Assembly (NCBI RefSeq): GCF_016889425.1
Contig: NZ_CP069513.1
Coordinates: forward strand, 1,178,001 to 1,242,000
Direction of reading: 5' to 3'
DNA length: 64,000 bases
Source: Corynebacterium amycolatum
Lineage (GTDB): Bacteria > Actinomycetota > Actinomycetes > Mycobacteriales > Mycobacteriaceae
Part shown: in pieces, positions 1 through 64,000 of the stretch
Layout of the letters: each line of letters begins with the position of its first letter
How positions within the stretch are numbered: position 1 is the stretch's first letter
Notes under the pieces: generated by a model
What the model saw: the letters and a program-made list of their open reading frames with translations, nothing else
What the model was told of the DNA's origin: nothing
Database searches by the model: none
Program-made: the position numbers and the translations under genes

Positions 1-444
1 GGTGCAGTCCGGACCGCCAATATCTACGCGGGGATCTTCGATGACGTGCTGGCTCGGTGCCATGGAGTGGCGGACGTATTCGTAGCCAGGGGCGTTAATT
101 TTGCGTTCAGTACCGAAGGACTTCTTTGAGGACAGCCCCTTCGCACGCTCGTAGACCACGGTACGAGTATCGCGGTCGAACGGAGCGCCGTCGAAGTTGC
201 GCTCGATAAAGTACTGCTGCATCTCGGGGCGAATGGTCTCGCCCATGTAGCGCAGATGGCCAATGACCGGGAAGTTCCGCAAGATGGAGTGCTTCTTTTG
301 AAGCATGTCATAGATAGCCACAACATCCAGGAAGAGGATGAAAGCCATCAGAATCCACCACCACGGGCTCAGATCCCATACAGCCAGTGCGCCCAAAACA
401 TTGATGAGGGCAAGAATCGCGAGAATATATGGTCGGGTAATCAC
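1..444 (-). CDS. FMN-binding glutamate synthase family protein, N-terminal part
   Basis: The gene runs off the left edge of the window, so only about 148 N-terminal residues are visible. The minus-strand frame reads from a GTG start at 444. It begins with two hydrophobic segments (ITRPYILAILALINVLGALAV and WWWILMAFILFLDVVAIYD). Then come FPVIGHLRYMGE, RPEMQQYFIERNFDG, PFDRDTRTVVYERAKGL and INAPGYEYVRHSM, which are typical of the membrane-anchored relatives of the glutamate synthase FMN domain (YerD type). The substrate of this family is not well established. It lies downstream of the TIGR03089 gene with no terminator seen. The start is uncertain because no strong ribosome site precedes the GTG. 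Confidence 0.75.
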   Translation of the reverse strand, partial: MITRPYILAILALINVLGALAVWDLSPWWWILMAFILFLDVVAIYDMLQKKHSILRNFPVIGHLRYMGETIRPEMQQYFIERNFDGAPFDRDTRTVVYERAKGLSSKKSFGTERKINAPGYEYVRHSMAPSQHVIEDPRVDIGGPDCT

Positions 445-497
445 AATTTCCAGATTATCGCGCCTGCCGAGAGCGCCTCTCGTCGGAGGGGATGTGA

Positions 498-1223
498 TTA
501 AATCACACGGGCTTTTTCGGCCGTAGAAATAGCAGCGACACGCTCGGTATCGCCGCCGCGCACGACGACGGCAGCACCGCCCTGAACCCAAGCCGACAGC
601 ACATTACGCGCCCATCTATCTCCGCTGACCTGTGAAGAATCAGGCACCAGCCAGCCGTCGGAAACGACGCGGGAACCGGGCGTGAGCTGCATCTCGTCCG
701 CGTAATCGCCAGCTGATGAAAGCAGTTCTGCAGCCGACTTCTCCCCAATAACGGGGGTTTGGTCGGAGTCCGGGCCTGCGCCTAGATATGCGTCTGGGTG
801 GAAACGAACTTCCGGACCGAAGTCAATGACTCCCGGTGGAATATCATCACCACATTCCACGACACCGCGGCCAAAGGGATCGTCGGTAAGCACTGCGATA
901 TAGGCGTCTGGGAACTTCTCTTCCCACGTGCTGACGTTAGTGACGGTGGTGAAAACAACCAGCGGCTCCTCATCACTAACGGTGACGCCAGCGCGCTCGC
1001 AGCCAAGAATGATACAGGCGGACTGCCAGATTAGTGGTAGATCAATCCATGCCTGGTCCCCGGCGACGAGGTCGAACTCATCGTGCAACATGTTGGCAAT
1101 CTTGCAGGCCCAATTGTCCAGGGTCTGCGCCGACAAATCGGTACGACCGCCAGTAGTTTCGTCATAACAGGTCAAACGAGGCACCGATGGGTCGGCCTCG
1201 AGAAGTGTCTTCAGAATCTCCAC
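498..1223 (-). CDS. TIGR03089 family acyl-CoA synthetase-like protein
   Basis: A 241-residue protein opening with EILKTLLEADPSVPRLTCYDETTGGRTDLSAQTL. This is the hallmark start of the actinobacterial TIGR03089 family, small relatives of the N-terminal part of AMP-forming acyl-CoA synthetases. It lacks the full adenylation domain and the P-loop of true synthetases, so enzyme activity is doubtful. In actinomycetes these genes often lie near cell-envelope genes. The ATG at 1223 matches the family N-terminus. The gene sits tail to head with the glutamate synthase-like gene, about 50 bases away, and may be cotranscribed with it. Confidence 0.8.
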   Translation of the reverse strand: MEILKTLLEADPSVPRLTCYDETTGGRTDLSAQTLDNWACKIANMLHDEFDLVAGDQAWIDLPLIWQSACIILGCERAGVTVSDEEPLVVFTTVTNVSTWEEKFPDAYIAVLTDDPFGRGVVECGDDIPPGVIDFGPEVRFHPDAYLGAGPDSDQTPVIGEKSAAELLSSAGDYADEMQLTPGSRVVSDGWLVPDSSQVSGDRWARNVLSAWVQGGAAVVVRGGDTERVAAISTAEKARVI

Positions 1224-1277
1224 GTCCCCAAGGGTAACGAGAATTGCGCGATGCCGTCGGCGTGAAGACCTAGCCTC

Positions 1278-2213
1278 CTAACTCAGCAGCAGGGTGAACA
1301 GCAGAACCGTCGGCAAGCAGGCGATTGTCGTAATCACGCCACAATCGCGTGCCTGCTCAAGGTTCCGGCCGAAGCGGGACGCGAATGTGTAGACATTTTG
1401 AGCAGTCGGCAAACCGGCGATAATCACGGCTGCCAGCAGCGCATGCCCGCTGAGTCCAAAGACGAAATGGCCGAACAGCAGAGCGAACGCTGGGTGGAGG
1501 AAAAGCTTCAGAGTCGACGCCACTACGACGGCGCGACGAGGGGAGTGGCCTGCTTCCATAAACGGCATACCATGCAGGCTGATACCGAAGGCCAGAAGTG
1601 CCATAGGCACCGCCGCCTGCCCCAATAGCCCCACCGGATGTGCCACGAACTGAGGTACTTCGATAGCAAACGCATTAATCGCAAGCCCCACCATCGCAGC
1701 CAGAAAAATAGGATTTTTCAGCGGAGCCATGATGACATTGCGGGGTCGAAAGCGGCCGCGGTTAGTGAGGATCTCCAGCACCGTCATGGAAGCGGGCGCA
1801 TAAAAAGCAATCTGAAAAATAAGGGCCGGGACGACGGCGGTAGCGTCGTGAAGCACCGCGACCGCGATGGGCACACCGAGATTAGCGACGTTGTTGTAAC
1901 TCGACGACATCGCGCCGACCACAGCATCAGCGCTGCGCTGTTTGAACATGGGTGCCACAAAGATTCGGTAGCACGCCGCCGTGGTCAAGGCAGACAGTGC
2001 CGCGACACCAAACGCCGAACCGAAGATGTTCGCCGAATCCGCCGTCGCGAGCGTGTGCGCGAGCATGCACGGCATCGCGATCCAGAACACGATCATGTTC
2101 AGGGTAAAAGATGCCCGCTTATCGACGATCTCACTGCGCCCAAACAGCCAGCCAACAATGATCAGTACTGCGACGGAACCAAAGCCGGTGAATATTTCGG
2201 TGAGAGCGGGCAT
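1278..2213 (-). CDS. AEC family transporter (auxin efflux carrier-like)
   Basis: A 311-residue integral membrane protein with about ten hydrophobic helices, beginning LTEIFTGFGSVAVLIIVGWLFGR. The Asn/Pro-rich signature NVANLGVPIAVAVL falls near residues 110-123 and a second repeat, IIAGLPTAQNVYTFASRF, near residue 270. These crossover motifs are typical of AEC/BASS-fold carriers. Relatives export or import small organic acids, and the substrate cannot be read from sequence. The gene is on the minus strand, 54 bases before the TIGR03089 start. It is insulated from the ribosomal operon upstream by a bidirectional terminator. Confidence 0.85.
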   Translation of the reverse strand: MPALTEIFTGFGSVAVLIIVGWLFGRSEIVDKRASFTLNMIVFWIAMPCMLAHTLATADSANIFGSAFGVAALSALTTAACYRIFVAPMFKQRSADAVVGAMSSSYNNVANLGVPIAVAVLHDATAVVPALIFQIAFYAPASMTVLEILTNRGRFRPRNVIMAPLKNPIFLAAMVGLAINAFAIEVPQFVAHPVGLLGQAAVPMALLAFGISLHGMPFMEAGHSPRRAVVVASTLKLFLHPAFALLFGHFVFGLSGHALLAAVIIAGLPTAQNVYTFASRFGRNLEQARDCGVITTIACLPTVLLFTLLLS

Positions 2214-2233
2214 AAGTGCATATTTTAGACAAT

Positions 2234-2285
2234 AAAAAACGGACCCAATCCAATCCCCTCGGTGGGGAAGGACTGAGTCCGTTTT
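2234..2285. terminator. Bidirectional terminator-like hairpin
   Basis: An A-rich run and AACGGACC arm pair with GAGTCCGTTTT across a GC-rich centre, giving a long imperfect stem with A/T tracts on both sides. It lies between the start of the AEC gene and the end of the rpsR operon, so it can stop readthrough from the ribosomal genes. Confidence 0.7.
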
Positions 2286-2336
2286 ACGCTGTTATCGCAT
2301 GTATCGTCATGCGGCCAGCGCGTAAATAAGGCCTTT

Positions 2337-2367
2337 CGGCGGGTATTCGAATGATCGGCTCCCGCCG
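2337..2367 (-). terminator. Hairpin just after rpsR
   Basis: CGGCGGG at 2337-2343 pairs with CCCGCCG at 2361-2367, only 12 bases beyond the rpsR stop. There is no clear T-run on the minus strand, so it may only protect the mRNA 3' end or pause transcription ahead of the stronger hairpin beyond it. Confidence 0.4.
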
Positions 2368-2378
2368 ACCAGCCATCT

Positions 2379-2630
2379 TTAGCGGCTGGTGAACGGCAGG
2401 AGTGCCATCTCGCGGGCGTTCTTCACAGCGGTAGCGACCTGGCGCTGCTGCTGCGGAGTCAGACCGGTGACGCGGCGAGAACGAATCTTGCCACGGTCAG
2501 AGATGAACTGGCGGAGCAGGTTAATGTCCTTGTAATCAACCTTCTCAACGCCTGCGGCCTTGAGTGGGTTCTTCTTCGGGCGGCGGGACTGCTCCATCCG
2601 CGCCTTCTTGTTAGAGTGATTGCGCTTCAT
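2379..2630 (-). CDS. rpsR: 30S ribosomal protein S18 (zinc-free type)
   Basis: An 83-residue bS18 protein of the small subunit platform. The core [28 protein letters not shown] is diagnostic. It contains no cysteine, so it belongs to the zinc-independent (C-minus) form rather than the form with a CxxC zinc site. It is the last gene of the minus-strand operon rpmB-rpmG-rpsN-rpsR, 14 bases after rpsN. Start ATG at 2630. Confidence 0.97.
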
Positions 2631-2644
2631 TGGTGCTCCTCGAC

Positions 2645-2950
2645 TTACCAGCTGGACTTACGGACGCCCGGGAGTTCGCCACGGTGGGCCATCTCACGAA
2701 CGCGGACACGGGACAGGCCGAACTTGCGGAGGTAGCCACGCGGGCGACCATCTGCAGCGTCACGGTTGCGAACGCGAATCGGGGACGCGTCACGCGGCTG
2801 ACGGTTCAGCTCGTACTGTGCGTCCATGCGCTCTTCGTCAGTGGAGTGCGGGGACTTGATGATGCGCTTCAGTTCAGCGCGACGTTCTGCATAACGAGCG
2901 ACGATTTCCTTGCGCTGCTCGTTCTTGGCAATCTTGGACTTCTTAGCCAT
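2645..2950 (-). CDS. rpsN: 30S ribosomal protein S14 (long, zinc-free type)
   Basis: A 101-residue uS14 of the long form, beginning [28 protein letters not shown]. The C-terminus [34 protein letters not shown] is diagnostic. The short, zinc-binding form of about 61 residues carries CxxC...CxxC; this protein has no cysteine. It acts in the head of the 30S subunit near the decoding site. Third gene of the operon, three bases after the rpmG stop. Confidence 0.97.
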
Positions 2951-2953
2951 GAG

Positions 2954-3118
2954 TTAGCGCTCCTCGCGGAATTCGACGTGCTTGCGGACAACCGGATCGT
3001 ACTTCTTAATGGTGATACGGTCCGGGGTATTGCGCTTGTTCTTACGGGTCACGTAGGTGTAACCGGTGCCCGCAGTGGACTTCAGCTTGATGATTGGACG
3101 AATGTCATTACGTGCCAT
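2954..3118 (-). CDS. rpmG: 50S ribosomal protein L33 (zinc-free type)
   Basis: A 54-residue bL33: [19 protein letters not shown], then [20 protein letters not shown] and a C-terminal EFREER. The two CxxC pairs of the zinc form are missing. Second gene of the minus-strand operon, with two bases separating it from rpmB and three from rpsN. It has a short leader with no conflict over the start. Confidence 0.96.
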
Positions 3119-3120
3119 TT

Positions 3121-3357
3121 TTAGATCTTCTCCCCACGTGCACGAATCTGAGCAACAACAGCTTCGATACCGTACTTGTCGATGGTCTTCAGACCCTTCG
3201 GGGACACATTCAGAGTGATGTGACGCCCCTCAGAGGCGAGGTAGAACTTCTTACGCTGCACGTTGGGGTTCCAACGGCGCGACGTGCGCCGGTGGGAGTG
3301 GGACACGGTCTTGCCGAAAGACGGCTTGCGTCCCGTAACCTGGCAAATCGCCGACAT
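3121..3357 (-). CDS. rpmB: 50S ribosomal protein L28 (zinc-free type)
   Basis: A 78-residue bL28, starting [32 protein letters not shown]. It has one cysteine (C5) but lacks the CxxC pairs of the zinc form. I chose the ATG at 3357 because [10 protein letters not shown] is the conserved family N-terminus. The frame stays open upstream, but that extension has no family similarity. It is the first gene of the operon and is divergent from rpmE2. Confidence 0.96.
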
Positions 3358-3832
3358 AGGGATTCCTTTGCTTCCTTGCCGCCCAATGCCGACATCACTG
3401 GTGCGCCACGCCGGATTATTGAGTAACCGAGGATTCCACCTGGCCTTTTCCGGGGCGCTGCCCATTGACACTCGACGCTGAGCGCGTAAACGAATAACTA
3501 GACAACAGCGAGAGAACAGTTTACACACGAGTTGCGGGATAACCTAATCGCTGTTCCACTGTGGTTTTCTTGGTGCAAATCTCTAATGTCGTCATAGAGT
3601 TCGTGCTTGTTGACGGGCGCCCGCCTGTCGACGGGCGTTAGCGCAGAGTCCTTTTTTTAATTTTTGGGCTCGAGCCTGTAATATTCCATCGAGTGTCACA
3701 TGCCGGTTTGTAGAAATATTGACCTGGTGCGTGTCATTGTAAGTCGTGTTCGTACCCAACTCAGGCACGATTCTCCCGCTGTTAGCTGGGTGAAAGCGAC
3801 CTGAAGTTCAATCCTGAGGGAAACGAGAATTA
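3358..3832. promoter_or_regulatory. Divergent control region between the two ribosomal protein operons
   Basis: A 475-base non-coding region separates rpmB (minus) from rpmE2 (plus) and must hold both promoters. An AT-rich stretch near 3650-3670 and a repeated GACGGGCG (about 3613-3644) are visible. I looked for a Zur operator (a palindrome around TGATAATCATTATCA) and did not see a convincing one. Regulation by zinc is therefore not supported by eye. Confidence 0.5.
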
Positions 3833-4099
3833 ATGAAGAAGGACATCCATCCTGATTACCACCCGGTGGTTTTCAAGGACGCAGGCACGGGTCACTCTTT
3901 CCTTACCCGTTCCACCGCCACCTCCGACCGCACTGTCGAGTGGGAAGACGGTAACGAGTACCCGCTGATCGTCGTTGACGTCACCAGCGAGTCGCACCCG
4001 TTCTGGACCGGTGCTCAGCGTGTCATGGACACCGCTGGTCGCGTCGAGAAGTTCCAGCGTCGTTACGGTAACCGCATTCGCCGCGCGAAGAAGAACTAA
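3833..4099 (+). CDS. rpmE2: 50S ribosomal protein L31 type B (zinc-free)
   Basis: An 88-residue bL31 of type [21 protein letters not shown], then [21 protein letters not shown] and [12 protein letters not shown]. It lacks the CxxC motif of type A L31. The ribosome site is a purine-rich GGGAAACGAG upstream. rpmF follows 21 bases downstream and is clearly cotranscribed. Confidence 0.96.
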
Positions 4100-4120
4100 G
4101 AATAGGAGGGGAATAAGAAA

Positions 4121-4294
4121 ATGGCAGTACCAAAGCGTCGCATGTCGCGAGCTAACACCCGCGCCCGCCGTTCCCAGTGGAAGAGCAACAACGTCGCTCT
4201 CCAGGAAGTCAAGGTAAACGGCCGCGTCTACAACGTTCCTCGTCGCATCGCCAAGGCTGTTCAGCTCGGCCTGGTTGACGTCGAGAAGTTCTAA
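4121..4294 (+). CDS. rpmF: 50S ribosomal protein L32 (zinc-free type)
   Basis: A 57-residue bL32: [20 protein letters not shown], then a C-terminal [22 protein letters not shown] region. The C-terminal CxxC...CxxC of the zinc form is absent. A strong AGGAGGGG ribosome site precedes the ATG. It is second in the rpmE2-rpmF operon, which ends at the strong terminator at 4399. Confidence 0.95.
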
Positions 4295-4398
4295 CGCGCA
4301 TCTTTAAGGATGCTGACATCGTTCCTCGCTGAATCCCAGAGCGCTTTGAGCGTGCAGAGTGCGTTCAGTGCGTAAGGAACGGTTGATAAAGAGCTTTT

Positions 4399-4442
4399 AA
4401 CCTCACCCCATCGCTTGTACTTGGCGATGGGGTGAGGTTTTT
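4399..4442 (+). terminator. Strong intrinsic terminator after rpmF
   Basis: A perfect 16-base stem, AACCTCACCCCATCGC with its complement GCGATGGGGTGAGGTT, a 9-base loop and a following T-run. It ends the rpmE2-rpmF transcript ahead of mprA. Confidence 0.9.
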
Positions 4443-4533
4443 CAGTTGTATGGCCCAGTTTTTGCGAGCTCTCTCACGAAGAATCTGTGTCACATTTACA
4501 CTCACCTTATATTTTCAAGGCACAATGGGCAGT

Positions 4534-5226
4534 ATGAAGATTTTGGTAGTTGATGACGATCAAGCGGTACGCGAAGCGTTGCGGCGATCGTTGACTTTTA
4601 ATGGCTACACGGTCGAGCTCGCTGAGGATGGCGCAGAGGCCTTGGAAAAGATCGCCAAGGATCGTCCGGATTTAGCCATTCTGGATGTCATGATGCCGAA
4701 GCTCGACGGCCTCGATGTTTGCCGTCGGCTTCGCAGCGAAGGCGATGATTTGCCGGTCATGATGTTGACTGCACGTGATTCGGTCTCCGAGCGCGTAGCT
4801 GGTCTTGATGCCGGCGCAGACGACTACCTGCCTAAGCCTTTCGCATTGGAAGAGCTACTCGCTCGTGTGCGTTCACTCCTTCGTCGTTCTGCTTTGGAAG
4901 TGCCTGCGATGGAAGATGCCGCAACTCTGCAGTTTGAGGATCTCTCCTTGGACCCGGAAACTCGTGAGGTCTTCCGCGGTGAACGCCGCATTAGTCTCAC
5001 TCGTACAGAATTTGCGCTGCTGGAATTGCTGATGAGCAACCCTCGGCGTGTACTCTCCCGTACCGCCATTTTGGAGGACGTCTGGGGGTATGACTTCCCG
5101 ACGTCCGGAAATGCGCTTGAGGTCTACATTGGCTACCTGCGTCGCAAGACTGAGGCAGAGGGAGAGCCGCGTCTGATTCACACTGTGCGTGGTGTCGGTT
5201 ATGTGATGCGGGAGACCGCACCGTGA
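4534..5226 (+). CDS. mprA: OmpR-family response regulator MprA
   Basis: A 230-residue two-component regulator. The receiver domain (1-120) has the acidic pocket VVDDD, phosphoacceptor D51 (LAILDVMMP), T/S at MMLTARD and the conserved Lys in YLPKPF. A winged-helix DNA-binding domain follows (about 135-228; [20 protein letters not shown] and [29 protein letters not shown]). It overlaps the kinase gene by 4 bases (GTGA). The same order of regulator, kinase, HtrA protease and Mog is known from C. glutamicum and from mycobacterial mprAB-pepD, which respond to envelope stress. An in-frame ATG at 4525 would add three residues and is closer to an AAGG ribosome site. Confidence 0.93.
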
Positions 5227-6782
5227 TGTTGCGCCGTCGTCGTTTGACCGGCGGTGGCGTGCAATCAGATCAGCGTTCCGCCACCGAGGTCACCCCGGGA
5301 CAAGGTGCCGGTGAAAAGCAAGAGAAGTCCGCGGATGCTGAGAGGACGGTAGGGGAGTCCCTCGTTGATCTGCCCCGGAGTTCGCGTATCCCTTCACTGC
5401 GTTGGCGGCTGACCATTTTGACGGCGCTCATTGTGGCGATGTCTGTGGGGCTGATGACGTTGGCTGCGTTTTTTACTGTGCAGGCAACGCTGTACCGCGA
5501 AGTGGATAGTAACCTCCGTAGCCAGGCGGAAAAACTGCTTATGTCCCCGTATGCGTCGGAGTTTGCCATTGGTCCCTCTTTTGAGGCGGACTCAAACAGG
5601 ATTCTGAACCCCGATTTGGATGCGGTGTACTTTGCCCACGGCAGTGTGGCGGGTAAGGGCGGTGGCTCAATCTCTATTGGTGGTCCGGAACTCGCAGTGT
5701 TGCGAGGGAATCGCCAGGAATCGATTCGTACCGATGAGTACAACGGCCGTCGTGTATATGCCGTCCGCGCCGAAGATGGTGCGACGCTGATTCTCTCGCA
5801 GGACTTGAACTCGACGCAGTCGGTCTTGAAATCGCTCGGTGCAGTGCTGCTGAGTATTTCTGCAATCGGAATTCTCTTCGCCATCGGATCAGGTATTACG
5901 GTGGCAACAACGGGTCTGCGTCCGGTCACTCGGTTGCGCATTGCCGCGGAGCGAGTAACGGAGACCGATGAGCTGCGCCCAATCCCTGTGGAGGGCGACG
6001 ATGAGCTTGCGCGCTTTACCCGCAGCTTCAATGAGATGTTGGCTGCACTTCAAGCGTCGCGCATTAAGCAGGCGGAGCTGGTTGCAGATGCTGGTCATGA
6101 GTTGAAGACCCCGCTGACGTCGTTACGCACAAATATTGAACTGCTGATGATGGCCTCCCGCTCGGGAGCGGCAATCTCGGATGCGGATCGCGCGGATCTG
6201 GAAGCTGACGTCATCGCACAGCTGGAAGAGTTGTCGACATTGGTTGGTGACCTCGTCGATTTGGCACGCGAAGATGGGCCGCAACAGGTTATTGAACATG
6301 TCGATGTCGATGAAATCATTTCCACGTCGTTAGCGCGTGTTGAACGTCGTCGGCCGGATATCACTTTCGACGTGCAGACCACTCCGTGGTATGTCTACGG
6401 GGATCCGGCGGGGCTTGGCCGGGCAGTTTTGAACTTGATGGACAACGCTGCAAAGTGGTCGCCAGAAAATGGCACCGTGCGGGTTCGTCTGACGCCACTC
6501 AGCGAGGTTGTCGCTGAATTCACGGTGGCGGACTCGGGGCCGGGTATCCCGAAGGAAGATCGTCACAAGGTCTTCGAGCGGTTCTACCGTTCCATTCAGT
6601 CACGGTCTATGCCTGGATCCGGCCTGGGGTTGGCCATTGTGAAGTCAGTCATCGTCCGCCACGGGGGCACGATTACTGCCGATGAATCCGACGATGGCGG
6701 TGCTTTGATGCGGGTGACGCTGCCGGGCAGCCCGTACAGCGGGAGAGATGAAGACTCCGATTCAGCTCAAGAGCCTAGCTAG
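5223..6782 (+). CDS. mprB: Sensor histidine kinase MprB
   Basis: A 519-residue membrane kinase that partners MprA. It has a roughly 57-residue hydrophilic N-terminal extension, TM1 at about 61-85, an extracytoplasmic sensor to about 200, and TM2 at about 205-228. The HAMP domain follows, then the dimerization helix with H292 in [14 protein letters not shown]. The ATPase domain shows N box [11 protein letters not shown]1 DSGPGIP and G2 [14 protein letters not shown] at 5223 and ATG at 5226 are adjacent possible starts; both are translationally coupled to mprA. The N-terminal tail is longer than I expect for MprB. Confidence 0.92.
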
Positions 6783-6940
6783 AAACGCATATCCTCACGT
6801 CAAAGTCGATGTAATCCCCGCTGCGTGCGGCCTTTTAAGGAAGTGCGTGGCGGGGATTCGGTGTTTCATTCGGGGAATTTTCGGCGAGACTGCAGACTGC
6901 TCTCAGCCAATTGTTAGACAGACAGTGCAAGGTATTACGT

Positions 6941-8260
6941 ATGAGCAACTCTTTCAACGATTCCTCGCGAGGAGATGAGCGGGGACACTACTCCTCGCAG
7001 TCTCACAACTTCAGCGAGAACCGTGCCATGGGGGATGCTGGTGAGACAAGCCAGTTTTCTGTCAATGAGCGCGGCTGGGAGAATTCCCACTACAACACCA
7101 TCCCGTCTCAGCCGAACGGCGCTTACGGAGGCGGTTCAGAGTGGGACGTTCCGGCCAATCAGCAGAAGACCAAGGGTGCCCAGGGGGCTAAGGGCATGGG
7201 GGCGCTGGCAGTCGCTGCCCTGATGCTGTGCTCGGCCGGTATTGGTGGCGGTGTCGGCGCATGGGTAGTTCACAACTCGCAGTCGTCGGTCCCCGCGGAC
7301 AACGCGCTGGATAAGCCTGCGGAAACCCGCCAGGTAGCAGCAGCTGAGGGGTCCGTGGAGAAGGTCGCGCAGAAGGTCCTTCCCAGTGTCGTCTCCATCA
7401 CCACTGCCTCGGAGCGGGGCACGGCGTCGGGGTCAGGCTCCATTCTGTCGTCCGACGGTCTGGTCCTGACGAATAATCACGTCGTCGCAGGCGCGGGCCC
7501 GGACGCACAAATGGAAGTCTTGCTGGCCGACGGCACGACGCACCCGGCAACTCTGGTTGCAGGGGATGCAGCTACTGATATCGCCGTTATTCGAATTGAA
7601 GGTGTCAACGGGCTGCGCCCAATTTCACTGGGCAATTCCTCGCAGGTCCAGGTTGGCCAGGAAGTGGTGGCCGTTGGCTCGCCACTGGGACTGACCTCCA
7701 CCGTTACGCAGGGCATTGTCTCCGCTAAGAATCGTCCGGTCACCGCCGCGGGTGAAGACGGTCAGTCCTCGGTCATTGATGCAATCCAGACCGACGCGGC
7801 GATTAATCCGGGTAACTCCGGTGGAGCGCTAGTGGATATGGAAGGCAACCTTATCGGTGTGCCCAGCGTGATTGCCTCTAACAGTGCGGGATCGGAGCAA
7901 GCGGGCAGCATTGGCCTTGGTTTCGCTATTCCGGTTAATCAGGCTCGTCGCATAGCGGAAGACCTGATTGATTCCGGTAAGGCCCGGATGCCTGTCATTG
8001 GTGCCCAGATTGATTCGCGTCCGATTGCACGTGGTGCACTGGTGCGGGAGGTAACGCCAGGCGGCCCAGCTGACAAAGCGGGACTGAAAGACGGTGACCT
8101 GATTACCAAGGTTGATGACCGCACACTTGACAACGGCGTTGCACTAATTGCGGCTATCCGCTCGCATCGGATCGGGGATTCTGTCACACTTACAGTTACA
8201 GATGAGCGAGGCGGCAACGAGCGAACAGTCGATGTCACCTTGGCAGAAGCCCAGGATTGA
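6941..8260 (+). CDS. htrA: HtrA/DegP-like membrane-anchored serine protease (PepD)
   Basis: A 439-residue protein. A cytoplasmic Gly/Ser/Asn-rich tail (1-85) leads into one transmembrane segment (about 86-111). A trypsin-like domain follows with catalytic H180 (TNNHVV), D213 (ATDIAVIR) and S293 (NPGNSGGAL). A PDZ domain closes the protein (about 345-435; GGPADKAGLKDGDLITKVDD). It acts as an extracytoplasmic quality-control protease. It follows mprB and is presumably part of that stress regulon. The ATG at 6941 is preceded by CAAGG at good spacing; an in-frame upstream start is less likely. Confidence 0.93.
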   Translation: MSNSFNDSSRGDERGHYSSQSHNFSENRAMGDAGETSQFSVNERGWENSHYNTIPSQPNGAYGGGSEWDVPANQQKTKGAQGAKGMGALAVAALMLCSAGIGGGVGAWVVHNSQSSVPADNALDKPAETRQVAAAEGSVEKVAQKVLPSVVSITTASERGTASGSGSILSSDGLVLTNNHVVAGAGPDAQMEVLLADGTTHPATLVAGDAATDIAVIRIEGVNGLRPISLGNSSQVQVGQEVVAVGSPLGLTSTVTQGIVSAKNRPVTAAGEDGQSSVIDAIQTDAAINPGNSGGALVDMEGNLIGVPSVIASNSAGSEQAGSIGLGFAIPVNQARRIAEDLIDSGKARMPVIGAQIDSRPIARGALVREVTPGGPADKAGLKDGDLITKVDDRTLDNGVALIAAIRSHRIGDSVTLTVTDERGGNERTVDVTLAEAQD

Positions 8261-8354
8261 TAAGCAGCGTGGTGGAGTAGTAGCTCACCATCTGTAAAAG
8301 ATTTTCGAGTGAAACTTCGAGTGTAGAGCTGTGGGAGAAAGCGAGTTAGAGCAG

Positions 8355-8900
8355 ATGAGTGAAACTGTGAGTACTGAGCCAAGTGACGTTAACCTCGCTG
8401 AGATGGAGCGTCTTATCAACGACGACGGCCAGGTCCGAAATGCGTTTGTAGTCCTCGTGGGCGATCATTTCGAGAACCCGGATGCTGCGGCTTCGCTCAT
8501 GGTTGAGCTGTTGGAAGAAGACGGCTACTCGGTCGATGCTGTGGTCAGTACGGGTGCAGTGAAGCGTGAGATCCGGAAGGCGCTCGATACCGCTGTTGTT
8601 GGTGGCGCGGATTTGGTCGTCACGGTGGGAGGCGTTGGCGTTGGGCCTCGTGCGAAGACCCCGGATGCCACTCGCAAAGTTCTCGATGTACGACTGCAGG
8701 GCATTGAGCAGGCTATTCGTAACTCCGGTATGGGAGCCGGCGCCTTGGATGCGGGGCTGTCACGCGGGTTGGCTGGTGTGTCCGGTCAGACGGTGATTAT
8801 CAATCTCGCGGAGTCGCGCGCTGCAGTGCGCGATGGCATGGCGACAATCCTCCCGCTGGTCTCTCATGTGCTTGATGATCTCTGCCGCTGGAGCGTCTAG
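8355..8900 (+). CDS. mog: MoaB/Mog family molybdopterin-binding-fold protein
   Basis: A protein of about 181 residues with the MoCF-binding fold: NAFVVLVGDHFENPDAAASLM and DLVVTVGGVGVGPRAKTPDATRKVLD. Canonical MogA/MoaB has GGTG and R-D-x-T-P-E/D-A-T at this site. Here the sequence is GGVG...RAKTPDAT, so the conserved Asp is replaced by Ala. It lies 94 bases after htrA, as in C. glutamicum. A GTG at 8331 is an alternative start. Given the altered site, a role in molybdenum cofactor synthesis is not assured. Confidence 0.8.
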   Translation: MSETVSTEPSDVNLAEMERLINDDGQVRNAFVVLVGDHFENPDAAASLMVELLEEDGYSVDAVVSTGAVKREIRKALDTAVVGGADLVVTVGGVGVGPRAKTPDATRKVLDVRLQGIEQAIRNSGMGAGALDAGLSRGLAGVSGQTVIINLAESRAAVRDGMATILPLVSHVLDDLCRWSV

Positions 8901-8902
8901 GA

Positions 8903-9121
8903 ATGGGCGACGCCAATCAGCCCAATCAGCCCGAGCAAGCTGCGCCGCGCAGTGGCAGTCGTAGGCAACGTCGTCGCGCAGGTGCACCGGCGAAAAACTT
9001 TGCCCAGTCGCGCAGTGCGAAAACCGCGCGCACAGTGCGCTATCACGATGAATCTCCGGAGGATGCTCGTGGTTTTGATGCGGACTACTGGACAAAACAG
9101 CGCCCACCCCATTGGGGATGA
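8903..9121 (+). CDS. Small basic hypothetical protein
   Basis: A 72-residue hydrophilic protein starting two bases after the mog stop. It is rich in Gln, Arg and Pro, with RRQRRRAGAPAKNF in the first half and a C-terminal RYHDESPEDARGFDADYWTKQRPPHWG. The conserved-looking tail, the tight coupling to mog and the absence of any competing frame suggest a real gene. I know no function for it. Confidence 0.65.
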   Translation: MGDANQPNQPEQAAPRSGSRRQRRRAGAPAKNFAQSRSAKTARTVRYHDESPEDARGFDADYWTKQRPPHWG

Positions 9122-9180
9122 GCGCTGTGCAAAGGCGTTAGTTGGCTTCTTGTCGGAAGGTCTCAACTAACAGCTAGAGG

Positions 9181-9597
9181 CTAGTTCAGTTCCGACTTCG
9201 GCTTGCCGTTCTGTTCTGCCAGCAGGTCACGAATCTCGGTCAGCAGGTCAGCCTCGGTGACCTCCGGCTCAGCGGAGGTCTCCAGGCGAGCCTCACGCAT
9301 CGAGTTGAACTTGTTCATCGGAGCAACGATGACGAAGTAGACAACCGCTGCGACCAGCAGGAAGTTGATTACTGCGGTGATGACAGCTGCAAAGTCAAGG
9401 TAGGTCGACGGGTTGCCGCTGATGATTTCGAAGCCAAGGCCAGTAACCTCAGCGCCACCGATGGTGTTCAGCAGCGGCTCGAGCAGGCTTTCGGTGAAAG
9501 CAGTGACGATTGCGGTGAACGCAGCACCGATGACAACACCGACCGCCAGGTCGATGACGTTGCCGCGCATGATGAACTCTTTAAAGCCCTTAAGCAT
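9181..9597 (-). CDS. mscL: Large-conductance mechanosensitive channel MscL
   Basis: A 138-residue channel subunit: MLKGFKEFIMRGNVIDLAVGVVIGAAF is the MscL N-terminus and TM1, TM2 lies around residues 75-97 (VITAVINFLLVAAVVYFVIV), and the cytoplasmic helix carries TEADLLTEIRDLLAEQ. It opens under membrane tension to release solutes during osmotic downshock. I chose ATG at 9597 on homology; a longer in-frame start at 9627 is unlikely. The 250 bases upstream hold no gene and should contain its promoter. Confidence 0.96.
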   Translation of the reverse strand: MLKGFKEFIMRGNVIDLAVGVVIGAAFTAIVTAFTESLLEPLLNTIGGAEVTGLGFEIISGNPSTYLDFAAVITAVINFLLVAAVVYFVIVAPMNKFNSMREARLETSAEPEVTEADLLTEIRDLLAEQNGKPKSELN

Positions 9598-9848
9598 AGG
9601 AAATTTCCTTCTGTAGAAACGGAACAAACCAAACGAGACCTGTGAGTCATCGCGTAGCTCAATGCAGGCCCATACGATTTCAGAAACAGGGAAGTGCGCT
9701 GTCCGGCAGTGTCACTCTTCTTAGTTCTAATCGTAATTTTGAATTGCCGAGCCATTGTATCCCGACACCAAGTTATGGGACAAGTCAACTTTCTACGGAA
9801 AACGCTGTTCAGGGCCATGAAATCTTGTAATCAGTGAGACTTTGGTCA

Positions 9849-10463
9849 CTAACCCGAGAGTAACAGTGTGAGCGGGGACGTTAGCGATGTCGCTGCCACC
9901 ACCTCCGCGGCACCAGTGGGCAGTGCAACCAAAACCACCTCTTCGTCGACGATGTTGACCACCTTTGCCCCGTGTGCAAGCGGCGCTGCCATCCCGCGCT
10001 CATCCGCGGTCGACACAATATCCACGCTGTCACCAGTGCGAAGAGCGGACACGATGCCCACATCAGTCAACGTGATGGCAATAATTTTGCTTTCCGACAT
10101 CCCAGTCAACGACTTGGCTAGTGATGGGCCGACCATTCGCTGCTCTGTAAGTATCTCTCCTGGTGACATGCCGGTGGCCAGGGTGCGTCCCCGCACAGCA
10201 GCGATGTCCGTTACGGCCCCGCCAGGAACGAGATCCCGGGGAATGTCCTTGAAAGCCACATCTTGTTCTGCCACCGATGCGCCACCGGCAATGGATTTGG
10301 CGCTAATCATGACCCGGATATGGCCGCTGCGAGGTGTCAATGACTCCACCGCCGCCAGTCCGACGGCACATAGGAAAACTGTGACTGCAACTATTCGCCG
10401 AATAGTTGCGGGGCGGGGCTTTCGGAATGGACGCGGAAACCGGGACGAGTGTTTTGGGTTCAT
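9849..10463 (-). CDS. SAF-domain membrane-anchored protein (CpaB/RcpC-like)
   Basis: A 204-residue protein with a basic cytoplasmic tail (FPRPFRKPRPATIRR), one TM segment (about 25-42) and a SAF domain (IRVMISAKSIAGGASVAEQDVAFKDIPRDLVPGGAV). The C-terminal half resembles the second domain of CpaB, a pilus-assembly protein. No tad pilus genes are nearby. A SAF protein in this position beside mscL and formyl-THF cyclo-ligase is, as I recall, normal for corynebacteria. Function unknown. Confidence 0.75.
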   Translation of the reverse strand: MNPKHSSRFPRPFRKPRPATIRRIVAVTVFLCAVGLAAVESLTPRSGHIRVMISAKSIAGGASVAEQDVAFKDIPRDLVPGGAVTDIAAVRGRTLATGMSPGEILTEQRMVGPSLAKSLTGMSESKIIAITLTDVGIVSALRTGDSVDIVSTADERGMAAPLAHGAKVVNIVDEEVVLVALPTGAAEVVAATSLTSPLTLLLSG

Positions 10464-10499
10464 ATTAAGTTAGGCGCGAAAAACCCGGAATCGGTTCCA

Positions 10500-11174
10500 T
10501 TAAACCTGTGAAATCCCCGCTGGCGTGATCACATAATCGGCGGGAACGTCGTGCTCATCGTAGGCAAGCTCCGTGCGCAACTCGGTGTCGAAAACCGCAA
10601 CAGCGATGACAGCAGCTCTCGCCCCATCCGTATCGCCGTCGCGTCGAGCGAAAACCAAGCTGCGATCGTAATAACCAGCGCCACGCCCTAACCGCATCCC
10701 AGTTTGGGGGTCGGCCGCAACTGCCGGCAGAATAATGGCGTCGGCAACACCTAGCTCCTTCGGGCCGGCGGCGCTTTCCATCGAAACAGGTTCCAAGAGT
10801 CCAAATCGCCCTTTGCTGAAGCCGTCGGTGTAGTAACCCCAGTGCAGCGGCTGTGGCGGACCGGGCGGGCAGACGGGAAGCAGAATTCGTGCTCCGGGAA
10901 CCGCGTTGGCCAAAGCCTCCACAAAGCCCTGGCCGGGCTCACCATCAGTCGAACTAGAAACGCTTGCACCGGGCTCGTCGCCAGCGGGGACATAAGCGGC
11001 GATGACGGGTTTTGTGAGGTCACCGACGGTATTGGATAACCATTCTTGCAACCGCTGTACCAGTGCTTCGTCGTCAAGCATGCGCTCACGCTGCCCCTTG
11101 GCGGCGCGTGCGGCGAGTACCTCGTGCCGTGTGCGGGTTTTGAAATCGGACGTGGTTTCGGGAAGCGGAGCCAT
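10500..11174 (-). CDS. 5-formyltetrahydrofolate cyclo-ligase
   Basis: A 224-residue enzyme of the MTHFS family that uses ATP to convert 5-formyl-THF to 5,10-methenyl-THF. Motifs include the N-terminal KTRTRHEVLAARAAKGQRER, the substrate loop ILLPVCPPGPPQPLHWGYY and the signature MRLGRGAGYYDRSLVFAR. It is divergent from galU with a 133-base shared promoter region. The stop lies 36 bases beyond the start of the SAF gene, so the two may be cotranscribed. Confidence 0.92.
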   Translation of the reverse strand: MAPLPETTSDFKTRTRHEVLAARAAKGQRERMLDDEALVQRLQEWLSNTVGDLTKPVIAAYVPAGDEPGASVSSSTDGEPGQGFVEALANAVPGARILLPVCPPGPPQPLHWGYYTDGFSKGRFGLLEPVSMESAAGPKELGVADAIILPAVAADPQTGMRLGRGAGYYDRSLVFARRDGDTDGARAAVIAVAVFDTELRTELAYDEHDVPADYVITPAGISQV

Positions 11175-11307
11175 ACCTGCAAACCTACTCTGTCAGGTAG
11201 GGGAGCGGCCTCGGTCGTCAGCGCAGGAGAAAATTTCTGATTGACGCGTTGAAAAAAGCGGGGTCAGCCTCCGAGCAAATGGAAGTTATATAGGTATCGT
11301 TGCCATT

Positions 11308-12282
11308 ATGGTCTCATCGTCTAAAGAGTCTGGTTCGGACATGACTACTCCGGTTCGAACTGTCATCGTTCCTGCCGCGGGCATGGGTACGCGATTCTTG
11401 CCTGCCACCAAGACAGTGCCGAAAGAATTGCTGCCCGTGGTTGATACGCCGGGCATCGAGATGATTGCTGAAGAGGCCGCCGCCACTGGTGCGCAACGCC
11501 TGGCTATTGTCACGGCGCCGAGTAAGGATGGCGTGCTGGGGCACTTCGACCCACGCCCGGATCTTGAGCAGACTCTCGCCGAGCGTGGCAAGGACAAAAT
11601 TGCAGCGAAGGTACGCCGCGCCACCGAGGTCATTCGCGTGGAATCCGTTGTCCAAGATCGACCGCTGGGCCTGGGGCATGCGGTGTTGGTCGCAGAGCCG
11701 CTGCTCGAAGACGATGAGGACAGCGTTGCTGTCATGCTTCCCGACGATCTCGTGCTCCCAGTGGGCGTGATGGATCGCATGACGGAAGTGCGCGAGCGCT
11801 TTGGCGGCTCGGTGCTATGTGCGCTGGAAATTCCTCACGAAGAGGTCTACAACTACGGTGTCTTCGATATTGAGGACGCCACCCCGGCGGAGTCGGGTGA
11901 GCTCGGTGAGAACGCGGCTGATGCTGATGCTTGGGACGATGTGAAGCGAGTCAAGGGCATGGTGGAAAAGCCGGACCCTGCGGATGCTCCATCCAACTTC
12001 GTGGCAGTCGGACGTTACTTGCTCGATCGTGCCATCTTCGATGCGCTGCGCCGCATCCCGCGCGGTAAGGGCGGCGAATACCAGCTCACCGATGCAATTG
12101 AGCTGCTGATTCAAGAGGGGCATCCGGTTCATGTGGTCGTCCACAAGGGGTTCCGCCATGACCTGGGAAATCCTGGTGGCTTCATTCGCGCTTGCGTAGA
12201 CTTTGGACTCAGGCATCCGGACTACGGCGAGGGGCTGCGCGAGTATATGCAGCAGCGTCTGGCGCAGGATGAACAGGCTTAA
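11308..12282 (+). CDS. galU: UTP-glucose-1-phosphate uridylyltransferase
   Basis: A 324-residue nucleotidyltransferase. The signature VIVPAAGMGTRFLPATKTVPKELLPVVD is near residue 18, followed by DRPLGLGHAVLVAEPLL, the metal-site region VMLPDDLVLP and the sugar-binding GVFDIED...VEKPDP. It makes UDP-glucose for envelope polysaccharides and trehalose. Starts at 11308 or, 11 codons later, at 11341 are both possible. It is followed 96 bases later by glp. Confidence 0.95.
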   Translation: MVSSSKESGSDMTTPVRTVIVPAAGMGTRFLPATKTVPKELLPVVDTPGIEMIAEEAAATGAQRLAIVTAPSKDGVLGHFDPRPDLEQTLAERGKDKIAAKVRRATEVIRVESVVQDRPLGLGHAVLVAEPLLEDDEDSVAVMLPDDLVLPVGVMDRMTEVRERFGGSVLCALEIPHEEVYNYGVFDIEDATPAESGELGENAADADAWDDVKRVKGMVEKPDPADAPSNFVAVGRYLLDRAIFDALRRIPRGKGGEYQLTDAIELLIQEGHPVHVVVHKGFRHDLGNPGGFIRACVDFGLRHPDYGEGLREYMQQRLAQDEQA

Positions 12283-12378
12283 AGCCTTTTTATAGAGGCT
12301 GTACTTATCTAGAGGCTTGTACTGAGAAGCTGAATAGCCATAAAGCGCACCGCGGGTTGGTGCCGAGGAAGGTAAAAC

Positions 12379-13650
12379 ATGCGTTCTGTGGAAGAACAGT
12401 TGGCGGCAATCACCGCGCACGCTGTGATGCCTGATCCTGTGCGCGTTGCTATTTCGGAATCCCTCGGCATGCTGTGCGCTGAAGATGTCATCGCAGAGCA
12501 GCCGTTGCCGGGATTCGTGCAGTCAGCAATCGATGGTTATGCAGTGCGCGCTGTCGATATCGTCGGCGAATCTGGTTCTTTACCTCCGGATGCGCGTCAG
12601 AGTGATGTTGATTTTCGCGAGGTCGAGCTGCCTGTTGTCGGTGAGGTGACAGCCGGCTCTCACCACCCGATGCGTCTCCAGCCGAAGCAGGCCGTGCGCG
12701 TACAAACTGGTGCGCCGCTGCCATCGCTTGCCGACGCTGTCGTGCCCCTAAACTGGACCGACCGCGGTGGCCGTCGAGTTAATGTTCTCCATCCGGTCTA
12801 CTCCGGTGACTTTGTGCGGAAGGTCGGCGACGACGTGCAGCCGGGTGACGTGGCGGTGTCTTTGGACTCGGTAATTTCGCCGTCGCAGGTTGGATTGTTG
12901 GCAGCAGTGGGGCGTTCGAAGGTTTTGGTGCACCCCAAGCCGCGTATGTCCGTGATTTCCATTGGTAATGAGTTGGTCGATGTTGACCGCACGCCAGGCC
13001 TCGGTCAGGTCTACGACGTCAACTCCTACGCGTTGGCAGCAGCCGGCCGCGATGCTGGGGCCGAGGTGCACCGAGTGGGTATTGCCACCGGTGAGCCCCG
13101 TCGCATCCGGGAAATCATCGAGGGCCAGCTCATTCGCAGTGAGCTCTTGGTCATCACGGGGGCTGTCGGCGGTGCCGCGGGTGAGCAGATTCGCCGTGTG
13201 CTGGCTGAATTGGGCGAGGTTGATGTTTCCCGCATCGCTATGCATCCTGGTTCGGTCCAGGGCTTTGGTCTGCTGGGAGATGACAAGATTCCAACGTTCC
13301 TGCTGCCGTCGAACCCGGTCGGCGCATTGGTCGTTTTTGAGGTTATGGTTCGTCCCCTCATTCGACTGGCCCTGGGTAAGCGCAATCCTCGCCGCCGCGC
13401 TGTCACAGCTCGTGCTGTCGGCCCGATCGAGTCGGCGGAGAAGCGTCGCGGGTATATCCGTGGTCAGCTCATGCGTGACCGTGAGACCGGCGAATACATG
13501 GTGCAGCCGCTGGGAGGTTCCGGCGGTGCGCAAGCCCACCTTCTGGCCGGCATGTCGGAAGCCAACAGTCTCATCGTGATTCCGGAAGACGTGCTACACG
13601 TGCGTCCTGGAGATGTCGTTGACGTGCTGTTCATGGCGCGCCAAGCCTAA
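12379..13650 (+). CDS. glp: Gephyrin-like protein Glp (MoeA-related)
   Basis: A 423-residue MoeA-fold protein: domain start VEEQLAAITAHAV, SAIDGYAVRA with the conserved Asp at residue 52, STLEV-type SIGNELVDVD near 195, and NPVGALVVFEVMVRP near 312. The catalytic-site motif that reads SGGVSxGxxD in active MoeA is here ITGAVGGAAGEQ (259-270), so the metal-binding Asp is missing. In C. glutamicum the equivalent gene next to galU and rimJ encodes Glp, which binds FtsZ and the membrane receptor GlpR rather than serving molybdopterin synthesis. The presence of the glpR partner at 14487 supports that call. An automatic pipeline would say moeA. Confidence 0.85.
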   Translation: MRSVEEQLAAITAHAVMPDPVRVAISESLGMLCAEDVIAEQPLPGFVQSAIDGYAVRAVDIVGESGSLPPDARQSDVDFREVELPVVGEVTAGSHHPMRLQPKQAVRVQTGAPLPSLADAVVPLNWTDRGGRRVNVLHPVYSGDFVRKVGDDVQPGDVAVSLDSVISPSQVGLLAAVGRSKVLVHPKPRMSVISIGNELVDVDRTPGLGQVYDVNSYALAAAGRDAGAEVHRVGIATGEPRRIREIIEGQLIRSELLVITGAVGGAAGEQIRRVLAELGEVDVSRIAMHPGSVQGFGLLGDDKIPTFLLPSNPVGALVVFEVMVRPLIRLALGKRNPRRRAVTARAVGPIESAEKRRGYIRGQLMRDRETGEYMVQPLGGSGGAQAHLLAGMSEANSLIVIPEDVLHVRPGDVVDVLFMARQA

Positions 13651-13680
13651 CCACACCCCACTACCGCGAGTATCGTTGCT

Positions 13681-14313
13681 GTGCGTACTTCCCGTCTAAT
13701 AACCAGTGGCGGCCGAGTCCGCCTGCGTGTGCCAGAGCGAACTGATGCCTCTACATGGCGGGCACTGCGGCTGCGTGATGAGCCCATTTTGCGGCCTGTG
13801 GAGCCAACCCTCGACGACGACTGGGATAACGCCCACAAGGTTTCCGTTTTCCGCCGTAACCTTCGCAGTTGGCGTCGTTCAGAGGCGGCGGGGGAAATGT
13901 TTGTTTCCACCATTGAGGTAGACGGCCAGTTCGCCGGCATGCTCACGCTCGGAGGCATTACGCCTTTCCCCGTCGCTCACGCCTGGATTGGCTATTGGGT
14001 CGGCAGCAGCTTTACATGTGGAGGAGTCGCCACTGCTGCAGTGGCGTTGGCGTCGGATTATGCCAAGAAAGTTGGCGTCCACCGAATTGAAGCGACTGTG
14101 TTGGACAGCAATGTCCCGTCGATACGCGTGCTGGAAAACTGTGGGTTCGAGTATGAGGGCGTGGCGCGGGAAGCCTTCCATATGGATGGTGCGTGGCGCG
14201 ATCATCTGACCTATGCGCGGGTGGGGGAGGACAGTGCAGTGGACCTCATCGTGGCGAGTGGTCGTGCGCAATATGAAGAGGCGGAGAAATACCCACCGCA
14301 ACGGCGCGCCTGA
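13681..14313 (+). CDS. rimJ: GNAT acetyltransferase, RimJ/RimL-like
   Basis: A 210-residue N-acetyltransferase: RLRVPERTDASTWRALRLRDEP at the start, IGYWVGSSFTCGGVATAAVALASDYA around the acetyl-CoA site (canonical Q/RxxGxG/A is altered to SFTCGGVA), and RIEATVLDSNVPSIRVLENCGFEYEGVAREAF near the end. Family members acetylate protein N-termini or amino acids. It begins with GTG, lies 30 bases after glp and sits between glp and glpR, as I recall from C. glutamicum. The actual substrate is unknown. Confidence 0.85.
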   Translation: MRTSRLITSGGRVRLRVPERTDASTWRALRLRDEPILRPVEPTLDDDWDNAHKVSVFRRNLRSWRRSEAAGEMFVSTIEVDGQFAGMLTLGGITPFPVAHAWIGYWVGSSFTCGGVATAAVALASDYAKKVGVHRIEATVLDSNVPSIRVLENCGFEYEGVAREAFHMDGAWRDHLTYARVGEDSAVDLIVASGRAQYEEAEKYPPQRRA

Positions 14314-14486
14314 GTAGTCTGAGCAGCGCACGCCGATAGGGTGATGACAACTCTACTATTGGGCGAGTTCGCTCTAGATACGCTGGCTGCCTTCGTAAAT
14401 GCCTCTGTGGAAGGGCATGTGGGCGGTGTATTTGGGCCGGGGAGAGACGGCGAAACCCCGGGCGAAGTCGCAAGGAGACGCAGAAT

Positions 14487-15758
14487 ATGTCAACTTCTCT
14501 GTTGCTGATACTCATCGTTGTACTGTGGCTGTTTGTGCTGGCCCCGCTGGTGGTCAATACGCGCAAGCCGATTCGTCGTACATCCGATGCGCTAGGTAAG
14601 ACCCGCGTGCTGCATCGTGGTGGCGAGGAGCTGGCCACGACGCGCCGCCGTCCGTCTTTTAAGGAGTCGGACGTGCGCGTGGCCGAAGAAGTCGACGATT
14701 CTCTCGAAACCGTTGACGCGCAGGTCGACGATGACTTCGATGTCAGCGACGTGCTTATCGACGACACCGTGGACGAGGCGGCCGACCCGGCCGTCGTCGA
14801 CGGCGATATCGTCTACGAGCTGGAAGCAGCAGATGCAGAGGAGGAGGCCCCGCAGGCGGATGATTCCGCTACCGAGGAAGCCACTGCTGAGTCTTCTGAC
14901 CGCTCTGACATGGACGTATCCGATGATGAATCTGCAGACCAGTCGCTACAGGCTGTCGTTGATGACGAGGATGCTGAATCTGACTCCGCCGTCGCCTCCG
15001 CCGAAGGTGACGTGGTTCGTGCAGATGAGTCTTCTTCCGATGTGAGCGTTGACGTTCGCCGTCAATTCGTCGACGCCGATGACTTGATGTTCGAAGATGC
15101 TGTTGAATCTGACGCTGATTCCGGTGCCGCGGCTGACGCTGAGCACGTTGACGCTGAGGCTCTCTCTGAGACTGAAGAGGAAGTAGACACCGTAGACGAG
15201 CAGGCAGAACTCGATGCGACCGTCGAGAACGACAGTGACCACGCTGTCGAGTCCAACGATGACGCAGTCGCTGTCGATGACACCTTGACCGAAGATGATT
15301 ACGCGTTCGCTGAGAAGCGCCGTGGTCGCGGTGGGTTCGATCCGATTTCGGATGCCCAGTACGCTGAGACTCGCTTTGCTCGCCGCCGCCGTTCTGTTGC
15401 TGGGCTGGCAGCGTTTATCGCAGTCACGGTCATCATCGCTGCTTTCGCCGGTGGTTGGACCTGGTGGATTCCACTGGTCGGCGTCGGCTTGATGACCCTG
15501 TACCTGGTCAACCTGCGCCGCACCGTGCGTGCAGAGCAGGAACTGCGGGCTCGCCGAATTCGCCGTATGAAGATGGCCCGCCTCGGTGTGCGTAACCGCG
15601 AGGATGATGAGCTGGGAATTCCACAGCGACTGCGCCGTCCCGGCGCGGTAGTAGTCGAGCTTGATGATGAGGACCCGGATTTCGCAGATCTGGCCTACAC
15701 TGACTACCGCTTTGATGACGACGATTACGACGAAATGCCGCAGGCTCGCGTGAGCTAG
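14487..15758 (+). CDS. glpR: GlpR/SepX-like membrane divisome protein
   Basis: A 423-residue protein: an N-terminal TM helix (3-20, SLLLILIVVLWLFVLAPLVV), VNTRKPIRRTSDALG directly after it, a roughly 220-residue very acidic Asp/Glu/Ala-rich region (about 60-285), then two TM helices (about 304-341) and an Arg-rich then acidic tail. The layout and N-terminus match the actinobacterial family that includes C. glutamicum GlpR, membrane receptor of Glp, and Streptomyces SepX. A good AAGGAG site precedes the ATG. It is separated from rimJ by 173 bases, which may hold its own promoter. The long disordered linker is notable. Confidence 0.82.
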   Translation: MSTSLLLILIVVLWLFVLAPLVVNTRKPIRRTSDALGKTRVLHRGGEELATTRRRPSFKESDVRVAEEVDDSLETVDAQVDDDFDVSDVLIDDTVDEAADPAVVDGDIVYELEAADAEEEAPQADDSATEEATAESSDRSDMDVSDDESADQSLQAVVDDEDAESDSAVASAEGDVVRADESSSDVSVDVRRQFVDADDLMFEDAVESDADSGAAADAEHVDAEALSETEEEVDTVDEQAELDATVENDSDHAVESNDDAVAVDDTLTEDDYAFAEKRRGRGGFDPISDAQYAETRFARRRRSVAGLAAFIAVTVIIAAFAGGWTWWIPLVGVGLMTLYLVNLRRTVRAEQELRARRIRRMKMARLGVRNREDDELGIPQRLRRPGAVVVELDDEDPDFADLAYTDYRFDDDDYDEMPQARVS

Positions 15759-15883
15759 TCCTGTGAGCTGAGCCGTAGAACAACCTTAAAGTTGTCTGAG
15801 CACGTCAGCGCGATTTTTTGTTAGAAACTCGGCCTGTTACGATGTCACTACCTAAGACATGACACACCGGGTGTGTTTGGCGG

Positions 15884-15919
15884 AAGGCTTCTCCCGAGGG
15901 GTTGGGAGAAGCCTTTTTG
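15884..15919 (+). terminator. Terminator after glpR
   Basis: Stem AAGGCTTCTCCC paired with GGGAGAAGCC and followed by TTTTT. It lies 126 bases beyond the glpR stop and argues that the DoxX gene starts downstream of it. Confidence 0.85.
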
Positions 15920-15985
15920 CATGTTAAAGTCGCTGGCCTTTCGCTGCCGCAGTGCTACCGTGCTTTGACCGTGCCGTCGGGTAGC

Positions 15986-16399
15986 ATGTCCCTCATGGAT
16001 CGACCGGTAATGCGCGATATCGCGCTCGTGATTCTCCGCCTAATACTCGGAATTATCTTCATCTGCCATGGCTGGGACAAGATTTTTATCACCGGTATTG
16101 ACAAGACGACCGGTTACTTTGTCGCTGCGAATATCCCGCAGGCGCACTTGACGGTCTGGGTTGTCGCTCTAGTCGAACTGGTCGGAGGCGCGTTGCTGAT
16201 TCTGGGACTCTTGGCCCCGACGGTGGCGATGGTCTTCATCATTGAAATGATTGGTGCCTGGTGGTCGATGCACCTGGGCAATGGTCTGTTTATCCGTGAC
16301 AACGGTGCGGAGCTCGTGATGTCACTCATCGGTGGGCTGGTGATGATTTTCGTTTTCGGAGCCGGCCGTTTCAGCTTGGACAGGCAATTCATCAGATAA
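15986..16399 (+). CDS. DoxX family membrane protein
   Basis: About 137 residues with four TM helices: ALVILRLILGIIFICHGWDKIF, HLTVWVVALVELVGGALLILGLL, TVAMVFIIEMIGAWWSMHLGNGLF and ELVMSLIGGLVMIFVFG. HGWDK and WWSMHLGNG match the DoxX signature. In mycobacteria DoxX joins SodA and SseA in an oxidative-stress complex; no such partner is visible here. I chose ATG at 15986 (or 15995) because any earlier start would overlap the terminator at 15884. Confidence 0.85.
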   Translation: MSLMDRPVMRDIALVILRLILGIIFICHGWDKIFITGIDKTTGYFVAANIPQAHLTVWVVALVELVGGALLILGLLAPTVAMVFIIEMIGAWWSMHLGNGLFIRDNGAELVMSLIGGLVMIFVFGAGRFSLDRQFIR

Positions 16400-16450
16400 G
16401 ACCTCATTAGGTACAACCCCCTTAAGAGTTAAAAGCGGAGGAGATTCCCC

Positions 16451-17233
16451 GTGGAGTGCGAGGAAATTCGCGCAGCATTGTCAGCTCGCCTCGATGGCGA
16501 GCAGGCAAGTATTGCCGATGAAGTCATCGATGCCCATCTTGGGGCCTGCGAGGAGTGCCGAGCTTGGTACGAGCGAGCGGTGCGGCTGAACCGCGCCCTT
16601 ACGGTTGGGCCTGCCGATGGTATGCCGGAGGTTTCCACGGATGATCTCTCGGAGCGCATTTTGGTCTCCATCGAACCGGAGCGCCGCCGGCGTGAGCGCG
16701 CATGGCTGCTCATAGCCGGCACCGCCCGCGGGGTGCTCATTGCGTTGGGACTTTGCTGGGCGGTCTGGGGGATTGCGACGCTGGTAGACGCCTCCGACAT
16801 GATGACGCTTGGACTTTCCTCGACACAGCCGCAGGACGGTGCAGGAATCGCAACAAGCACGGGAGCGCCTATCGACGGTTCCACTGCCACCGTTGACCCA
16901 ATGGAGCTCGGAGCACGCCTTGCCATTCAACTCGCGGCAATTCGGCTTGCATTGGCAGTGGGATTGTTCTGGGCTGCTTGGCGGCCGCGCGCTGCCATGG
17001 GCATGGCGCCGGTCTACGGTGCCGTCGCCACGTTCAGCATCGGTTTTGGTATTCGTGACATTCTCATCGGTGCCCAGGGAGCATCAGAGATCGCTGGCCT
17101 GGCATTGATGTTTGTCTCCGCTTTGACGCTGGCCGTTGTGTGGCTGGGCGGCTATACGCCGACGGCAATCGCACAGGCATGGCGGGCCGCCTCGGGGTTG
17201 CCGGTCACAGGCGTGCCACCACAGCGGGACTAG
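16451..17233 (+). CDS. zf-HC2 domain membrane protein (anti-sigma-like)
   Basis: A 260-residue protein with an N-terminal zinc finger of anti-sigma factors: MECEEIRAALSARLDGE followed by DAHLGACEEC (His-x3-Cys-x2-Cys). Five or six hydrophobic helices follow (about 75-100, 155-175, 185-205, 210-230). A GTG start at 16451 has a good GGAGGAG ribosome site. No sigma factor gene is adjacent, so its partner, if any, is encoded elsewhere. Its stop overlaps the stop of pmt (CTAG at 17230-17233). Confidence 0.8.
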   Translation: MECEEIRAALSARLDGEQASIADEVIDAHLGACEECRAWYERAVRLNRALTVGPADGMPEVSTDDLSERILVSIEPERRRRERAWLLIAGTARGVLIALGLCWAVWGIATLVDASDMMTLGLSSTQPQDGAGIATSTGAPIDGSTATVDPMELGARLAIQLAAIRLALAVGLFWAAWRPRAAMGMAPVYGAVATFSIGFGIRDILIGAQGASEIAGLALMFVSALTLAVVWLGGYTPTAIAQAWRAASGLPVTGVPPQRD

Positions 17234-18786
17234 CTCCAAGATGGCAACCAGAACCGCCATTCAAAGTGGTTGAGAGGCAGCGGGTAGCCGGTCAAAATTG
17301 GCAGCCAGAACACAAACGCGGTCACCACTAGTGCGGCGTGCGTGCCAACGATTACCAACCCCACCGGCTTACCGCCGGGCCGCCAGTGTGAGAGATCGTC
17401 GGCAAGCAGAGCAAAGGCGATGAGTACGAATGGAATCAGCGCGGTGGCGTAGAAAAAGTACATCTGCCGGTCGTAGCCGATGACCCACGGCAGCCACGAG
17501 GCGAGGAAACCGATGACGGGCAGCGCGTAGCGGCCGTCGCGGCGGCCGAGCCAACGCCATGTGGCCCACAGGACCACGGGGACCAGCAACCACCAGATGG
17601 GCGGGGTGCCAAAGAGCATCATCCAGCCCTTGCACTCCTGGCCGCCACTGCAGGTGGTTTCGGTGGAGTAGTAGAGCATTGGCCGCCAACTGACCAGCCA
17701 CTCCCAAGGCTTGGACTCCCAAGGGTGTTTGTGGCCATTAGAGGTGGTCAGCTCGGCGTGGAACTTCAGCACGCTGTTTTGGTAGTGCAGGTAGTTCTGC
17801 AGGGCCTCGGGAAGCCAGTCGGTGCCGGGGAGTCCCGTATCGCGGTCTTCGGGTGAGACATGGCGATAGACCGACGTTTCTTCGGCGAACCAGGAACGCC
17901 AACTTAAGAAGTAAACGCCCAGCGGGACTACCACCAGATCACGCAACGCCGGGGCGGTATCACGGGAGAGTGCGCCGAGCACGGGTTTGTGCGCACCGGC
18001 ATTCTTGCGGGAGACCAGATCCGTGAAGACGGACCACAGACCGAATGCGGCCATGTAATACAGGCCAGACCACTTCACCCCGGTGGCAAGCCCCAGCATG
18101 ATGCCGGCGAGCAGTCGCCACCAGCGATAACTGAGATAGGGGCCGAAACTACCTAGCTCCGTGGCGGATTCCAGGCGCTTGCGGGCATCGGCCTGGTCGA
18201 TGAGAAGTGCCCACGCGGCCGCAGTGATGAAGAAGGTCTGAATCATGTCCAGCATGCCGACCCGGGAGGAGACAAACAGCACTCCGTCGGCAAGCGCATA
18301 GAGACCAGCGATACCCACTGCCAACCGCGAGCCGCGAGAGATGCGTCGGACGATGTCCATGAGCAGCAGTATGACCAGCGTGCCACACACCGCCGACATA
18401 AACCGCCAGCCCATTGGTGAGTAACCGAAGATCCATTCGCCCAAGGCGATGACCTGCTTGGCCACTGGCGGATGCACAATCAGACCGTAGCCGGGATTGT
18501 CCTCAATGCCAGACGAGATGGGGTCGCGGGTGGACTCCAGAATCTGCCATGCTTGCGGCACATAGTGCTTTTCATCGAAGAGCGGGGTGCCATTGTCGGT
18601 CTTGGCAGCAAGCCCGATGAAACGGGTTAGCGCTGCGACGATTCCGAGAACCACAAAAGTGGCGGTATCCCATTTGTCCCACCGCCGCAGTGGCGGCAGC
18701 GAGGGCACCGGGGGAATCGGGCGCAGGAAACGCTTTTTCGCGCGGCGCTCGGTTTCCGGTGGTGGGGTTAAAGCGGCATCGGTCAC
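17230..18786 (-). CDS. pmt: Polyprenyl-phosphate-mannose protein mannosyltransferase
   Basis: A 518-residue GT39 membrane glycosyltransferase that O-mannosylates secreted proteins. The first loop holds the catalytic acidic pair in NGTPLFDEKHYVPQAW, and there are about eleven TM helices. IVHPPVAKQVIALGEWIFGYSPMGWRF and YYMAAFGLWSVF are typical. It converges with the zf-HC2 gene and diverges from rsmI with only 25 bases between start codons. That neighbour pair is the conserved arrangement in corynebacteria and mycobacteria as I recall it. Confidence 0.93.
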   Translation of the reverse strand: MTDAALTPPPETERRAKKRFLRPIPPVPSLPPLRRWDKWDTATFVVLGIVAALTRFIGLAAKTDNGTPLFDEKHYVPQAWQILESTRDPISSGIEDNPGYGLIVHPPVAKQVIALGEWIFGYSPMGWRFMSAVCGTLVILLLMDIVRRISRGSRLAVGIAGLYALADGVLFVSSRVGMLDMIQTFFITAAAWALLIDQADARKRLESATELGSFGPYLSYRWWRLLAGIMLGLATGVKWSGLYYMAAFGLWSVFTDLVSRKNAGAHKPVLGALSRDTAPALRDLVVVPLGVYFLSWRSWFAEETSVYRHVSPEDRDTGLPGTDWLPEALQNYLHYQNSVLKFHAELTTSNGHKHPWESKPWEWLVSWRPMLYYSTETTCSGGQECKGWMMLFGTPPIWWLLVPVVLWATWRWLGRRDGRYALPVIGFLASWLPWVIGYDRQMYFFYATALIPFVLIAFALLADDLSHWRPGGKPVGLVIVGTHAALVVTAFVFWLPILTGYPLPLNHFEWRFWLPSWS

Positions 18787-18811
18787 GAATGTCAGTTTAA
18801 GCTATGGAATC

Positions 18812-19723
18812 ATGACGCATTCGGCATCGAACTTCCAACCGCACGAGAACGCGCCTCTTAGCGAGGCAATGACGCTGGCTCCTGGCATCACTCTGGTGGC
18901 AACGCCGCTGGGCAATATCGCCGATGCCTCCGACCGCTTGCGCGGTGCGCTTATCGACGCCGATATCATCGCCGCGGAAGACACCAGGCGGGCACGCAAC
19001 CTGGCCACAGCGCTGGGCATTTCCCCCAAGGGGAAGTTTGTTTCGAACTTCGATCACAACGAAGAGAGCCGCACTGAGTCGCTGATTCAGGCGGCGAAGG
19101 CGGGACAGAAAGTCATTGTGGTGACCGATGCGGGGATGCCGGTGGTGTCGGATCCTGGCCTGGCTGTGGTGGCGGCTGCACATGATGCGGGCGTGCCGGT
19201 GTCCTGTGTACCAGGACCGAGCGCGGTGACTACCGCATTGGCTCTCAGTGGTTTGGGTGTCGGCCACTTTTGCTTCGATGGTTTTGCACCTCGTAAACAG
19301 GGGGCGCGCCGGGCATGGTTGGAATCACTGAAGACAGAGAAGCGGGCCTGTTGTTTCTTTGAGTCGCCGCATCGGTTGGCTGTTACGTTGGCCGATGCTG
19401 CGGAGATTTTGGGTGAGGAGCGGCGCGCGTCGGTAAGCCGTGAGTTGACCAAGCGTTTTGAAGAGACTCGCCGTGCGACGCTGGGGGAGTTGGCGGCGTG
19501 GGCGGAGGAAGGTGTCCGCGGCGAAATTACGGTGGTGATTGAAGGCGCGGGGCAGCAGGCAACGGAGGTATCCACGGAGGGCTTGGTTGACCGCGTGGAG
19601 GAGCTCGTGGCTGATGGCATGCGACTGAAGGATGCCGCGAAGCAGGTTGCAGCAGAGGCGGGAATGACGAAGCATCGAGATCTCTACCAGGCCGTTTTAG
19701 CAGCTCGGGACGAAAATCGTTAA
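18812..19723 (+). CDS. rsmI: 16S rRNA (cytidine-1402-2'-O)-methyltransferase RsmI
   Basis: About 303 residues. It has TLVATPLGNIADASDRLRGAL near the start, the AEDTRRARNLATALGI motif, VVTDAGMPVVSDPG and CVPGPSAVTTALALSGL, all typical of this tetrapyrrole-methylase-fold family. The C-terminus KDAAKQVAAEAGMTKHRDLYQAVL is also diagnostic. A later ATG at 18869 (MTLAPG) would give a more typical short N-terminus. The enzyme methylates C1402 in the ribosomal P site. Confidence 0.93.
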   Translation: MTHSASNFQPHENAPLSEAMTLAPGITLVATPLGNIADASDRLRGALIDADIIAAEDTRRARNLATALGISPKGKFVSNFDHNEESRTESLIQAAKAGQKVIVVTDAGMPVVSDPGLAVVAAAHDAGVPVSCVPGPSAVTTALALSGLGVGHFCFDGFAPRKQGARRAWLESLKTEKRACCFFESPHRLAVTLADAAEILGEERRASVSRELTKRFEETRRATLGELAAWAEEGVRGEITVVIEGAGQQATEVSTEGLVDRVEELVADGMRLKDAAKQVAAEAGMTKHRDLYQAVLAARDENR

Positions 19724-19883
19724 CTGATTGTTACTTTGTGGCGGAAAATGTTCAAGCGCACGCCAGTGAACAGGGTAAACTCCGTTATTGGAAGTTTTTT
19801 GCAACCCATAAAAAATGAGGAAAACCTGAGAGAATCCACATCCTGAGTTGAAATCCCAGGTCAATGGTGGACATGGTGGAGGA

Positions 19884-21560
19884 ATGACGAATCCACCAGA
19901 GCATGAAATACAACAAGAAGTAGGGGAGTCAGTCGTCGGCGAAGTCAGGGCCGACGATTCTCACGCTCCCGTGAACCTCGGGGTTACCATCCCCGCCGTT
20001 GTCGCAATTCTGGCAATCATCGTCTGGGGCCTGGCGTGGCCGGATAGTTTCTCTACGTTCGCATCTAGCTCTCTGAACTGGGTCGTGGAGAACATCGGCT
20101 GGCTGTTTATCTTGGCCAGTACCGTCTTTGTCTTCTTCATTGTGTCCATCGCGATTTCCAAGTTCGGTCACATCCGCTTGGGCAAGGACAACGAGAAACC
20201 CGAGTTTTCCACGCCTAGCTGGATTGCCATGATGTTCGCCGCCGGTATGGGCATCGGTCTGATGTTCTACGGTGTCGCTGAGCCGCTGACCTTCTATCGC
20301 GATGGCGTGCCGGGCCACGAGCCGAAGGAAGTCGGTACCGCCATGGCTTCGACGATGTTCCACTGGACTCTGCACCCGTGGTCGCTCTACGCCATCGTCG
20401 GTCTCGCAATTGCTTACTCGACCTACCGCCTCGGCCGAAAGCAGCTGATTTCGGCGGCGTTCATCCCGCTCATCGGCGCACGTCGCGCTGAGGGATGGTT
20501 GGGCAAGCTTATCGACGCGCTTGCGATTTTTGCCACCGTCTTCGGTACGGCAGCTTCTCTCGGTGTTGGCGTACTTCAGATTTCCGCCGGTTTGGAAATC
20601 AACGGGTTCAACGCCATCAAGGGCGCACCTTTGTGGATTGGTCTTATTCTCGTTCTGGGCTGTGCCTTCTTGGCCTCTGCACTGTCGGGCGTGGGCAAGG
20701 GCATCCAGTACATCTCGAACTTCAACATGGTTGCCGCAGGTCTGCTGGCTCTGCTGGTGTTGGTCCTCGGCCCTACCGTGGTGATTCTGAACCTGATTCC
20801 GACCTCCATTGGCAGCTACCTGGATTCCTTCTTTGAGATGGCCTCCCGCTCCAGTGCTTCCGCTGACGGCACCGCCGGTGAATGGCTCTCTTCCTGGACA
20901 ATCTTCTACTGGGCCTGGTGGATTTCCTGGTCGCCGTTTGTCGGTATGTTCATCGCACGTATTTCTCGCGGCCGTACTATCCGTGAGTTCGTCTTCACCG
21001 TCGTCGCAGTTCCGTCGATTGTCTCTGCAGTGTGGTTCTCCATCTTTGGTGGCACCGCCATTACCCACGAGCAGCAGGGTGCGTCCATCTACGGTGACGG
21101 TTCGGCCGAGAGTCAGCTGTTCAATCTGCTGGAATCCTTGCCGGGTGGCGCGATTACCTCGGCTATTGCAATGATTCTGCTGGCTACCTTCTTCATTACC
21201 TCGGCGGACTCCGCCTCCACCGTGATGGGCACCATGAGCCAGTTCGGTCGACTCACAGCGTCGCGCACGGTCACTGCTATGTGGGGTATCTTCACCGCTC
21301 TGATTGCCATCGTCCTATTGGTCACCGGTGGCAGCGATGCCCTGTCGAACCTGCAGAACATCACTATTTTGGCGGCAAGCCCGTTCGTCATTGTTATCTT
21401 GGCGCTGATGGTTGCGCTGGTTAAGGGGCTTTCCGACGATCCGATGTACCTCGATGACAAGGAACAGCGTCAGTTTGCCCTGCGCATGGCTCGTGAGCGC
21501 CGCTTGGCGGAAGCGGCCGAACAGCGCGAGCGCCGCCGTGCTCGTAAATTGCGCAATTAG
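19884..21560 (+). CDS. BCCT family transporter (betaine/choline type)
   Basis: About 558 residues with twelve TM helices. Family signatures are [43 protein letters not shown] and [27 protein letters not shown], which carry the glycine-betaine site Trp residues. It takes up compatible solutes with sodium ions. The N-terminal tail ([20 protein letters not shown]) and C-terminal charged tail ([22 protein letters not shown]) may sense osmotic state as in BetP. Which solute it prefers (betaine, proline, ectoine) cannot be said. A TTG at 19848 is an alternative start. Its stop overlaps the pabB stop by three bases. Confidence 0.92.
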
Positions 21561-22798
21561 CTTTCCAACAGCAGCGGTGCGGCCTTGGCCTCAATCTCGG
21601 CCCATTCGCCCTCGGGTGTAGACCCGATGGTGATGCCACCGCCGATGCCAGCTTCGACCCGAACTCTCCCCGAGTTCGGGTCTTTTGTGTACTCAGCGGT
21701 ACGAATACCGACATTGAGCTCAAGTGCATCCCCATGGGCCGCACCAATCGCGCCGCAGTGAGCGCCACGGGGTTCGGGTTCCCATTCGCGCAGAAGCTCA
21801 ATCGCTCGCAGCTTCGGTGTACCGGTGACTGAGGCCGGTGGGAAGCAGGCTTCGATGAGCTCAGCGTGGCTGAGCTGATCGGGAAGTTCCGCGGAAACTG
21901 TGGAAAAGAGGTGCCACACGCCCGGTGCCGGACGCACACTGAGCAGGTCTGTGACCTTCACGGTGCCGGTCTTGGCAACTTGACCGAGGTCATGGCGCAC
22001 CAGGTCGACAATCATGATGTTCTCGGCGACATCCTTGTCGCTGCGCAATAACTCGTTCGGGGACCGGTCAGCGGGAATCGTGCCTTTGATGGGAGTTTCA
22101 GTCACGCTTGTGCCTGCGCGGATGAGGAACTCCTCAGGGCTCAGCGAGGCCAGGATTGGAATTCCAACGTCGAGATTGCCGGGCAAGAATGCTGCTCGAG
22201 CCGGTTGATACCGCGCCACGCGGGAGGAAAACCACGCGCCGGCGTGGGCTAGTGCAGAGTCGCTCGCTGCCAGCTCCGCGTGAAAGCGTGTGGAAATGCA
22301 GGTTTGATACACCTCGCCTGCGGCAATTGCCTCCTTACAGTTTGTCACCGCAAGCTGGTGGTGTTCTCGGTCGCCTTGATCCCACTCCAGTGGTGTGGCC
22401 GCGGGGAGCGCGTCGGCACGCGTGTCTTCGTGCGAGTAGTTGATGGCCTCCTGAAGGGCTTGGAAATCCGGATTGAAGGGGTCACCGGTGCCGGGGCCGT
22501 CGAAATGCCACGTGCCGTCGTCGGCAAGCAACGCGACGCAGGTAGCGACCCCGTGCGCGCTGGTGCCGGAGTAGGGGCGGAACCCAAAGATCCACGCATC
22601 GGGGTCGGGGCTGGTGAAAAGCGCTGCCGACTCGCAGGCAGTGAGCTCGACGTTGGCGGCGAGAACCGCGCGATAACCGAACCAGGAGCCGATGAGTGCG
22701 GCGGGACGATGACCGGCAGCGATAAGACGCGCCAGCGCAGTGGTCGCACGCGAAGTGAAGTCAGCAGCCGAGCCGGAGGAGGTAGACCGAGTGGACAT
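21557..22798 (-). CDS. pabB: Aminodeoxychorismate synthase component I
   Basis: A 413-residue chorismate-utilizing enzyme. The core includes [73 protein letters not shown] and the C-terminal [25 protein letters not shown]. It converts chorismate and ammonia to 4-amino-4-deoxychorismate for folate synthesis. The pattern (PASVTGTPK, GGGITxxS) fits PabB rather than anthranilate synthase TrpE. No pabA or pabC domain is fused. Divergent from metG. Confidence 0.9.
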
Positions 22799-22924
22799 AG
22801 AACATAAGCGTAGTGACTGCGCATGCGTGCGATGATGGTAGGGGACAGTTCATGTGGACTTCATGAGGACTCCGTAAGGGACACAGTTCATCGCGATGGC
22901 AGGTCATCTATTACCCTGTTAGAT

Positions 22925-24751
22925 ATGTCTCGCATTTTCACAGCAGTTGCGTGGCCGTACGCTAACGGTCCGCGACATATCGGCCATGTTGCAGGTTTCG
23001 GAGTCCCCTCGGACGTTTTCGCTCGCTACCAGCGAATGATTGGCAATGACGTGCTGATGGTCTCCGGTACTGATGAGCATGGCACGCCGCTGCTTGTGCA
23101 AGCAGAGAAGGAAGGCGTTTCTGTCCAGGAATTGGCCGACCGTTACAACCGCCAGATTGTGCAGGACCTCGCGGGTCTGGGGCTTTCCTACGACCTGTTT
23201 ACGCGCACTACCACGCGCAACCACTACGCGATTGTCCAGGAGCTCTTCCGCGGGCTCTACGAAAACGGCTACATGGTCAAGCAGACCACGATGGGGGCGA
23301 TTTCCCCGTCGACCGGGCGCACGCTGCCGGACCGTTACATCGAAGGTACCTGCCCAATTTGTGGCGCTTCCGGTGCCCGTGGCGACCAGTGTGACAACTG
23401 CGGTAACCAGCTTGACCCGGCCGATCTGATTGATCCGGTGTCGAAAATCAACGGCGAGACCCCGAAGTTCGTTGAAACTGAGCACTTCTTGCTCGACCTG
23501 CCAGCGCTGGCAGAGGCCTTGACCGAATGGCTTCAAGAGCGCAAGGACTGGCGCCCAAATGTGCTGAAATTCTCCCTGAACATCCTGAAGGACATCCGTC
23601 CGCGCGCAATGAGCCGCGACATTGACTGGGGTGTTCCGATTCCGCTGGAGGGCTGGTCGGAAAACGGAACCAAGAAACTCTACGTTTGGTTCGACGCTGT
23701 CGTCGGTTACCTATCCGCTTCCATCGAGTGGGCCTGGCGCATCGGTGACCCGGAAGCGTGGCGCAAGTGGTGGAATGACCCGGAGGCGCTGTCCTACTAC
23801 TTCATGGGCAAGGACAACATCACCTTCCACTCCCAGATTTGGCCGGCTGAGCTGCTGGGCTACCGTGGCGAAGGTTCCCGCGGAGGCAAAGTCGGGGAGC
23901 TCGGTGAGTTGAACCTGCCGACGGAGGTCGTCTCCTCGGAGTACCTGACCATGTCGGGCTCGAAGTTCTCCTCTTCCAAGGGCGTTGTCATCTATGTGAA
24001 GGATTTCCTGGCGGAGTTCGGTCCGGATCCGCTGCGCTACTTCATCGCCATGGCTGGTCCGGAAAACCAGGACACCGACTTCACCTGGGATGAGTTTGTC
24101 CGCCGCGTGAATAACGAGCTGGCCAACTCCTGGGGAAACCTGGTCAACCGCACCGTGTCCATGGCTTTCAAGAACTTCGGTGAGGTGCCAACTCCGGGCG
24201 AGCTCACCGACGCTGACCGTGAACTGCTCGACCTGGCTGAGCGCTCCTTCGCCGAGGTGGGTGACGCACTTGCGCTATCCCGTTTCCGCGCTGGTATCAC
24301 TGCCGCAATGCACCTGGTCGGGGAGGCGAACGCCTACATTGCTGCGCAGGAGCCGTGGAAGCTGGCGAAGGACGAGTCCCAGCGTGAGCGTCTCGCCACT
24401 GTGTTGTGGACAGCGCTGCAGGTAGTCAGCGACGCCAATGTCCTGCTGACCCCGTACCTGCCGGAAAGCGCGCAGAAGGTCTTCGAGACCCTGGGTGGCG
24501 AGGGCATCTGGGCCGCAATGCCAGAAGTCCAGGAAGTCCAGGACGACATGCCGGTCGAACCGGTCGGCGCAGACTTGCCGGCAGAGGGCAGGAGCTACCC
24601 AATCATCACTGGTGATTACGTCAATCAGAAGGCCGCCTGGCATCGCTTCGACATTGAGCCGGGTACGCAGCTTGCAAAGCCGAAGCCGGTTTTCTCCAAG
24701 CTCGACTCGGAGTTGGCTGAGCACGGCCCTGAGTGGGCACAGGTGAAGTAG
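22925..24751 (+). CDS. metG: Methionyl-tRNA synthetase
   Basis: A 608-residue class I synthetase. The HIGH motif is PRHIGH near residue 17, and the zinc knuckle is [20 protein letters not shown] near 143-162. The KMSKS loop reads KFSSSKGVV near 345, the usual variant for this family. The anticodon-binding domain extends to the end without the tRNA-binding EMAP-like domain found in some species. I chose ATG at 22925 because [14 protein letters not shown] is the family start. tatD follows 15 bases later. Confidence 0.97.
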
Positions 24752-24766
24752 GGGCGCAGTAGAGGA

Positions 24767-25591
24767 ATGGGAAAGCGCAAACGCAAAATTGCAGAACCCG
24801 CGGAGTATCTCACTCCGCTGTTTGACGCCCACACGCATCTCGCGTCCTGCGGGGCGCAAACTCCGGAGGAGATTGCGGCTCTCATGGACCGTGCCGCCGC
24901 AGCGGGCGTCGTCGGAGTTTGCACGGTCGGCGATGGCATGCCGGAAACCGAACTGGCCTTTACCGCCGCACACGCGCACCCCAACGTCTGGGCCGCCGCT
25001 GCCATCCATCCGACGCGCGCACACGAGCTTGACGACGACGCCAAGGCCCGTCTGACCGAAATGGCTGCCGACCCCAGGGTTGTGGCCGTGGGCGAGACGG
25101 GATTGGATTGGTACTGGTTGGATTCTCTCGACGGCTGCGCGTCGAAGAGCGAACAGCTGGCTGCGTTGCAGTGGCATATGGAGCTCGCAGCAACCGTCGG
25201 CAAGCCGTTGATGATTCATAACCGCGACGCCGATGAAGATCTGATGGCGGCGTTGGACGGCTATGAGAACACGGTCATCTTGCACTGCTTCTCCTCGCCC
25301 ATTGAGGTTGCCCGCGAGGCCATTGCGCGCGGTTACCTGCTGAGTTTTACCGGAAACGTGACCTTCAAACGCAATGATTACCTGCGGCAGGCTGTGGCTG
25401 AGGCGCCGGCGGAGCAGCTGCTGGTGGAAACCGATGCCCCCTACATGACCGCGGAGCCGTTCCGAGGTGCGCGCAATGAGTCAACTTTTATCGGTCATCA
25501 GGCGCGTGCGATGGCTGCGGCCCGAGAAATCGGGGCGGAGGAGATGGCGCAGATTTTGACGGATAACGCACGTCGGGTGTACGGCATTTAA
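24767..25591 (+). CDS. tatD: TatD family metal-dependent hydrolase
   Basis: A 274-residue TIM-barrel hydrolase. Metal ligands are visible in LFDAHTHL (HxH), VAVGETGLDWYW (Glu), MIHNRDADED (His), ILHCFSS (His) and VETDAPYMTAEPFRG (Asp). Relatives have 3'-5' exonuclease or D-aminoacyl-tRNA deacylase activity. The neighbourhood metG-tatD-rpf-rsmA is widely conserved in Gram-positive bacteria. A basic KRKRK tail precedes the domain. Confidence 0.93.
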   Translation: MGKRKRKIAEPAEYLTPLFDAHTHLASCGAQTPEEIAALMDRAAAAGVVGVCTVGDGMPETELAFTAAHAHPNVWAAAAIHPTRAHELDDDAKARLTEMAADPRVVAVGETGLDWYWLDSLDGCASKSEQLAALQWHMELAATVGKPLMIHNRDADEDLMAALDGYENTVILHCFSSPIEVAREAIARGYLLSFTGNVTFKRNDYLRQAVAEAPAEQLLVETDAPYMTAEPFRGARNESTFIGHQARAMAAAREIGAEEMAQILTDNARRVYGI

Positions 25592-25735
25592 GCACGTGTC
25601 GGCGTATTGTCGCCCTGAGCTGTGGAAATGCAGCCGGGGCGGTTTGTTGTATTTCCCGTCACTTTTATCGATATATTTTAGACAACACTGAATCTTTACC
25701 GTACTGTTACAAACTGTATTTCTTTCATCTGATAG

Positions 25736-26908
<1,173 letters not shown>

Positions 26909-26972
26909 AGCTAGTTCAGACTAGCCAAACGAGCTAAACCTATTTTTTCTTTTGACCCCGTAGTATCTAACT

Positions 26973-27878
26973 GTGACTAAAGCAGAAGTTTCTTTCCTGG
27001 GGCCGGTCGAAGTACGTGACCTGGCGGCGCAGTTGGATATTGTCCCGACGAAGAAATTGGGGCAGAACTTCGTCCACGACGCCAACACCGTGCGTCGAAT
27101 TGTCGCTGCGGCGGACTTGCCGGAGGATTCCTACCCTGTTGAGGTCGGTCCCGGCTTGGGCTCGCTGACCCTGGGATTGCTCGAACACTGCGGCCGTGCC
27201 GCGGCTGTCGAAATCGATCCGCGGTTGGCGGAGCGTTTGCCCCAGACAGTCGCCGAGCGCGCCGAGGGCTGTGAACTCGAGCTCATTGAGAAAGATGCGC
27301 TGAAGGTCAGCCGCGAGGACTTTCAGACCTCGCCGGATGCACTGGTGGCTAACTTTCCGTACAACGTTTCGGTACCGGTACTGCTGCACATGCTTGCCGA
27401 GCTCCCCACCATCCGCCGCGTGCTCGTGATGGTGCAGTCTGAGGTCGCTGACCGGCTGGCGGCTCAGCCGGGCTCCAAGATTTACGGCGTCCCCAGCGTC
27501 AAGGCCGCCTACTACGGCACAGTGCGTCGCGCCGGTGCCATTGGTCCGCACGTCTTTTGGCCGGTCCCGAAGGTTGATTCCGGGCTCGTTCGCATTGACT
27601 GCTACGCCCGCTCCGACGCTCCTGAGAACTCCAATGCCGCCGATGCCCCCGAGGCTCCGTGGGAGATTTCGCCGCAATTTCGCGCGCGCCTTTTCCCGCT
27701 TATCGACGCTGCTTTTGCGCAACGCCGCAAGACCCTCCGTGCGGCCCTATCGGGGATTTACGGATCTGGTGCCGCAGCCGAAGAAGCGCTTATGGCAGCG
27801 GGGATTGACCCCAAGCAGCGAGGAGAGAAGCTCGAAATTGCCGATTTCGTTCGCCTCGCTGAGGTCTCACGAGACTAG
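26973..27878 (+). CDS. rsmA: 16S rRNA dimethyladenosine transferase
   Basis: A 301-residue KsgA methyltransferase that dimethylates A1518/A1519. SAM-binding motif I is [16 protein letters not shown], the catalytic NxPY motif is NFPYNVSVP, and the N-terminus has [17 protein letters not shown]. The C-terminal [21 protein letters not shown] is diagnostic. It starts at GTG 26973. In many actinobacteria ispE follows directly; here a Nudix gene does. Confidence 0.96.
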
Positions 27879-27910
27879 CGCTTTTAATAAAGGACAGGCG
27901 ATCTTTCCCC

Positions 27911-28426
27911 ATGCACCGTGATGACACCCCCAGTAGGGCCGAGATCGGCCGGCGCGAACCGCGCAGCCTGGCTTGGACTAAGTTCTGGCCTGACGACGAC
28001 GGCTGGGTGTGCAACTGCATAGTTTTCCGAGGTGACCGCTTGCTGCTTCTGCTGCGTGAATACGAGGGCTTCCTCGGGGGCCAGTGGGATTTGCCCGGTG
28101 GCAAGCTAGACGCGGGGGAGGAGCCCGTGGAGGCCGCTGTGCGCGAACTGCGTGAAGAGGCCGGCTTGCGCGCAGCGGAGGTCAGCGAATTTGCCCATTA
28201 TTCCAATCCGGACTTGGGCGGGGAGAATTTCCGCTTCCACACGGTGACCTTTCTAGTACGCGAGGCCGACGACACGCAGAATGTCCAGCTCAGCGGCGAG
28301 CATCCGGAATTTAAATGGGTAACCCGAGAGCAGTTCGAGGAGCTGCCGGTGGCTTGGTATGTTCGGCGTGTGCTTGGCAACGTCGAATGGGGCACAATAA
28401 ATACTCATCATGGCAAATCTGATTAA
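27911..28426 (+). CDS. Nudix hydrolase
   Basis: A 171-residue protein with a complete Nudix box, GGKLDAGEEPVEAAVRELREEAGL (about 61-84, Gx5Ex7REUxEExGU). The family hydrolyses nucleoside diphosphate derivatives; the specific substrate is unknown. It lies 32 bases after rsmA, overlaps the ABC-F gene by 17 bases, and so is probably cotranscribed with both. Confidence 0.9.
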   Translation: MHRDDTPSRAEIGRREPRSLAWTKFWPDDDGWVCNCIVFRGDRLLLLLREYEGFLGGQWDLPGGKLDAGEEPVEAAVRELREEAGLRAAEVSEFAHYSNPDLGGENFRFHTVTFLVREADDTQNVQLSGEHPEFKWVTREQFEELPVAWYVRRVLGNVEWGTINTHHGKSD

Positions 28427-30239
28427 TTGCGAGAATATTTCTAAGTCCTTCGGGCTCAAGACTCTGCTCGACGGCGTCAGCCTCGGCGTTCAAGAGGGCG
28501 ACCGCATCGGCGTTGTCGGTTTGAACGGTGGCGGCAAGTCCACACTGCTGAAGATTCTGGCAGGCGTGGAGCCGGCGGACTCCGGACGTATCTCGCGAGC
28601 CAACGACATGGCCATGGCGCATGTCACCCAGGGCGCCGAGCTCGACCCGAATTCCACCGTGTTTGAGTGCGTCATTGCACCGCTGGGACTCGCTGAACAC
28701 GAGTGGGCGGGTAACGCTTCCATCCGCGAGGTCCTCGATGGCATCGGTATCAATGACCTCGGTATGGATACCAAGGTCGCTAACCTCTCCGGTGGTGAGC
28801 GCCGTCGCGTTAACCTGGCGGCCGCACTGGTCCGAGATCTGGATCTGCTCATTCTCGATGAGCCAACGAACCACCTCGATATTGAGGGTGTGCAGTGGTT
28901 GGCCGATCATGTCCTTTCGCGCCGGGCAGCCCTGGTCGTCGTCACGCACGATCGTTGGTTCCTGGATACCGTTGCCACGAAGACGTGGGAAGTCCACGAC
29001 GGCACCGTCGATTTTTACGATGGCGGTTACAACGACTGGACGTTCGCGCGTGCCGAGCGTGCGCGCCAAGCCGATGCCGCCGAGCAGCGTCGCCAGAACC
29101 TTGCGCGTAAGGAACTCGCGTGGTTGCGCCGGGGTGCGCCGGCCCGCACCTCGAAGCCTCGCTACCGCATCGAAGCAGCTGAGGCTCTCATCGCCGATGT
29201 CCCGGCGCCGCGTGATTCCGTGGAGTTGATGGCGTTTTCGCAGCGTCGACAGGGCAAGGTGGTCGTGGAGCTGGAGCATGCGTCCCTGGAAACGCCCGAT
29301 GGTAGGGAATTGCTTAACGACGTCACGTGGCGTCTGGCCCCCGGCGAGCGCATTGGCCTGGTCGGTGTCAACGGCTCGGGTAAGACGACTTTGTTGCGCG
29401 CATTGGCGGGAGACTACCCCTTAAGCGATGGCAAGCGGATTGAGGGCAAGACGGTGCGCCTGGGTTGGCTGCGACAAGAGCTCGATGATTTGCCGCTGGA
29501 TATGCGTGTGCTCGACGCTGTGGAGGACGTGGCGACCTACATTGACCTGGGCAAGAAGCAGATTAGCGCCTCGCAACTGGCGGAGCGACTGGGTTTTTCC
29601 CCGAAGCGGCAGCGCACCCCAATCGCAGACCTCTCCGGCGGTGAGCGCCGTCGCTTGCAACTCACACGCGTGTTGATGAGTGAGCCGAACTTCCTGCTGC
29701 TCGACGAGCCGACGAATGACCTGGATATTGACACGCTGCAGGAATTGGAAGACCTGCTGGACAATTGGCCGGGCACGTTGGTGGTCATCTCGCACGACCG
29801 CTACCTGATTGAGCGTATTGCCGACTCGACCTGGGCCCTCTTCGGCGATGGCGAGCTGACGAACTTGCCAGGCGGGATTAGTCAGTACCTCCAGCGTCGC
29901 GCACAGCTGGCTGACTCGGCCGCTAGTGGTGGTGCCTCTCAAGCAAATGCCGGTAGTCCGCAGACCCGTGGCGCAGCTTCAGAGGAGGATACCTCGAAGC
30001 TCTCGGCTGCGGAAGCTCATGCTGTCCAGAAGAAGATGAGTGCCCTGGAGCGGAAGATGGCGAAGCTCAGCCAGCAAGAAAGTGAACTGCATGCGCAGAT
30101 GGCGGAAGCGAGTGCTGATGTAGCCAACTTGGACACACAAAAGCTGGCGGACCTCGATCGCCGTGCTGCGGAGGTGGCTGAGCAGAAGGCAGAGCTGGAG
30201 ATGGAGTGGCTGGAGCTAGGCGAGCAGCTCGAGGGCTAG
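28410..30239 (+). CDS. ABC-F family ATPase
   Basis: A 609-residue cytosolic protein with two ATP-binding cassettes and no TM domain. Walker A motifs are GLNGGGKSTLLK (about 38) and GVNGSGKTTLLR (about 320). Signature motifs are NLSGGERRRVNL and DLSGGERRRLQL, and Walker B motifs are LILDEPTNHLD and LLLDEPTNDLD. An Arg-rich interdomain linker lies near 225-260, and a coiled coil with Glu/Lys heptads fills the last 90 residues. ABC-F proteins act on the ribosome. The C-terminal coiled coil resembles Uup. Whether it confers drug tolerance cannot be read. Confidence 0.92.
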   Translation: MANLINCENISKSFGLKTLLDGVSLGVQEGDRIGVVGLNGGGKSTLLKILAGVEPADSGRISRANDMAMAHVTQGAELDPNSTVFECVIAPLGLAEHEWAGNASIREVLDGIGINDLGMDTKVANLSGGERRRVNLAAALVRDLDLLILDEPTNHLDIEGVQWLADHVLSRRAALVVVTHDRWFLDTVATKTWEVHDGTVDFYDGGYNDWTFARAERARQADAAEQRRQNLARKELAWLRRGAPARTSKPRYRIEAAEALIADVPAPRDSVELMAFSQRRQGKVVVELEHASLETPDGRELLNDVTWRLAPGERIGLVGVNGSGKTTLLRALAGDYPLSDGKRIEGKTVRLGWLRQELDDLPLDMRVLDAVEDVATYIDLGKKQISASQLAERLGFSPKRQRTPIADLSGGERRRLQLTRVLMSEPNFLLLDEPTNDLDIDTLQELEDLLDNWPGTLVVISHDRYLIERIADSTWALFGDGELTNLPGGISQYLQRRAQLADSAASGGASQANAGSPQTRGAASEEDTSKLSAAEAHAVQKKMSALERKMAKLSQQESELHAQMAEASADVANLDTQKLADLDRRAAEVAEQKAELEMEWLELGEQLEG

Positions 30240-30268
30240 CACCTTACTTCAGCTACTAGCCGAACAAA

Positions 30269-31231
30269 CTAGGTATGAGCCGGGTACTCGTGGTCAGCGT
30301 GCCCGGTTCTTTCAATCTGCACCGTGGCGTGTTCAATCCCGTGGACGTCGTGAAGCAGTGCCTGCGCGCGGTCGAGCAATGCGTGCTCGTCGCCGTTGGG
30401 GAGCGTGTCGCAGCGCACGAGATGGACAGAAGCCAACAGGTCATTGCCGTTGAGGGACCAGACGTGGAGATCGTGGACATCGACCACTCCGTCCAAGTCA
30501 GACAGGTCAGCAGTAATTTTCTCGGTGTCGACGCCCTTCGGGGTGTACTCCAGCAACACGTGGAGACAGTCGCGCACCAGAACGGCGGCTCGGGGGACGA
30601 TGAAGAGCGCAATCACGATGGAGACCACCGAGTCGATGGCAGTCCAACCGGTGTATGCAATAGCGATAGCGGAGATAATGACGGCGACCGAACCAGCGGC
30701 GTCGACAAGCACATGGAGATATGCGCCGCGGACGTTGACGCTTTCCTTGGCAGCACCCGCGAGCAGAAACGCCGCAATAACGTTGGTCAGCAGGCCTATG
30801 ACCGCGATGATGAGCATCGACATGGTCTGAATTTCAGATTGTTCCACTGACCCGAATCGCCGGATTGCGCCCCAGAGAATCACGGCGGCAATGATGAAAA
30901 CTGTCAGACCGTTGACGAGAGCAGTCAGAACCTCAACACGACGGTACCCGTACGTCGCGCGGTGATTGGCTCCGCGCTGGGCGATAGCCAAACCGGCAAC
31001 TGCCATAAGCAGGCCTGCGGAGTCCGTCACCATATGGCCGGCATCTGCCAGCAGCGCCAGTGAACCCGAGACCAAGCCGCCGATGAGCTCGGCGAGAAAT
31101 ACGACAAGAGTTAGACCCGCAGCTGCGAGCAGGCGACGGGCAGGAGTATTCGCGGGGTCAATATGAGCGTGGTCATGGCCGTGTGAATGACCGTGGCCGT
31201 GTGAGTGGCCAGAGTGTTCAGTTGTGTCCAT
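30269..31231 (-). CDS. Cation diffusion facilitator (zinc-type exporter)
   Basis: A 320-residue CDF protein with six TM helices. The His-rich N-terminus HSHGHGHSHGHDHAH suggests zinc or a similar divalent metal. Metal-site motifs are seen in ADAGHMVTDSAGL (TM2, HxxxD) and HVLVDAAGSVAV (TM5). The C-terminal cytoplasmic domain includes VVDVHDLHVWSLNGND. It converges with the ABC-F gene. No metal regulator is adjacent. Confidence 0.92.
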   Translation of the reverse strand: MDTTEHSGHSHGHGHSHGHDHAHIDPANTPARRLLAAAGLTLVVFLAELIGGLVSGSLALLADAGHMVTDSAGLLMAVAGLAIAQRGANHRATYGYRRVEVLTALVNGLTVFIIAAVILWGAIRRFGSVEQSEIQTMSMLIIAVIGLLTNVIAAFLLAGAAKESVNVRGAYLHVLVDAAGSVAVIISAIAIAYTGWTAIDSVVSIVIALFIVPRAAVLVRDCLHVLLEYTPKGVDTEKITADLSDLDGVVDVHDLHVWSLNGNDLLASVHLVRCDTLPNGDEHALLDRAQALLHDVHGIEHATVQIERTGHADHEYPAHT

Positions 31232-31251
31232 AACCCCTAATGATAACAGGG

Positions 31252-32019
31252 CTATTCAGCCTCCGGAAGATAGCTATCCGCCCACGCATAAATCAGGTCA
31301 GCAGCGCGCGCGGCGGACTTAGCGCGAGTGAGCAAGTGGTCCGCGCGATCCAAACTCATCAGGGATTTTGGATAGCGAGAGACCTGGAAAATCTTCTGGG
31401 CGCTATCGATACCAACAGTCTGGTCGGTCGGGGAATGCAGAATAAGCAGCGGCTTGCGCAGCTGGCTGAGATAGACCTCCGGGTTGTAGTCCGCCAACAC
31501 TTCCAGGAACTCACGGGAAATCGGAATGCCACGACCTTCAATCTGCAGAACCTGCGTGCCGTGCTCATCGACCGTCGAAATGTCACCGGCGATGCGCACA
31601 ATCGAGTGTGCCGGATCGAAGGGTGCACCGATTGTCGCAACCGCCTTGACCTTCGGCATATCGTGGCCGGCGTTCAGCGCCGCTGCGCCACCGAGCGAGT
31701 GCCCAATCAGTAGCGAGGGGGCCTCGAATTCTGCCTCCATGAACTCGTAGGCGGCCTTAAGGTCATCAATGTTGGTCTGGAACGTCGTCTCGCCGAAATC
31801 GCCAGTGGACTGCCCAAGGCCAGTGAAGTCGAACCGGAACGCTGCAATGCCCTTCTTCGCCAGCGCCTTACAGGTGCGTGACGCGCCGGGCACCATCCGA
31901 TTACACGTGAAGCAATGACCAAATAGCGCCCACGCGCGTGGCTTACCGTCCGGCAGATCAATCGATGCAGCTAGAGTCTCGCCTGTCGATCCCGTGAATT
32001 TTAGGTGCTTTGTTGGCAT
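31252..32019 (-). CDS. Alpha/beta hydrolase
   Basis: A 255-residue serine hydrolase: oxyanion region FGHCFTCNRMVPGASRTCKAL, nucleophile elbow LIGHSLGGAAAL, acid region LHSPTDQTVG and catalytic His in LDRADHLLT. It resembles the N-terminal half of the two-domain alpha/beta hydrolase-OsmC proteins, but no OsmC domain follows. It lies 20 bases upstream of the CDF gene on the same strand and may share a transcript. Substrate unknown. Confidence 0.88.
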   Translation of the reverse strand: MPTKHLKFTGSTGETLAASIDLPDGKPRAWALFGHCFTCNRMVPGASRTCKALAKKGIAAFRFDFTGLGQSTGDFGETTFQTNIDDLKAAYEFMEAEFEAPSLLIGHSLGGAAALNAGHDMPKVKAVATIGAPFDPAHSIVRIAGDISTVDEHGTQVLQIEGRGIPISREFLEVLADYNPEVYLSQLRKPLLILHSPTDQTVGIDSAQKIFQVSRYPKSLMSLDRADHLLTRAKSAARAADLIYAWADSYLPEAE

Positions 32020-32130
32020 AGGTTATATCCGCGTCTCAGTGTGTGCTCAATGTGTGTACGTTTTCGCTTTACGACGCCCGTTGTGGTGGCGACCGTACGC
32101 AATATTAAGCCCGGGTGCCACAAATAAGTG

Positions 32131-32163
32131 AGGGATTGGGCGAAAAATTCGACCAATCCCTCA
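32131..32163 (-). terminator. Hairpin after the AbgT transporter
   Basis: GAGGGATTGG and CCAATCCCTC form a 10-base stem about 20 bases beyond the transporter stop. The T-run on the minus strand is weak (ACTTATTTG), so it is a moderate terminator. Confidence 0.6.
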
Positions 32164-32182
32164 ATCTCCTAGTGGCTGTGAG

Positions 32183-33826
32183 TTAACGCACCGGAACCCC
32201 TGGCCCCAGCGGAATGCCCGCGAGGTACCACACGACAAAGAATAGGAACCAGCCCACCATCATGCACAGCGAGTACGGGATAGCCAGCGACATCAGCGTG
32301 CCGACCCCCGCAGGCTTGTAGTACTTCTGCAGGAAGGTCAGTGCCAGCGCAAAGTACGGCGACATCGGTGTAATGATGTTGGTCGGGGAGTCACCAATAC
32401 GGAATAGCTGCTGGGAGACCTCCGGGGAGACGTTGACGTACATCAGCATCGGCACTACGACCGGCGCCATCAACGCCCACTGTGCGGAGCCCGAGGTAAT
32501 CAGCAGGTTGAGAACAGCCACCATCAGGACGAAGGCAGCAAAGAGCAACAGCGGCGGCAGATCCGCCTTGGTCAGGAATTCGGAGCCCTTGATAGCGGTC
32601 CACTGGCCGATATTGGACCACTTGAAGTAGGCCGTGAACTGCGAAACAGCGAAGAAGAGCACCATCATTGTGGTCAGTGTGCCCAGGCCACGTTCCATGA
32701 AGGCGGGCACATCTGCAGAGGAGGTGATGGTCTTGGCGCCGATGCCGTACGCAATACCGACCACGGCGAAGAAGAGGGCAATGGACACCACGACGTCGGT
32801 AAGCAGCACGGAATTCAAGATGCCGTCGCCTTCGCCGCGCAGAGGCGAACCCGGGATGAACAGAGCGGCGAACCACAGCGCAAGGAAGATAACAGCGGCG
32901 ATGTTGCCGTAGCGCAGGCCATGGCGTTCGGAGTCGTTTAGAACGAGCTTATCGCGGCCGCTGTTGGAGCTGCTAGACGCGGTGTCCTGCTCCTTTTTCT
33001 TAGCGTTTTCCTCAGCAGCCTCCTCCGAAGCGCCCGGCTTAGTGAACTCGGCAGCTTCGTGGTCAATATGATCGTCGTGGATGGTCTTTGCCACGTGCTT
33101 GGTGATGAACAGCTCAGTAACAGCCGTAATAATCAGAGCCAGCACAATGGACGAAGCCATGGTGAAGAAGTAGTTGGCCAGAGGTGAAACCACGTATTCC
33201 GGATCCACGAAGTGCGCCGCATGCGTGGAGATACCCGCCAGCAGCACATCGGTGATGTTGAGCACCAGCGACGAATTGAACCCGGCTGACGAGGCGGCAA
33301 AGGCGACCATCGCACCGACAATGGGGTTACGACCAACTGCGGCGAATGAGGCGGCACCCAGCGGAATGAGAATCACGTAGACGGCATCAGAAGCGATCGA
33401 ACCAGTCACGCCGGCCAGTGCGACAATGAATGTCAGCAGGACAGGGGAGTGCACCTTGGAAATTGCCGCGCGGATTGCCGAGCCGATGTAACCGGAGTAC
33501 TCCGCAATTGCGACACCGAGCATGCACACCAGAATCAGGCCAACTGGTGCGAAGTCCGTGAAGTTCGTTACCGCCTCAGAAACCATCTTTTGCAGGTACT
33601 CTGCGGTAGCAAGGCTTTCCACCTCGATGATGTCACCCGACGCGGGATCCTTGGCCTGCATACCCGCAGCCTCACCGAGCCACGAAGAAACGATGACTAC
33701 ACCGGCAAGAATCACGAATAGCCAAAATGGATTTGGCAGTGCGTTGCCGATACGTTCCAGTGTTGCTAGGAACCCCTTTGGCTTCGGTGGCGCTTTGTCC
33801 GGTTCCAACGTTTTTGACTGTCCCAT
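32183..33826 (-). CDS. AbgT family transporter
   Basis: A 547-residue polytopic protein. It begins with a basic cytoplasmic segment and FLATLERIGNALPNPFWLFVILAGVVIVSSWLGEAAG. A long charged cytoplasmic loop (about 250-295, Glu/Lys/Ser rich) separates the halves, and the conserved GSAQWALMAPVVVPMLM and FRIGDSPTNIITPMSPYF lie near the end. Family members import p-aminobenzoyl-glutamate or export antimetabolites such as sulfonamides. No folate-salvage peptidase lies nearby, so the role is open. Confidence 0.9.
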   Translation of the reverse strand: MGQSKTLEPDKAPPKPKGFLATLERIGNALPNPFWLFVILAGVVIVSSWLGEAAGMQAKDPASGDIIEVESLATAEYLQKMVSEAVTNFTDFAPVGLILVCMLGVAIAEYSGYIGSAIRAAISKVHSPVLLTFIVALAGVTGSIASDAVYVILIPLGAASFAAVGRNPIVGAMVAFAASSAGFNSSLVLNITDVLLAGISTHAAHFVDPEYVVSPLANYFFTMASSIVLALIITAVTELFITKHVAKTIHDDHIDHEAAEFTKPGASEEAAEENAKKKEQDTASSSSNSGRDKLVLNDSERHGLRYGNIAAVIFLALWFAALFIPGSPLRGEGDGILNSVLLTDVVVSIALFFAVVGIAYGIGAKTITSSADVPAFMERGLGTLTTMMVLFFAVSQFTAYFKWSNIGQWTAIKGSEFLTKADLPPLLLFAAFVLMVAVLNLLITSGSAQWALMAPVVVPMLMYVNVSPEVSQQLFRIGDSPTNIITPMSPYFALALTFLQKYYKPAGVGTLMSLAIPYSLCMMVGWFLFFVVWYLAGIPLGPGVPVR

Positions 33827-34006
33827 ATATATAAAGATCCCTCTGTGTTAGACGTTGGTAAAAGGTTAGGGGAAAGTAAGTTGCGTCACAACGTAAAAGG
33901 CCAGAGGCATATGTATGTCGGGTGCGAGCAGGCGCATAAGGGAAAGTTAAGGGAATAGCTAGGGAATAGCTGTCGTGCACCTTCTTCGACTAGAGTTAAG
34001 CAGGTT

Positions 34007-34510
34007 ATGGGCAAGAAGAAGTCGAAGAAAGAAAAGGTCAGCGCCAACAACGCGGTGGTGGCCACCAATCGTCGTGCCCGCCATGACTACAACATTCTGG
34101 ACACCTACGAATGCGGTGTCGTTCTCGTGGGCACTGAGGTCAAGGCGCTGCGCGAGGGCAAAGCATCGCTTAACGACGCCTTCGCGACCATCGACGACGG
34201 CGAAGTGTGGCTCCGCGGGCTGCATATCCCGGAGTACTCCTACGGTTCGTGGACTAATCACTCACCGCGTCGCTCGCGCAAGCTGTTGTTGCACCGCAAG
34301 GAGATTGACACCCTGTGGGGCAAGGTCCGCGATGGCAACAACACGCTTGTGCCCCTGAAGCTGTATTTCACCGACGGCCGCTTGAAGGTCGAGCTCGCAC
34401 TCGCCCGCGGTAAGCAGGACTATGACAAGCGCCAGGACATCAAGCGCCGCACGGAGGAGCGCGAAGCTACTCGTGCGCTGGGCCGCCGTGTAAAGGGCAT
34501 CAAGGGGTAG
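34007..34510 (+). CDS. smpB: SsrA-binding protein SmpB
   Basis: A 167-residue protein with [45 protein letters not shown] and the C-terminal [25 protein letters not shown] tail that mimics codon pairing. It binds tmRNA and delivers it to stalled ribosomes. The ssrA gene lies about 100 bases downstream on the same strand. Upstream, an 11-base unit (AGGGAATAGCT) is repeated in tandem at about 33952-33973. Confidence 0.97.
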
Positions 34511-34611
34511 CGTGCTTTGCGACGAGGTTTGTTGACTTTTCTCGTCGTAAAGCGTTATTCTTGAACATCCTTTGAGTGCTACGCACATTCCCGCGCTTGA
34601 AGGCATTGTAT

Positions 34612-34993
34612 GGGGCTGACATGGTTTCGACACCGTACAGTGAGCCAGGGGAAGCGTGCCGGTGCAGGCTAGAGACCACCGTTTAAGCGTCGTAGCAACT
34701 GATTAAGCGCCGAGAACACTCAGCGCGACTACGCTCTCGCTGCCTAATTAAGCGACTAGCGTGTCTGTCAGGCCGGGCTTGCCCTTTGGCCCGGACCCTG
34801 GCATCGACTTAAAAGGGCTCGCCCGATGGGTGTGCCGTAAGGCTCATCGGGGATCTTCTTACTTGCGGCTGGACCCGTCATTCGGACATGTTTGCCTGAG
34901 CCGAAGGGTCGAGTAGAGGCGATCGTGCGAACTGCGCACGGAGAAGCCCTGGCGAGTTGGCGGTGGACCCGAGTTCAATTCTCGGCAGCTCCA
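34612..34993 (+). ncRNA. ssrA: tmRNA (SsrA)
   Basis: The 5' end GGGGCTGACATGGTTTCGAC and 3' end GTTCAATTCTCGGCAGCTCC are diagnostic. GGGGCTG pairs with CAGCTCC in the acceptor stem and the T-arm is TTCAATTC. The resume codon is GCC at 34709, and the tag reading frame to TAA at 34747 encodes AENTQRDYALAA. The 3' CCA is not encoded in full. A strong terminator follows at 35000. Boundaries are read from the acceptor stem. Confidence 0.96.
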
Positions 34994-34999
34994 CAGATT

Positions 35000-35030
35000 A
35001 AAATCCCCGGTCATTACGGCCGGGGATTTT
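35000..35030 (+). terminator. Terminator after ssrA
   Basis: AAAATCCCCGG and CCGGGGATTTT form an 11-base stem followed by further T-rich sequence, seven bases beyond the tmRNA acceptor end. Confidence 0.88.
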
Positions 35031-35056
35031 GCTTTTATATTTTTTATATCGTGTAG

Positions 35057-35263
35057 TCGCTTTTCCCATCATCCGTCAATGGAACGCAGACAATTCGGAT
35101 CCAAGCCTCCAAGTCGGCGGCAGATTCGCAGTACCAGAAGATTATTGCACTACTGCAGGAGGTTATCGACTTAGCAACAATTCTCTACGCCCTCCGCGCG
35201 CTGAAGGGAAGAGAACGCATTAAGGTCACTGCAGAGGCGGACGTGGTGGAAGCGAAAGTGTAA
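35057..35263 (+). pseudogene. Startless open frame, possible gene remnant
   Basis: This frame stays open for 68 codons after a TAG and ends at TAA 35261. It has no ATG, GTG or TTG near its beginning. The translation has a protein-like helical stretch (YQKIIALLQEVIDLATILYALRALKGRERIKV). It could be the tail of a degraded gene in the 375-base gap between ssrA and the SGNH hydrolase. Otherwise the gap holds only terminators. Weakly supported. Confidence 0.25.
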
Positions 35264-35291
35264 AGACTGGGCCCGCGGCGGCAACAGACAG

Positions 35292-35335
35292 CAAAACCCT
35301 CGACCACACTTTTCAAAGCGGGACCGAGGGTTTTT
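35292..35335. terminator. Terminator hairpin downstream of the SGNH hydrolase
   Basis: AAAACCCTCG pairs with CGAGGGTTTT across a 24-base loop, with A and T tracts on either side. It lies 35 bases beyond the stop of the minus-strand SGNH gene and can act in both directions. Confidence 0.7.
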
Positions 35336-35369
35336 ACATTCCAAAACGCCTGAGCGGCGTCGGGCAACC

Positions 35370-36209
35370 TTAGAAGGTGCTCTTGTAGACGTTGGCGATG
35401 GTGGTGCCAGTAACTGCCGAACCGTGGAAGGTCGGGTGGTTGGTCATGTTGTAGGAAGCAACGTCAGTATCCAGAATTGCCGAGACTTGACGCTCACCGT
35501 CCGGGCCGCACATTGCGACATCGATGTTGGCAATGTTCTTCATGTTGACGAAACCGATGCCGGACTCATTTGCAGCGCGCTCCTGACGGTTCTGCAGAGC
35601 CATCTCAAACTGGTGCATGCCGGCAGCCGGAATGTGCGGTGCAAAACCTGCGGCGTTGACCGGGCAAGCGTAGTGAGTCGGATCATTCGAGGTGAAAGCT
35701 GGGTAGCCAATCAGCATGACGCGAGCAGTTGGGTTAGCGGCCTTGATTTTCTGCACCGCGGCAACAACGTTGGTGGTGTACAGGTCATCCTGAACCGGCA
35801 TTGGCAGCACAGCGCCCTGCATTGCGTCATTGGCGCCAACGTAGATGGTCACCAGCTGGGTAGCCGGGCCGAGGGAGCCCTGGGCGATAGCGTTGTCAAC
35901 CTGGCCCATCAGGGACTTCTGCGGCTGAGTCGGCATGAAAGCGGTAGTGCCGTTGCAGGAGTAGTCGTGCAATTCAAGGCCAGTCTCGCGAGCAACGTGA
36001 GAGCCGATGTTCGAAACCGAAATTGGGCAGCCACCACGGCCCGGCACGGCCGGATCGGACTGGCCCGGGTTAGCAGCGAAGGAATCGCCGAAGGCAACGT
36101 AGTTACCAGTAGGAAGAGCGTTGGCAACACCACCAGTCAGGAGGGAGGCTGCCAGCGCAGAAGCTGCAGCTGCCGAGGCTGCTGCACGGCGAACAACGTT
36201 GTTCTTCAT
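35370..36209 (-). CDS. Secreted SGNH/GDSL hydrolase
   Basis: A 279-residue protein. A signal peptide (KNNVVRRAAASAAAASALAASLLTGGVANA, cleavage near 31) precedes the mature domain. Block I is YVAFGDSFAA (catalytic Ser), block III is VTIYVGANDA, and the catalytic His lies in MTNHPTFHGSAV. Conserved cysteines suggest disulfides. It is likely an exported esterase or lipase. The ATG at 36209 is preceded by GAGGT. Upstream lies a 267-base gene-free region with a repeated TCCAACAGAAC. Confidence 0.9.
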   Translation of the reverse strand: MKNNVVRRAAASAAAASALAASLLTGGVANALPTGNYVAFGDSFAANPGQSDPAVPGRGGCPISVSNIGSHVARETGLELHDYSCNGTTAFMPTQPQKSLMGQVDNAIAQGSLGPATQLVTIYVGANDAMQGAVLPMPVQDDLYTTNVVAAVQKIKAANPTARVMLIGYPAFTSNDPTHYACPVNAAGFAPHIPAAGMHQFEMALQNRQERAANESGIGFVNMKNIANIDVAMCGPDGERQVSAILDTDVASYNMTNHPTFHGSAVTGTTIANVYKSTF

Positions 36210-36476
36210 AATTAAAAACCTCTTAGTTGAAAACCAATAGAAGGAAAAACTCGCGCTACACTCGCGATTTCTTCGCCACATTCGCCCGTCCCTGGAAGAA
36301 TCCGAGTCCAACAGAACCAAGTCCAACAGAACCCTGAGCGGAAACTTAGAGACGCGCCTTTATCACTTTGTTATACAACTAGGTTCTAGTCCTGATGTCA
36401 ACCGGAATCAGCTAGTTATAAGGATATTCGGCGCTTTCAACGCCTCTTGTCTGTCTCTTATCGCTGGTAGGTGGAG

Positions 36477-37058
36477 TTATGAGTTACTTCCGAACGTGGA
36501 GTACAGCGCAGCGATGACACCATCGGCTACCCCAGAACCATCCTTTAGTTCAATCTCATCTTCAGCGAAGGGACCACGCTCATCCAGCTCCGCTTCCGTG
36601 GGGCGTGGCTGAATCAGCGTTAGGTGTGGCCCCTCGCTGATAACGCCACTGAAAAGACGTGCCTGACGAGCCGCCTCGCCATCCGCCTGCGCCCGCACCT
36701 CGTCTACGGATGCTCCCTCAAAACTGTTCGCCCGCTCCGGGGCGATGACCATAATTTCCTGTGCTAACACGGCACCGACGACACCTGCCGGCCACGATGT
36801 TCGAGCGATAAAGTCCGCCAACTCAGGGCTACCACCTTCAATTCCCTCGGGGAGGGGCTCCTGCGCAACGACAGTCAGCGGGGCGCTGTCGATCAGCTCG
36901 TCGGCAAGCACGTCGGCAAGCGCGGCGGTGGGGACGAGGGCGAAGAGACTCGGAGCACGGTCCCAACCTTCGGCGTGGACGTATTCGACAGCCTCGCGCA
37001 CGGCGCGATTGAGTGCCTGCTGGCTGAGATGAGTCTGTGTGCCGTTGTTTTCGCTCAT
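36477..37058 (-). CDS. PPA1309 family protein
   Basis: A 193-residue protein beginning SQQALNRAVREAVEYVHAEGWDRAPSLFALVPTAALAD. This matches the actinobacterial PPA1309 family of unknown function. The tail is acidic (GPFAEDEIELKDGSGVADG). It is divergent from the UPF0182 gene, an arrangement I recall from other actinobacteria. Confidence 0.85.
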   Translation of the reverse strand: MSENNGTQTHLSQQALNRAVREAVEYVHAEGWDRAPSLFALVPTAALADVLADELIDSAPLTVVAQEPLPEGIEGGSPELADFIARTSWPAGVVGAVLAQEIMVIAPERANSFEGASVDEVRAQADGEAARQARLFSGVISEGPHLTLIQPRPTEAELDERGPFAEDEIELKDGSGVADGVIAALYSTFGSNS

Positions 37059-37209
37059 GACGCTTGACGACGCCCCTTTCCTGGCAACGCTGTTTAAACA
37101 GCATCCTTAGTCAATTGTTAGGAACTTTATTTAGAGTAGATGACAGATAAGCGTACGTTCGGCTTGCCAGCTCGCTGGTAAGTCAAGCTCAACTTGAACA
37201 GGAGAGACG

Positions 37210-40197
37210 TTGTCTCTAAACCAGACTCGACCGAGACGATCGGCGGGTGGCCGCCCGGGGTGGCTGGCAATTACCGTGTGGGTGATTGCCGCGCTGACCT
37301 TTGTTATTCCCATCGCCGTCAATTTTTATACGGACTTTCAGTGGTTCGGTGAAGTGGGCTATCGAGGGGTATTCGCCACCACGTGGCTCACTCGTATTGT
37401 CCTGTTTATCACCGTAGGCCTAATAACGGGTGCACTGACATTTCTATCTATGTGGCTGGCGTGGCGCTCGCGTCCCGTCGACCTCGGGCTGACGGATCCA
37501 CGCAGCCCGCAGGCAGTGTACCGACGGATGGCTGAATCTGGTTCGAAGTCGATGTTCACCACGCTGCCCGTTGTATTCGGCGTACTCGGTGGCCTTGTGG
37601 GGCAGGGCAATTGGCAGACGGTGCAGCTGTTCTTAAACCGGCAGTCCTTCGGTGAGACTGACCCGCAGTACGGCAAGGACTTGGGCTTCTATGCATTCCA
37701 GTTGCCGCTGTGGTCGTACATCGTTTCGACGCTGGTTGTCCTGGTAGTTATTGCGTTCCTGCTGTCGCTGGTGACACATTACTTCCTTGGTGGCATCCGC
37801 CCAGGTAACCCGACTACAGGGGAGAAGACCCGCGTTTCCAATGCGGCTCGTGCGCAGTTGGCGTGCTGGGCCGGTGTTTTCATGCTGCTCAAGGCTGTGT
37901 CTTACTGGCTGGACCGCTATGAGCTGCTGAATAACAAGCAGAAAACCTTCACCGGTGGTTCCTACACCGATATCAATGCGCTGCTGCCGGCAAAGATTAC
38001 GCTGCTGGTCATCGCAATTGTCGTGGCCGCTGCATTCTTCGCTTCTATCTTCCTGCGCAACCTCTCCATTCCGGCGTTTGCCACAGTGCTGATGCTGGTC
38101 TCCGCGGGGCTGATCGGCGTGGCCTGGCCGATGGCAGTTGAGCAGTTCTCGGTTAACCCGAACCGCGCTTCCAAGGAACGTGAATACATTGCGCGCAACA
38201 TTGAATCGACGCGCTACCACTACGGGCTTACCGACGACAAGGTGAAGGTCGAGCGCGACTGGGGCGTTCCGGCTGAAAAGGAAGGCGATAAGGAGGCAGC
38301 AAAGGAAGGTGCGGATTCGATTTCGCGCGATGCCGCGACATTGGCCAATATCCGAATCCTGGATCCGGAGGTCCTGCCGCGTACTTTCACTCAGCAACGT
38401 CAGCTGAAGAACTTCTACGGTTTCTCCGATCCGCTTGCCATTGACCGCTACCAGATTGATGGGGAGTCCCGTGACTTCATTGTCGCTGCTCGTGAGCTGA
38501 ACCCGCAGACTCTGCAGGGCAACCAGACTGACTGGATTAACCGTCACACGGTCTACACTCACGGCAATGGTTTCGTTGCTGCGCCGGCTAATAAGGTTGA
38601 CGAGGTTGCCTCCGAGTCCGGTTCCGCCCGCGGTGGTTACCCGCTGTACACCGTGGCTGACCTGTTCGAGTCCGAGGACCCGAACGGCATGAACCTGAAC
38701 CTGAAGCAGCCGCGTATCTACTACGGTCCGGTTATCGCCAACAGCGATGCCGACTACGCGATTGTCGGTGGCAATGGTGACGGCAAGGACTACGAGTACG
38801 ATGCTGACGGCCGAAACTTCACCTACGACGGTGAGGGCGGTGTTGGCGTTGGCGGACTTGCCAGCCGCATGATTTTCGCCACCCGTTACCAGGAACTCAA
38901 CATCCTGCTGTCCGACCGCATTGGGTCGGACTCCAAGATTATCTACAACCGCGATCCGCGTGACCGTGTTCAGAAGGTCGCCCCATGGCTGACTACCGAC
39001 ACCAAGACGTACCCGGCTGTAGTCGATGGCCGTATGAAGTGGATCGTCGACGGCTACACCACGCTGGCCAAGATGCCGTACTCCCAGCGCATGAGCCTCC
39101 AGGAAACCACGCAGGACTCCATTAACCCGGATGGCACTCCACGCCCGCTGCCGAACAGCGAGGTCAGCTACATCCGCAACTCGGTCAAGGCAACCGTTGA
39201 CGCCTACGATGGCACCGTTGAGCTCTACGAGTTCGATGAGAAGGATCCGGTGCTCAAGGCCTGGGAAGGCGTCTTCCCAGGTGTGGTGAAGCCGAAGTCG
39301 GAGATTTCCGAGGAACTGCAGGAGCACCTGCGTTACCCGGAGGACTTGTTTAAGGTTCAGCGCGAGCTGATGGCCAAGTACCACGTCAGCGATCCGGGCG
39401 TGTTCTTCGCCAATGACTCCTTCTGGTCTGTCCCGTCCGACCCGACCGCACCGGAAGACAAGAACCTCTCTCAGCCGCCGTACTATGTTGTCGCTTCCGA
39501 TCCGGAGAGCGGCAAGCCGAGCTTCCAGCTGATCTCTGCATTCCGTGGACTGGAGCGTGAGTTCCTCTCCGCTCAGATGAGTGCTTCCTCCGAGCCGGAG
39601 ACCTACGGCCAAATCACTATTCGTGCTCTGCCGACCAACACCCAGACCATGGGTCCGCGTCAGGCGCAGGACACGATGATGTCCGCAGATGAGGTCGCCC
39701 AGGACCGTACCCTGCTCGAGGGTACGAACGTGGTCACCAACGGTAACCTGCTGACGCTGCCGGTCGGCGATGGCGAGATTCTCTATGTCGAACCGGTCTA
39801 CACCCAACGCAAGGGGCAGGAGACCGCATTCCCGAAGCTGTTGCGTATTCTCGTCGCTTACCGCGGTCAGGTGGGCTACGGCGCTACGGTCACTGAGGCT
39901 CTGAGCCAGGTTGGTATCGATGCTTCCGCCGTGACCAAGGTCCGCGGTGAGGAAGAGGCTGAGGAGCAGCCGTCGGATAAGGACAAGGACGCCGCCGACG
40001 CTGAGTCCGACGACGAGGCACCGAAGGAAGAGCGCAAGGTTGATGTCGCCGCGCGTGACGACGCCGCTCGCCGTATCTCCGACGCGCTAAAGAAGCTTAA
40101 CGACGCCCAGAAGAACGGTGACTACGCAGCCCAGGGCCAGGCACTTGCCGAGCTCGACCGCGCTGCCGCTGACTACCAGAAGGCCAACGGCCAGTAA
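37210..40197 (+). CDS. UPF0182 family membrane protein
   Basis: A 995-residue protein. Seven or so TM helices fill the first 320 residues (the first is ITVWVIAALTFVIPIAVNFYTDFQWF). A large extracytoplasmic domain follows, with family signatures YHYGLTDDKVKVERDWGV, RQLKNFYGFSDPLAIDRY and GMNLNLKQPRIYYGPVI. The C-terminus is an acidic, Lys/Glu-rich tail (about 915-995) that is probably disordered. TTG start at 37210 is supported by CAGGAGAG. Function unknown; the family is universal in actinobacteria. It is the last core gene before the integrated element. Confidence 0.93.
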   Translation: MSLNQTRPRRSAGGRPGWLAITVWVIAALTFVIPIAVNFYTDFQWFGEVGYRGVFATTWLTRIVLFITVGLITGALTFLSMWLAWRSRPVDLGLTDPRSPQAVYRRMAESGSKSMFTTLPVVFGVLGGLVGQGNWQTVQLFLNRQSFGETDPQYGKDLGFYAFQLPLWSYIVSTLVVLVVIAFLLSLVTHYFLGGIRPGNPTTGEKTRVSNAARAQLACWAGVFMLLKAVSYWLDRYELLNNKQKTFTGGSYTDINALLPAKITLLVIAIVVAAAFFASIFLRNLSIPAFATVLMLVSAGLIGVAWPMAVEQFSVNPNRASKEREYIARNIESTRYHYGLTDDKVKVERDWGVPAEKEGDKEAAKEGADSISRDAATLANIRILDPEVLPRTFTQQRQLKNFYGFSDPLAIDRYQIDGESRDFIVAARELNPQTLQGNQTDWINRHTVYTHGNGFVAAPANKVDEVASESGSARGGYPLYTVADLFESEDPNGMNLNLKQPRIYYGPVIANSDADYAIVGGNGDGKDYEYDADGRNFTYDGEGGVGVGGLASRMIFATRYQELNILLSDRIGSDSKIIYNRDPRDRVQKVAPWLTTDTKTYPAVVDGRMKWIVDGYTTLAKMPYSQRMSLQETTQDSINPDGTPRPLPNSEVSYIRNSVKATVDAYDGTVELYEFDEKDPVLKAWEGVFPGVVKPKSEISEELQEHLRYPEDLFKVQRELMAKYHVSDPGVFFANDSFWSVPSDPTAPEDKNLSQPPYYVVASDPESGKPSFQLISAFRGLEREFLSAQMSASSEPETYGQITIRALPTNTQTMGPRQAQDTMMSADEVAQDRTLLEGTNVVTNGNLLTLPVGDGEILYVEPVYTQRKGQETAFPKLLRILVAYRGQVGYGATVTEALSQVGIDASAVTKVRGEEEAEEQPSDKDKDAADAESDDEAPKEERKVDVAARDDAARRISDALKKLNDAQKNGDYAAQGQALAELDRAAADYQKANGQ

Positions 40198-40397
40198 GGT
40201 TTACAGAGAGTAAGGCTTGCAACGGGAGATTAGCCGAGAATCATAGGTTCTTATGGTTCGCAGAGTCCCCAGGTTGTAGCGAAACTGGCTATGACCTGGG
40301 GATTGGTCTTTGTTGGGGGTGCCGTGCTACAGTTACATCTCGTTGGCCGGAGAGGTCAGCACCCGCTGTGAGTGCTTGTAAAAGCCAGGACAGTTGA

Positions 40398-40474
40398 CGC
40401 GGGGTGGAGCAGCTCGGTAGCTCGCTGGGCTCATAACCCAGAGGTCGTAGGTTCGAATCCTGCCCCCGCTACCA
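40398..40474 (+). tRNA. Initiator tRNA-Met (CAT), CCA encoded
   Basis: A 77-base tRNA with CGCGGGG acceptor 5' strand, anticodon loop CTCATAA flanked by GGG/CCC (the three G-C pairs of initiator tRNAs), T-arm TAGGTTCGAATCCT and encoded ACCA. Positions 1 and 72 do not form a Watson-Crick pair, as expected for formyl-Met tRNA. Its 3' part from 40435 is repeated at 52241, which marks it as the integration target of the element downstream. Confidence 0.97.
40435..40469 (+). repeat. Putative attL in the tRNA-fMet 3' half
   Basis: A 35-base stretch (from AACCCAGAGGTCGT to GCCCCCGC) that recurs at 52241-52275 with 33 of 35 identities. The two differences fall on opposite sides of the T-arm stem and exchange one base pair for another. 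Confidence 0.8.
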
Positions 40475-40478
40475 ACTT

Positions 40479-40516
40479 CCAAGCCCCTACCAGGAGAAAC
40501 ACTGGTAGGGGCTTTA
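40479..40516 (+). terminator. Terminator after tRNA-fMet
   Basis: AAGCCCCTACCAG and CTGGTAGGGGCTT flank a short loop and are followed by TAGTTATTT. A related hairpin follows the right-hand repeat at 52286, so the duplicated region seems to include the terminator. Confidence 0.85.
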
Positions 40517-40574
40517 GTTATTTCTCTTAAGGCGCACGTCCTGGGACTCAAATCGGGACTTTAGCGATGGCATT

Positions 40575-40617
40575 TTGTCACTTAAGCCGGTTTGGAAGTG
40601 ATGGGGTTAAGTGACAA
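40575..40617. repeat. 11-base inverted repeat inside the left end of the element
   Basis: TTGTCACTTAA at 40575-40585 and its exact complement TTAAGTGACAA at 40607-40617 are separated by 21 bases. The 290 bases from 40517 to 40807 have no convincing gene, only a startless minus-strand frame ending near 40680. The repeat could be a recombinase arm site or a regulator site. Confidence 0.45.
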
Positions 40618-40807
40618 TTTTCGATTTTGTGACCTTGGATGACTGTGTCGTTTTGAGGAGTCGTCTGCACGGATTTCAGAAGTCCTCTGTACTATCGCCA
40701 TCCACTCCGGAGAGGCCGCGGGCGTTCGTCCACTTCATCTGGAACGCGATTCGACAGAGCGCATTCAATACGATGGTCTTTTTCTCCCTGCGAAGGATGG
40801 GGGCAGT

Positions 40808-41212
40808 TTAGGGTGCCAGGGTGTTGACCAGATCGAGGAATTCCTCAGCGTAGGCAATTTGCTTGCGTAGCTTTTCGTAGCGGGTGCGCGTCTCCTCACG
40901 AATGTCGGCAAGGGTGGCCTTGGCATTACTCCGTGCCTGCTGTGCGGTATCACTGTCCTGCCCGCCATCTGAACTATGAAGAATCTCCGCAGCTTCCAGG
41001 AATTCCCGCATCTGATCCAGAGTAAACCCCAGCGGTTTCATCCGTCGCACCAGCAAAACACGACGTACATCAGCCTCACTATAAAGCCTGAACCCACCAG
41101 GGCTACGCCCCGATGGGGTAATCAGGCCGACGTTGTCATAATAACGCAAGGTGGGAATCGACAACCCCGTCTGGTCAACGACCTCGCCGATCTTGAAATT
41201 ACTGTTTTGCAT
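40808..41212 (-). CDS. MerR family transcriptional regulator
   Basis: A 134-residue protein. The winged helix-turn-helix is FKIGEVVDQTGLSIPTLRYYDNVGLITPSGRSPGGFRLYSEADVRRV, followed by a long dimerization helix and a C-terminal coiled coil. It contains no cysteine, so it is not a Cys-coordinated metal sensor. It is divergent from the SulP gene and probably controls it by twisting the promoter between them. It lies within the integrated element. Confidence 0.9.
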   Translation of the reverse strand: MQNSNFKIGEVVDQTGLSIPTLRYYDNVGLITPSGRSPGGFRLYSEADVRRVLLVRRMKPLGFTLDQMREFLEAAEILHSSDGGQDSDTAQQARSNAKATLADIREETRTRYEKLRKQIAYAEEFLDLVNTLAP

Positions 41213-41305
41213 TGCCTGTTCTCCTTCACGGTGATGTTGCCCACGGGTTCCTGTGCCTGGGTTGGCGGTTGAGTAAAACTCCCGCTACCATGACCACCAT
41301 CACCA

Positions 41306-41327
41306 AACCTAAAGTTACTAGAGGGTT
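41306..41327. promoter_or_regulatory. Possible MerR-type operator
   Basis: AACCTAAAGT and ACTAGAGGGTT form an imperfect dyad in the divergent MerR-SulP region, 55 bases before the SulP start. MerR proteins bind dyads lying in an extended spacer between -35 and -10. The match is modest. Confidence 0.35.
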
Positions 41328-41381
41328 GGATTCCTTTCGGGCGTTCGCCCAGTTACCTATCCCCTCAAAGATTGGACATCT

Positions 41382-42941
41382 ATGACTGAAACTAGCACGG
41401 CGGCCCCCCGCCCCCTCCTGAGTCCAGACGGCGCTGATGCCCCTACCGGGATCATCGCATCCTTCCGTTACGCATTTTCTTCCCCCGCCCGTATCCGTAT
41501 AGAGATTCTGGCCGGACTGGCGGTATCCCTGGCGCTGATCCCTGAGGCCATTGCCTTTTCCATCCTTGCCGGTGTTGACCCAGCCATGGGTCTGTTTTCC
41601 TCGGTAGTCATGGCCATTGCGATCGCCTTTACCGGTGGCCGCTCGGCAATGATCACCGGCGCCACCGGGGCTATTGCCCTAGTCATTGCTCCTGTGGCGC
41701 GTGGTTACGGGATGGATTATTTCATCGCCACCGTCCTGTTGGGCGGTGTCCTACAAATCGTGCTCGGCGCCCTCGGTGTGGCGAAACTTCAGCGTTTTAT
41801 CCCCCGATCGGTGATGCTGGGTTTCGTCAATGCACTGGGCATTATGATTTTCACCGCCCAACTCGAACACCTCATTGATGTGCCTTGGATAGTCTACCCA
41901 CTCGTCGGCTTGGGTGTGGTGATCATGATTTTCTTCCCCAAGCTCACCAGTGTGATCCCCGCCCCGCTGGTCACGATTATCGTGCTCACCGGTTTGGTCA
42001 TTGCCGCCGGTTTGACTGTCCCGACGGTCTCGGACATGGGCAAGATGCCGGAGACCTTACCGTCCCTGTTTATTCCGAACGTGCCGTGGACGTTGGAGAC
42101 CCTGCAGATCATCGCGCCTTATGCCCTGGCCATGGCCGTGGTCGGTCTCATGGAATCGTTGATGACCGCCAAGCTCGTCGATGACATCACCGACACTCAT
42201 TCCGATAAAACTCGTGAATCCTGGGGACAGGGGGTGGCTAATATTGCCTCCGGTTTCTTCGGCGGCATGGGTGGCTGCGCGATGATCGGTCAAACCATGA
42301 TCAACGTCCGCGAATCCGGGGCACGTACCCGCCTATCCACCCTGTTAGCCGGTGTGTTCCTGCTGGTCCTGGTCCTGGCACTGGGCGACATCGTTGGCAT
42401 GATCCCGATGGCTGCGCTGGTGGCAATCATGATCATGGTCTCGGTCGGCACCATCGACTGGCACTCGGTGCATCCACGCACCCTTAAACTCATGCCGGTC
42501 TCTGAGACCATTGTTATGGCCGTGACGATTATTGCCACCCTAGCCACCAGCAACCTGGCCATTGGTGTGGTGTTGGGTGTGGTCACCGCGATGATCATGT
42601 TCGCCCGTCGGATGGCACATATCGCTTCCATTGAAAAGGTCTCCGAGATCGACGGCGACGGCGATGGCGAGATTGATACTCGTACCTACCGGGTGCATGG
42701 CCAGTTGTTTTGGGCATCAAGCAATGACCTGGTTTATCGCTTTGATTACACCGATTCTGCCCGTCATATCACTATTGATCTCACTGAGGCGGAGATCTGG
42801 GATGCCTCCACGGTCGCGACCTTTGACGCGATTACGCAGAAGTTCCAGGACAGAGGCAAAACCGTGTCCATTATCGGGCTCGACGGTCCCAGTCAGGACC
42901 GGCTGAACCGCCTGTCTGGCCGGCTTGGCACCGGCCACTAA
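41382..42941 (+). CDS. SulP family anion transporter with STAS domain
   Basis: A 519-residue protein. It has about eleven TM helices (GLAVSLALIPEAIAFSILAGVDPAMGLFSSVV near the start; MESLMTAKLVDDITDTHSDKTRESWGQGVANIASGFFGGMGGCAMIGQTMINVRESG is the SulP signature region). A C-terminal STAS domain follows (about 420-515; LFWASSNDLVYRF, ITIDLTEAEIWDASTVATFDAI). It carries sulfate, bicarbonate or similar anions. Together with the divergent MerR gene it looks like accessory cargo. A terminator at 42968 closes it. Confidence 0.93.
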   Translation: MTETSTAAPRPLLSPDGADAPTGIIASFRYAFSSPARIRIEILAGLAVSLALIPEAIAFSILAGVDPAMGLFSSVVMAIAIAFTGGRSAMITGATGAIALVIAPVARGYGMDYFIATVLLGGVLQIVLGALGVAKLQRFIPRSVMLGFVNALGIMIFTAQLEHLIDVPWIVYPLVGLGVVIMIFFPKLTSVIPAPLVTIIVLTGLVIAAGLTVPTVSDMGKMPETLPSLFIPNVPWTLETLQIIAPYALAMAVVGLMESLMTAKLVDDITDTHSDKTRESWGQGVANIASGFFGGMGGCAMIGQTMINVRESGARTRLSTLLAGVFLLVLVLALGDIVGMIPMAALVAIMIMVSVGTIDWHSVHPRTLKLMPVSETIVMAVTIIATLATSNLAIGVVLGVVTAMIMFARRMAHIASIEKVSEIDGDGDGEIDTRTYRVHGQLFWASSNDLVYRFDYTDSARHITIDLTEAEIWDASTVATFDAITQKFQDRGKTVSIIGLDGPSQDRLNRLSGRLGTGH

Positions 42942-42967
42942 CATCCCCCGACTCGAGCACATCGACT

Positions 42968-43000
42968 TGGCGCCCCAACTTATAACCGGGGCGCCAGTTT
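42968..43000 (+). terminator. Terminator after SulP
   Basis: TGGCGCCCC and GGGGCGCCA make a 9-base perfect stem, followed by GTTTATT. It lies 27 bases past the SulP stop. Confidence 0.85.
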
Positions 43001-43003
43001 ATT

Positions 43004-43020
43004 GGTGCTGTTGCAAAGTT
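43004..43020. repeat. Lone IS6-family-like terminal inverted repeat
   Basis: GGTGCTGTTGCAAAGTT closely resembles the GG..CTGTTGCAAA ends of IS6-family elements such as IS26 and IS6100. No transposase and no inverted partner were seen in the element, so it is a relic of an insertion or recombination between the SulP cargo and the mobilization genes. Confidence 0.6.
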
Positions 43021-43044
43021 GGGGCATAGGAAGAGCATAAAAGA

Positions 43045-43068
43045 AGCGTAGCGGTTAACCGCTACGCT
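43045..43068 (-). terminator. Perfect palindrome ending the mobilization operon
   Basis: AGCGTAGCGG, loop TTAA, CCGCTACGCT. On the minus strand it is followed by TCTTTTATGC. It lies 42 bases past the last minus-strand gene and so works as its terminator. Confidence 0.75.
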
Positions 43069-43110
43069 GTGTTGTGGGGATTTTTACTTTTTACGGTGCA
43101 CGTGTTCTAG

Positions 43111-44145
43111 TTAGTGGTTCGTTTCTTTCCTCGGGTGATTGCGACGGTATTCCTCGACTAAGTGAGCAATACCCGGCGCAGCCTGGGACAACATCCAGGT
43201 CATAAGCGCTATAAGAACCCCTATGACGATAAGTGTTAACGCCAACCAGCCCAGTGTTGGGCCGATGCCGTTGGCCTCCTGGACGTGACCCCACAAGGCA
43301 GACACGCCGTCGGGTATGCCGAGCATACTTAGCAGCCCGTTCCCCAAGGCTCCGACAGCAACGAGTGCGATAGCAACGAAGAGAACACTGGCTGCAATCC
43401 ACGAGGCAGACATGCAGGCCTTAATAAAGTTCGTGTTCGACTTTTCCATGTCGTCGTTGTACTTTTTGCGCTCTGCACGTATCTTCTCCAGCAGCTTTTC
43501 GTTGGACTCCTTCTCCTGGAGCAGGGCGCTGCGAGCCTTCTTAGATGCTTCTGCTGCCTTGTGCAGGCTTTCGGACTCTTTCGACATTGCCTCAGATACA
43601 GCTACTTCTACCAGCGGTTCCAGGCTAGAAGTCAGGCTCGAAGTCATCTGAGCGTTCAGGCTCTGGGCTACTGCTTGGCTGGAATCCTTGTCGAGATGGA
43701 TGGGGCTTTCGGCTGCTTTGAGTACCAGCTGTTGCATCCTTGTCAGACGCGACATCTGCTCGCTTATCTCGATTAGGTACCCTTTTACCCCCTCCAGGCC
43801 GTTGGGCAGATCCTCGATGTTCCTTATCAGCCCGGTGATCATCTGCTGCACTTCCATCATCGTTACTTGGAAGTGACTGCTGCTCACGTAGTTCTTGTTT
43901 GCGGCGAGATTGCTTTTTACGTTCCTTAATTCGCTTTCCGCTTGCGTCAACCTCGTCGAGAAGTCGCTGGGCAGAGAACTGAGAATGTCCCCTGTATTCT
44001 CCGGCAGACTCTTCAGTTTCTCCTGCAGCGTCTTGATAGCCTTCTCCGCCTTGTCCAGGCGTGGGCTGAGAACCTTCAAGACGCTGTCCATCTTGCCTTT
44101 CGCCGCTGCTTGGGCTAGCTTCGTCATCTCGGTCACTGACACCAT
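43111..44145 (-). CDS. Coiled-coil membrane protein, MobB-like
   Basis: A 344-residue protein. It is mostly helical: coiled-coil heptads run from about 10 to 240, then two strong TM helices (about 252-278, ASWIAASVLFVAIALVAVGALGNGLLSML, and about 300-325, GWLALTLIVIGVLIALMTWML), and a basic C-terminus. Start ATG at 44145 has a strong AGGAGGT. Its first 521 bases overlap the 3' part of the relaxase gene in another frame. Nested or overlapping MobB genes with membrane segments are known from ColE1 and RSF1010-type plasmids. I infer a role in relaxosome-membrane docking. No sequence family was recognised. Confidence 0.72.
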   Translation of the reverse strand: MVSVTEMTKLAQAAAKGKMDSVLKVLSPRLDKAEKAIKTLQEKLKSLPENTGDILSSLPSDFSTRLTQAESELRNVKSNLAANKNYVSSSHFQVTMMEVQQMITGLIRNIEDLPNGLEGVKGYLIEISEQMSRLTRMQQLVLKAAESPIHLDKDSSQAVAQSLNAQMTSSLTSSLEPLVEVAVSEAMSKESESLHKAAEASKKARSALLQEKESNEKLLEKIRAERKKYNDDMEKSNTNFIKACMSASWIAASVLFVAIALVAVGALGNGLLSMLGIPDGVSALWGHVQEANGIGPTLGWLALTLIVIGVLIALMTWMLSQAAPGIAHLVEEYRRNHPRKETNH

Positions 44146-45235
44146 GATTGAATACCTCCTGGTTGTTATAGTTTTCTTCCTCCTCGTCATCGAGAAGGCT
44201 GGAGCCGTATTTCGCCTCCAGGTCGTCATCGGTTGAATTGGCTTGAAGTGCTGCAAGCTGCCGCGCAAGAAGGGCTGATTGGGCCTCGTTAACGCGTTCG
44301 GTCACACCCTCTAGCGAGTAGCTGCGGCCCAATTTTGAGCCAGCTTTAGCTGCTTTACGCTTTCGAGTACGTCCGGCCTTCGTGGTGTTCGTGAAGTAGG
44401 CATCCTCGCCGTCGTCGTCGACCAGGGCCACGGTTAGCGACTCACCCTCGGTTTTTGAGTTGGGCTGCACTTTTAGAGACAGGTTGTATTTGCCAGCAAT
44501 CTCTACTGCCTTCGCCAGTGGGTCGTCAGCATCTGCCACCTGTTTATCCGCGCACAGCTCATCCATGCGCTTGCGGGCAAAATCAGCCCACGTGGCTGCG
44601 GTCAGCTCATCCACGCCCAGGCCCGTCGAGTCTGTGGACTTGCCCTCCTTGCGTGCCCTGCGCTCAGCAGGAAGCAGCGATATTTCCGGCTCTCGCTCCA
44701 GGACACGCATCCCCAAATCGCGCATCAGCTCGTCGTTGATATTGCGCAGCTTGTACCAGTTGCGCATATCCCGAGGTGCAGCCTTCTTTGTCTGCGTATC
44801 GTGGTTGGCAAAGACGATATGGTTGTGGACACAGCCGCTTTTACTGTCGGTGTGCGTAGCCACGGTAAACGGAACTCCCGTGCCCTGCGTCAGCCGCATC
44901 GCCAGCTCTGAGCCAGCCGCATTAGCCCGAGCTACATCGGCCGGGTTATCCTTATCCAGCTCGTCTTTAGCCCACGATTGGATATAAATAATTGCTTCGT
45001 CAGTGCGCTGAGCCGGAGCATATCGCTCCATTTCTTCCACACTGGCTTCCATGAAGTCCACACCCGACCAACGGCCAGCCGTAGCCTCCGGAGAAAACGA
45101 TTCAGCGTTAGGTTGAACCGTGCATAAAGCATCGGCTCGCACCTCACCCTTGCGGGCATTGTCTGCCGTTCCATAGACGGCGTAGACCGTTGCCGCGCGG
45201 ATATTCTGGCTGTAGTTAATCTTGATTGTGGACAA
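43625..45235 (-). CDS. mobA: Relaxase/mobilization nuclease MobA
   Basis: A 536-residue protein. The N-terminal relaxase domain (1-190) has a candidate nicking Tyr among KINYSQNIRAATVYAVYG, a motif II-like DEAIIYIQSWAKDELD, and the metal-binding motif III HTDSKSGCVHNHIVFANHD. The C-terminal third (about 340-536) is hydrophilic, low in complexity and rich in Ser, Gly, Gln and Arg. It overlaps the start of the MobB-like gene. TTG start overlaps the mobC end by 20 bases and is preceded by GAGGTGAAGGA. It nicks oriT and leads the strand during mobilization. Confidence 0.88.
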   Translation of the reverse strand: MSTIKINYSQNIRAATVYAVYGTADNARKGEVRADALCTVQPNAESFSPEATAGRWSGVDFMEASVEEMERYAPAQRTDEAIIYIQSWAKDELDKDNPADVARANAAGSELAMRLTQGTGVPFTVATHTDSKSGCVHNHIVFANHDTQTKKAAPRDMRNWYKLRNINDELMRDLGMRVLEREPEISLLPAERRARKEGKSTDSTGLGVDELTAATWADFARKRMDELCADKQVADADDPLAKAVEIAGKYNLSLKVQPNSKTEGESLTVALVDDDGEDAYFTNTTKAGRTRKRKAAKAGSKLGRSYSLEGVTERVNEAQSALLARQLAALQANSTDDDLEAKYGSSLLDDEEEENYNNQEVFNHGVSDRDDEASPSSGERQDGQRLEGSQPTPGQGGEGYQDAAGETEESAGEYRGHSQFSAQRLLDEVDASGKRIKERKKQSRRKQELREQQSLPSNDDGSAADDHRADKEHRGSAQRPGGGKRVPNRDKRADVASDKDATAGTQSSRKPHPSRQGFQPSSSPEPERSDDFEPDF

Positions 45236-45584
45236 AGTCCTTCACCTCTTTGCGAAGAGAAGAAACCTCGGAGCCAATGCTTTCTACAGCCTCAGACACG
45301 GGGGCCACGCCGTCGATATTCGCGCGGCGAGCCAACTGGTTTAGATTGACGCCAATCCGCCGCAGTTGGTCGTTCATCTCGTCCAGGCGGCGCAGCGTGT
45401 CCGGGGCCAAACGCTTTTGCGTCAGCACGCTCTCCTCCTCCGCGAGGACATAGAGAGCTTCCCGGAACACGACGGCCTTTTGCACCCCTACGACCCGTGC
45501 GACCTCCTCGACAAATCGGTCTAAATCCTTATCGAGGCGCACGGTTGTACGCGAATATGTCGAGAACTTGTCTCGCATATCCAC
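45216..45584 (-). CDS. mobC: MobC relaxosome accessory protein
   Basis: A 122-residue protein. A ribbon-helix-helix start (YSRTTVRLDKDLDRFVEEVARVVGVQKAVVFREAL) is followed by the MobC signature LDEMNDQLRRIGVNLNQLARRANID. It helps the relaxase open the oriT. The oriT is expected upstream, where hairpin-rich DNA is seen (45600-45880). Confidence 0.87.
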   Translation of the reverse strand: MDMRDKFSTYSRTTVRLDKDLDRFVEEVARVVGVQKAVVFREALYVLAEEESVLTQKRLAPDTLRRLDEMNDQLRRIGVNLNQLARRANIDGVAPVSEAVESIGSEVSSLRKEVKDFVHNQD

Positions 45585-45599
45585 CTCCTACTTATCGTG

Positions 45600-45880
45600 C
45601 TTACTGTGGCAGGGTGGCCCCGACTGCTGATGCAGCCAGGGCCACAGTCTGTTTGTAAGGGTCACGCTTCTCCGGTGTCGGCCCCCTGAATCTGCGGGGC
45701 AGATTCAGGCGTACTCGCCACCGTCAAAGACGGCCCTCACAAACAGGCGGCAAACAGGCGGCAGGCGGCAAACAGGCGGCCAGCAAGCCACTCGGGCACC
45801 TCCGGTGCCTCGTGGCGCTGGCGAGGGAGATTCTCTCCCTCGACCCTCTGGCCCTACGCTTGCAGACCATAAGGGTCTGC
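45600..45880. other. Hairpin-rich, repeat-rich region, candidate oriT
   Basis: The region upstream of mobC packs several perfect inverted repeats. CCTGAATCTGC/GCAGATTCAGG lies at 45685-45709, GGCACC/GGTGCC at 45795-45809, CGAGGGAGA/TCTCCCTCG at 45822-45842 and GCAGACC/GGTCTGC near 45862-45880. CAAACAGGCGGC is repeated three times between about 45737 and 45780. This is typical of a nic region with accessory sites. The nick site itself is not identifiable by eye. Confidence 0.55.
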
Positions 45881-46246
45881 GTGCTCCGGGCCTGCGGGGG
45901 ATTCCTCTGACTCTGTAGAGTCCTCGGAATCGACTTCGAAGCCTTTATCGGCTCCTTCGTCCGCCCCGCGATGTGCGCTCTCGTGTTCCTCGGACGCTTC
46001 ACAGGAGGTTTCCTCCCGTATACCGATTTCTGCGAACAGTTCCCTTACGGAACCGCCGCGAAATTTGGACCACTTGCTTGAAGGCTCATAAGCGCAGGCG
46101 TAGAGAACTTCGCCTAATTGACGCTTAAACTCCTCAACCTTCTTGGCTTCTTCGGCTTCTTTTTGCTCCCGCTCCTGGCGGAGAGCTTCAATCTTTTTTA
46201 CCGACGAAGCGGTCTGAGACTTCGTAATCATAGTTCTGGTTCCCAT
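45854..46246 (-). CDS. Hypothetical coiled-coil protein of the element
   Basis: 130 residues. It begins with a Lys/Glu-rich coiled coil (KKIEALRQEREQKEAEEAKKVEEFKRQLGEVLYACAYE), followed by SKWSKFRGGSVRELFAEIGI and an acidic tail of Glu, Asp and Ser. It overlaps the upstream gene by 19 bases. An in-frame ATG at 46231 is possible. I do not recognise it. Its position between polB and mobC suggests a DNA-transfer or replication accessory. Confidence 0.6.
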   Translation of the reverse strand: MGTRTMITKSQTASSVKKIEALRQEREQKEAEEAKKVEEFKRQLGEVLYACAYEPSSKWSKFRGGSVRELFAEIGIREETSCEASEEHESAHRGADEGADKGFEVDSEDSTESEESPAGPEHADPYGLQA

Positions 46247-46701
46247 CCTTTACTGGTGTCTTTTTCTTCTGGTTCATTCTGGAAAAGTGGGGTGAATCGC
46301 GGGTTTTTGACCCGAGGGACACGAGGCTTCTTTTCCCGCGGCGGCTGCGGTGGGTAGCCACCTTGATTCTGCTTTTTCCGCCGCGACTGAGCGCGCTCAT
46401 CGAGGGTTTGCTCTAGCTGATCAAGCTCAGCGTCAACCTTTTCTCCCTCCGCTTTAAGCTGCTCCAAAGACACTTCTTCTTTTGGGGCGTGCTGGGCAAA
46501 ATCGTCCAGAATCTCCTGGACTCGGTTGGAACGACGGATAATATCGGCGCGGTCTAGACCAACCAAACCGGCGATAAGCCCCTTCGCAGACTCCTCCGCG
46601 GCGTACCTGCTCTCCTCCATTTCCGCGCCTGTTTTAGCTCCACTGCGCGGCGCTCGTGGGGCGCTCGGCATCCGTGGTGCTCGGGGCGATTGTGGCTCCA
46701 T
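46228..46701 (-). CDS. Hypothetical Pro/Arg-rich coiled-coil protein of the element
   Basis: 157 residues. A Pro/Arg/Ala-rich N-terminus (about 1-22) is followed by a helical core with AAEESAKGLIAGLVGLDRADIIRRSNRVQEILDDFAQ, a coiled coil (LEQLKAEGEKVDAELDQLEQTLDERAQ) and a basic Pro-rich tail. ATG at 46701 has a very strong AAGGAGG. I do not recognise it. It is the first gene after polB in the minus-strand array. Confidence 0.68.
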   Translation of the reverse strand: MEPQSPRAPRMPSAPRAPRSGAKTGAEMEESRYAAEESAKGLIAGLVGLDRADIIRRSNRVQEILDDFAQHAPKEEVSLEQLKAEGEKVDAELDQLEQTLDERAQSRRKKQNQGGYPPQPPREKKPRVPRVKNPRFTPLFQNEPEEKDTSKGWEPEL

Positions 46702-46737
46702 ATGTTCCTCCTTATCTTGGGTTGCGGTGTATTGGTG

Positions 46738-46768
46738 CCATCGGGAACTCGGTCTAAGCACCCGATGG
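46738..46768. other. Hairpin between polB and the downstream small genes
   Basis: CCATCGGG and CCCGATGG form a perfect 8-base stem in the 182-base gap after polB. There is no T-run, so it may pause or process the transcript rather than end it. Confidence 0.4.
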
Positions 46769-46883
46769 TTCAAGACTTAGCTGGGGTGCTGTTGCTTGCA
46801 TGGTTAGCGTCTCTGTGACGATAAAAGTGCCTATAGGAGGGCCGCGAGAAAGCTTCATACCAAACCGACCAGGGGGAGGGGTG

Positions 46884-49800
46884 CTAGACATAGCCATCAC
46901 CGCGATTCAGCTCATCGGCAAAGGCACGAACAGCATCCATATCGGCATCGCGTAGCACCGTCGAACGCCGAACCTTCTTGCTCATGTGATCCCACTGCGC
47001 CCGGGTGAATTCACCCATCCCCAAAGAGGACAACCAACCCACCTTCTGAGCCACGGAAACGCGAACAGCCAAACGGTCAACGACGACAAGACCAGCCTTA
47101 TGCGCGGCAACGAGTTCGGTGAGTAGGGCACTGTCAGCCGTACGGATACGACGACCCCGAGCAGACTCAAAACGCTTAAACCAGGTCTCCCAATCATGAC
47201 CCGTGCGCAGACACCCAGTAGGACGGTCAACACCTGTGGTCCCATACCGAACCAACTGCATGTGACCAGCGATCCCACGTGCATGCTTATAGTCGTCGAC
47301 TGAGTCCCACGCGCAAGTGTCGAACCCCGCCATTTCGTTGCCGTCAATCACATCAACCCGGAGCGTGCCACGTAGAGGCTGCCGTTTTAGGTCAAAGTCC
47401 ACCGTTGAGACCTCAGGCGTGCGATCCACCGGGTGGAAGTCCAACCGGTTTACGGACCGCGACAACTCCCGAAATGTTGGGAAAGACGTGTAGGGGTTAG
47501 GTATCTTTCCCCGGCGTGAAAGAGCGGTATCGCGAAACCAGCGACGCTCCGCGACGGTCCCACGTTCAACCTCCTCAGGAACTTTCAACCCAGCCTTAGC
47601 GAGCACACCGTGTTCCAGCAAGGACACATTGCCACGCGTCGAGAAATTCACTAGATCGTCCTGGTAGTGCTTGATCTCCCAGACCGTCGGATCACCTACC
47701 AACGCACGACGAGCGGCACGGAACACATTCGCGATGCCAAAGCAATCAAAGTGCTCAATCTCTTCAACAGGCGTGATGAAGCCGTCAGTCGTGACAGACA
47801 GAATCGGAATCGTATTGGCCATCGCCAGAAGAAGAGCGCGAACAAGCGACGTTGTCATCGACGCGTGATAGGGAGAGGTTACGGACGACCCACCAATAGA
47901 CTCCATCTCCTCAGCCCATGCACCCCACCCGTTACGCTCGGAGACGTCCTGGGCCAGCTTCCCGTAGACCGAGTTTGTCGCAACCTTGACGGTCTGCTCT
48001 TCCAGCGACCCCTTGCCGAAGATCTTCTTCGCAGTCGCACGGTCTTCAACCATCTGTCGGAGGGCGAAGCGCAGTGATCGGGACGGAGTACTATCAGACT
48101 GCATGCGCAACCTCATGCGGTAGCCAATCTGAACACGCACCGTCGCCCCCAGCTTCAACGCAAGGTACAACTCAGGTCCAGCGCACCAAGCACCATGAAA
48201 CCCGTCATACCCCCCAACATCGTCACCTTGCGCGGCTCCAGCACCGTCAGACGTTCGTGGATATAACACGCAGTCACCGACGACCACCGGCAAGCAAGGC
48301 GCAACAACATCATCCGGGAAATTCCAACTCACATAGGCAACTAACGGGGTGATGGGACCTAACGGAAAGTCGTCCAGTGTAAGTACCCGGTCCTTCACAA
48401 CCTCCTCGATACAACCGCCCACATAATCCACATCAATCACCGATGCCATCGCAGATGGGTACGCAGATTGGATATCGTGATCGAAGGTCGGGTAAGGGTG
48501 GTGACCAGGAGACAGACAACTGTTCCAGCCTCCGTGAAACGCCATTTTCCACGCAGTGTGGGATTGATTGGCATCGCCGTCCACGGGTACCAACTCTCGT
48601 GTGGTGTAATACGAAAGTTGGTCATGGTCTAAAAACGGTTCAGGGTCCGTCAACCGCACGAGACCGCGAAAGTTGATGAGGAAGTCCTTCACCACCTTGT
48701 CGCCCATGTAGCGCATGATTCCGTCGCGGACAGCACTGGCACCCGCACCCGAAAGGGTGACAGGCGGAACGATGTTGAGACCCCACAGCATCGCCAGATA
48801 CTCAACAACGATGACCGCGTCATTCACCCCATATTCGAGGAACGACGTCAGATCGTCACGACGCATTGAGGTCATATTCTCGATTGAGGAACCAACATCA
48901 AGCTTAGGAACACCGCAAACATCGCCAAGAGCAGCGAGACTCTTATGACCGGGTGCAGCCTGACACATCGTGTCACGAACGGTCACAGAGAACGGCAACC
49001 AGCGATAGCTGTTGGAGCCTTTGCCAGACTTGCGCATGAAGCGGGCAGGTTGCAGCGAAACTAAGCCCCCCGAAGCAGAGGTCACGCGGCGGAGGATGTC
49101 ATAATGTTTTTCCCCACCATTGCGCTGCTCGGGAGGGCGCCGAAAAGCGGTCAGATCGGCGTTGCCGAAATGACACGCCAGGACGACGGCAATGCGAGCC
49201 TTGAACGCCGCATCTCGCGTGGCGGAGTAGTCAAATTTTCCCCGAGGGTTGAGTTTCCTTACATCGCGGACGAGCACGCCACGAGGATCGATAGGCTCCC
49301 GAGAGGGTGACAGGACATGCAGACCGCCTGCAAGACTGACGATGTAGAGAGCATCCTCAAGGTAGATGCGATCACCCGCCAGAGGCAACACAACCACCTG
49401 TACGAGAACACCATCATCGAGAGCATCAGTACAGGCGAACTGATAGCTATCGATGACGCGCTTAGCGGGGTCATCTTCGCGGTAGGTGAACTCAGTATCA
49501 AACCCGATCACTTGAGCCCGGCGACCGCCACTACCCATCGACCTCACAGTTGGTAGCTGGCCGAAACTCTTAACATCGACACCGGCATCAACCCCTGCAA
49601 CCGCAGCGGCTTCCACCGCTGCTGCTGCTGCGGAGTCACGGTGGCCGGAGTCACGATGGCCGGACTCTCCGGTCCGGCCATTCTGCCTCTCCCCTAGGGG
49701 ATTTTGGCCTGAAACGACTTTAGGGTCTTGACCAGCAGGAACGTCCGTAGAACTGCCTGAAATCGTGGCCAAGGTCTCCGAGACCTTAGCCACAGATCGA

Positions 49801-49994
49801 GGTTTACGACGTACCAAAACGGTGAAGTACGACGGGTCAGAACGCCCAGGAACGTCGACGGCAGTGTCGACGAGGCGTGATTGCCACTCGGTGCCATTCA
49901 CGTCAAGCTCGATGAGTTCATGCTCATGACGCACCGTGTCGGGCGCGTCCTTGGGGGAGATCTCTATGCTCCACGCCTCGTTCGCTGTCGTCAT
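46884..49994 (-). CDS. Family B DNA polymerase, piPolB-like
   Basis: 1036 residues. The 3'-5' exonuclease domain has Exo I GFDTEFT (D166, E168), a likely Exo II HFGNADLTAF (D280) and Exo III YGVND (Y388, D392). The polymerase domain has motif A DHDIQSAYPSAM (D507), motif B KVATNSVYGK (K670, N674, Y677) and motif C SVTTDGF (D737). In motif C the first Asp of the usual DTD is Thr. About 155 residues separate motifs A and B, room for the TPR2-type subdomain of protein-primed and primer-independent enzymes. The first 150 residues are low-complexity and Ala/Gly/Ser-rich. ATGA overlap with the excisionase gene. Likely replicates the element. Confidence 0.88.
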   Translation of the reverse strand: MTTANEAWSIEISPKDAPDTVRHEHELIELDVNGTEWQSRLVDTAVDVPGRSDPSYFTVLVRRKPRSVAKVSETLATISGSSTDVPAGQDPKVVSGQNPLGERQNGRTGESGHRDSGHRDSAAAAAVEAAAVAGVDAGVDVKSFGQLPTVRSMGSGGRRAQVIGFDTEFTYREDDPAKRVIDSYQFACTDALDDGVLVQVVVLPLAGDRIYLEDALYIVSLAGGLHVLSPSREPIDPRGVLVRDVRKLNPRGKFDYSATRDAAFKARIAVVLACHFGNADLTAFRRPPEQRNGGEKHYDILRRVTSASGGLVSLQPARFMRKSGKGSNSYRWLPFSVTVRDTMCQAAPGHKSLAALGDVCGVPKLDVGSSIENMTSMRRDDLTSFLEYGVNDAVIVVEYLAMLWGLNIVPPVTLSGAGASAVRDGIMRYMGDKVVKDFLINFRGLVRLTDPEPFLDHDQLSYYTTRELVPVDGDANQSHTAWKMAFHGGWNSCLSPGHHPYPTFDHDIQSAYPSAMASVIDVDYVGGCIEEVVKDRVLTLDDFPLGPITPLVAYVSWNFPDDVVAPCLPVVVGDCVLYPRTSDGAGAAQGDDVGGYDGFHGAWCAGPELYLALKLGATVRVQIGYRMRLRMQSDSTPSRSLRFALRQMVEDRATAKKIFGKGSLEEQTVKVATNSVYGKLAQDVSERNGWGAWAEEMESIGGSSVTSPYHASMTTSLVRALLLAMANTIPILSVTTDGFITPVEEIEHFDCFGIANVFRAARRALVGDPTVWEIKHYQDDLVNFSTRGNVSLLEHGVLAKAGLKVPEEVERGTVAERRWFRDTALSRRGKIPNPYTSFPTFRELSRSVNRLDFHPVDRTPEVSTVDFDLKRQPLRGTLRVDVIDGNEMAGFDTCAWDSVDDYKHARGIAGHMQLVRYGTTGVDRPTGCLRTGHDWETWFKRFESARGRRIRTADSALLTELVAAHKAGLVVVDRLAVRVSVAQKVGWLSSLGMGEFTRAQWDHMSKKVRRSTVLRDADMDAVRAFADELNRGDGYV

Positions 49995-50218
49995 GGCTTC
50001 TCACCACCGACAACATGCTCATCTAGCCACGCCTCAATATCAGCGATTCTGTAGACGACGAGGTTGGTACCCACGCTGGCGTATCTGGGCCCTTTGCCCT
50101 GAACACGCCAGTTGTTGAGAGTTTGAGGGGCAATTCCGATCAGGGATGCCGCTACCGAACTTTTAACCGCAATAGGCTCGGCATGATCGACCAGTTTTAA
50201 ATTAGAAACACCTTTCAA
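49991..50218 (-). CDS. Excisionase-like helix-turn-helix protein
   Basis: 75 residues: AVKSSVAASLIGIAPQTLNNWRVQGKGPRYASVGTNLVVYRIADIEAWLDEHV is the winged helix-turn-helix of the AlpA/excisionase group (DNA helix around QTLNNWR, then the wing). The start is TTG at 50218, which is uncertain. Its stop overlaps the polB start by four bases, so the two are translationally coupled. Joint control of excision and polymerase synthesis is therefore plausible. Confidence 0.8.
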   Translation of the reverse strand: MKGVSNLKLVDHAEPIAVKSSVAASLIGIAPQTLNNWRVQGKGPRYASVGTNLVVYRIADIEAWLDEHVVGGEKP

Positions 50219-50240
50219 GGTTTGCTCCAGACATGCTGAA

Positions 50241-50277
50241 AGGGCCCCGGCCTAGCGGTTATCCGCTTTGGGGGCCT
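50241..50277 (-). other. Hairpin leader upstream of the excisionase-polB genes
   Basis: An outer stem (AGGGCCCC against GGGGGCCT, one mismatch) encloses an inner AGCGG-TTAT-CCGCT stem. It lies in the 141 bases between the unknown gene at 50360 and the excisionase start. It could be a terminator or an attenuator for the polB transcript. Confidence 0.5.
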
Positions 50278-50359
50278 GCATATCCGAGTTGCAAACCTTG
50301 GGTTCTTATTGTACCCGGTGCCTCGGTGGCCAACCGTCGCAGGTACGGCTGGTTATATT

Positions 50360-50845
50360 TTAGCCTACTTGTGAGGGAAAATCAAAGACCGGCGGAAACA
50401 TCGTAGCCACGACACTGTCCGGTACAGGGTCGATAAGATCCATCGTCAGTCCTTCACCTGCGGCGAAGCGTCGTCCTGCGTTAGGCCGATAAAAGGTGAA
50501 CGGCAACGTTCGATCAGCTTCGTTCTCCAGAAACTCGAGTCGTGCCTGGAGGTGTTTGCGGACAGCGTGCAGACGCGGGTGTCGCTTCTGACGACCTTTC
50601 GTATCATTTTTCACAATGGGGTCCAGATACCTTAGTTCACGAGCTACCGCGCGGATTTCACAGTAGGTTTCAAGGGCGGTAAGCAAGAGCTGTGTGACCT
50701 CCTCGCGGGAAAGTGGGGGAGTGAACAATTCGCGAGCGTCAACATAAAGCGGGTGATTATCGTCAACCAACGTGCACAACACTTCCTGGCGTCTGCGCGC
50801 GACGTCATCGGTAGACCAAATTGGAAGACGTTCTGAAGGATCCAT
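50360..50845 (-). CDS. Hypothetical protein of the element
   Basis: 161 residues. It is helical and charged, with LSREEVTQLLLTALETYCEIRAVARELRYLDPIVKND, then KRHPRLHAVRKHLQARLEFLENEADRTLPFTFYRP and a hydrophobic C-terminus (VVATMFPPVFDFPSQ). No signal peptide or TM. I do not recognise it. It is the first gene of the minus-strand array and is divergent from the integrase with 56 bases between starts. A regulator or replication accessory is possible, but there is no motif to support either. Confidence 0.65.
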   Translation of the reverse strand: MDPSERLPIWSTDDVARRRQEVLCTLVDDNHPLYVDARELFTPPLSREEVTQLLLTALETYCEIRAVARELRYLDPIVKNDTKGRQKRHPRLHAVRKHLQARLEFLENEADRTLPFTFYRPNAGRRFAAGEGLTMDLIDPVPDSVVATMFPPVFDFPSQVG

Positions 50846-50888
50846 ACCAGCAATGATAACAAATTCGAACCTATTGCAAAAGTGGGTC

Positions 50889-50902
50889 TATAGTGGTGTG
50901 TA
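50889..50902 (+). promoter_or_regulatory. -10-like hexamer at a likely leaderless integrase start
   Basis: TATAGT at 50889-50894 sits 7 bases before the ATG at 50902, and no ribosome site is present. Transcription starting at or next to the ATG would give a leaderless mRNA, which is common in corynebacteria. No clear -35 is visible. Confidence 0.4.
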
Positions 50903-52134
50903 TGTCCAAGCAAATACGTGCCGCCAGAACGAAACTAAGCCTTGGGGAAGATTCCATCGACCGCGTCGTTGATGCTTTACCGCCGCGAGGTCCATACGAA
51001 GCGAAAATCACGGTCCGACTATGGGACGGAACGACTTACCGCCCGACAATCCGGGCAAGGACAAAGGGGGAATTCCGGCGAATTGCCGTCGAGAAGCGGG
51101 ATAGCAAGCTCAACTCGACGTCGACCAATTGGGATAAGAGCAAGAACTTCTCGGCGTTCATTACCGACGTCTCTAAGCCGGCCATCCGGGCGGCACGTCT
51201 GCGACCGAACACGCGCGCCCGGTATGAGCTCGCATTAAAGCAGGCCGAAGCACAGCTAGGAAAACACGCCATTGGCGAAGCTGTGAAATTCCGAACTCTC
51301 GAACACGCATTGCAGGCCATCGCCACCGCAAACGGGTCGGAATCTGCACGGCAGGCCCGCACCGTCGTGAGCAAGTACATTCTGGATCAGCTCATCCGCG
51401 AGGGTGTTATCGACCACAACCCGTTACGCGGAATCAGCATCGACCTCGGCGAGGTCAAGAAGGGCAATAAACCACAAGGTGGTCACGCCCTGACGAACGC
51501 CCAATACGACGCCGTTGTAGACCATCTCATTGCACGCGATACCGCCAGACCGTTACCACCGGGCACGGACAGACGAGCAAGCTCCATCGCAAAACATGAC
51601 AACGTGGTCGCGCTGGCACTACTGCAAGCGGGGACGGGACTTCGCATCTCCGAGGCACTGGCAGTGACGAGGTATTCTGTAAAAGTCGCTAATGGGCAGA
51701 TCGCTATCAGCATTACATCTGAGCAATCTAAAACGCACAGAGACCGTTCTATCCCGTTCCTGGACAAGCGTGTCGAAAAGTTCTGGTTAAACCGGCTCGA
51801 CGGACTAGAAACGACCGATCCACTGATCCCTTCGCCAGGAGACAAGAAGGCGCACTGGCGCACCGACAACGCCGTGAAAGCGTCAGCGGCTCTGTTTAAA
51901 GATGTTGGCGCGCAGCTCCAGGACAACCACATCGCTTTAATGAGATCCCATGACTGGCGCACGGTGCTCAATAACCGGGCCATCGCGCGAGGGGTACCCG
52001 CCCAGGTGCGTGCAGCCTATTTCGGGCATGACGTCGACGTGAACGCGCGCAACTACACGGATTGGACTGATGTAGACGCTATGCGGGGCGCCTTGAATCT
52101 CGGTGAAGAAAGTGGGACTCAAAACGGGACTTAA
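50902..52134 (+). CDS. int: Tyrosine recombinase (integrase)
   Basis: About 410 residues. An N-terminal arm-binding and core-binding region (1-190) precedes the catalytic domain. Catalytic residues, numbered from the ATG at 50902, are R248 (TGLRISE), K277 (SEQSKTHRDR), H350 and R353 (SHDWRTVLNN), H376 (FGHDVD) and Y385 (ARNYTDW). It drives insertion into and, with the excisionase, removal from the tRNA site. GTG codons at 50893 and 50896 are alternative starts. The right tRNA repeat lies 106 bases beyond the stop, the usual place for an integrase. Confidence 0.93.
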   Translation: MSKQIRAARTKLSLGEDSIDRVVDALPPRGPYEAKITVRLWDGTTYRPTIRARTKGEFRRIAVEKRDSKLNSTSTNWDKSKNFSAFITDVSKPAIRAARLRPNTRARYELALKQAEAQLGKHAIGEAVKFRTLEHALQAIATANGSESARQARTVVSKYILDQLIREGVIDHNPLRGISIDLGEVKKGNKPQGGHALTNAQYDAVVDHLIARDTARPLPPGTDRRASSIAKHDNVVALALLQAGTGLRISEALAVTRYSVKVANGQIAISITSEQSKTHRDRSIPFLDKRVEKFWLNRLDGLETTDPLIPSPGDKKAHWRTDNAVKASAALFKDVGAQLQDNHIALMRSHDWRTVLNNRAIARGVPAQVRAAYFGHDVDVNARNYTDWTDVDAMRGALNLGEESGTQNGT

Positions 52135-52240
52135 GAGTCGGTAATCTGCGGTAAAGACCAGTAGGCGCCAGTATACTGATACCTCTCTAAACAGCAGGTA
52201 AAAGGGCAATAACTGCAGGTGGCTCGAACATGAGGGTGAG

Positions 52241-52275
52241 AACCCAGAGGTCGTTGGTTCGAATCCAGCCCCCGC
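52241..52275 (+). repeat. Putative attR, tRNA-fMet 3' remnant
   Basis: A 35-base copy of the tRNA-fMet 3' region (33/35 identical to 40435-40469). The T-arm reads TTGG...CCAG where the intact tRNA has TAGG...CCTG, a compensatory pair change. Sequence to its left no longer folds as a tRNA, and the 3' end reads CACTA rather than TACCA. This is the expected junction with the displaced original tRNA 3' end. Confidence 0.8.
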
Positions 52276-52285
52276 CACTAAGAAG

Positions 52286-52319
52286 AGACCCCTACCGGTG
52301 TAAACGCTGGTAGGGGTCT
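52286..52319 (+). terminator. Terminator after attR
   Basis: AGACCCCTACC and GGTAGGGGTCT form an 11-base stem followed by TCGTTATT. It resembles the hairpin after the intact tRNA, so it is probably the original tRNA terminator. Confidence 0.8.
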
Positions 52320-52951
52320 TCGTTATTCGGGGGTCAAATCACCGCTTGGGGCTTAAGCCGTTGGGCAGTCGTTGGGTCTGACGAACTCGCGCACTTCACA
52401 ACCGGGCATTGAAGGACGGTCGTCAAAATGCAGCGTGAGGCGCTGCTCGATTAGTCGGCCTGAAGGTACTTAGCTTGAGGAGTTGCTGGGTTGATTCTGG
52501 CCGATTTGCCTCAGCTCATGTACGCGCTGCTAGCTTTCGGTTTCACATATCGATGAGTTATTCACTTATGGATACGCTGGAGCGCATCGATGGGTGAATC
52601 ATGCATCGATAAGTGAGCGCAATACTGGCAAAACGGTGGGCAGACAGCTGACAGACAGCTGCCAGACAGGCTTGGACTCCCACGGTGGGCTCGAAATGTG
52701 GGCGGATGTGGAGTGACTCGTTCCTTTTTTTCGCCCCTTCATAAAGAATTCTACGAAGTCTTGGCTTTCGATTTCTTCAGCCAGATCATTGGCGGAATCA
52801 ACAGAGCCAGGCCACCGATAAGTGTGACCTCACCGAATCGTCGATTCTTAGAAAAATTGGAATAAAACCATAGGATTATCTCACGATTGTACGTCAGTTA
52901 CCGAGAGATTTTGTGGCTTCGGTCACTATTAAGTTCCTCGCATGCACGATA
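52320..52951. other. Gene-poor region right of the element
   Basis: No confident gene is present. A startless minus-strand frame, 52751-52897, encodes a short hydrophobic tail (VTLIGGLALLIPPMIWLKKSKAKTS) and may be a remnant. An inverted repeat CACTTATGGAT/ATCGATAAGTG (52563-52615, 10/11) contains further ATCGAT copies. AGACAGCTG is repeated near 52641-52665. This could be decayed DNA left by earlier insertions at the tRNA. Confidence 0.5.
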
Positions 52952-52989
52952 AAAGCCGCCTACCCAGTACTTTCCGGGGAGGCGGCTTG
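52952..52989 (-). terminator. Terminator of the serine protease gene
   Basis: AAGCCGCCTACCC pairs with GGGGAGGCGGCTT, and on the minus strand it is followed by TTTT. It lies 20 bases past the protease stop. Confidence 0.85.
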
Positions 52990-53008
52990 TGGTTGTGGTT
53001 AGACGGTT

Positions 53009-54082
53009 CTACTGTCGGCCATTCCTAATGCGCGACCAGGCTGCTGCGACAACCAGGCCAACGCACGCGATGGCGAGGTAACCCCACATGTGATCGGCGC
53101 TGGTCTGAATGGTCTTTGGCGGAGCAGGAGTGTTCTCCGCGGTCAGCACGCTTTCTGTGTCTCGGCCAGAGGTGATGTCATCGATCCAGTCAGCCGTGCC
53201 AGCGAGGGTGGTGATAGCTGCGCTGGGGGAGGGTAGGTCAGGATCGCCATTGGAGGTTCCGGCAGTAGCCAGGCCCGCGAGCTTGCCGTCGACGAAGAAC
53301 GGGCCGCCGGAGTCACCGCCCTGCATACCCGCGCCAGAGACGGAATGTGCGTCCAGGATGGCGCTTTGAATCATTGGCATCATGGCAGCGTCGGCTGGGA
53401 TGCTTTCCGTTCCTGCGGGGATCGACTCGGTTTTGGAGTCATCTGGCTTTACTGCATCCGGCTTAACTGCACCCGGCATTGCTCCGCCTGGCTGCATCTC
53501 CATTGATTCCATGGCATCGCCCGGAACAGCTTCGCCCGGAACAGCCTCACCTGGAGTGGCCCCATCTGGAGCAGCCTCACCTGGAGTTCCATCAGCCGGT
53601 GCTCCGCCCAGCAGTTCCTTGACGACCATCTTGGTCATCGGGAGCTGCCCTGATCGCGCCATGGACGAGCTGCTGCTCCATCCGTAGAGGGTTCCCGTCT
53701 GCCCAGGTGTTGGGATATCGCGGGAAACCTTCGCGGGTGTTGCGTCAGTGACCTTTTGAGTCAGGTGAAGCAACCCCGCATCAGACATTGGAGACAGCGC
53801 CCAAGAATCGGCATCGTAGACCTTCCCGCCGATGCGGGCCTGGGTCCCTTCGTTGTTCACAGACTCCAGGCAGTGGCGTGCAGTGAGTACCCACTGGTCG
53901 GCAACCAGCGTTCCGGTGCAGTCGCCGAAATTGCCGATTTTGCCAATCTTCAGCGCGGCCACAGAACTGCTTTCAGCATTTGCGGGTGCGGGTTCGCCGT
54001 TTTCCAATGCAAGAGCTGGGGTTGCAGATAGAAGCAGGGTGCTGCTAACAATTGCTGCGATGGAAAAAGATGTTTTCTTCAC
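53009..54082 (-). CDS. Secreted, membrane-anchored trypsin-like serine protease
   Basis: 357 residues. A signal peptide (KKTSFSIAAIVSSTLLLSATPALA, cleavage near 25) precedes an S1 protease domain with catalytic H69-region (LTARHCLE), Asp in PMSDAGLLHL and Ser in GGDSGGPFF. Between the Asp and Ser a roughly 75-residue low-complexity insertion of Pro, Gly, Ala, Glu and Met (about 165-240) is present. A C-terminal TM helix (about 330-350, YLAIACVGLVVAAAW) and RIRNGRQ anchor it. It is directly downstream of a membrane acyltransferase-like gene (2-base gap). Target unknown. Confidence 0.9.
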   Translation of the reverse strand: MKKTSFSIAAIVSSTLLLSATPALALENGEPAPANAESSSVAALKIGKIGNFGDCTGTLVADQWVLTARHCLESVNNEGTQARIGGKVYDADSWALSPMSDAGLLHLTQKVTDATPAKVSRDIPTPGQTGTLYGWSSSSSMARSGQLPMTKMVVKELLGGAPADGTPGEAAPDGATPGEAVPGEAVPGDAMESMEMQPGGAMPGAVKPDAVKPDDSKTESIPAGTESIPADAAMMPMIQSAILDAHSVSGAGMQGGDSGGPFFVDGKLAGLATAGTSNGDPDLPSPSAAITTLAGTADWIDDITSGRDTESVLTAENTPAPPKTIQTSADHMWGYLAIACVGLVVAAAWSRIRNGRQ

Positions 54083-54084
54083 GG

Positions 54085-55041
54085 TTATTTCCCTTTCCCA
54101 GAAGGAACAATGGCCTTGATTGCGGTGGCAACGAGTTTTTCGGCAGGGCCCTGTCCGACAAATTTCTTCCAGAGGCTAGCAATGACGAGGAAGAATACGA
54201 TGAAACCTGCTGCGGACAACGTGGAATGCAATAGCACATTCTGTTGCCAATAAAACGCGGTGAGAACGTGCAGGATGTAGATAGTCAGTGACATTGTTCC
54301 CATAGCCGCGAATGGGTAAACCACAGCTGGGAAACGATCGCCTACGAACAGGCACAAGTGCAACACAACAGCGGCAACAGCGACGGAGAGAATGATTTCG
54401 CCGAAGACGCCAGTGTGTCCGGTAAAGCGGAGCCAGCCAGCAATCTCGGGATTAAATCGGAAGTACATGCCGACGGCAGTGATGACAACGCTGACAGCGG
54501 TAACAATCCAGCTCAACCGAGTATTGGCGCTGGTCTCAGAGGTGGAAGTGCTTTGCAGACGACCGCGTAAGTAGACGTCGTAAAGCAGCATGCCGCCGAT
54601 GAAATATGCAATCCACGCGAGTAGCGGATAAATTTGTGGCAGCGTCATAGGCGCGTACTTGATTGTGGCGGCGATGGTTGCGGCGATGAAGAAGCCGACT
54701 CGCCACCAGGTTCCGAGCGCTGGCATCCAGGAAACCAGCATCATTACCAGGCCCATGATGACGAGGACCACCTGAATTTCTCCACCGACCGGCAATAGTG
54801 CCAGGCCGATGAGAATGATAAGGGCACCGCGGGTGATTAGACGCAAGAAGGTAGTGCTGCTGTAATTACGGCCGATGATCATCATTGTGGCGCCGGCGAT
54901 GATGGCGAACAGTGATGAGGGTAGGCCAGAGAGCACAACCTTTGTGCTCCAAAGTAGTGAGGCCATATGGACAATAATCATGCCGATGATGGCGAGTGAG
55001 CGCGCTATATCAAGCCCCACGATTCGGGTAGGTTTATTCAC
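54085..55041 (-). CDS. HGSNAT/DUF418-like polytopic membrane protein
   Basis: 318 residues with about ten TM helices. RIVGLDIARSLAIIGMIIVHM at the start carries the Asp and His typical of membrane acetyltransferase-like proteins (DUF1624, DUF418, YeiB relatives). Later segments (SLTIYILHVLTAFYWQQNVLLHSTLSAAGFIVFFLVIASLWKKF) resemble the DUF418 C-terminus. It may modify a cell-surface substrate. It forms a tight operon with the protease gene. Confidence 0.75.
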   Translation of the reverse strand: MNKPTRIVGLDIARSLAIIGMIIVHMASLLWSTKVVLSGLPSSLFAIIAGATMMIIGRNYSSTTFLRLITRGALIILIGLALLPVGGEIQVVLVIMGLVMMLVSWMPALGTWWRVGFFIAATIAATIKYAPMTLPQIYPLLAWIAYFIGGMLLYDVYLRGRLQSTSTSETSANTRLSWIVTAVSVVITAVGMYFRFNPEIAGWLRFTGHTGVFGEIILSVAVAAVVLHLCLFVGDRFPAVVYPFAAMGTMSLTIYILHVLTAFYWQQNVLLHSTLSAAGFIVFFLVIASLWKKFVGQGPAEKLVATAIKAIVPSGKGK

Positions 55042-55251
55042 CCCAGATTTCTCCTTTACTACAACTTATAGGGAGGTGCTCTTTGGTAAAAAGCACTCTC
55101 TACAAACGGCGTATTGAAAACGACTTTCTAATTGTAGTAGCTGAATCTGGCAATACATTAAGTGAGCATGTGTAAAACGCAGTGTTTTGTCTGTGTTTTT
55201 ACTGGGAAACTAGCGCGCTCAAAAGCTAAGAGGCAGGCGTAGCCTGGTGGC

Positions 55252-55758
55252 ATGACATCGATGCTGACGAGTTTCACCTGGGCTGAGGTGCCAGGAGTCT
55301 TCCTCGCGTACCTGTTGATTATTGCCATCCCCACCGCTCTCGCGTGGGTGGGTACCGCGTGGCTGGCCAAAAAGTCCGGCGAGCGCATCGCATATGGGCA
55401 CACGGTTTTCGTCTTTGTCGCCGCATTCTTAATCTGCTTTTGTACGCTCGCGTGGATGCCCGAGGGTGAATACAACTACTCGCCATGGCAGGTTTTCTGC
55501 AGTGGCTTCGCGATGGTCATCCTCACTGCCTCTGCCATGATGCGCGTGCCCGCCCCAACTCTGAACCTGCTGCCCACCTGGTGGGCAGCGGTCGCCGGCT
55601 ATACCCTGTGCTGGAGCATCATCGCCGGCACTGACGACATCACCGGGCTTTGGGGAGTCGGTCTGATATTCCTGCTCCTCGGTCTCATCGCAGGCGTCGG
55701 CGCAGTCGTGTGGCTTACGCTGGCGATAAGGAGGCTTTTGTTGGATTCTGCCGCTTAG
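55252..55758 (+). CDS. Hypothetical membrane protein
   Basis: 168 residues with five predicted TM helices (VFLAYLLIIAIPTALAWVG, TVFVFVAAFLICFCTLAW, VFCSGFAMVILTASAMM, LLPTWWAAVAGYTLCWSIIAG, GLIFLLLGLIAGVGAVVWLTL). I do not recognise the family. The 210 bases upstream are AT-rich and include its promoter. Its stop overlaps the arsC stop by four bases (TTAG). Confidence 0.7.
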   Translation: MTSMLTSFTWAEVPGVFLAYLLIIAIPTALAWVGTAWLAKKSGERIAYGHTVFVFVAAFLICFCTLAWMPEGEYNYSPWQVFCSGFAMVILTASAMMRVPAPTLNLLPTWWAAVAGYTLCWSIIAGTDDITGLWGVGLIFLLLGLIAGVGAVVWLTLAIRRLLLDSAA

Positions 55759-56183
55759 GGATTCTTAGTGGAACGGAGTTCGACAGCTAACTTGTCGATA
55801 CGGCGCTCGAGGTCATCGCGAATCAGGTCCATGCGTTCTTCTCCGTCGATGCCTCGTTTTGAAGGCTCGTCAGTAAGCCAATGCTCGAGTGAGCCTTGAG
55901 CGTCCGAGGGGAGCTCTACATGAGCGGCATCGCCGATGATGACAACACGATCTGCAGTCCGGAGAATCGTGGAGTCAATGGGCTTTGGTGATGCACCGTC
56001 CATAGAGGCGCCGATTTCTGCAACTGATTTGGCTGCAAGCGCATTGGTAGTAGTTTTGGGGTTCGTTCCTGCTGAAAGGGCGGTGAACTGCGTGGCATAT
56101 TTTGCACGCGCAATGGCCTCGGCCATCTGGGATTTACCGGCATTTGCCACGCAGATGAAAAGTACCTTCGGGATTTCCTTCAT
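55755..56183 (-). CDS. arsC: Arsenate reductase, ArsC1-like (mycothiol-linked)
   Basis: 142 residues of the low-molecular-weight phosphatase fold. The P-loop is VLFICVANAGKSQMAEA. The nucleophile Cys is at residue 11, and the CX5R Arg is Lys here, as I recall for the C. glutamicum ArsC1 enzymes that use mycothiol and mycoredoxin. The rest (LRTADRVVIIGDAAHVELP) also fits that subgroup. It reduces arsenate to arsenite for export by the adjacent Acr3 (15 bases upstream). Confidence 0.88.
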   Translation of the reverse strand: MKEIPKVLFICVANAGKSQMAEAIARAKYATQFTALSAGTNPKTTTNALAAKSVAEIGASMDGASPKPIDSTILRTADRVVIIGDAAHVELPSDAQGSLEHWLTDEPSKRGIDGEERMDLIRDDLERRIDKLAVELRSTKNP

Positions 56184-56198
56184 TTCAGAACCCTTTTT

Positions 56199-57266
56199 CT
56201 ATAGTTTGTCCGGTACGGAAAGGTCATTGGGGAAAAGGCGCGGCCCGAGCCAGCGGGTGACGTAGACAAGTGCAACGAGTACGGGTACTTCAATAAGTGG
56301 TCCAATCGTTCCCGCAAGTGCTTGCTGGGACAATGGGCCGAAGGTGCCAATCGCAACCGCAATTGCCAACTCGAAGTTATTCCCGGCAGCCGTAAAGGCA
56401 ATCGATGCGGAGGTTGCGTAGTTCATGCCCGCGGCCTTGGCCGAAGTGAGAGCGATTGCGAACATGGCGAGGAAGTAGATCACTAGTGGTAGCGCCACTT
56501 TCGCAACGGTCCAGGGATTCTCAAGAATCTGCTGTGACTGAAGCGCAAAGAGCAACACGATTGTGTATAGAAGGCCGGCAAGCGCCAATGGCGAGATTTT
56601 GGGCAAGTACTCATTTTCATACCAGTCGCGACCACGGGTGCGTTCACCAATTATGCGTGATGCTGCGCCAGCTAGAAGCGGAATACCGAGGAATACCACT
56701 ACGGATAGTGCGATTGCCCAAAAAGAAAAGGTGGCGGAAGTGGTTTCCAGTCCCAACCAGGAGGGCAGAATCTGCAGGTAGAACCACCCTAGAGCGCCGA
56801 ACATGAGAATTTGAAATAGCGAGTTTACGGCCACCAGTACGGCAGCGACTTCAGTATCGCCGCAAGATAGGTCGTTCCAGACCAAAACCATTGCAATGCA
56901 GCGGGCGAGACCGACGATGATCACGCCAGTGCGCAGTTCTGGACTATCACTGAGGAATATCCAGGCAAGGGCGAACATCAGTGCGGGGCCGAGAATCCAA
57001 TTGAGGAAGACTGTGATGCCCATCAGCTTCCTGGATGTCAAAATTTTGCCCGTTTTGTCGTATCGAACCTTTGCGAGCGGTGGGTACATCATGACCAGCA
57101 AGCCGATGGCGATTGGTACGGAAATTGTCGCAATTTTTGCCTCTGCCAGCCAGTTCACAAGTGACGGTGCAATTTTGCCCAGAATGAGGCCAATTGCCAT
57201 TGCAGCTGCAATCCATAGCGGCAAGAAGCGATCTAGGAAGCTGAGTGACTTTGTAGTCTGTGTCAT
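56199..57266 (-). CDS. acr3: Arsenite efflux permease Acr3
   Basis: About 355 residues with ten TM helices. LSFLDRFLPLWIAAAMAIG opens the protein. GLARCIAMVLVWNDLSCGD carries the conserved Cys, and FTAAGNNFELAIAVAI is the second crossover motif. It exports arsenite or antimonite. I chose ATG at 57266 (preceded by CAGGAAAC); an upstream in-frame ATG at 57302 lies within the operator and is less likely. It is divergent from arsR. Confidence 0.92.
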   Translation of the reverse strand: MTQTTKSLSFLDRFLPLWIAAAMAIGLILGKIAPSLVNWLAEAKIATISVPIAIGLLVMMYPPLAKVRYDKTGKILTSRKLMGITVFLNWILGPALMFALAWIFLSDSPELRTGVIIVGLARCIAMVLVWNDLSCGDTEVAAVLVAVNSLFQILMFGALGWFYLQILPSWLGLETTSATFSFWAIALSVVVFLGIPLLAGAASRIIGERTRGRDWYENEYLPKISPLALAGLLYTIVLLFALQSQQILENPWTVAKVALPLVIYFLAMFAIALTSAKAAGMNYATSASIAFTAAGNNFELAIAVAIGTFGPLSQQALAGTIGPLIEVPVLVALVYVTRWLGPRLFPNDLSVPDKL

Positions 57267-57282
57267 AGTTTCCTGTGTAACC

Positions 57283-57308
57283 AATATATCGATGATTGTC
57301 AATATATT
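57283..57308. promoter_or_regulatory. Putative ArsR operator
   Basis: AATATATCGA and TCAATATATT form an inverted repeat (9/10) with a 6-base spacer, centred in the 72-base acr3-arsR intergenic region. Binding here would repress both directions. Confidence 0.65.
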
Positions 57309-57338
57309 TAGAGGGGAGGCCGTGTAGCCTCAACAGGT

Positions 57339-57677
57339 ATGGACGAAATCTCAGAATGCTGTGCACTTGGCGGTCGGCCTCTCGACGCGGCGGAAGCGCA
57401 GGCTGCGGCAACGCTCTTCAAAGCGCTGGCGCAACCGGCGCGCCTGCAAATTTTGTCTCAGCTCGCTGCCGCTGGCTGTAGCCCGATGACCGTGGGGGAG
57501 CTGGCCGCTGTTTCTGGGCTTAGTCAGCCTACGGTGTCGCATCATTTAAAGACCATGGCGGATGCCGGGCTGCTAACTAGATCTAAGAGTGGACGGGTAG
57601 TAACCCATGAGGTACGCCCTGAGGTATTTGCTGAGCTGCGACGTATCCTGGATATCGGTCACGCGGACGGGAGGTAG
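57339..57677 (+). CDS. arsR: ArsR family arsenic-responsive repressor
   Basis: 112 residues. Winged helix-turn-helix with KALAQPARLQILSQL and VGELAAVSGLSQPTVSHHLKTMADAGLL. Cysteines C7, C8 and C47 match the spacing of the As(III) site of C. glutamicum ArsR1 (C15, C16, C55), which differs from the CxCxxC site of plasmid R773 ArsR. Arsenite binding would release the operator. Ribosome site GAGGGGAGG lies somewhat far upstream. Confidence 0.92.
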   Translation: MDEISECCALGGRPLDAAEAQAAATLFKALAQPARLQILSQLAAAGCSPMTVGELAAVSGLSQPTVSHHLKTMADAGLLTRSKSGRVVTHEVRPEVFAELRRILDIGHADGR

Positions 57678-57719
57678 TGAGCCGCTCGTCGCAAATTGCG
57701 ATAGGTTGGAAAACTCTGG

Positions 57720-58520
57720 TTACCTATTCAGGCGCTTGACGACGGCGTCGTGAAGCAACCCATTCGTCGCAACCGCGTCCCCGCCGTGCGGCCCGTTGAC
57801 ACCCGCTAGAGAAGTGAAGCGGCCGCCAGCTTCCTCCACCAGAATCGCAAGAGCTGCCAGGTCCCACAGGGAAACCTCCGGCTCCGCGGCGACATCGACC
57901 GCACCCTCCGCTACCAGGCAGTAGGAGAAGAAGTCGCCATAGCCGCGCAGGCGCCAGGCGTCATCGGTGAGACCGATGAAGTTGTCGCGCAAATCGCGCT
58001 CGGCCCAACCTGTGAGCGAAGAGTTGGAGATTGAGCAGTCCGCGACATCTGCTACCTTCGAGACTTCAATGCGGCTCTCAGCGGCTTCCCGGCCGCCGAC
58101 CTGCACGCGCTTGAATGCGCCGTCGCCCTTGGACGCCCACCAGCGACGTCCCAGCGCAGGGGCGGAAACCACGCCGACAACCGGCTTGCCGTCTTCCAAC
58201 AGGGCAATCAAGGTGGCCCAGACCGGGACATTGCGCACGAAGTTCTTCGTGCCGTCGATGGGGTCGATGACCCACTGACGGCCCTCAAACACAGCTTCGC
58301 CACCGAATTCTTCGCCGAGGACCTCATCGCTCGGGCGCTTGTCCGACAGAATCTCGCGGAGCAGCTTTTCGCACGCGATATCGGCATCGGAGACCGGTGT
58401 GAGGTCGGGCTTGGACTCGACGACTAGGTTGGCCGCCTCGAAGCGGGACATTGTGAGGTCGTCGGCTGCGTCGGCAAGCGAGAGTGCGAGGGCGAGATCT
58501 TCGGAGTAAGAGGTGGTCAT
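57720..58520 (-). CDS. hisN: Histidinol-phosphatase, IMPase type
   Basis: 266 residues of the inositol monophosphatase fold. Metal-site motifs are [27 protein letters not shown] and [17 protein letters not shown]. The FVRNVPVW and [23 protein letters not shown] stretches fit HisN of actinobacteria, which removes phosphate from histidinol-phosphate. It lies 10 bases downstream of impA. ATG at 58520 was chosen on homology. Confidence 0.88.
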
Positions 58521-58530
58521 GGCCGAAATT

Positions 58531-59391
58531 CTAGCGCAGAACCTCACGTAACTCTGCGACCTGGCCGCTTGAGCCCGCGAGCTTCCAGCGCCCCACCGAC
58601 GTGCATTCGCCGCCTGCGCCCTTAATAAGTGCGTATCCCGGCAGCCAGTCCCAGGCCGCGACGTCGCGCTGGAACCATACGCCGATGCGGCCATCGGCTA
58701 CGCCGGCCATATCCACCGACGCTGAGCCCAGCATGCGCCAGGTAGCGCTGCGAGACACCGCATCCAGCCAGGACTTTGTGGCCGTGACCTCGGATTCCTC
58801 GCTCGAGTTCACCACCGCGGTGTGGAGGTAGGTCGCTGCGCAGACTTCCGAGAGCGGATGGTCAGTGACTCGAAGGTCGTCAATAGTGCCGTCAATGTTG
58901 ATACGACTGGTCGGCAGATTGGGGCCGCCAATCCAGCTTTCGCCCGTTGCCGGGCGATGCACCGCACCGAGGATGACCTCATCCGGATTGCTCGCATCGC
59001 CCATAACCAGCGCCAACGCACTGCACCAGTAGTCCGAACCAGTGGTGAAATTGTAGGTGCCATCGACAGGGTCAATCACCCACGTGCGACCCGATTGGGA
59101 TTCCTTCGCCGACCCTTCCTCGCCAAGAATGCCGTCCTCCGGGCGGAGCGCGGCCAAGGCCTCGACGACGAACTTCTCCGCTGCGCGGTCGGCCGCGGTG
59201 ACGACGTCGGAAATCGATGTCTTGTACTCCGTGACCAGGCCTTCGTCGCGCATGCGAGCAGCAATGGCAGCGGCACGCTTCACGATGGCAACCGCAACAC
59301 TGGTATCCGATGCCACAATTGACTCGGAAACTTGGGAGAGAAAGAGTTCTAGGTCTTGGCTGGAATCTTGGCTGGCGGTGGATTCAGACAT
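58531..59391 (-). CDS. impA: Inositol monophosphatase family protein
   Basis: 286 residues. [40 protein letters not shown] holds the metal ligands, and [21 protein letters not shown] the C-terminal motif. The N-terminus has an extra 40-residue acidic/Ser-rich stretch. Relatives dephosphorylate myo-inositol phosphate (phosphatidylinositol and mycothiol synthesis), but specificity is not certain. Divergent from prfB. Confidence 0.85.
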
Positions 59392-59438
59392 ACGTCCTAT
59401 TGTGCACCGAAACAGGAGGTATAGCTAAGGTAGTACCC

Positions 59439-60551
59439 GTGAACCCGGATCTGAATGCTGACCTCAAAGAACTCGACGCGACGCTGACCACCATTGAGAA
59501 GGTGGTCGATGTCGACGAGCTTTCCGACCGGATCAGGGAGTTGGAAGCCCAGGCCGCCGACCCGTCGCTGTGGGATGACCCCGACCACGCGCAGCAGGTC
59601 ACCAGTGCACTGTCGCAGGCGCAGGCGAAGAAGAAAAAGATTGACTCGCTGCGCGGGCGCCTCGACGATCTCTCCGTGATGTACGAACTCGCGGAAGAGG
59701 AGGGCGACCCCGACGCCGTCGAGATGGCCGATGCCGAACGCGCTGAGCTGCGTGCCGACATCGAATCCCTCGAGGTCACGACGATGCTTTCGGGGCCTTA
59801 CGACGAGCGCGAGGCGGTCATCAACATCCGCTCCGGTGCCGGTGGCGTGGATGCCGCTGACTGGGCCGAGATGCTCATGCGCATGTACCTGCGCTGGGCC
59901 GACAAACACGGGCATAAGGTCGAGGTTTACGACACGTCCTACGCTGAAGAGGCCGGTATTAAGTCCGCTACTTTCGTCGTCCATGGCGAGTACATGTACG
60001 GCACCCTCTCGGTCGAGCAGGGCGCACACCGTCTGGTTCGCATCAGTCCTTTTGATAACCAGGGGCGCCGCCAGACTTCCTTCGCCGAGGTAGAGGTGCT
60101 GCCGGTCGTCGAGGAAACAGATCACATCGACATCCCCGAGTCAGATTTGCGTATCGACGTCTACCGCTCCTCCGGCCCAGGCGGACAGTCGGTGAACACC
60201 ACGGACTCCGCGGTCCGGCTTACACACGTCCCAACCGGCATAGTGGTGACCTGTCAGAACGAGAAGTCGCAGCACCAAAACAAGGCATCTGCCATGCGCG
60301 TTCTGCAAGCGAAGTTGCTGGAGAAGAAGCGCCAGGAAGAGCGCGCGGAGCTGGACGCCCTTGGCGCCGGTGGTAATGCCTCGTGGGGTAACCAGATGCG
60401 CTCTTATGTGCTGCACCCGTACCAGATGGTGAAGGATCTGCGTACCGAATACGAAGTCAACAACCCACAGTCGGTCCTCGACGGGGACCTCGACGGGTTC
60501 ATCGAGGCCGGTATTCGCTGGCGCATGGCCCAGCAGTCCGAAGGGGAGTAG
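59439..60551 (+). CDS. prfB: Peptide chain release factor 2
   Basis: 370 residues. It carries the RF2 stop-codon recognition motif SPF ([15 protein letters not shown]) and the catalytic GGQ in [18 protein letters not shown]. It recognises UGA and UAA. The whole protein is in one frame from GTG 59439; there is no programmed frameshift as in E. coli. The next genes in this direction are ftsE and ftsX after an intervening opposed HNH gene. Confidence 0.95.
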
Positions 60552-60553
60552 TG

Positions 60554-61975
60554 CTAGAAGGGCGGTTCGTCTTCGGGCGCTTCCGGTGCCTTGGGTGTTT
60601 CCGGTGTGGTGGGCTCGTCGGCTTCTCCGTTTCTCTCGTTTTTGTTCATTCCCAGTTCTTCGCGAGCCTGATTTGTCAGCTCCTGTGATTCGCGGAGGTG
60701 TTCCAACCTCTGCTCGTTGTATTCCTTGAGTGTCTGTGCTTTCTTTGTCTTGCGCAGGTCGAAAGAGTAGCGACCGTGGCCGGAGAGCGGTCCTGTTTCT
60801 GTACTGATAAGCGCAGCTTTTTCGGTGCTTTGATCAGTGGCGGAGGTCCAGTACTCCACGCCGTCGATATCGCGCACGACATTCCAAAGACCGGCCGTTT
60901 TTAGATTGTGGTGCCGGCGGCATAGGCAATGGAGGTTGGGCGTTTCGGTTTGGCCACCTTCTTCGGGATTCTCGTGGTTATACGGCTGAATGTGGTCGAT
61001 GTCGCACTTCGTTGCATCGACATCGCATCCGGGAAAGCGGCAGGTGCCGTCTCTACCTTGGACGTAAGTACGCTGTCGCTCTGTTGGCGAGTACTTTTCC
61101 GTTTTCTCGTCCGCTAGTAGCCGGATGCTAGTGACTCGATCGAGCCAGGATTCAGTGGCGATTTTGTTGATCCACCCCAGACCGCCGATCCATGCCTCCT
61201 GTGGCTTGTCTTGAGTAAGTGGGCAGTACAGATTCAACGTGGCGGTGACCTGAGCAGTCCCGTGCAGAAGGTGTGAAAAAGCCTCGACGAAGTCGCAGTC
61301 CTGATCAGCGGTAATTTCTTCCAAGACCTTCTGAAACTCAATTGCCCGCTCAGGCATCAGTTCCATGGTGACTTCAGTGAGGTTGTCCTTTAACTCGAAC
61401 TTTATAGATTCGCCAGCTTTTTGCTCGATGCCTTTTTGAAACGAAGTAATCGGCGGGTCGTACTCATTTTTAGGGCGCAATAGCGGGCTGACTTCATTAA
61501 TAAATCGCTGAATATTCTGTTGAAGACTCCGAACCCCGCGAAGAACTTCACCATCGACTCGCGGCGTGATCAGTTCGAGGAGATGGTCTTCGAAATATTT
61601 CACAGTAGAGGCGTCATCCAAGGGGAGGAGGGCTGTGGCAATGACCCGCATGTGGGGAAGCGGTAGCTGTGCGCGTTTGAGCAGAAGCTCTTTCAACCGC
61701 GGGAGCCGCTCTAGCTGCATCCCGATATCGATGTACTGGAGTGTTCTCCCGCGCGACATGCCAAGAGCTGGAGCGATTTTGGCGATGTAATCTTCGACAT
61801 CTTTTGTTGAAGAAGACGGAACACAAGCAAGGGCAAGCTGCAGATCAGCTCGATTACGGCCAATTCCAAGACGTGCTGGTGCTGTTTGAGAAATCTCATG
61901 GTGAAAGCGTGGCGCTGTTGCTTCCATCGCCGCAGCGTAAGTGCGTTTCCGTGGTATATGTTCCCCGCTGGCCAT
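60554..61975 (-). CDS. HNH endonuclease with DUF222 (13E12-repeat family)
   Basis: 473 residues. An N-terminal DUF222 helical region is followed by an HNH domain at about 325-375 (GTCRFPGCDVDATKCDIDHIQPYNHE and NLHCLCRRHHNLKTAGLW). The C-terminus is Glu/Pro/Thr-rich and disordered. Proteins of this multi-copy actinobacterial family are associated with mobile DNA in mycobacteria. It sits between prfB and ftsE, which are usually neighbours, so it is probably an insertion. Confidence 0.88.
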   Translation of the reverse strand: MASGEHIPRKRTYAAAMEATAPRFHHEISQTAPARLGIGRNRADLQLALACVPSSSTKDVEDYIAKIAPALGMSRGRTLQYIDIGMQLERLPRLKELLLKRAQLPLPHMRVIATALLPLDDASTVKYFEDHLLELITPRVDGEVLRGVRSLQQNIQRFINEVSPLLRPKNEYDPPITSFQKGIEQKAGESIKFELKDNLTEVTMELMPERAIEFQKVLEEITADQDCDFVEAFSHLLHGTAQVTATLNLYCPLTQDKPQEAWIGGLGWINKIATESWLDRVTSIRLLADEKTEKYSPTERQRTYVQGRDGTCRFPGCDVDATKCDIDHIQPYNHENPEEGGQTETPNLHCLCRRHHNLKTAGLWNVVRDIDGVEYWTSATDQSTEKAALISTETGPLSGHGRYSFDLRKTKKAQTLKEYNEQRLEHLRESQELTNQAREELGMNKNERNGEADEPTTPETPKAPEAPEDEPPF

Positions 61976-62347
61976 TGTTGAATCCCCCTGAAAGATAAGG
62001 CCTGGATGTTGAAATGTTGAAATAAGGAAGAGGTAGGGAAAATATTTTCGACTAACTCTGAGTGTCAGTTTTCCGAGCTTTAAGCAGCTCGGCGACGTTA
62101 TTTGGTGTTTTTAATCCTCGCGTTTAATCTTTCATCGCTCATTTTAATCGAACATGTAGGCGAAGTAAAGGGGGGTAGAGATTCTTGAGAAAATTCTTTC
62201 GAATACTGTCGTAGCGTGCACTTCTGTGTGGTCGCGCGCTCTGGGGGGGGGGCAATGTCACCTAGCTCCGCAGCCTCGCTATTCCGGCGCCCAATTCCAC
62301 GCATTCCAGAGTGACTTGAGTGGCTTAAGTGATTAGAGTGTCTATCT
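61976..62347. promoter_or_regulatory. Upstream region of ftsE with a 10-G tract
   Basis: A 372-base gene-free region with promoters for the HNH gene and ftsE. It contains a tandem GTTGAAAT pair (about 62008-62023), a run of six G near 62170, and a run of ten G at about 62243-62252. The last is 96 bases before the ftsE start. I see no clear -10/-35 pair. Confidence 0.45.
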
Positions 62348-63037
62348 ATGATCACTTTCGACGGGGTTACCAAGTCCTACTCGACTTCTAGCCGACCAGC
62401 TCTCGACGATGTTTCAGTCCACATAGATAAAGGTGAGTTTGTCTTTCTTATTGGACCGTCGGGCTCTGGTAAGTCGACATTCCTGCGCCTTATGGTGCGT
62501 GAAGAGAAAGTGGATTCAGGAAAACTGACGGTTGCAGACCAGGATTTGACTAAGATCTCTCGCCGCAACATCCCGAAATTGCGTCAAAAGGTGGGGTACG
62601 TCTTCCAGGACTTCCGCCTGCTGCAAAAGAAGACCGTGTACGAAAATGTCGCGTTCGCATTGCAGGTTATTGGCAAGCCGAAGGCGAAAATCGACAAAGC
62701 TGTTCCGGAAACGCTTGAAATGGTCGGGCTCTCGGGCAAGGAAAATCGCTACCCGCACGAGTTGTCGGGTGGTGAGCAGCAGCGCGTTGCCATTGCTCGC
62801 GCCTTCGTCAACCGCCCGCTCATCTTGCTTGCCGACGAGCCCACCGGCAACCTCGACCCAAGCACTTCCGGTGACATCATGCTCTTGCTTGACCGCATCA
62901 ATCGCATGGGGACGACCGTTATCGTGTCGACTCACGACAACGATGCCGTCGACTCCATGCGTCGCCGCGTGTTGGAGCTGGAGCTGGGGCGTCTCGTGCG
63001 TGACGACGCCACGGGTGTTTACGGCCTGAACAATTAA
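62348..63037 (+). CDS. ftsE: Cell division ATP-binding protein FtsE
   Basis: A 229-residue ABC ATPase. Walker A is [11 protein letters not shown], the Q-loop is [10 protein letters not shown], the signature is [16 protein letters not shown], Walker B is [12 protein letters not shown] and the H-loop is VSTHDND. With FtsX it transmits a signal to peptidoglycan hydrolases at the septum. 48 bases separate it from ftsX. Confidence 0.96.
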
Positions 63038-63085
63038 CAGACAGTCCATCGGTAGAAGAACTCATTCGAAAGGTATTACTGACCT

Positions 63086-63988
63086 ATGAAGACTCGCTTT
63101 GTCCTCGGTGAGGCTTTCTCCTCCTTGGGCCGAAACATCACGATGACCATCGCGATGATTATTACGACCGCGGTGTCGTTGGCGCTGCTTGCGACCGGCA
63201 TCCTGGTTACTGAGCAGACCAGCCGCACGAAGGATCTCTATCTCGATCGCGTAGAAGTGCAGATCGAACTGAATGAACAAATCTCCGCCGAGGACCAAAC
63301 TTGCTCCTCGCCGGAGTGTGCTGAGGTCGTCGGCAAGCTTGAAGAGACTGACGGCGTTGATTCGGTGACCTTCCGAAATCGTCAGCAAAACTTTGACCAC
63401 TTCGTGGAGATGTTTAAGGATAGCGACCCCGTGCTCGTAGAAAATGCGACGCCGGAGTCGCTGCCTGCTGTCGTGATGGTGCGTCTGAGCGACCCGACCG
63501 ATGTCAGCCCGCTGGATCCGATTCGGGAGCTGCCACAGGTCGACCACGTTACTGACCAGCATGAAGAGATCGGTACTGCAGCTCAGAACCTGGACTCGGT
63601 GCGAAATGCGACCTTCCTGCTGGCGGCGGTGCAGGCCGTTGCCGCTGTGTTCCTGATTGCGAACATGGTCCAGATTGCGGCGTTCTCGCGTCGTAAGGAA
63701 GTTGAGATTATGCGCATGGTCGGTGCCAGCCGCTGGTTCACACAGGCGCCGTTCGTCCTCGAGGCGGTGATTGCGTCGCTGATTGGTGGTCTGCTGGCCA
63801 TCGGTGCGCTGTTCCTGGGTAAGGCGACGGTCATCGATCCGGCGCTGAGTAACCTGTACAAGGCACAGCTTCTGGCGCCGCTGACCAACGGCGATATTGG
63901 TGTGGTGGCGCCAATCGTGGTCATTATCGGCATGGTCTTTGCTGGGCTTGTTGCGCAGGTCACGCTGCGTTTTTACTCGCGTGACTAG
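63086..63988 (+). CDS. ftsX: Cell division permease-like protein FtsX
   Basis: 300 residues with four TM helices (TMTIAMIITTAVSLALLATGILV; ATFLLAAVQAVAAVFLIANMVQIAAF; VLEAVIASLIGGLLAIGALFL; GVVAPIVVIIGMVFAGLVAQV). The large extracytoplasmic loop (about 45-160) includes the Cys pair CSSPEC. KTRFVLGEAFSSLGRNITMT is the typical N-terminus. It partners FtsE. The window ends just after its stop at 63988. In C. glutamicum, as I recall, smpB follows here. Confidence 0.96.
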   Translation: MKTRFVLGEAFSSLGRNITMTIAMIITTAVSLALLATGILVTEQTSRTKDLYLDRVEVQIELNEQISAEDQTCSSPECAEVVGKLEETDGVDSVTFRNRQQNFDHFVEMFKDSDPVLVENATPESLPAVVMVRLSDPTDVSPLDPIRELPQVDHVTDQHEEIGTAAQNLDSVRNATFLLAAVQAVAAVFLIANMVQIAAFSRRKEVEIMRMVGASRWFTQAPFVLEAVIASLIGGLLAIGALFLGKATVIDPALSNLYKAQLLAPLTNGDIGVVAPIVVIIGMVFAGLVAQVTLRFYSRD

Positions 63989-64000
63989 GGCTCCAATTAG

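Follow-up and report, generated by a model that had tools for sequence, protein, structure and literature searches.

Comparison with Described Pipolins

The pipolins of Escherichia coli carry a polymerase and one or more tyrosine recombinases between att repeats that overlap a tRNA gene (sections of PMC7385651). Plasmidic pipolins carry relaxases, and Staphylococcus is a host group known for them, with Staphylococcus epidermidis and Limosilactobacillus fermentum named as hosts (passages of PMC9710591). The 11.8-kb island described here is seated in a tRNA-fMet gene of a Corynebacterium, within the 64-kb stretch of DNA that was analyzed (the window). It follows the same plan of polymerase, tyrosine recombinase and tRNA-overlapping att repeats as the integrated E. 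coli elements, but uses another tRNA (tRNA-Leu in E. coli) in another host phylum and adds MobC and a relaxase; this likeness is one of layout. Two plasmids, pSE-12228-03 (NC_005006, S. epidermidis) and pLME300 (NC_004566, L. fermentum), which we take to be the plasmidic pipolins meant for those two species, resemble the island in having a piPolB-group polymerase with a VTTDG motif C, and a MOBP relaxase on the polymerase's replicon. However, they are free circles whereas the window element is integrated, and their polymerases are only 20-25% identical to that of the window. The pSE-12228-03 relaxase is 27% identical to the window's (E 2e-12), while that of pLME300 reaches only E 0.06; pSE-12228-03 encodes a recombinase-family protein, and no tyrosine integrase is listed in the stretches read of either plasmid. 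The order Int-PolB-MobC-relaxase recurs in a region of the Pseudosulfitobacter pseudonitzschiae plasmid P1, a 276-kb alphaproteobacterial plasmid on which IS66-type genes interrupt the polymerase gene. The island is a well-formed member of an already known kind, the pipolins.

The Polymerase

The polymerase (1036 residues; 46884..49994, minus strand) is assigned to the piPolB group of family B by homology, shared signature motifs and a tree, in place of the published profile (E<1e-50). As the earlier note had it, the enzyme shows Exo I-III along with motifs A and B, but motif C is TTDG and not the usual DTD, a departure on which that note did not remark. Pfam gave no match for the polymerase, PHROG_11768 ("DNA polymerase") matched at 6e-7, and the best matches among named plasmids were Staphylococcus plasmids. 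With the polymerases of the latter it shares a VTTDGF motif C (versus DTD), a 45-residue B-to-T spacing, and a TRG motif. Pipolin-family polymerases have KTRG at this motif, as S. epidermidis does, but the window reads STRG, and P0107 and P0206 read TTRG. In the tree, where the outgroup and several in-group branches are very long and the assayed family member, E. coli piPolB, is absent, the window polymerase groups with pipolin-type plasmid polymerases (100/99) to the exclusion of phi29, PRD1 and Pol II; the grouping with protein-primed or Pol II enzymes that the note gave as grounds for refutation did not appear.

The nearest solved fold is that of phi29 DNA polymerase, and spacings of TPR1/TPR2 size are present. 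A PDB sequence search gave no match. Phi29-type polymerases differ in having DTD at motif C and only 71 residues after the aligned KxY site, compared with 261 in the window polymerase. Residues 806-1036, folded alone, gave a pLDDT of 65.5; nothing in the PDB matched this model at an E below 0.001, and we therefore make no claim on the C-terminal fold. No terminal protein is assigned among the polymerase's neighbors, in agreement with the earlier note, although a diverged one is possible. Searches of phage records with the window and S. epidermidis polymerases gave no match at E 1e-5, and among viral contigs 57 stretches fit a pattern, none of which encodes a relative. DNA_pol_B_2 (PF03175) had no match in the window's own genome, and the controls were likewise without a match, which makes this search uninformative.

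Borders, Integrase and Excisionase-like Gene

The integration target is tRNA-fMet(cat) (40398..40474, plus strand; ARAGORN and Rfam tRNA). A 48-nt direct repeat, 85% identical between copies spaced 11,806 nt apart, comprises a left attachment repeat inside the tRNA (40428..40475, plus strand), with the core AACCCAGAGGTCGT, and a right one (52234..52281, plus strand); these positions show that the previously proposed ends, 40435 and 52275, are right within a few bases. The 3' half of the tRNA, from about 40436, was brought by the element, and genomes G069 and G034 differ from it in the tRNA 3' end. Their own tRNA end is identical to 52241-52282 at the right border (42 of 42 positions); judged by these sequences, the right repeat in the window's lineage is the surviving native tRNA end, displaced. 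A left terminal arm (40476..40603, no strand assigned) is common to L068 and L069, and is kept in the latter despite different adjoining cargo. The window holds only two pairs of putative integrase arm-type sites, one per island end: GGGACTCAAATCGGGACTTTAG on the left (40543..40564, plus strand) and GGGACTCAAAACGGGACTTAAG on the right (52114..52135, plus strand), over the end of the integrase gene.

Open reading frames were found as first listed. The claimed tyrosine integrase (50893..52134, plus strand) is borne out by PF00589 (3e-8), PHROG_1 (9.6e-18) and the catalytic residues RISE...HDWR...Y388; as in an integrated pipolin, a tyrosine recombinase accompanies att-like direct repeats that overlap a tRNA. 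The HTH_17 gene (49991..50218, minus strand) does overlap the polymerase gene by the four nucleotides ATGA; its excisionase-like label is backed by PHROG_66 (5.8e-7), but PF12728 fell slightly below its cut-off (24.7 versus 27 bits).

Occurrence and Spread

Polymerase matches were found in 25 of 242 genomes of the genus, whereas in a class-level search of 394 genomes the window's own genome was the only one with a match. Relatives also occur on circular plasmids, and polymerase homologs on small plasmids. In sister elements the polymerase is accompanied by integrase, excisionase-like and mobilization genes, and in four of them the integrase is 96-99% identical. The whole island is present again in another species at 93% identity, where the left flank is only 68% identical; by this comparison, the island has spread between species. 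Precise empty sites for the backbone of that species (G167) were found in four congeners, which, with the polymerase grouping, upholds the reading of the island as a corynebacterial pipolin. The precise empty site sought at the tRNA is thus seen for the same island in the G167 backbone but not in the window's own, where the two nearest relatives carry a different 4.4-kb stretch at the site.

Mobilization Module

Pfam supports two parts of the proposed MobC/relaxase/MobB-like module: MobC (45216..45584, minus strand; PF05713, 1e-8) and a MOBP-type relaxase with a MobA/VirD2 nuclease (43625..45235, minus strand; PF03432, 9.4e-13), the latter with an HTD...HNH motif at residue 128. The third, a coiled-coil/membrane protein (43111..44268, minus strand) that overlaps the relaxase, is MobB-like by position only and matches no family. 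An intergenic stretch (45585..45853, no strand assigned) in which visual inspection picks out a tandem repeat as well as inverted repeats is an oriT candidate. The mobilization genes are not a special addition of this element as had been supposed, since 11 of the 15 other corynebacterial loci fetched have a relaxase homolog close to the polymerase. No secretion family was found in the ORFs scanned (10 with Pfam, 9 with NCBIfam, the 161-residue ORF being outside the Pfam scan), and a T2SSF match in the 181-residue ORF was at chance level (E 0.16). The island thus combines an integrase and a relaxase with no type IV secretion genes of its own among these ORFs, as an integrative mobilizable element does.

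Proposed Mechanism and Alternatives

Sequence comparison shows the borders, the enzyme families, the polymerase relationship, the interspecies spread and the empty sites in one host backbone. We regard the island as, very probably, an integrative, mobilizable pipolin whose polymerase would copy the excised circle with neither a separate primase nor a terminal protein. In this model, the tyrosine integrase uses the core to recombine a circular form of the element with tRNA-fMet in its 3' half; the incoming att restores the tRNA 3' end, and the native end is shifted to the right border. Judged by their families, the HTH protein would act as the excisionase, co-translated with the polymerase; once the element is excised, the piPolB-type polymerase would both initiate and perform copying of the circle; and MobC and the MOBP relaxase may nick an oriT, allowing a helper conjugative element to carry the circle to another cell.

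The phi29-like fold, the TPR1/TPR2-sized spacings and the three small ORFs of no assigned function could also fit a protein-primed, self-synthesizing element (phi29- or casposon-like) with a terminal protein and linear copies. We consider this highly improbable: the element is bounded by direct att repeats within a tRNA gene and not by the terminal inverted repeats of a protein-primed linear element, no terminal protein is assigned, motif C and the B-T spacing are unlike those of phi29 and PRD1, there is no phage match, and relatives sit on circular plasmids. That the island is a decayed, immobile fossil of an integration is also improbable, though less so. The IS6-type remnant at 43004, exchange of cargo and a missing neighbor gene do indicate rearrangement, but the core genes are open, integrase and relaxase keep their catalytic residues, the sister integrases are nearly identical, and the island is present again in a distant backbone.

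A plain integrative mobilizable element, its polymerase serving host repair or damage tolerance and not element copying, is conceivable but rather unlikely. The role of piPolB is called unclear, with a putative role in damage tolerance or repair mentioned (passages of PMC9710591), and Exo I-III are retained; however, the polymerase travels with integrase, excisionase-like and mobilization genes in sister elements and has homologs on small plasmids. As an integrative, mobilizable pipolin the island offers a compact case, with polymerase, site-specific integration (evidenced by empty sites and a displaced tRNA end) and a conjugative mobilization module all open and recurring across species, in which one can ask, in a harmless Corynebacterium, what a primer-independent polymerase is for.

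A Candidate Frameshift in Related Polymerases

A programmed -1 frameshift is defined by an X_XXY_YYZ heptamer, a 5-9-nt spacer, a stem, and conservation of both frames. Of the 25 genomes in which the polymerase found a match, 7 have the polymerase gene broken at one codon, 806, on a C_CCA_AAA slip site followed by a 7-nt spacer and a stem of 8-12 bp that is conserved in the five distinct sequences; both frames are conserved. The window copy is fused, without a break. From these sequences it is likely that several corynebacterial pipolin polymerases are made via programmed -1 ribosomal frameshifting, giving two enzymes, with the window carrying the fused version. The short form would end just after the TRG motif, and the long form would add the conserved C-terminal ~225 residues. 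If so, translation would set how much of each polymerase form a mobile element makes, an unusual recoding in a family-B polymerase that would point to the C-terminal region as a regulated part.

Chance or decay might instead account for the shared break, and five of the seven genomes do show other damage: G015, G150, G478 and G567 have further splits or frame changes, and in G109 the front part of the gene lies on another contig. Against this stand the single codon, heptamer and stem, the lack of any other break in G029 and G143, and a pN of 0.01 versus a pS of 0.12 in the shifted part of the close pair G029/G015. Between the other shifted genes, where pS is near saturation, pN/pS runs at 0.37-0.53 ahead of the break and slightly higher, at 0.43-0.58, in the shifted part. 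Folding energies alone are not decisive because two of eight fused controls fold well too, in other shapes (z -2.66 and -3.00); for G567, z is -0.95 when 75 nt are folded and -2.11 with 84 nt. The stem contains two double-changed pairs among the five sequences, a count reached by 56 of 500 shuffles, while its covariation score was reached by 7 of 500. An exact 19-nt slip pattern matched twice in 401 genomes of the family (G143 and G478), a search whose draw did not include G109 and G150 and whose pattern the G029, G015 and G567 variants do not fit.

Cargo and Small ORFs

The left part of the island carries a MerR-family regulator (40808..41212, minus strand; PF13411, 2e-15) and a SulP-type anion permease with a STAS domain (41382..42941, plus strand; PF00916, 8.5e-49). 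The sole PADLOC match, of the MerR protein to mad1, was read as general MerR similarity. An end-like remnant of an insertion sequence (43004..43034, no strand assigned) is presumably of IS6/IS240 type, judging from its end sequence and from L069, where a DDE_Tnp_IS240 gene adjoins the same junction. Three ORFs have no assigned function: those of 161 (50360..50845), 130 (45854..46246) and 181 residues (46228..46773), all on the minus strand, the last being 98-99% conserved in four sister elements.

Island Organization and Borders

The window (G000:C1:1178001-1242000) belongs to a genome of 2.47 Mb on one contig, and the close matches to it among named records come from Corynebacterium. The island within it spans 11.8 kb and is bounded on the left by tRNA-fMet (40398-40474), which we take to be an initiator from its mismatch at 1:72 and GGG/CCC in the anticodon stem, and on the right by a second copy of the tRNA 3′ half (52234-52281, 85% identity over 48 nt). 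From the left, a terminal arm precedes the MerR and SulP cargo genes and an IS6/IS240-type end. Next come a coiled/membrane ORF and the relaxase gene, which overlap, then mobC, two small ORFs, the gene for a 1036-residue family-B polymerase (46884-49994, minus strand), an HTH_17 gene sharing an ATGA overlap with the polymerase gene, a 161-aa ORF, and finally the gene for a tyrosine integrase. The 64-kb window has two copies of a GGGACT-N6-GGGACTT pair, one at either end of the island (40543 and 52114), and the pair also stands at both ends of the sister islands in G167 and G093; at two further loci (L062 and L071) only the right pair is found, the left arm being outside the matched region there. 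We interpret these pairs as putative integrase arm sites. Inspection by eye of the region upstream of mobC (45585-45853) revealed a tandem repeat, CAGGCGGCAAACAGGCGG, present twice, together with inverted repeats, a candidate oriT.

The att repeats in tRNA-fMet, the empty sites described below, the integrase, the family-B polymerase, and MobC/relaxase support the proposal of the earlier note that this is an integrated corynebacterial pipolin with a transfer module. Pipolins are defined by piPolB, include examples from Actinobacteria, and range from 10 to 40 kb, with plasmidic forms having relaxases and often having lost the integrase (PMC9710591); those of Escherichia coli use a tRNA-Leu gene and tyrosine-type recombinases (PMC7385651). 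The island fits the known pipolin type cleanly, as a further example that is integrative and mobilizable; its polymerase would be expected to copy DNA without a primer, and the island may be transferable. Our literature searches, incomplete in coverage, found no publication joining pipolins with Corynebacterium and apparently nothing on the subject of pipolins, mobilizability, and relaxases together; pipolins of corynebacteria, or integrated ones that can be mobilized, may already have been described.

Integration at tRNA-fMet

The island is also present in G167, a genome of a second species, where it is colinear with window positions 40396 to 52327 and 92.8% identical; there the left flank matches the window at only 68% over 2.4 kb and the right flank does not match, implying that the whole island moved together. 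Six loci were fetched in search of an unoccupied version of the G167 site. In four of them (G038, G158, G161, and G049) the left flank continues across tRNA-fMet into the right flank, the overlap being 88 nt; G037 shows flank-to-flank continuity for 90 nt followed by about 760 nt of other DNA, and G022 is more diverged and interrupted.

Within the window's own lineage, the two nearest genomes among the matches listed are G069 (92%) and G034 (91%), both over a 1.8-kb query. The right att of the window is identical to their tRNA 3′ end (42/42 nt), and the window's own tRNA stretch (40396-40480) has the end seen in many other congeners, with a 100% full-length match in at least 17 genomes (101 searched). 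Since the tRNA end is thus that of other congeners and the right att that of G069/G034, the element most likely, judging from these sequences, carried in its own tRNA end and pushed the native end to the right border. In G069 and G034 the site is occupied by a different 4.4-kb stretch bounded by a second att copy (L064 13704-18252; L065), so the empty state of the window's own backbone was not seen; in G069 this stretch contains a TrwC-type relaxase fragment. By sequence comparison, tRNA-fMet is an integration hotspot. To the right of the island (52743-52837), the window matches only the ends of a gene that G069 has (L064 12204-13541) and the window lacks, by eye a glutamate-symporter-like membrane protein.

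Core and Cargo

In G093 the part corresponding to 43032-52281 is present at 89.7% identity and adjoins the same tRNA and left arm, but where the window has MerR/SulP, G093 has a 147-aa ORF and a gene for an IS240-type transposase. This swap, with the rest kept, divides the element into a core (integrase, 161-aa ORF, HTH, PolB, two small ORFs, MobC, relaxase, and coiled ORF) and cargo. An IS6/IS240-type end or transposase gene marks the core/cargo junction in the window (43004-43034) and at two other loci (L069 15879-16544; L062 17002-17415), which suggests that such an IS may drive cargo exchange.

Distribution of the Polymerase and Mobilization Genes

The polymerase has a match in 25 of 242 genomes searched. 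Five are the window and close copies, five others (fragments or a decayed copy) were left out, and the remaining 15 loci were fetched with 20 kb each. Near the polymerase, a relaxase homologue is found in 11 of these, MobC in 7 (one of these detected solely by its match to the Pseudosulfitobacter MobC), the HTH gene in 5, and an island-type integrase in 4. The island relaxase shares 27% identity with its counterpart on Staphylococcus epidermidis pSE-12228-03. On Pseudosulfitobacter plasmid P1 (L091), IS66-type genes interrupt a PolB relative that is preceded by an integrase and followed by MobC/relaxase; matches occur in 30 plasmid records from Pseudosulfitobacter. Two small Fusobacterium plasmids (L073 and L092) encode a distant polymerase relative and a separate replication initiation protein.

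A Candidate Frameshift in Sister Polymerases

A lead beyond pipolin identity comes from relatives of the window gene, which itself is without a break. In 7 of the 25 polymerase-match genomes (L007 from G029, L008 from G015, L013 from G150, L017 from G143, L018 from G109, L098 from G567, and L116 from G478) the open frame is lost at query residue 806/807 and resumes in −1; the homologous position in the fused window gene is residue 806, about 47579. All seven have C_CCA_AAA at the break, with the 0-frame stop as the second codon after the heptamer. Because G143, G109, and G478 share one sequence over the stretch compared, there are five distinct DNA sequences, in each of which a stem begins 7 nt 3′ of the heptamer. 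Ten pairs were scored in each, and 48 of the 50 cells are paired, with changes on both sides at two of the pairs; slid versions of the stem are 18–62% paired, and the helix is absent from the best fold of eight fused genes, the window gene included.

The heptamer and stem together form a candidate programmed −1 frameshift that would yield a short and a long polymerase. Similar heptamers function in other bacterial genes. The −1-frame part retains 49–64% identity to the window C terminus, under purifying selection close to that on the front part, and, at the protein level, 7 of 120 database homologues among the matches listed end within 9 residues of the break with PK[A/T/Q]. Other breaks in five of the seven genomes argue against programmed frameshifting, of which we found no report for a family B DNA polymerase in the literature searched, other wordings included. 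When the front parts are placed on a tree of 60 rows, 11 of which carry the break label (G567 left out), the label needs four changes, at least three forced by well-supported branches, and so does not reflect a single gain followed by simple retention.
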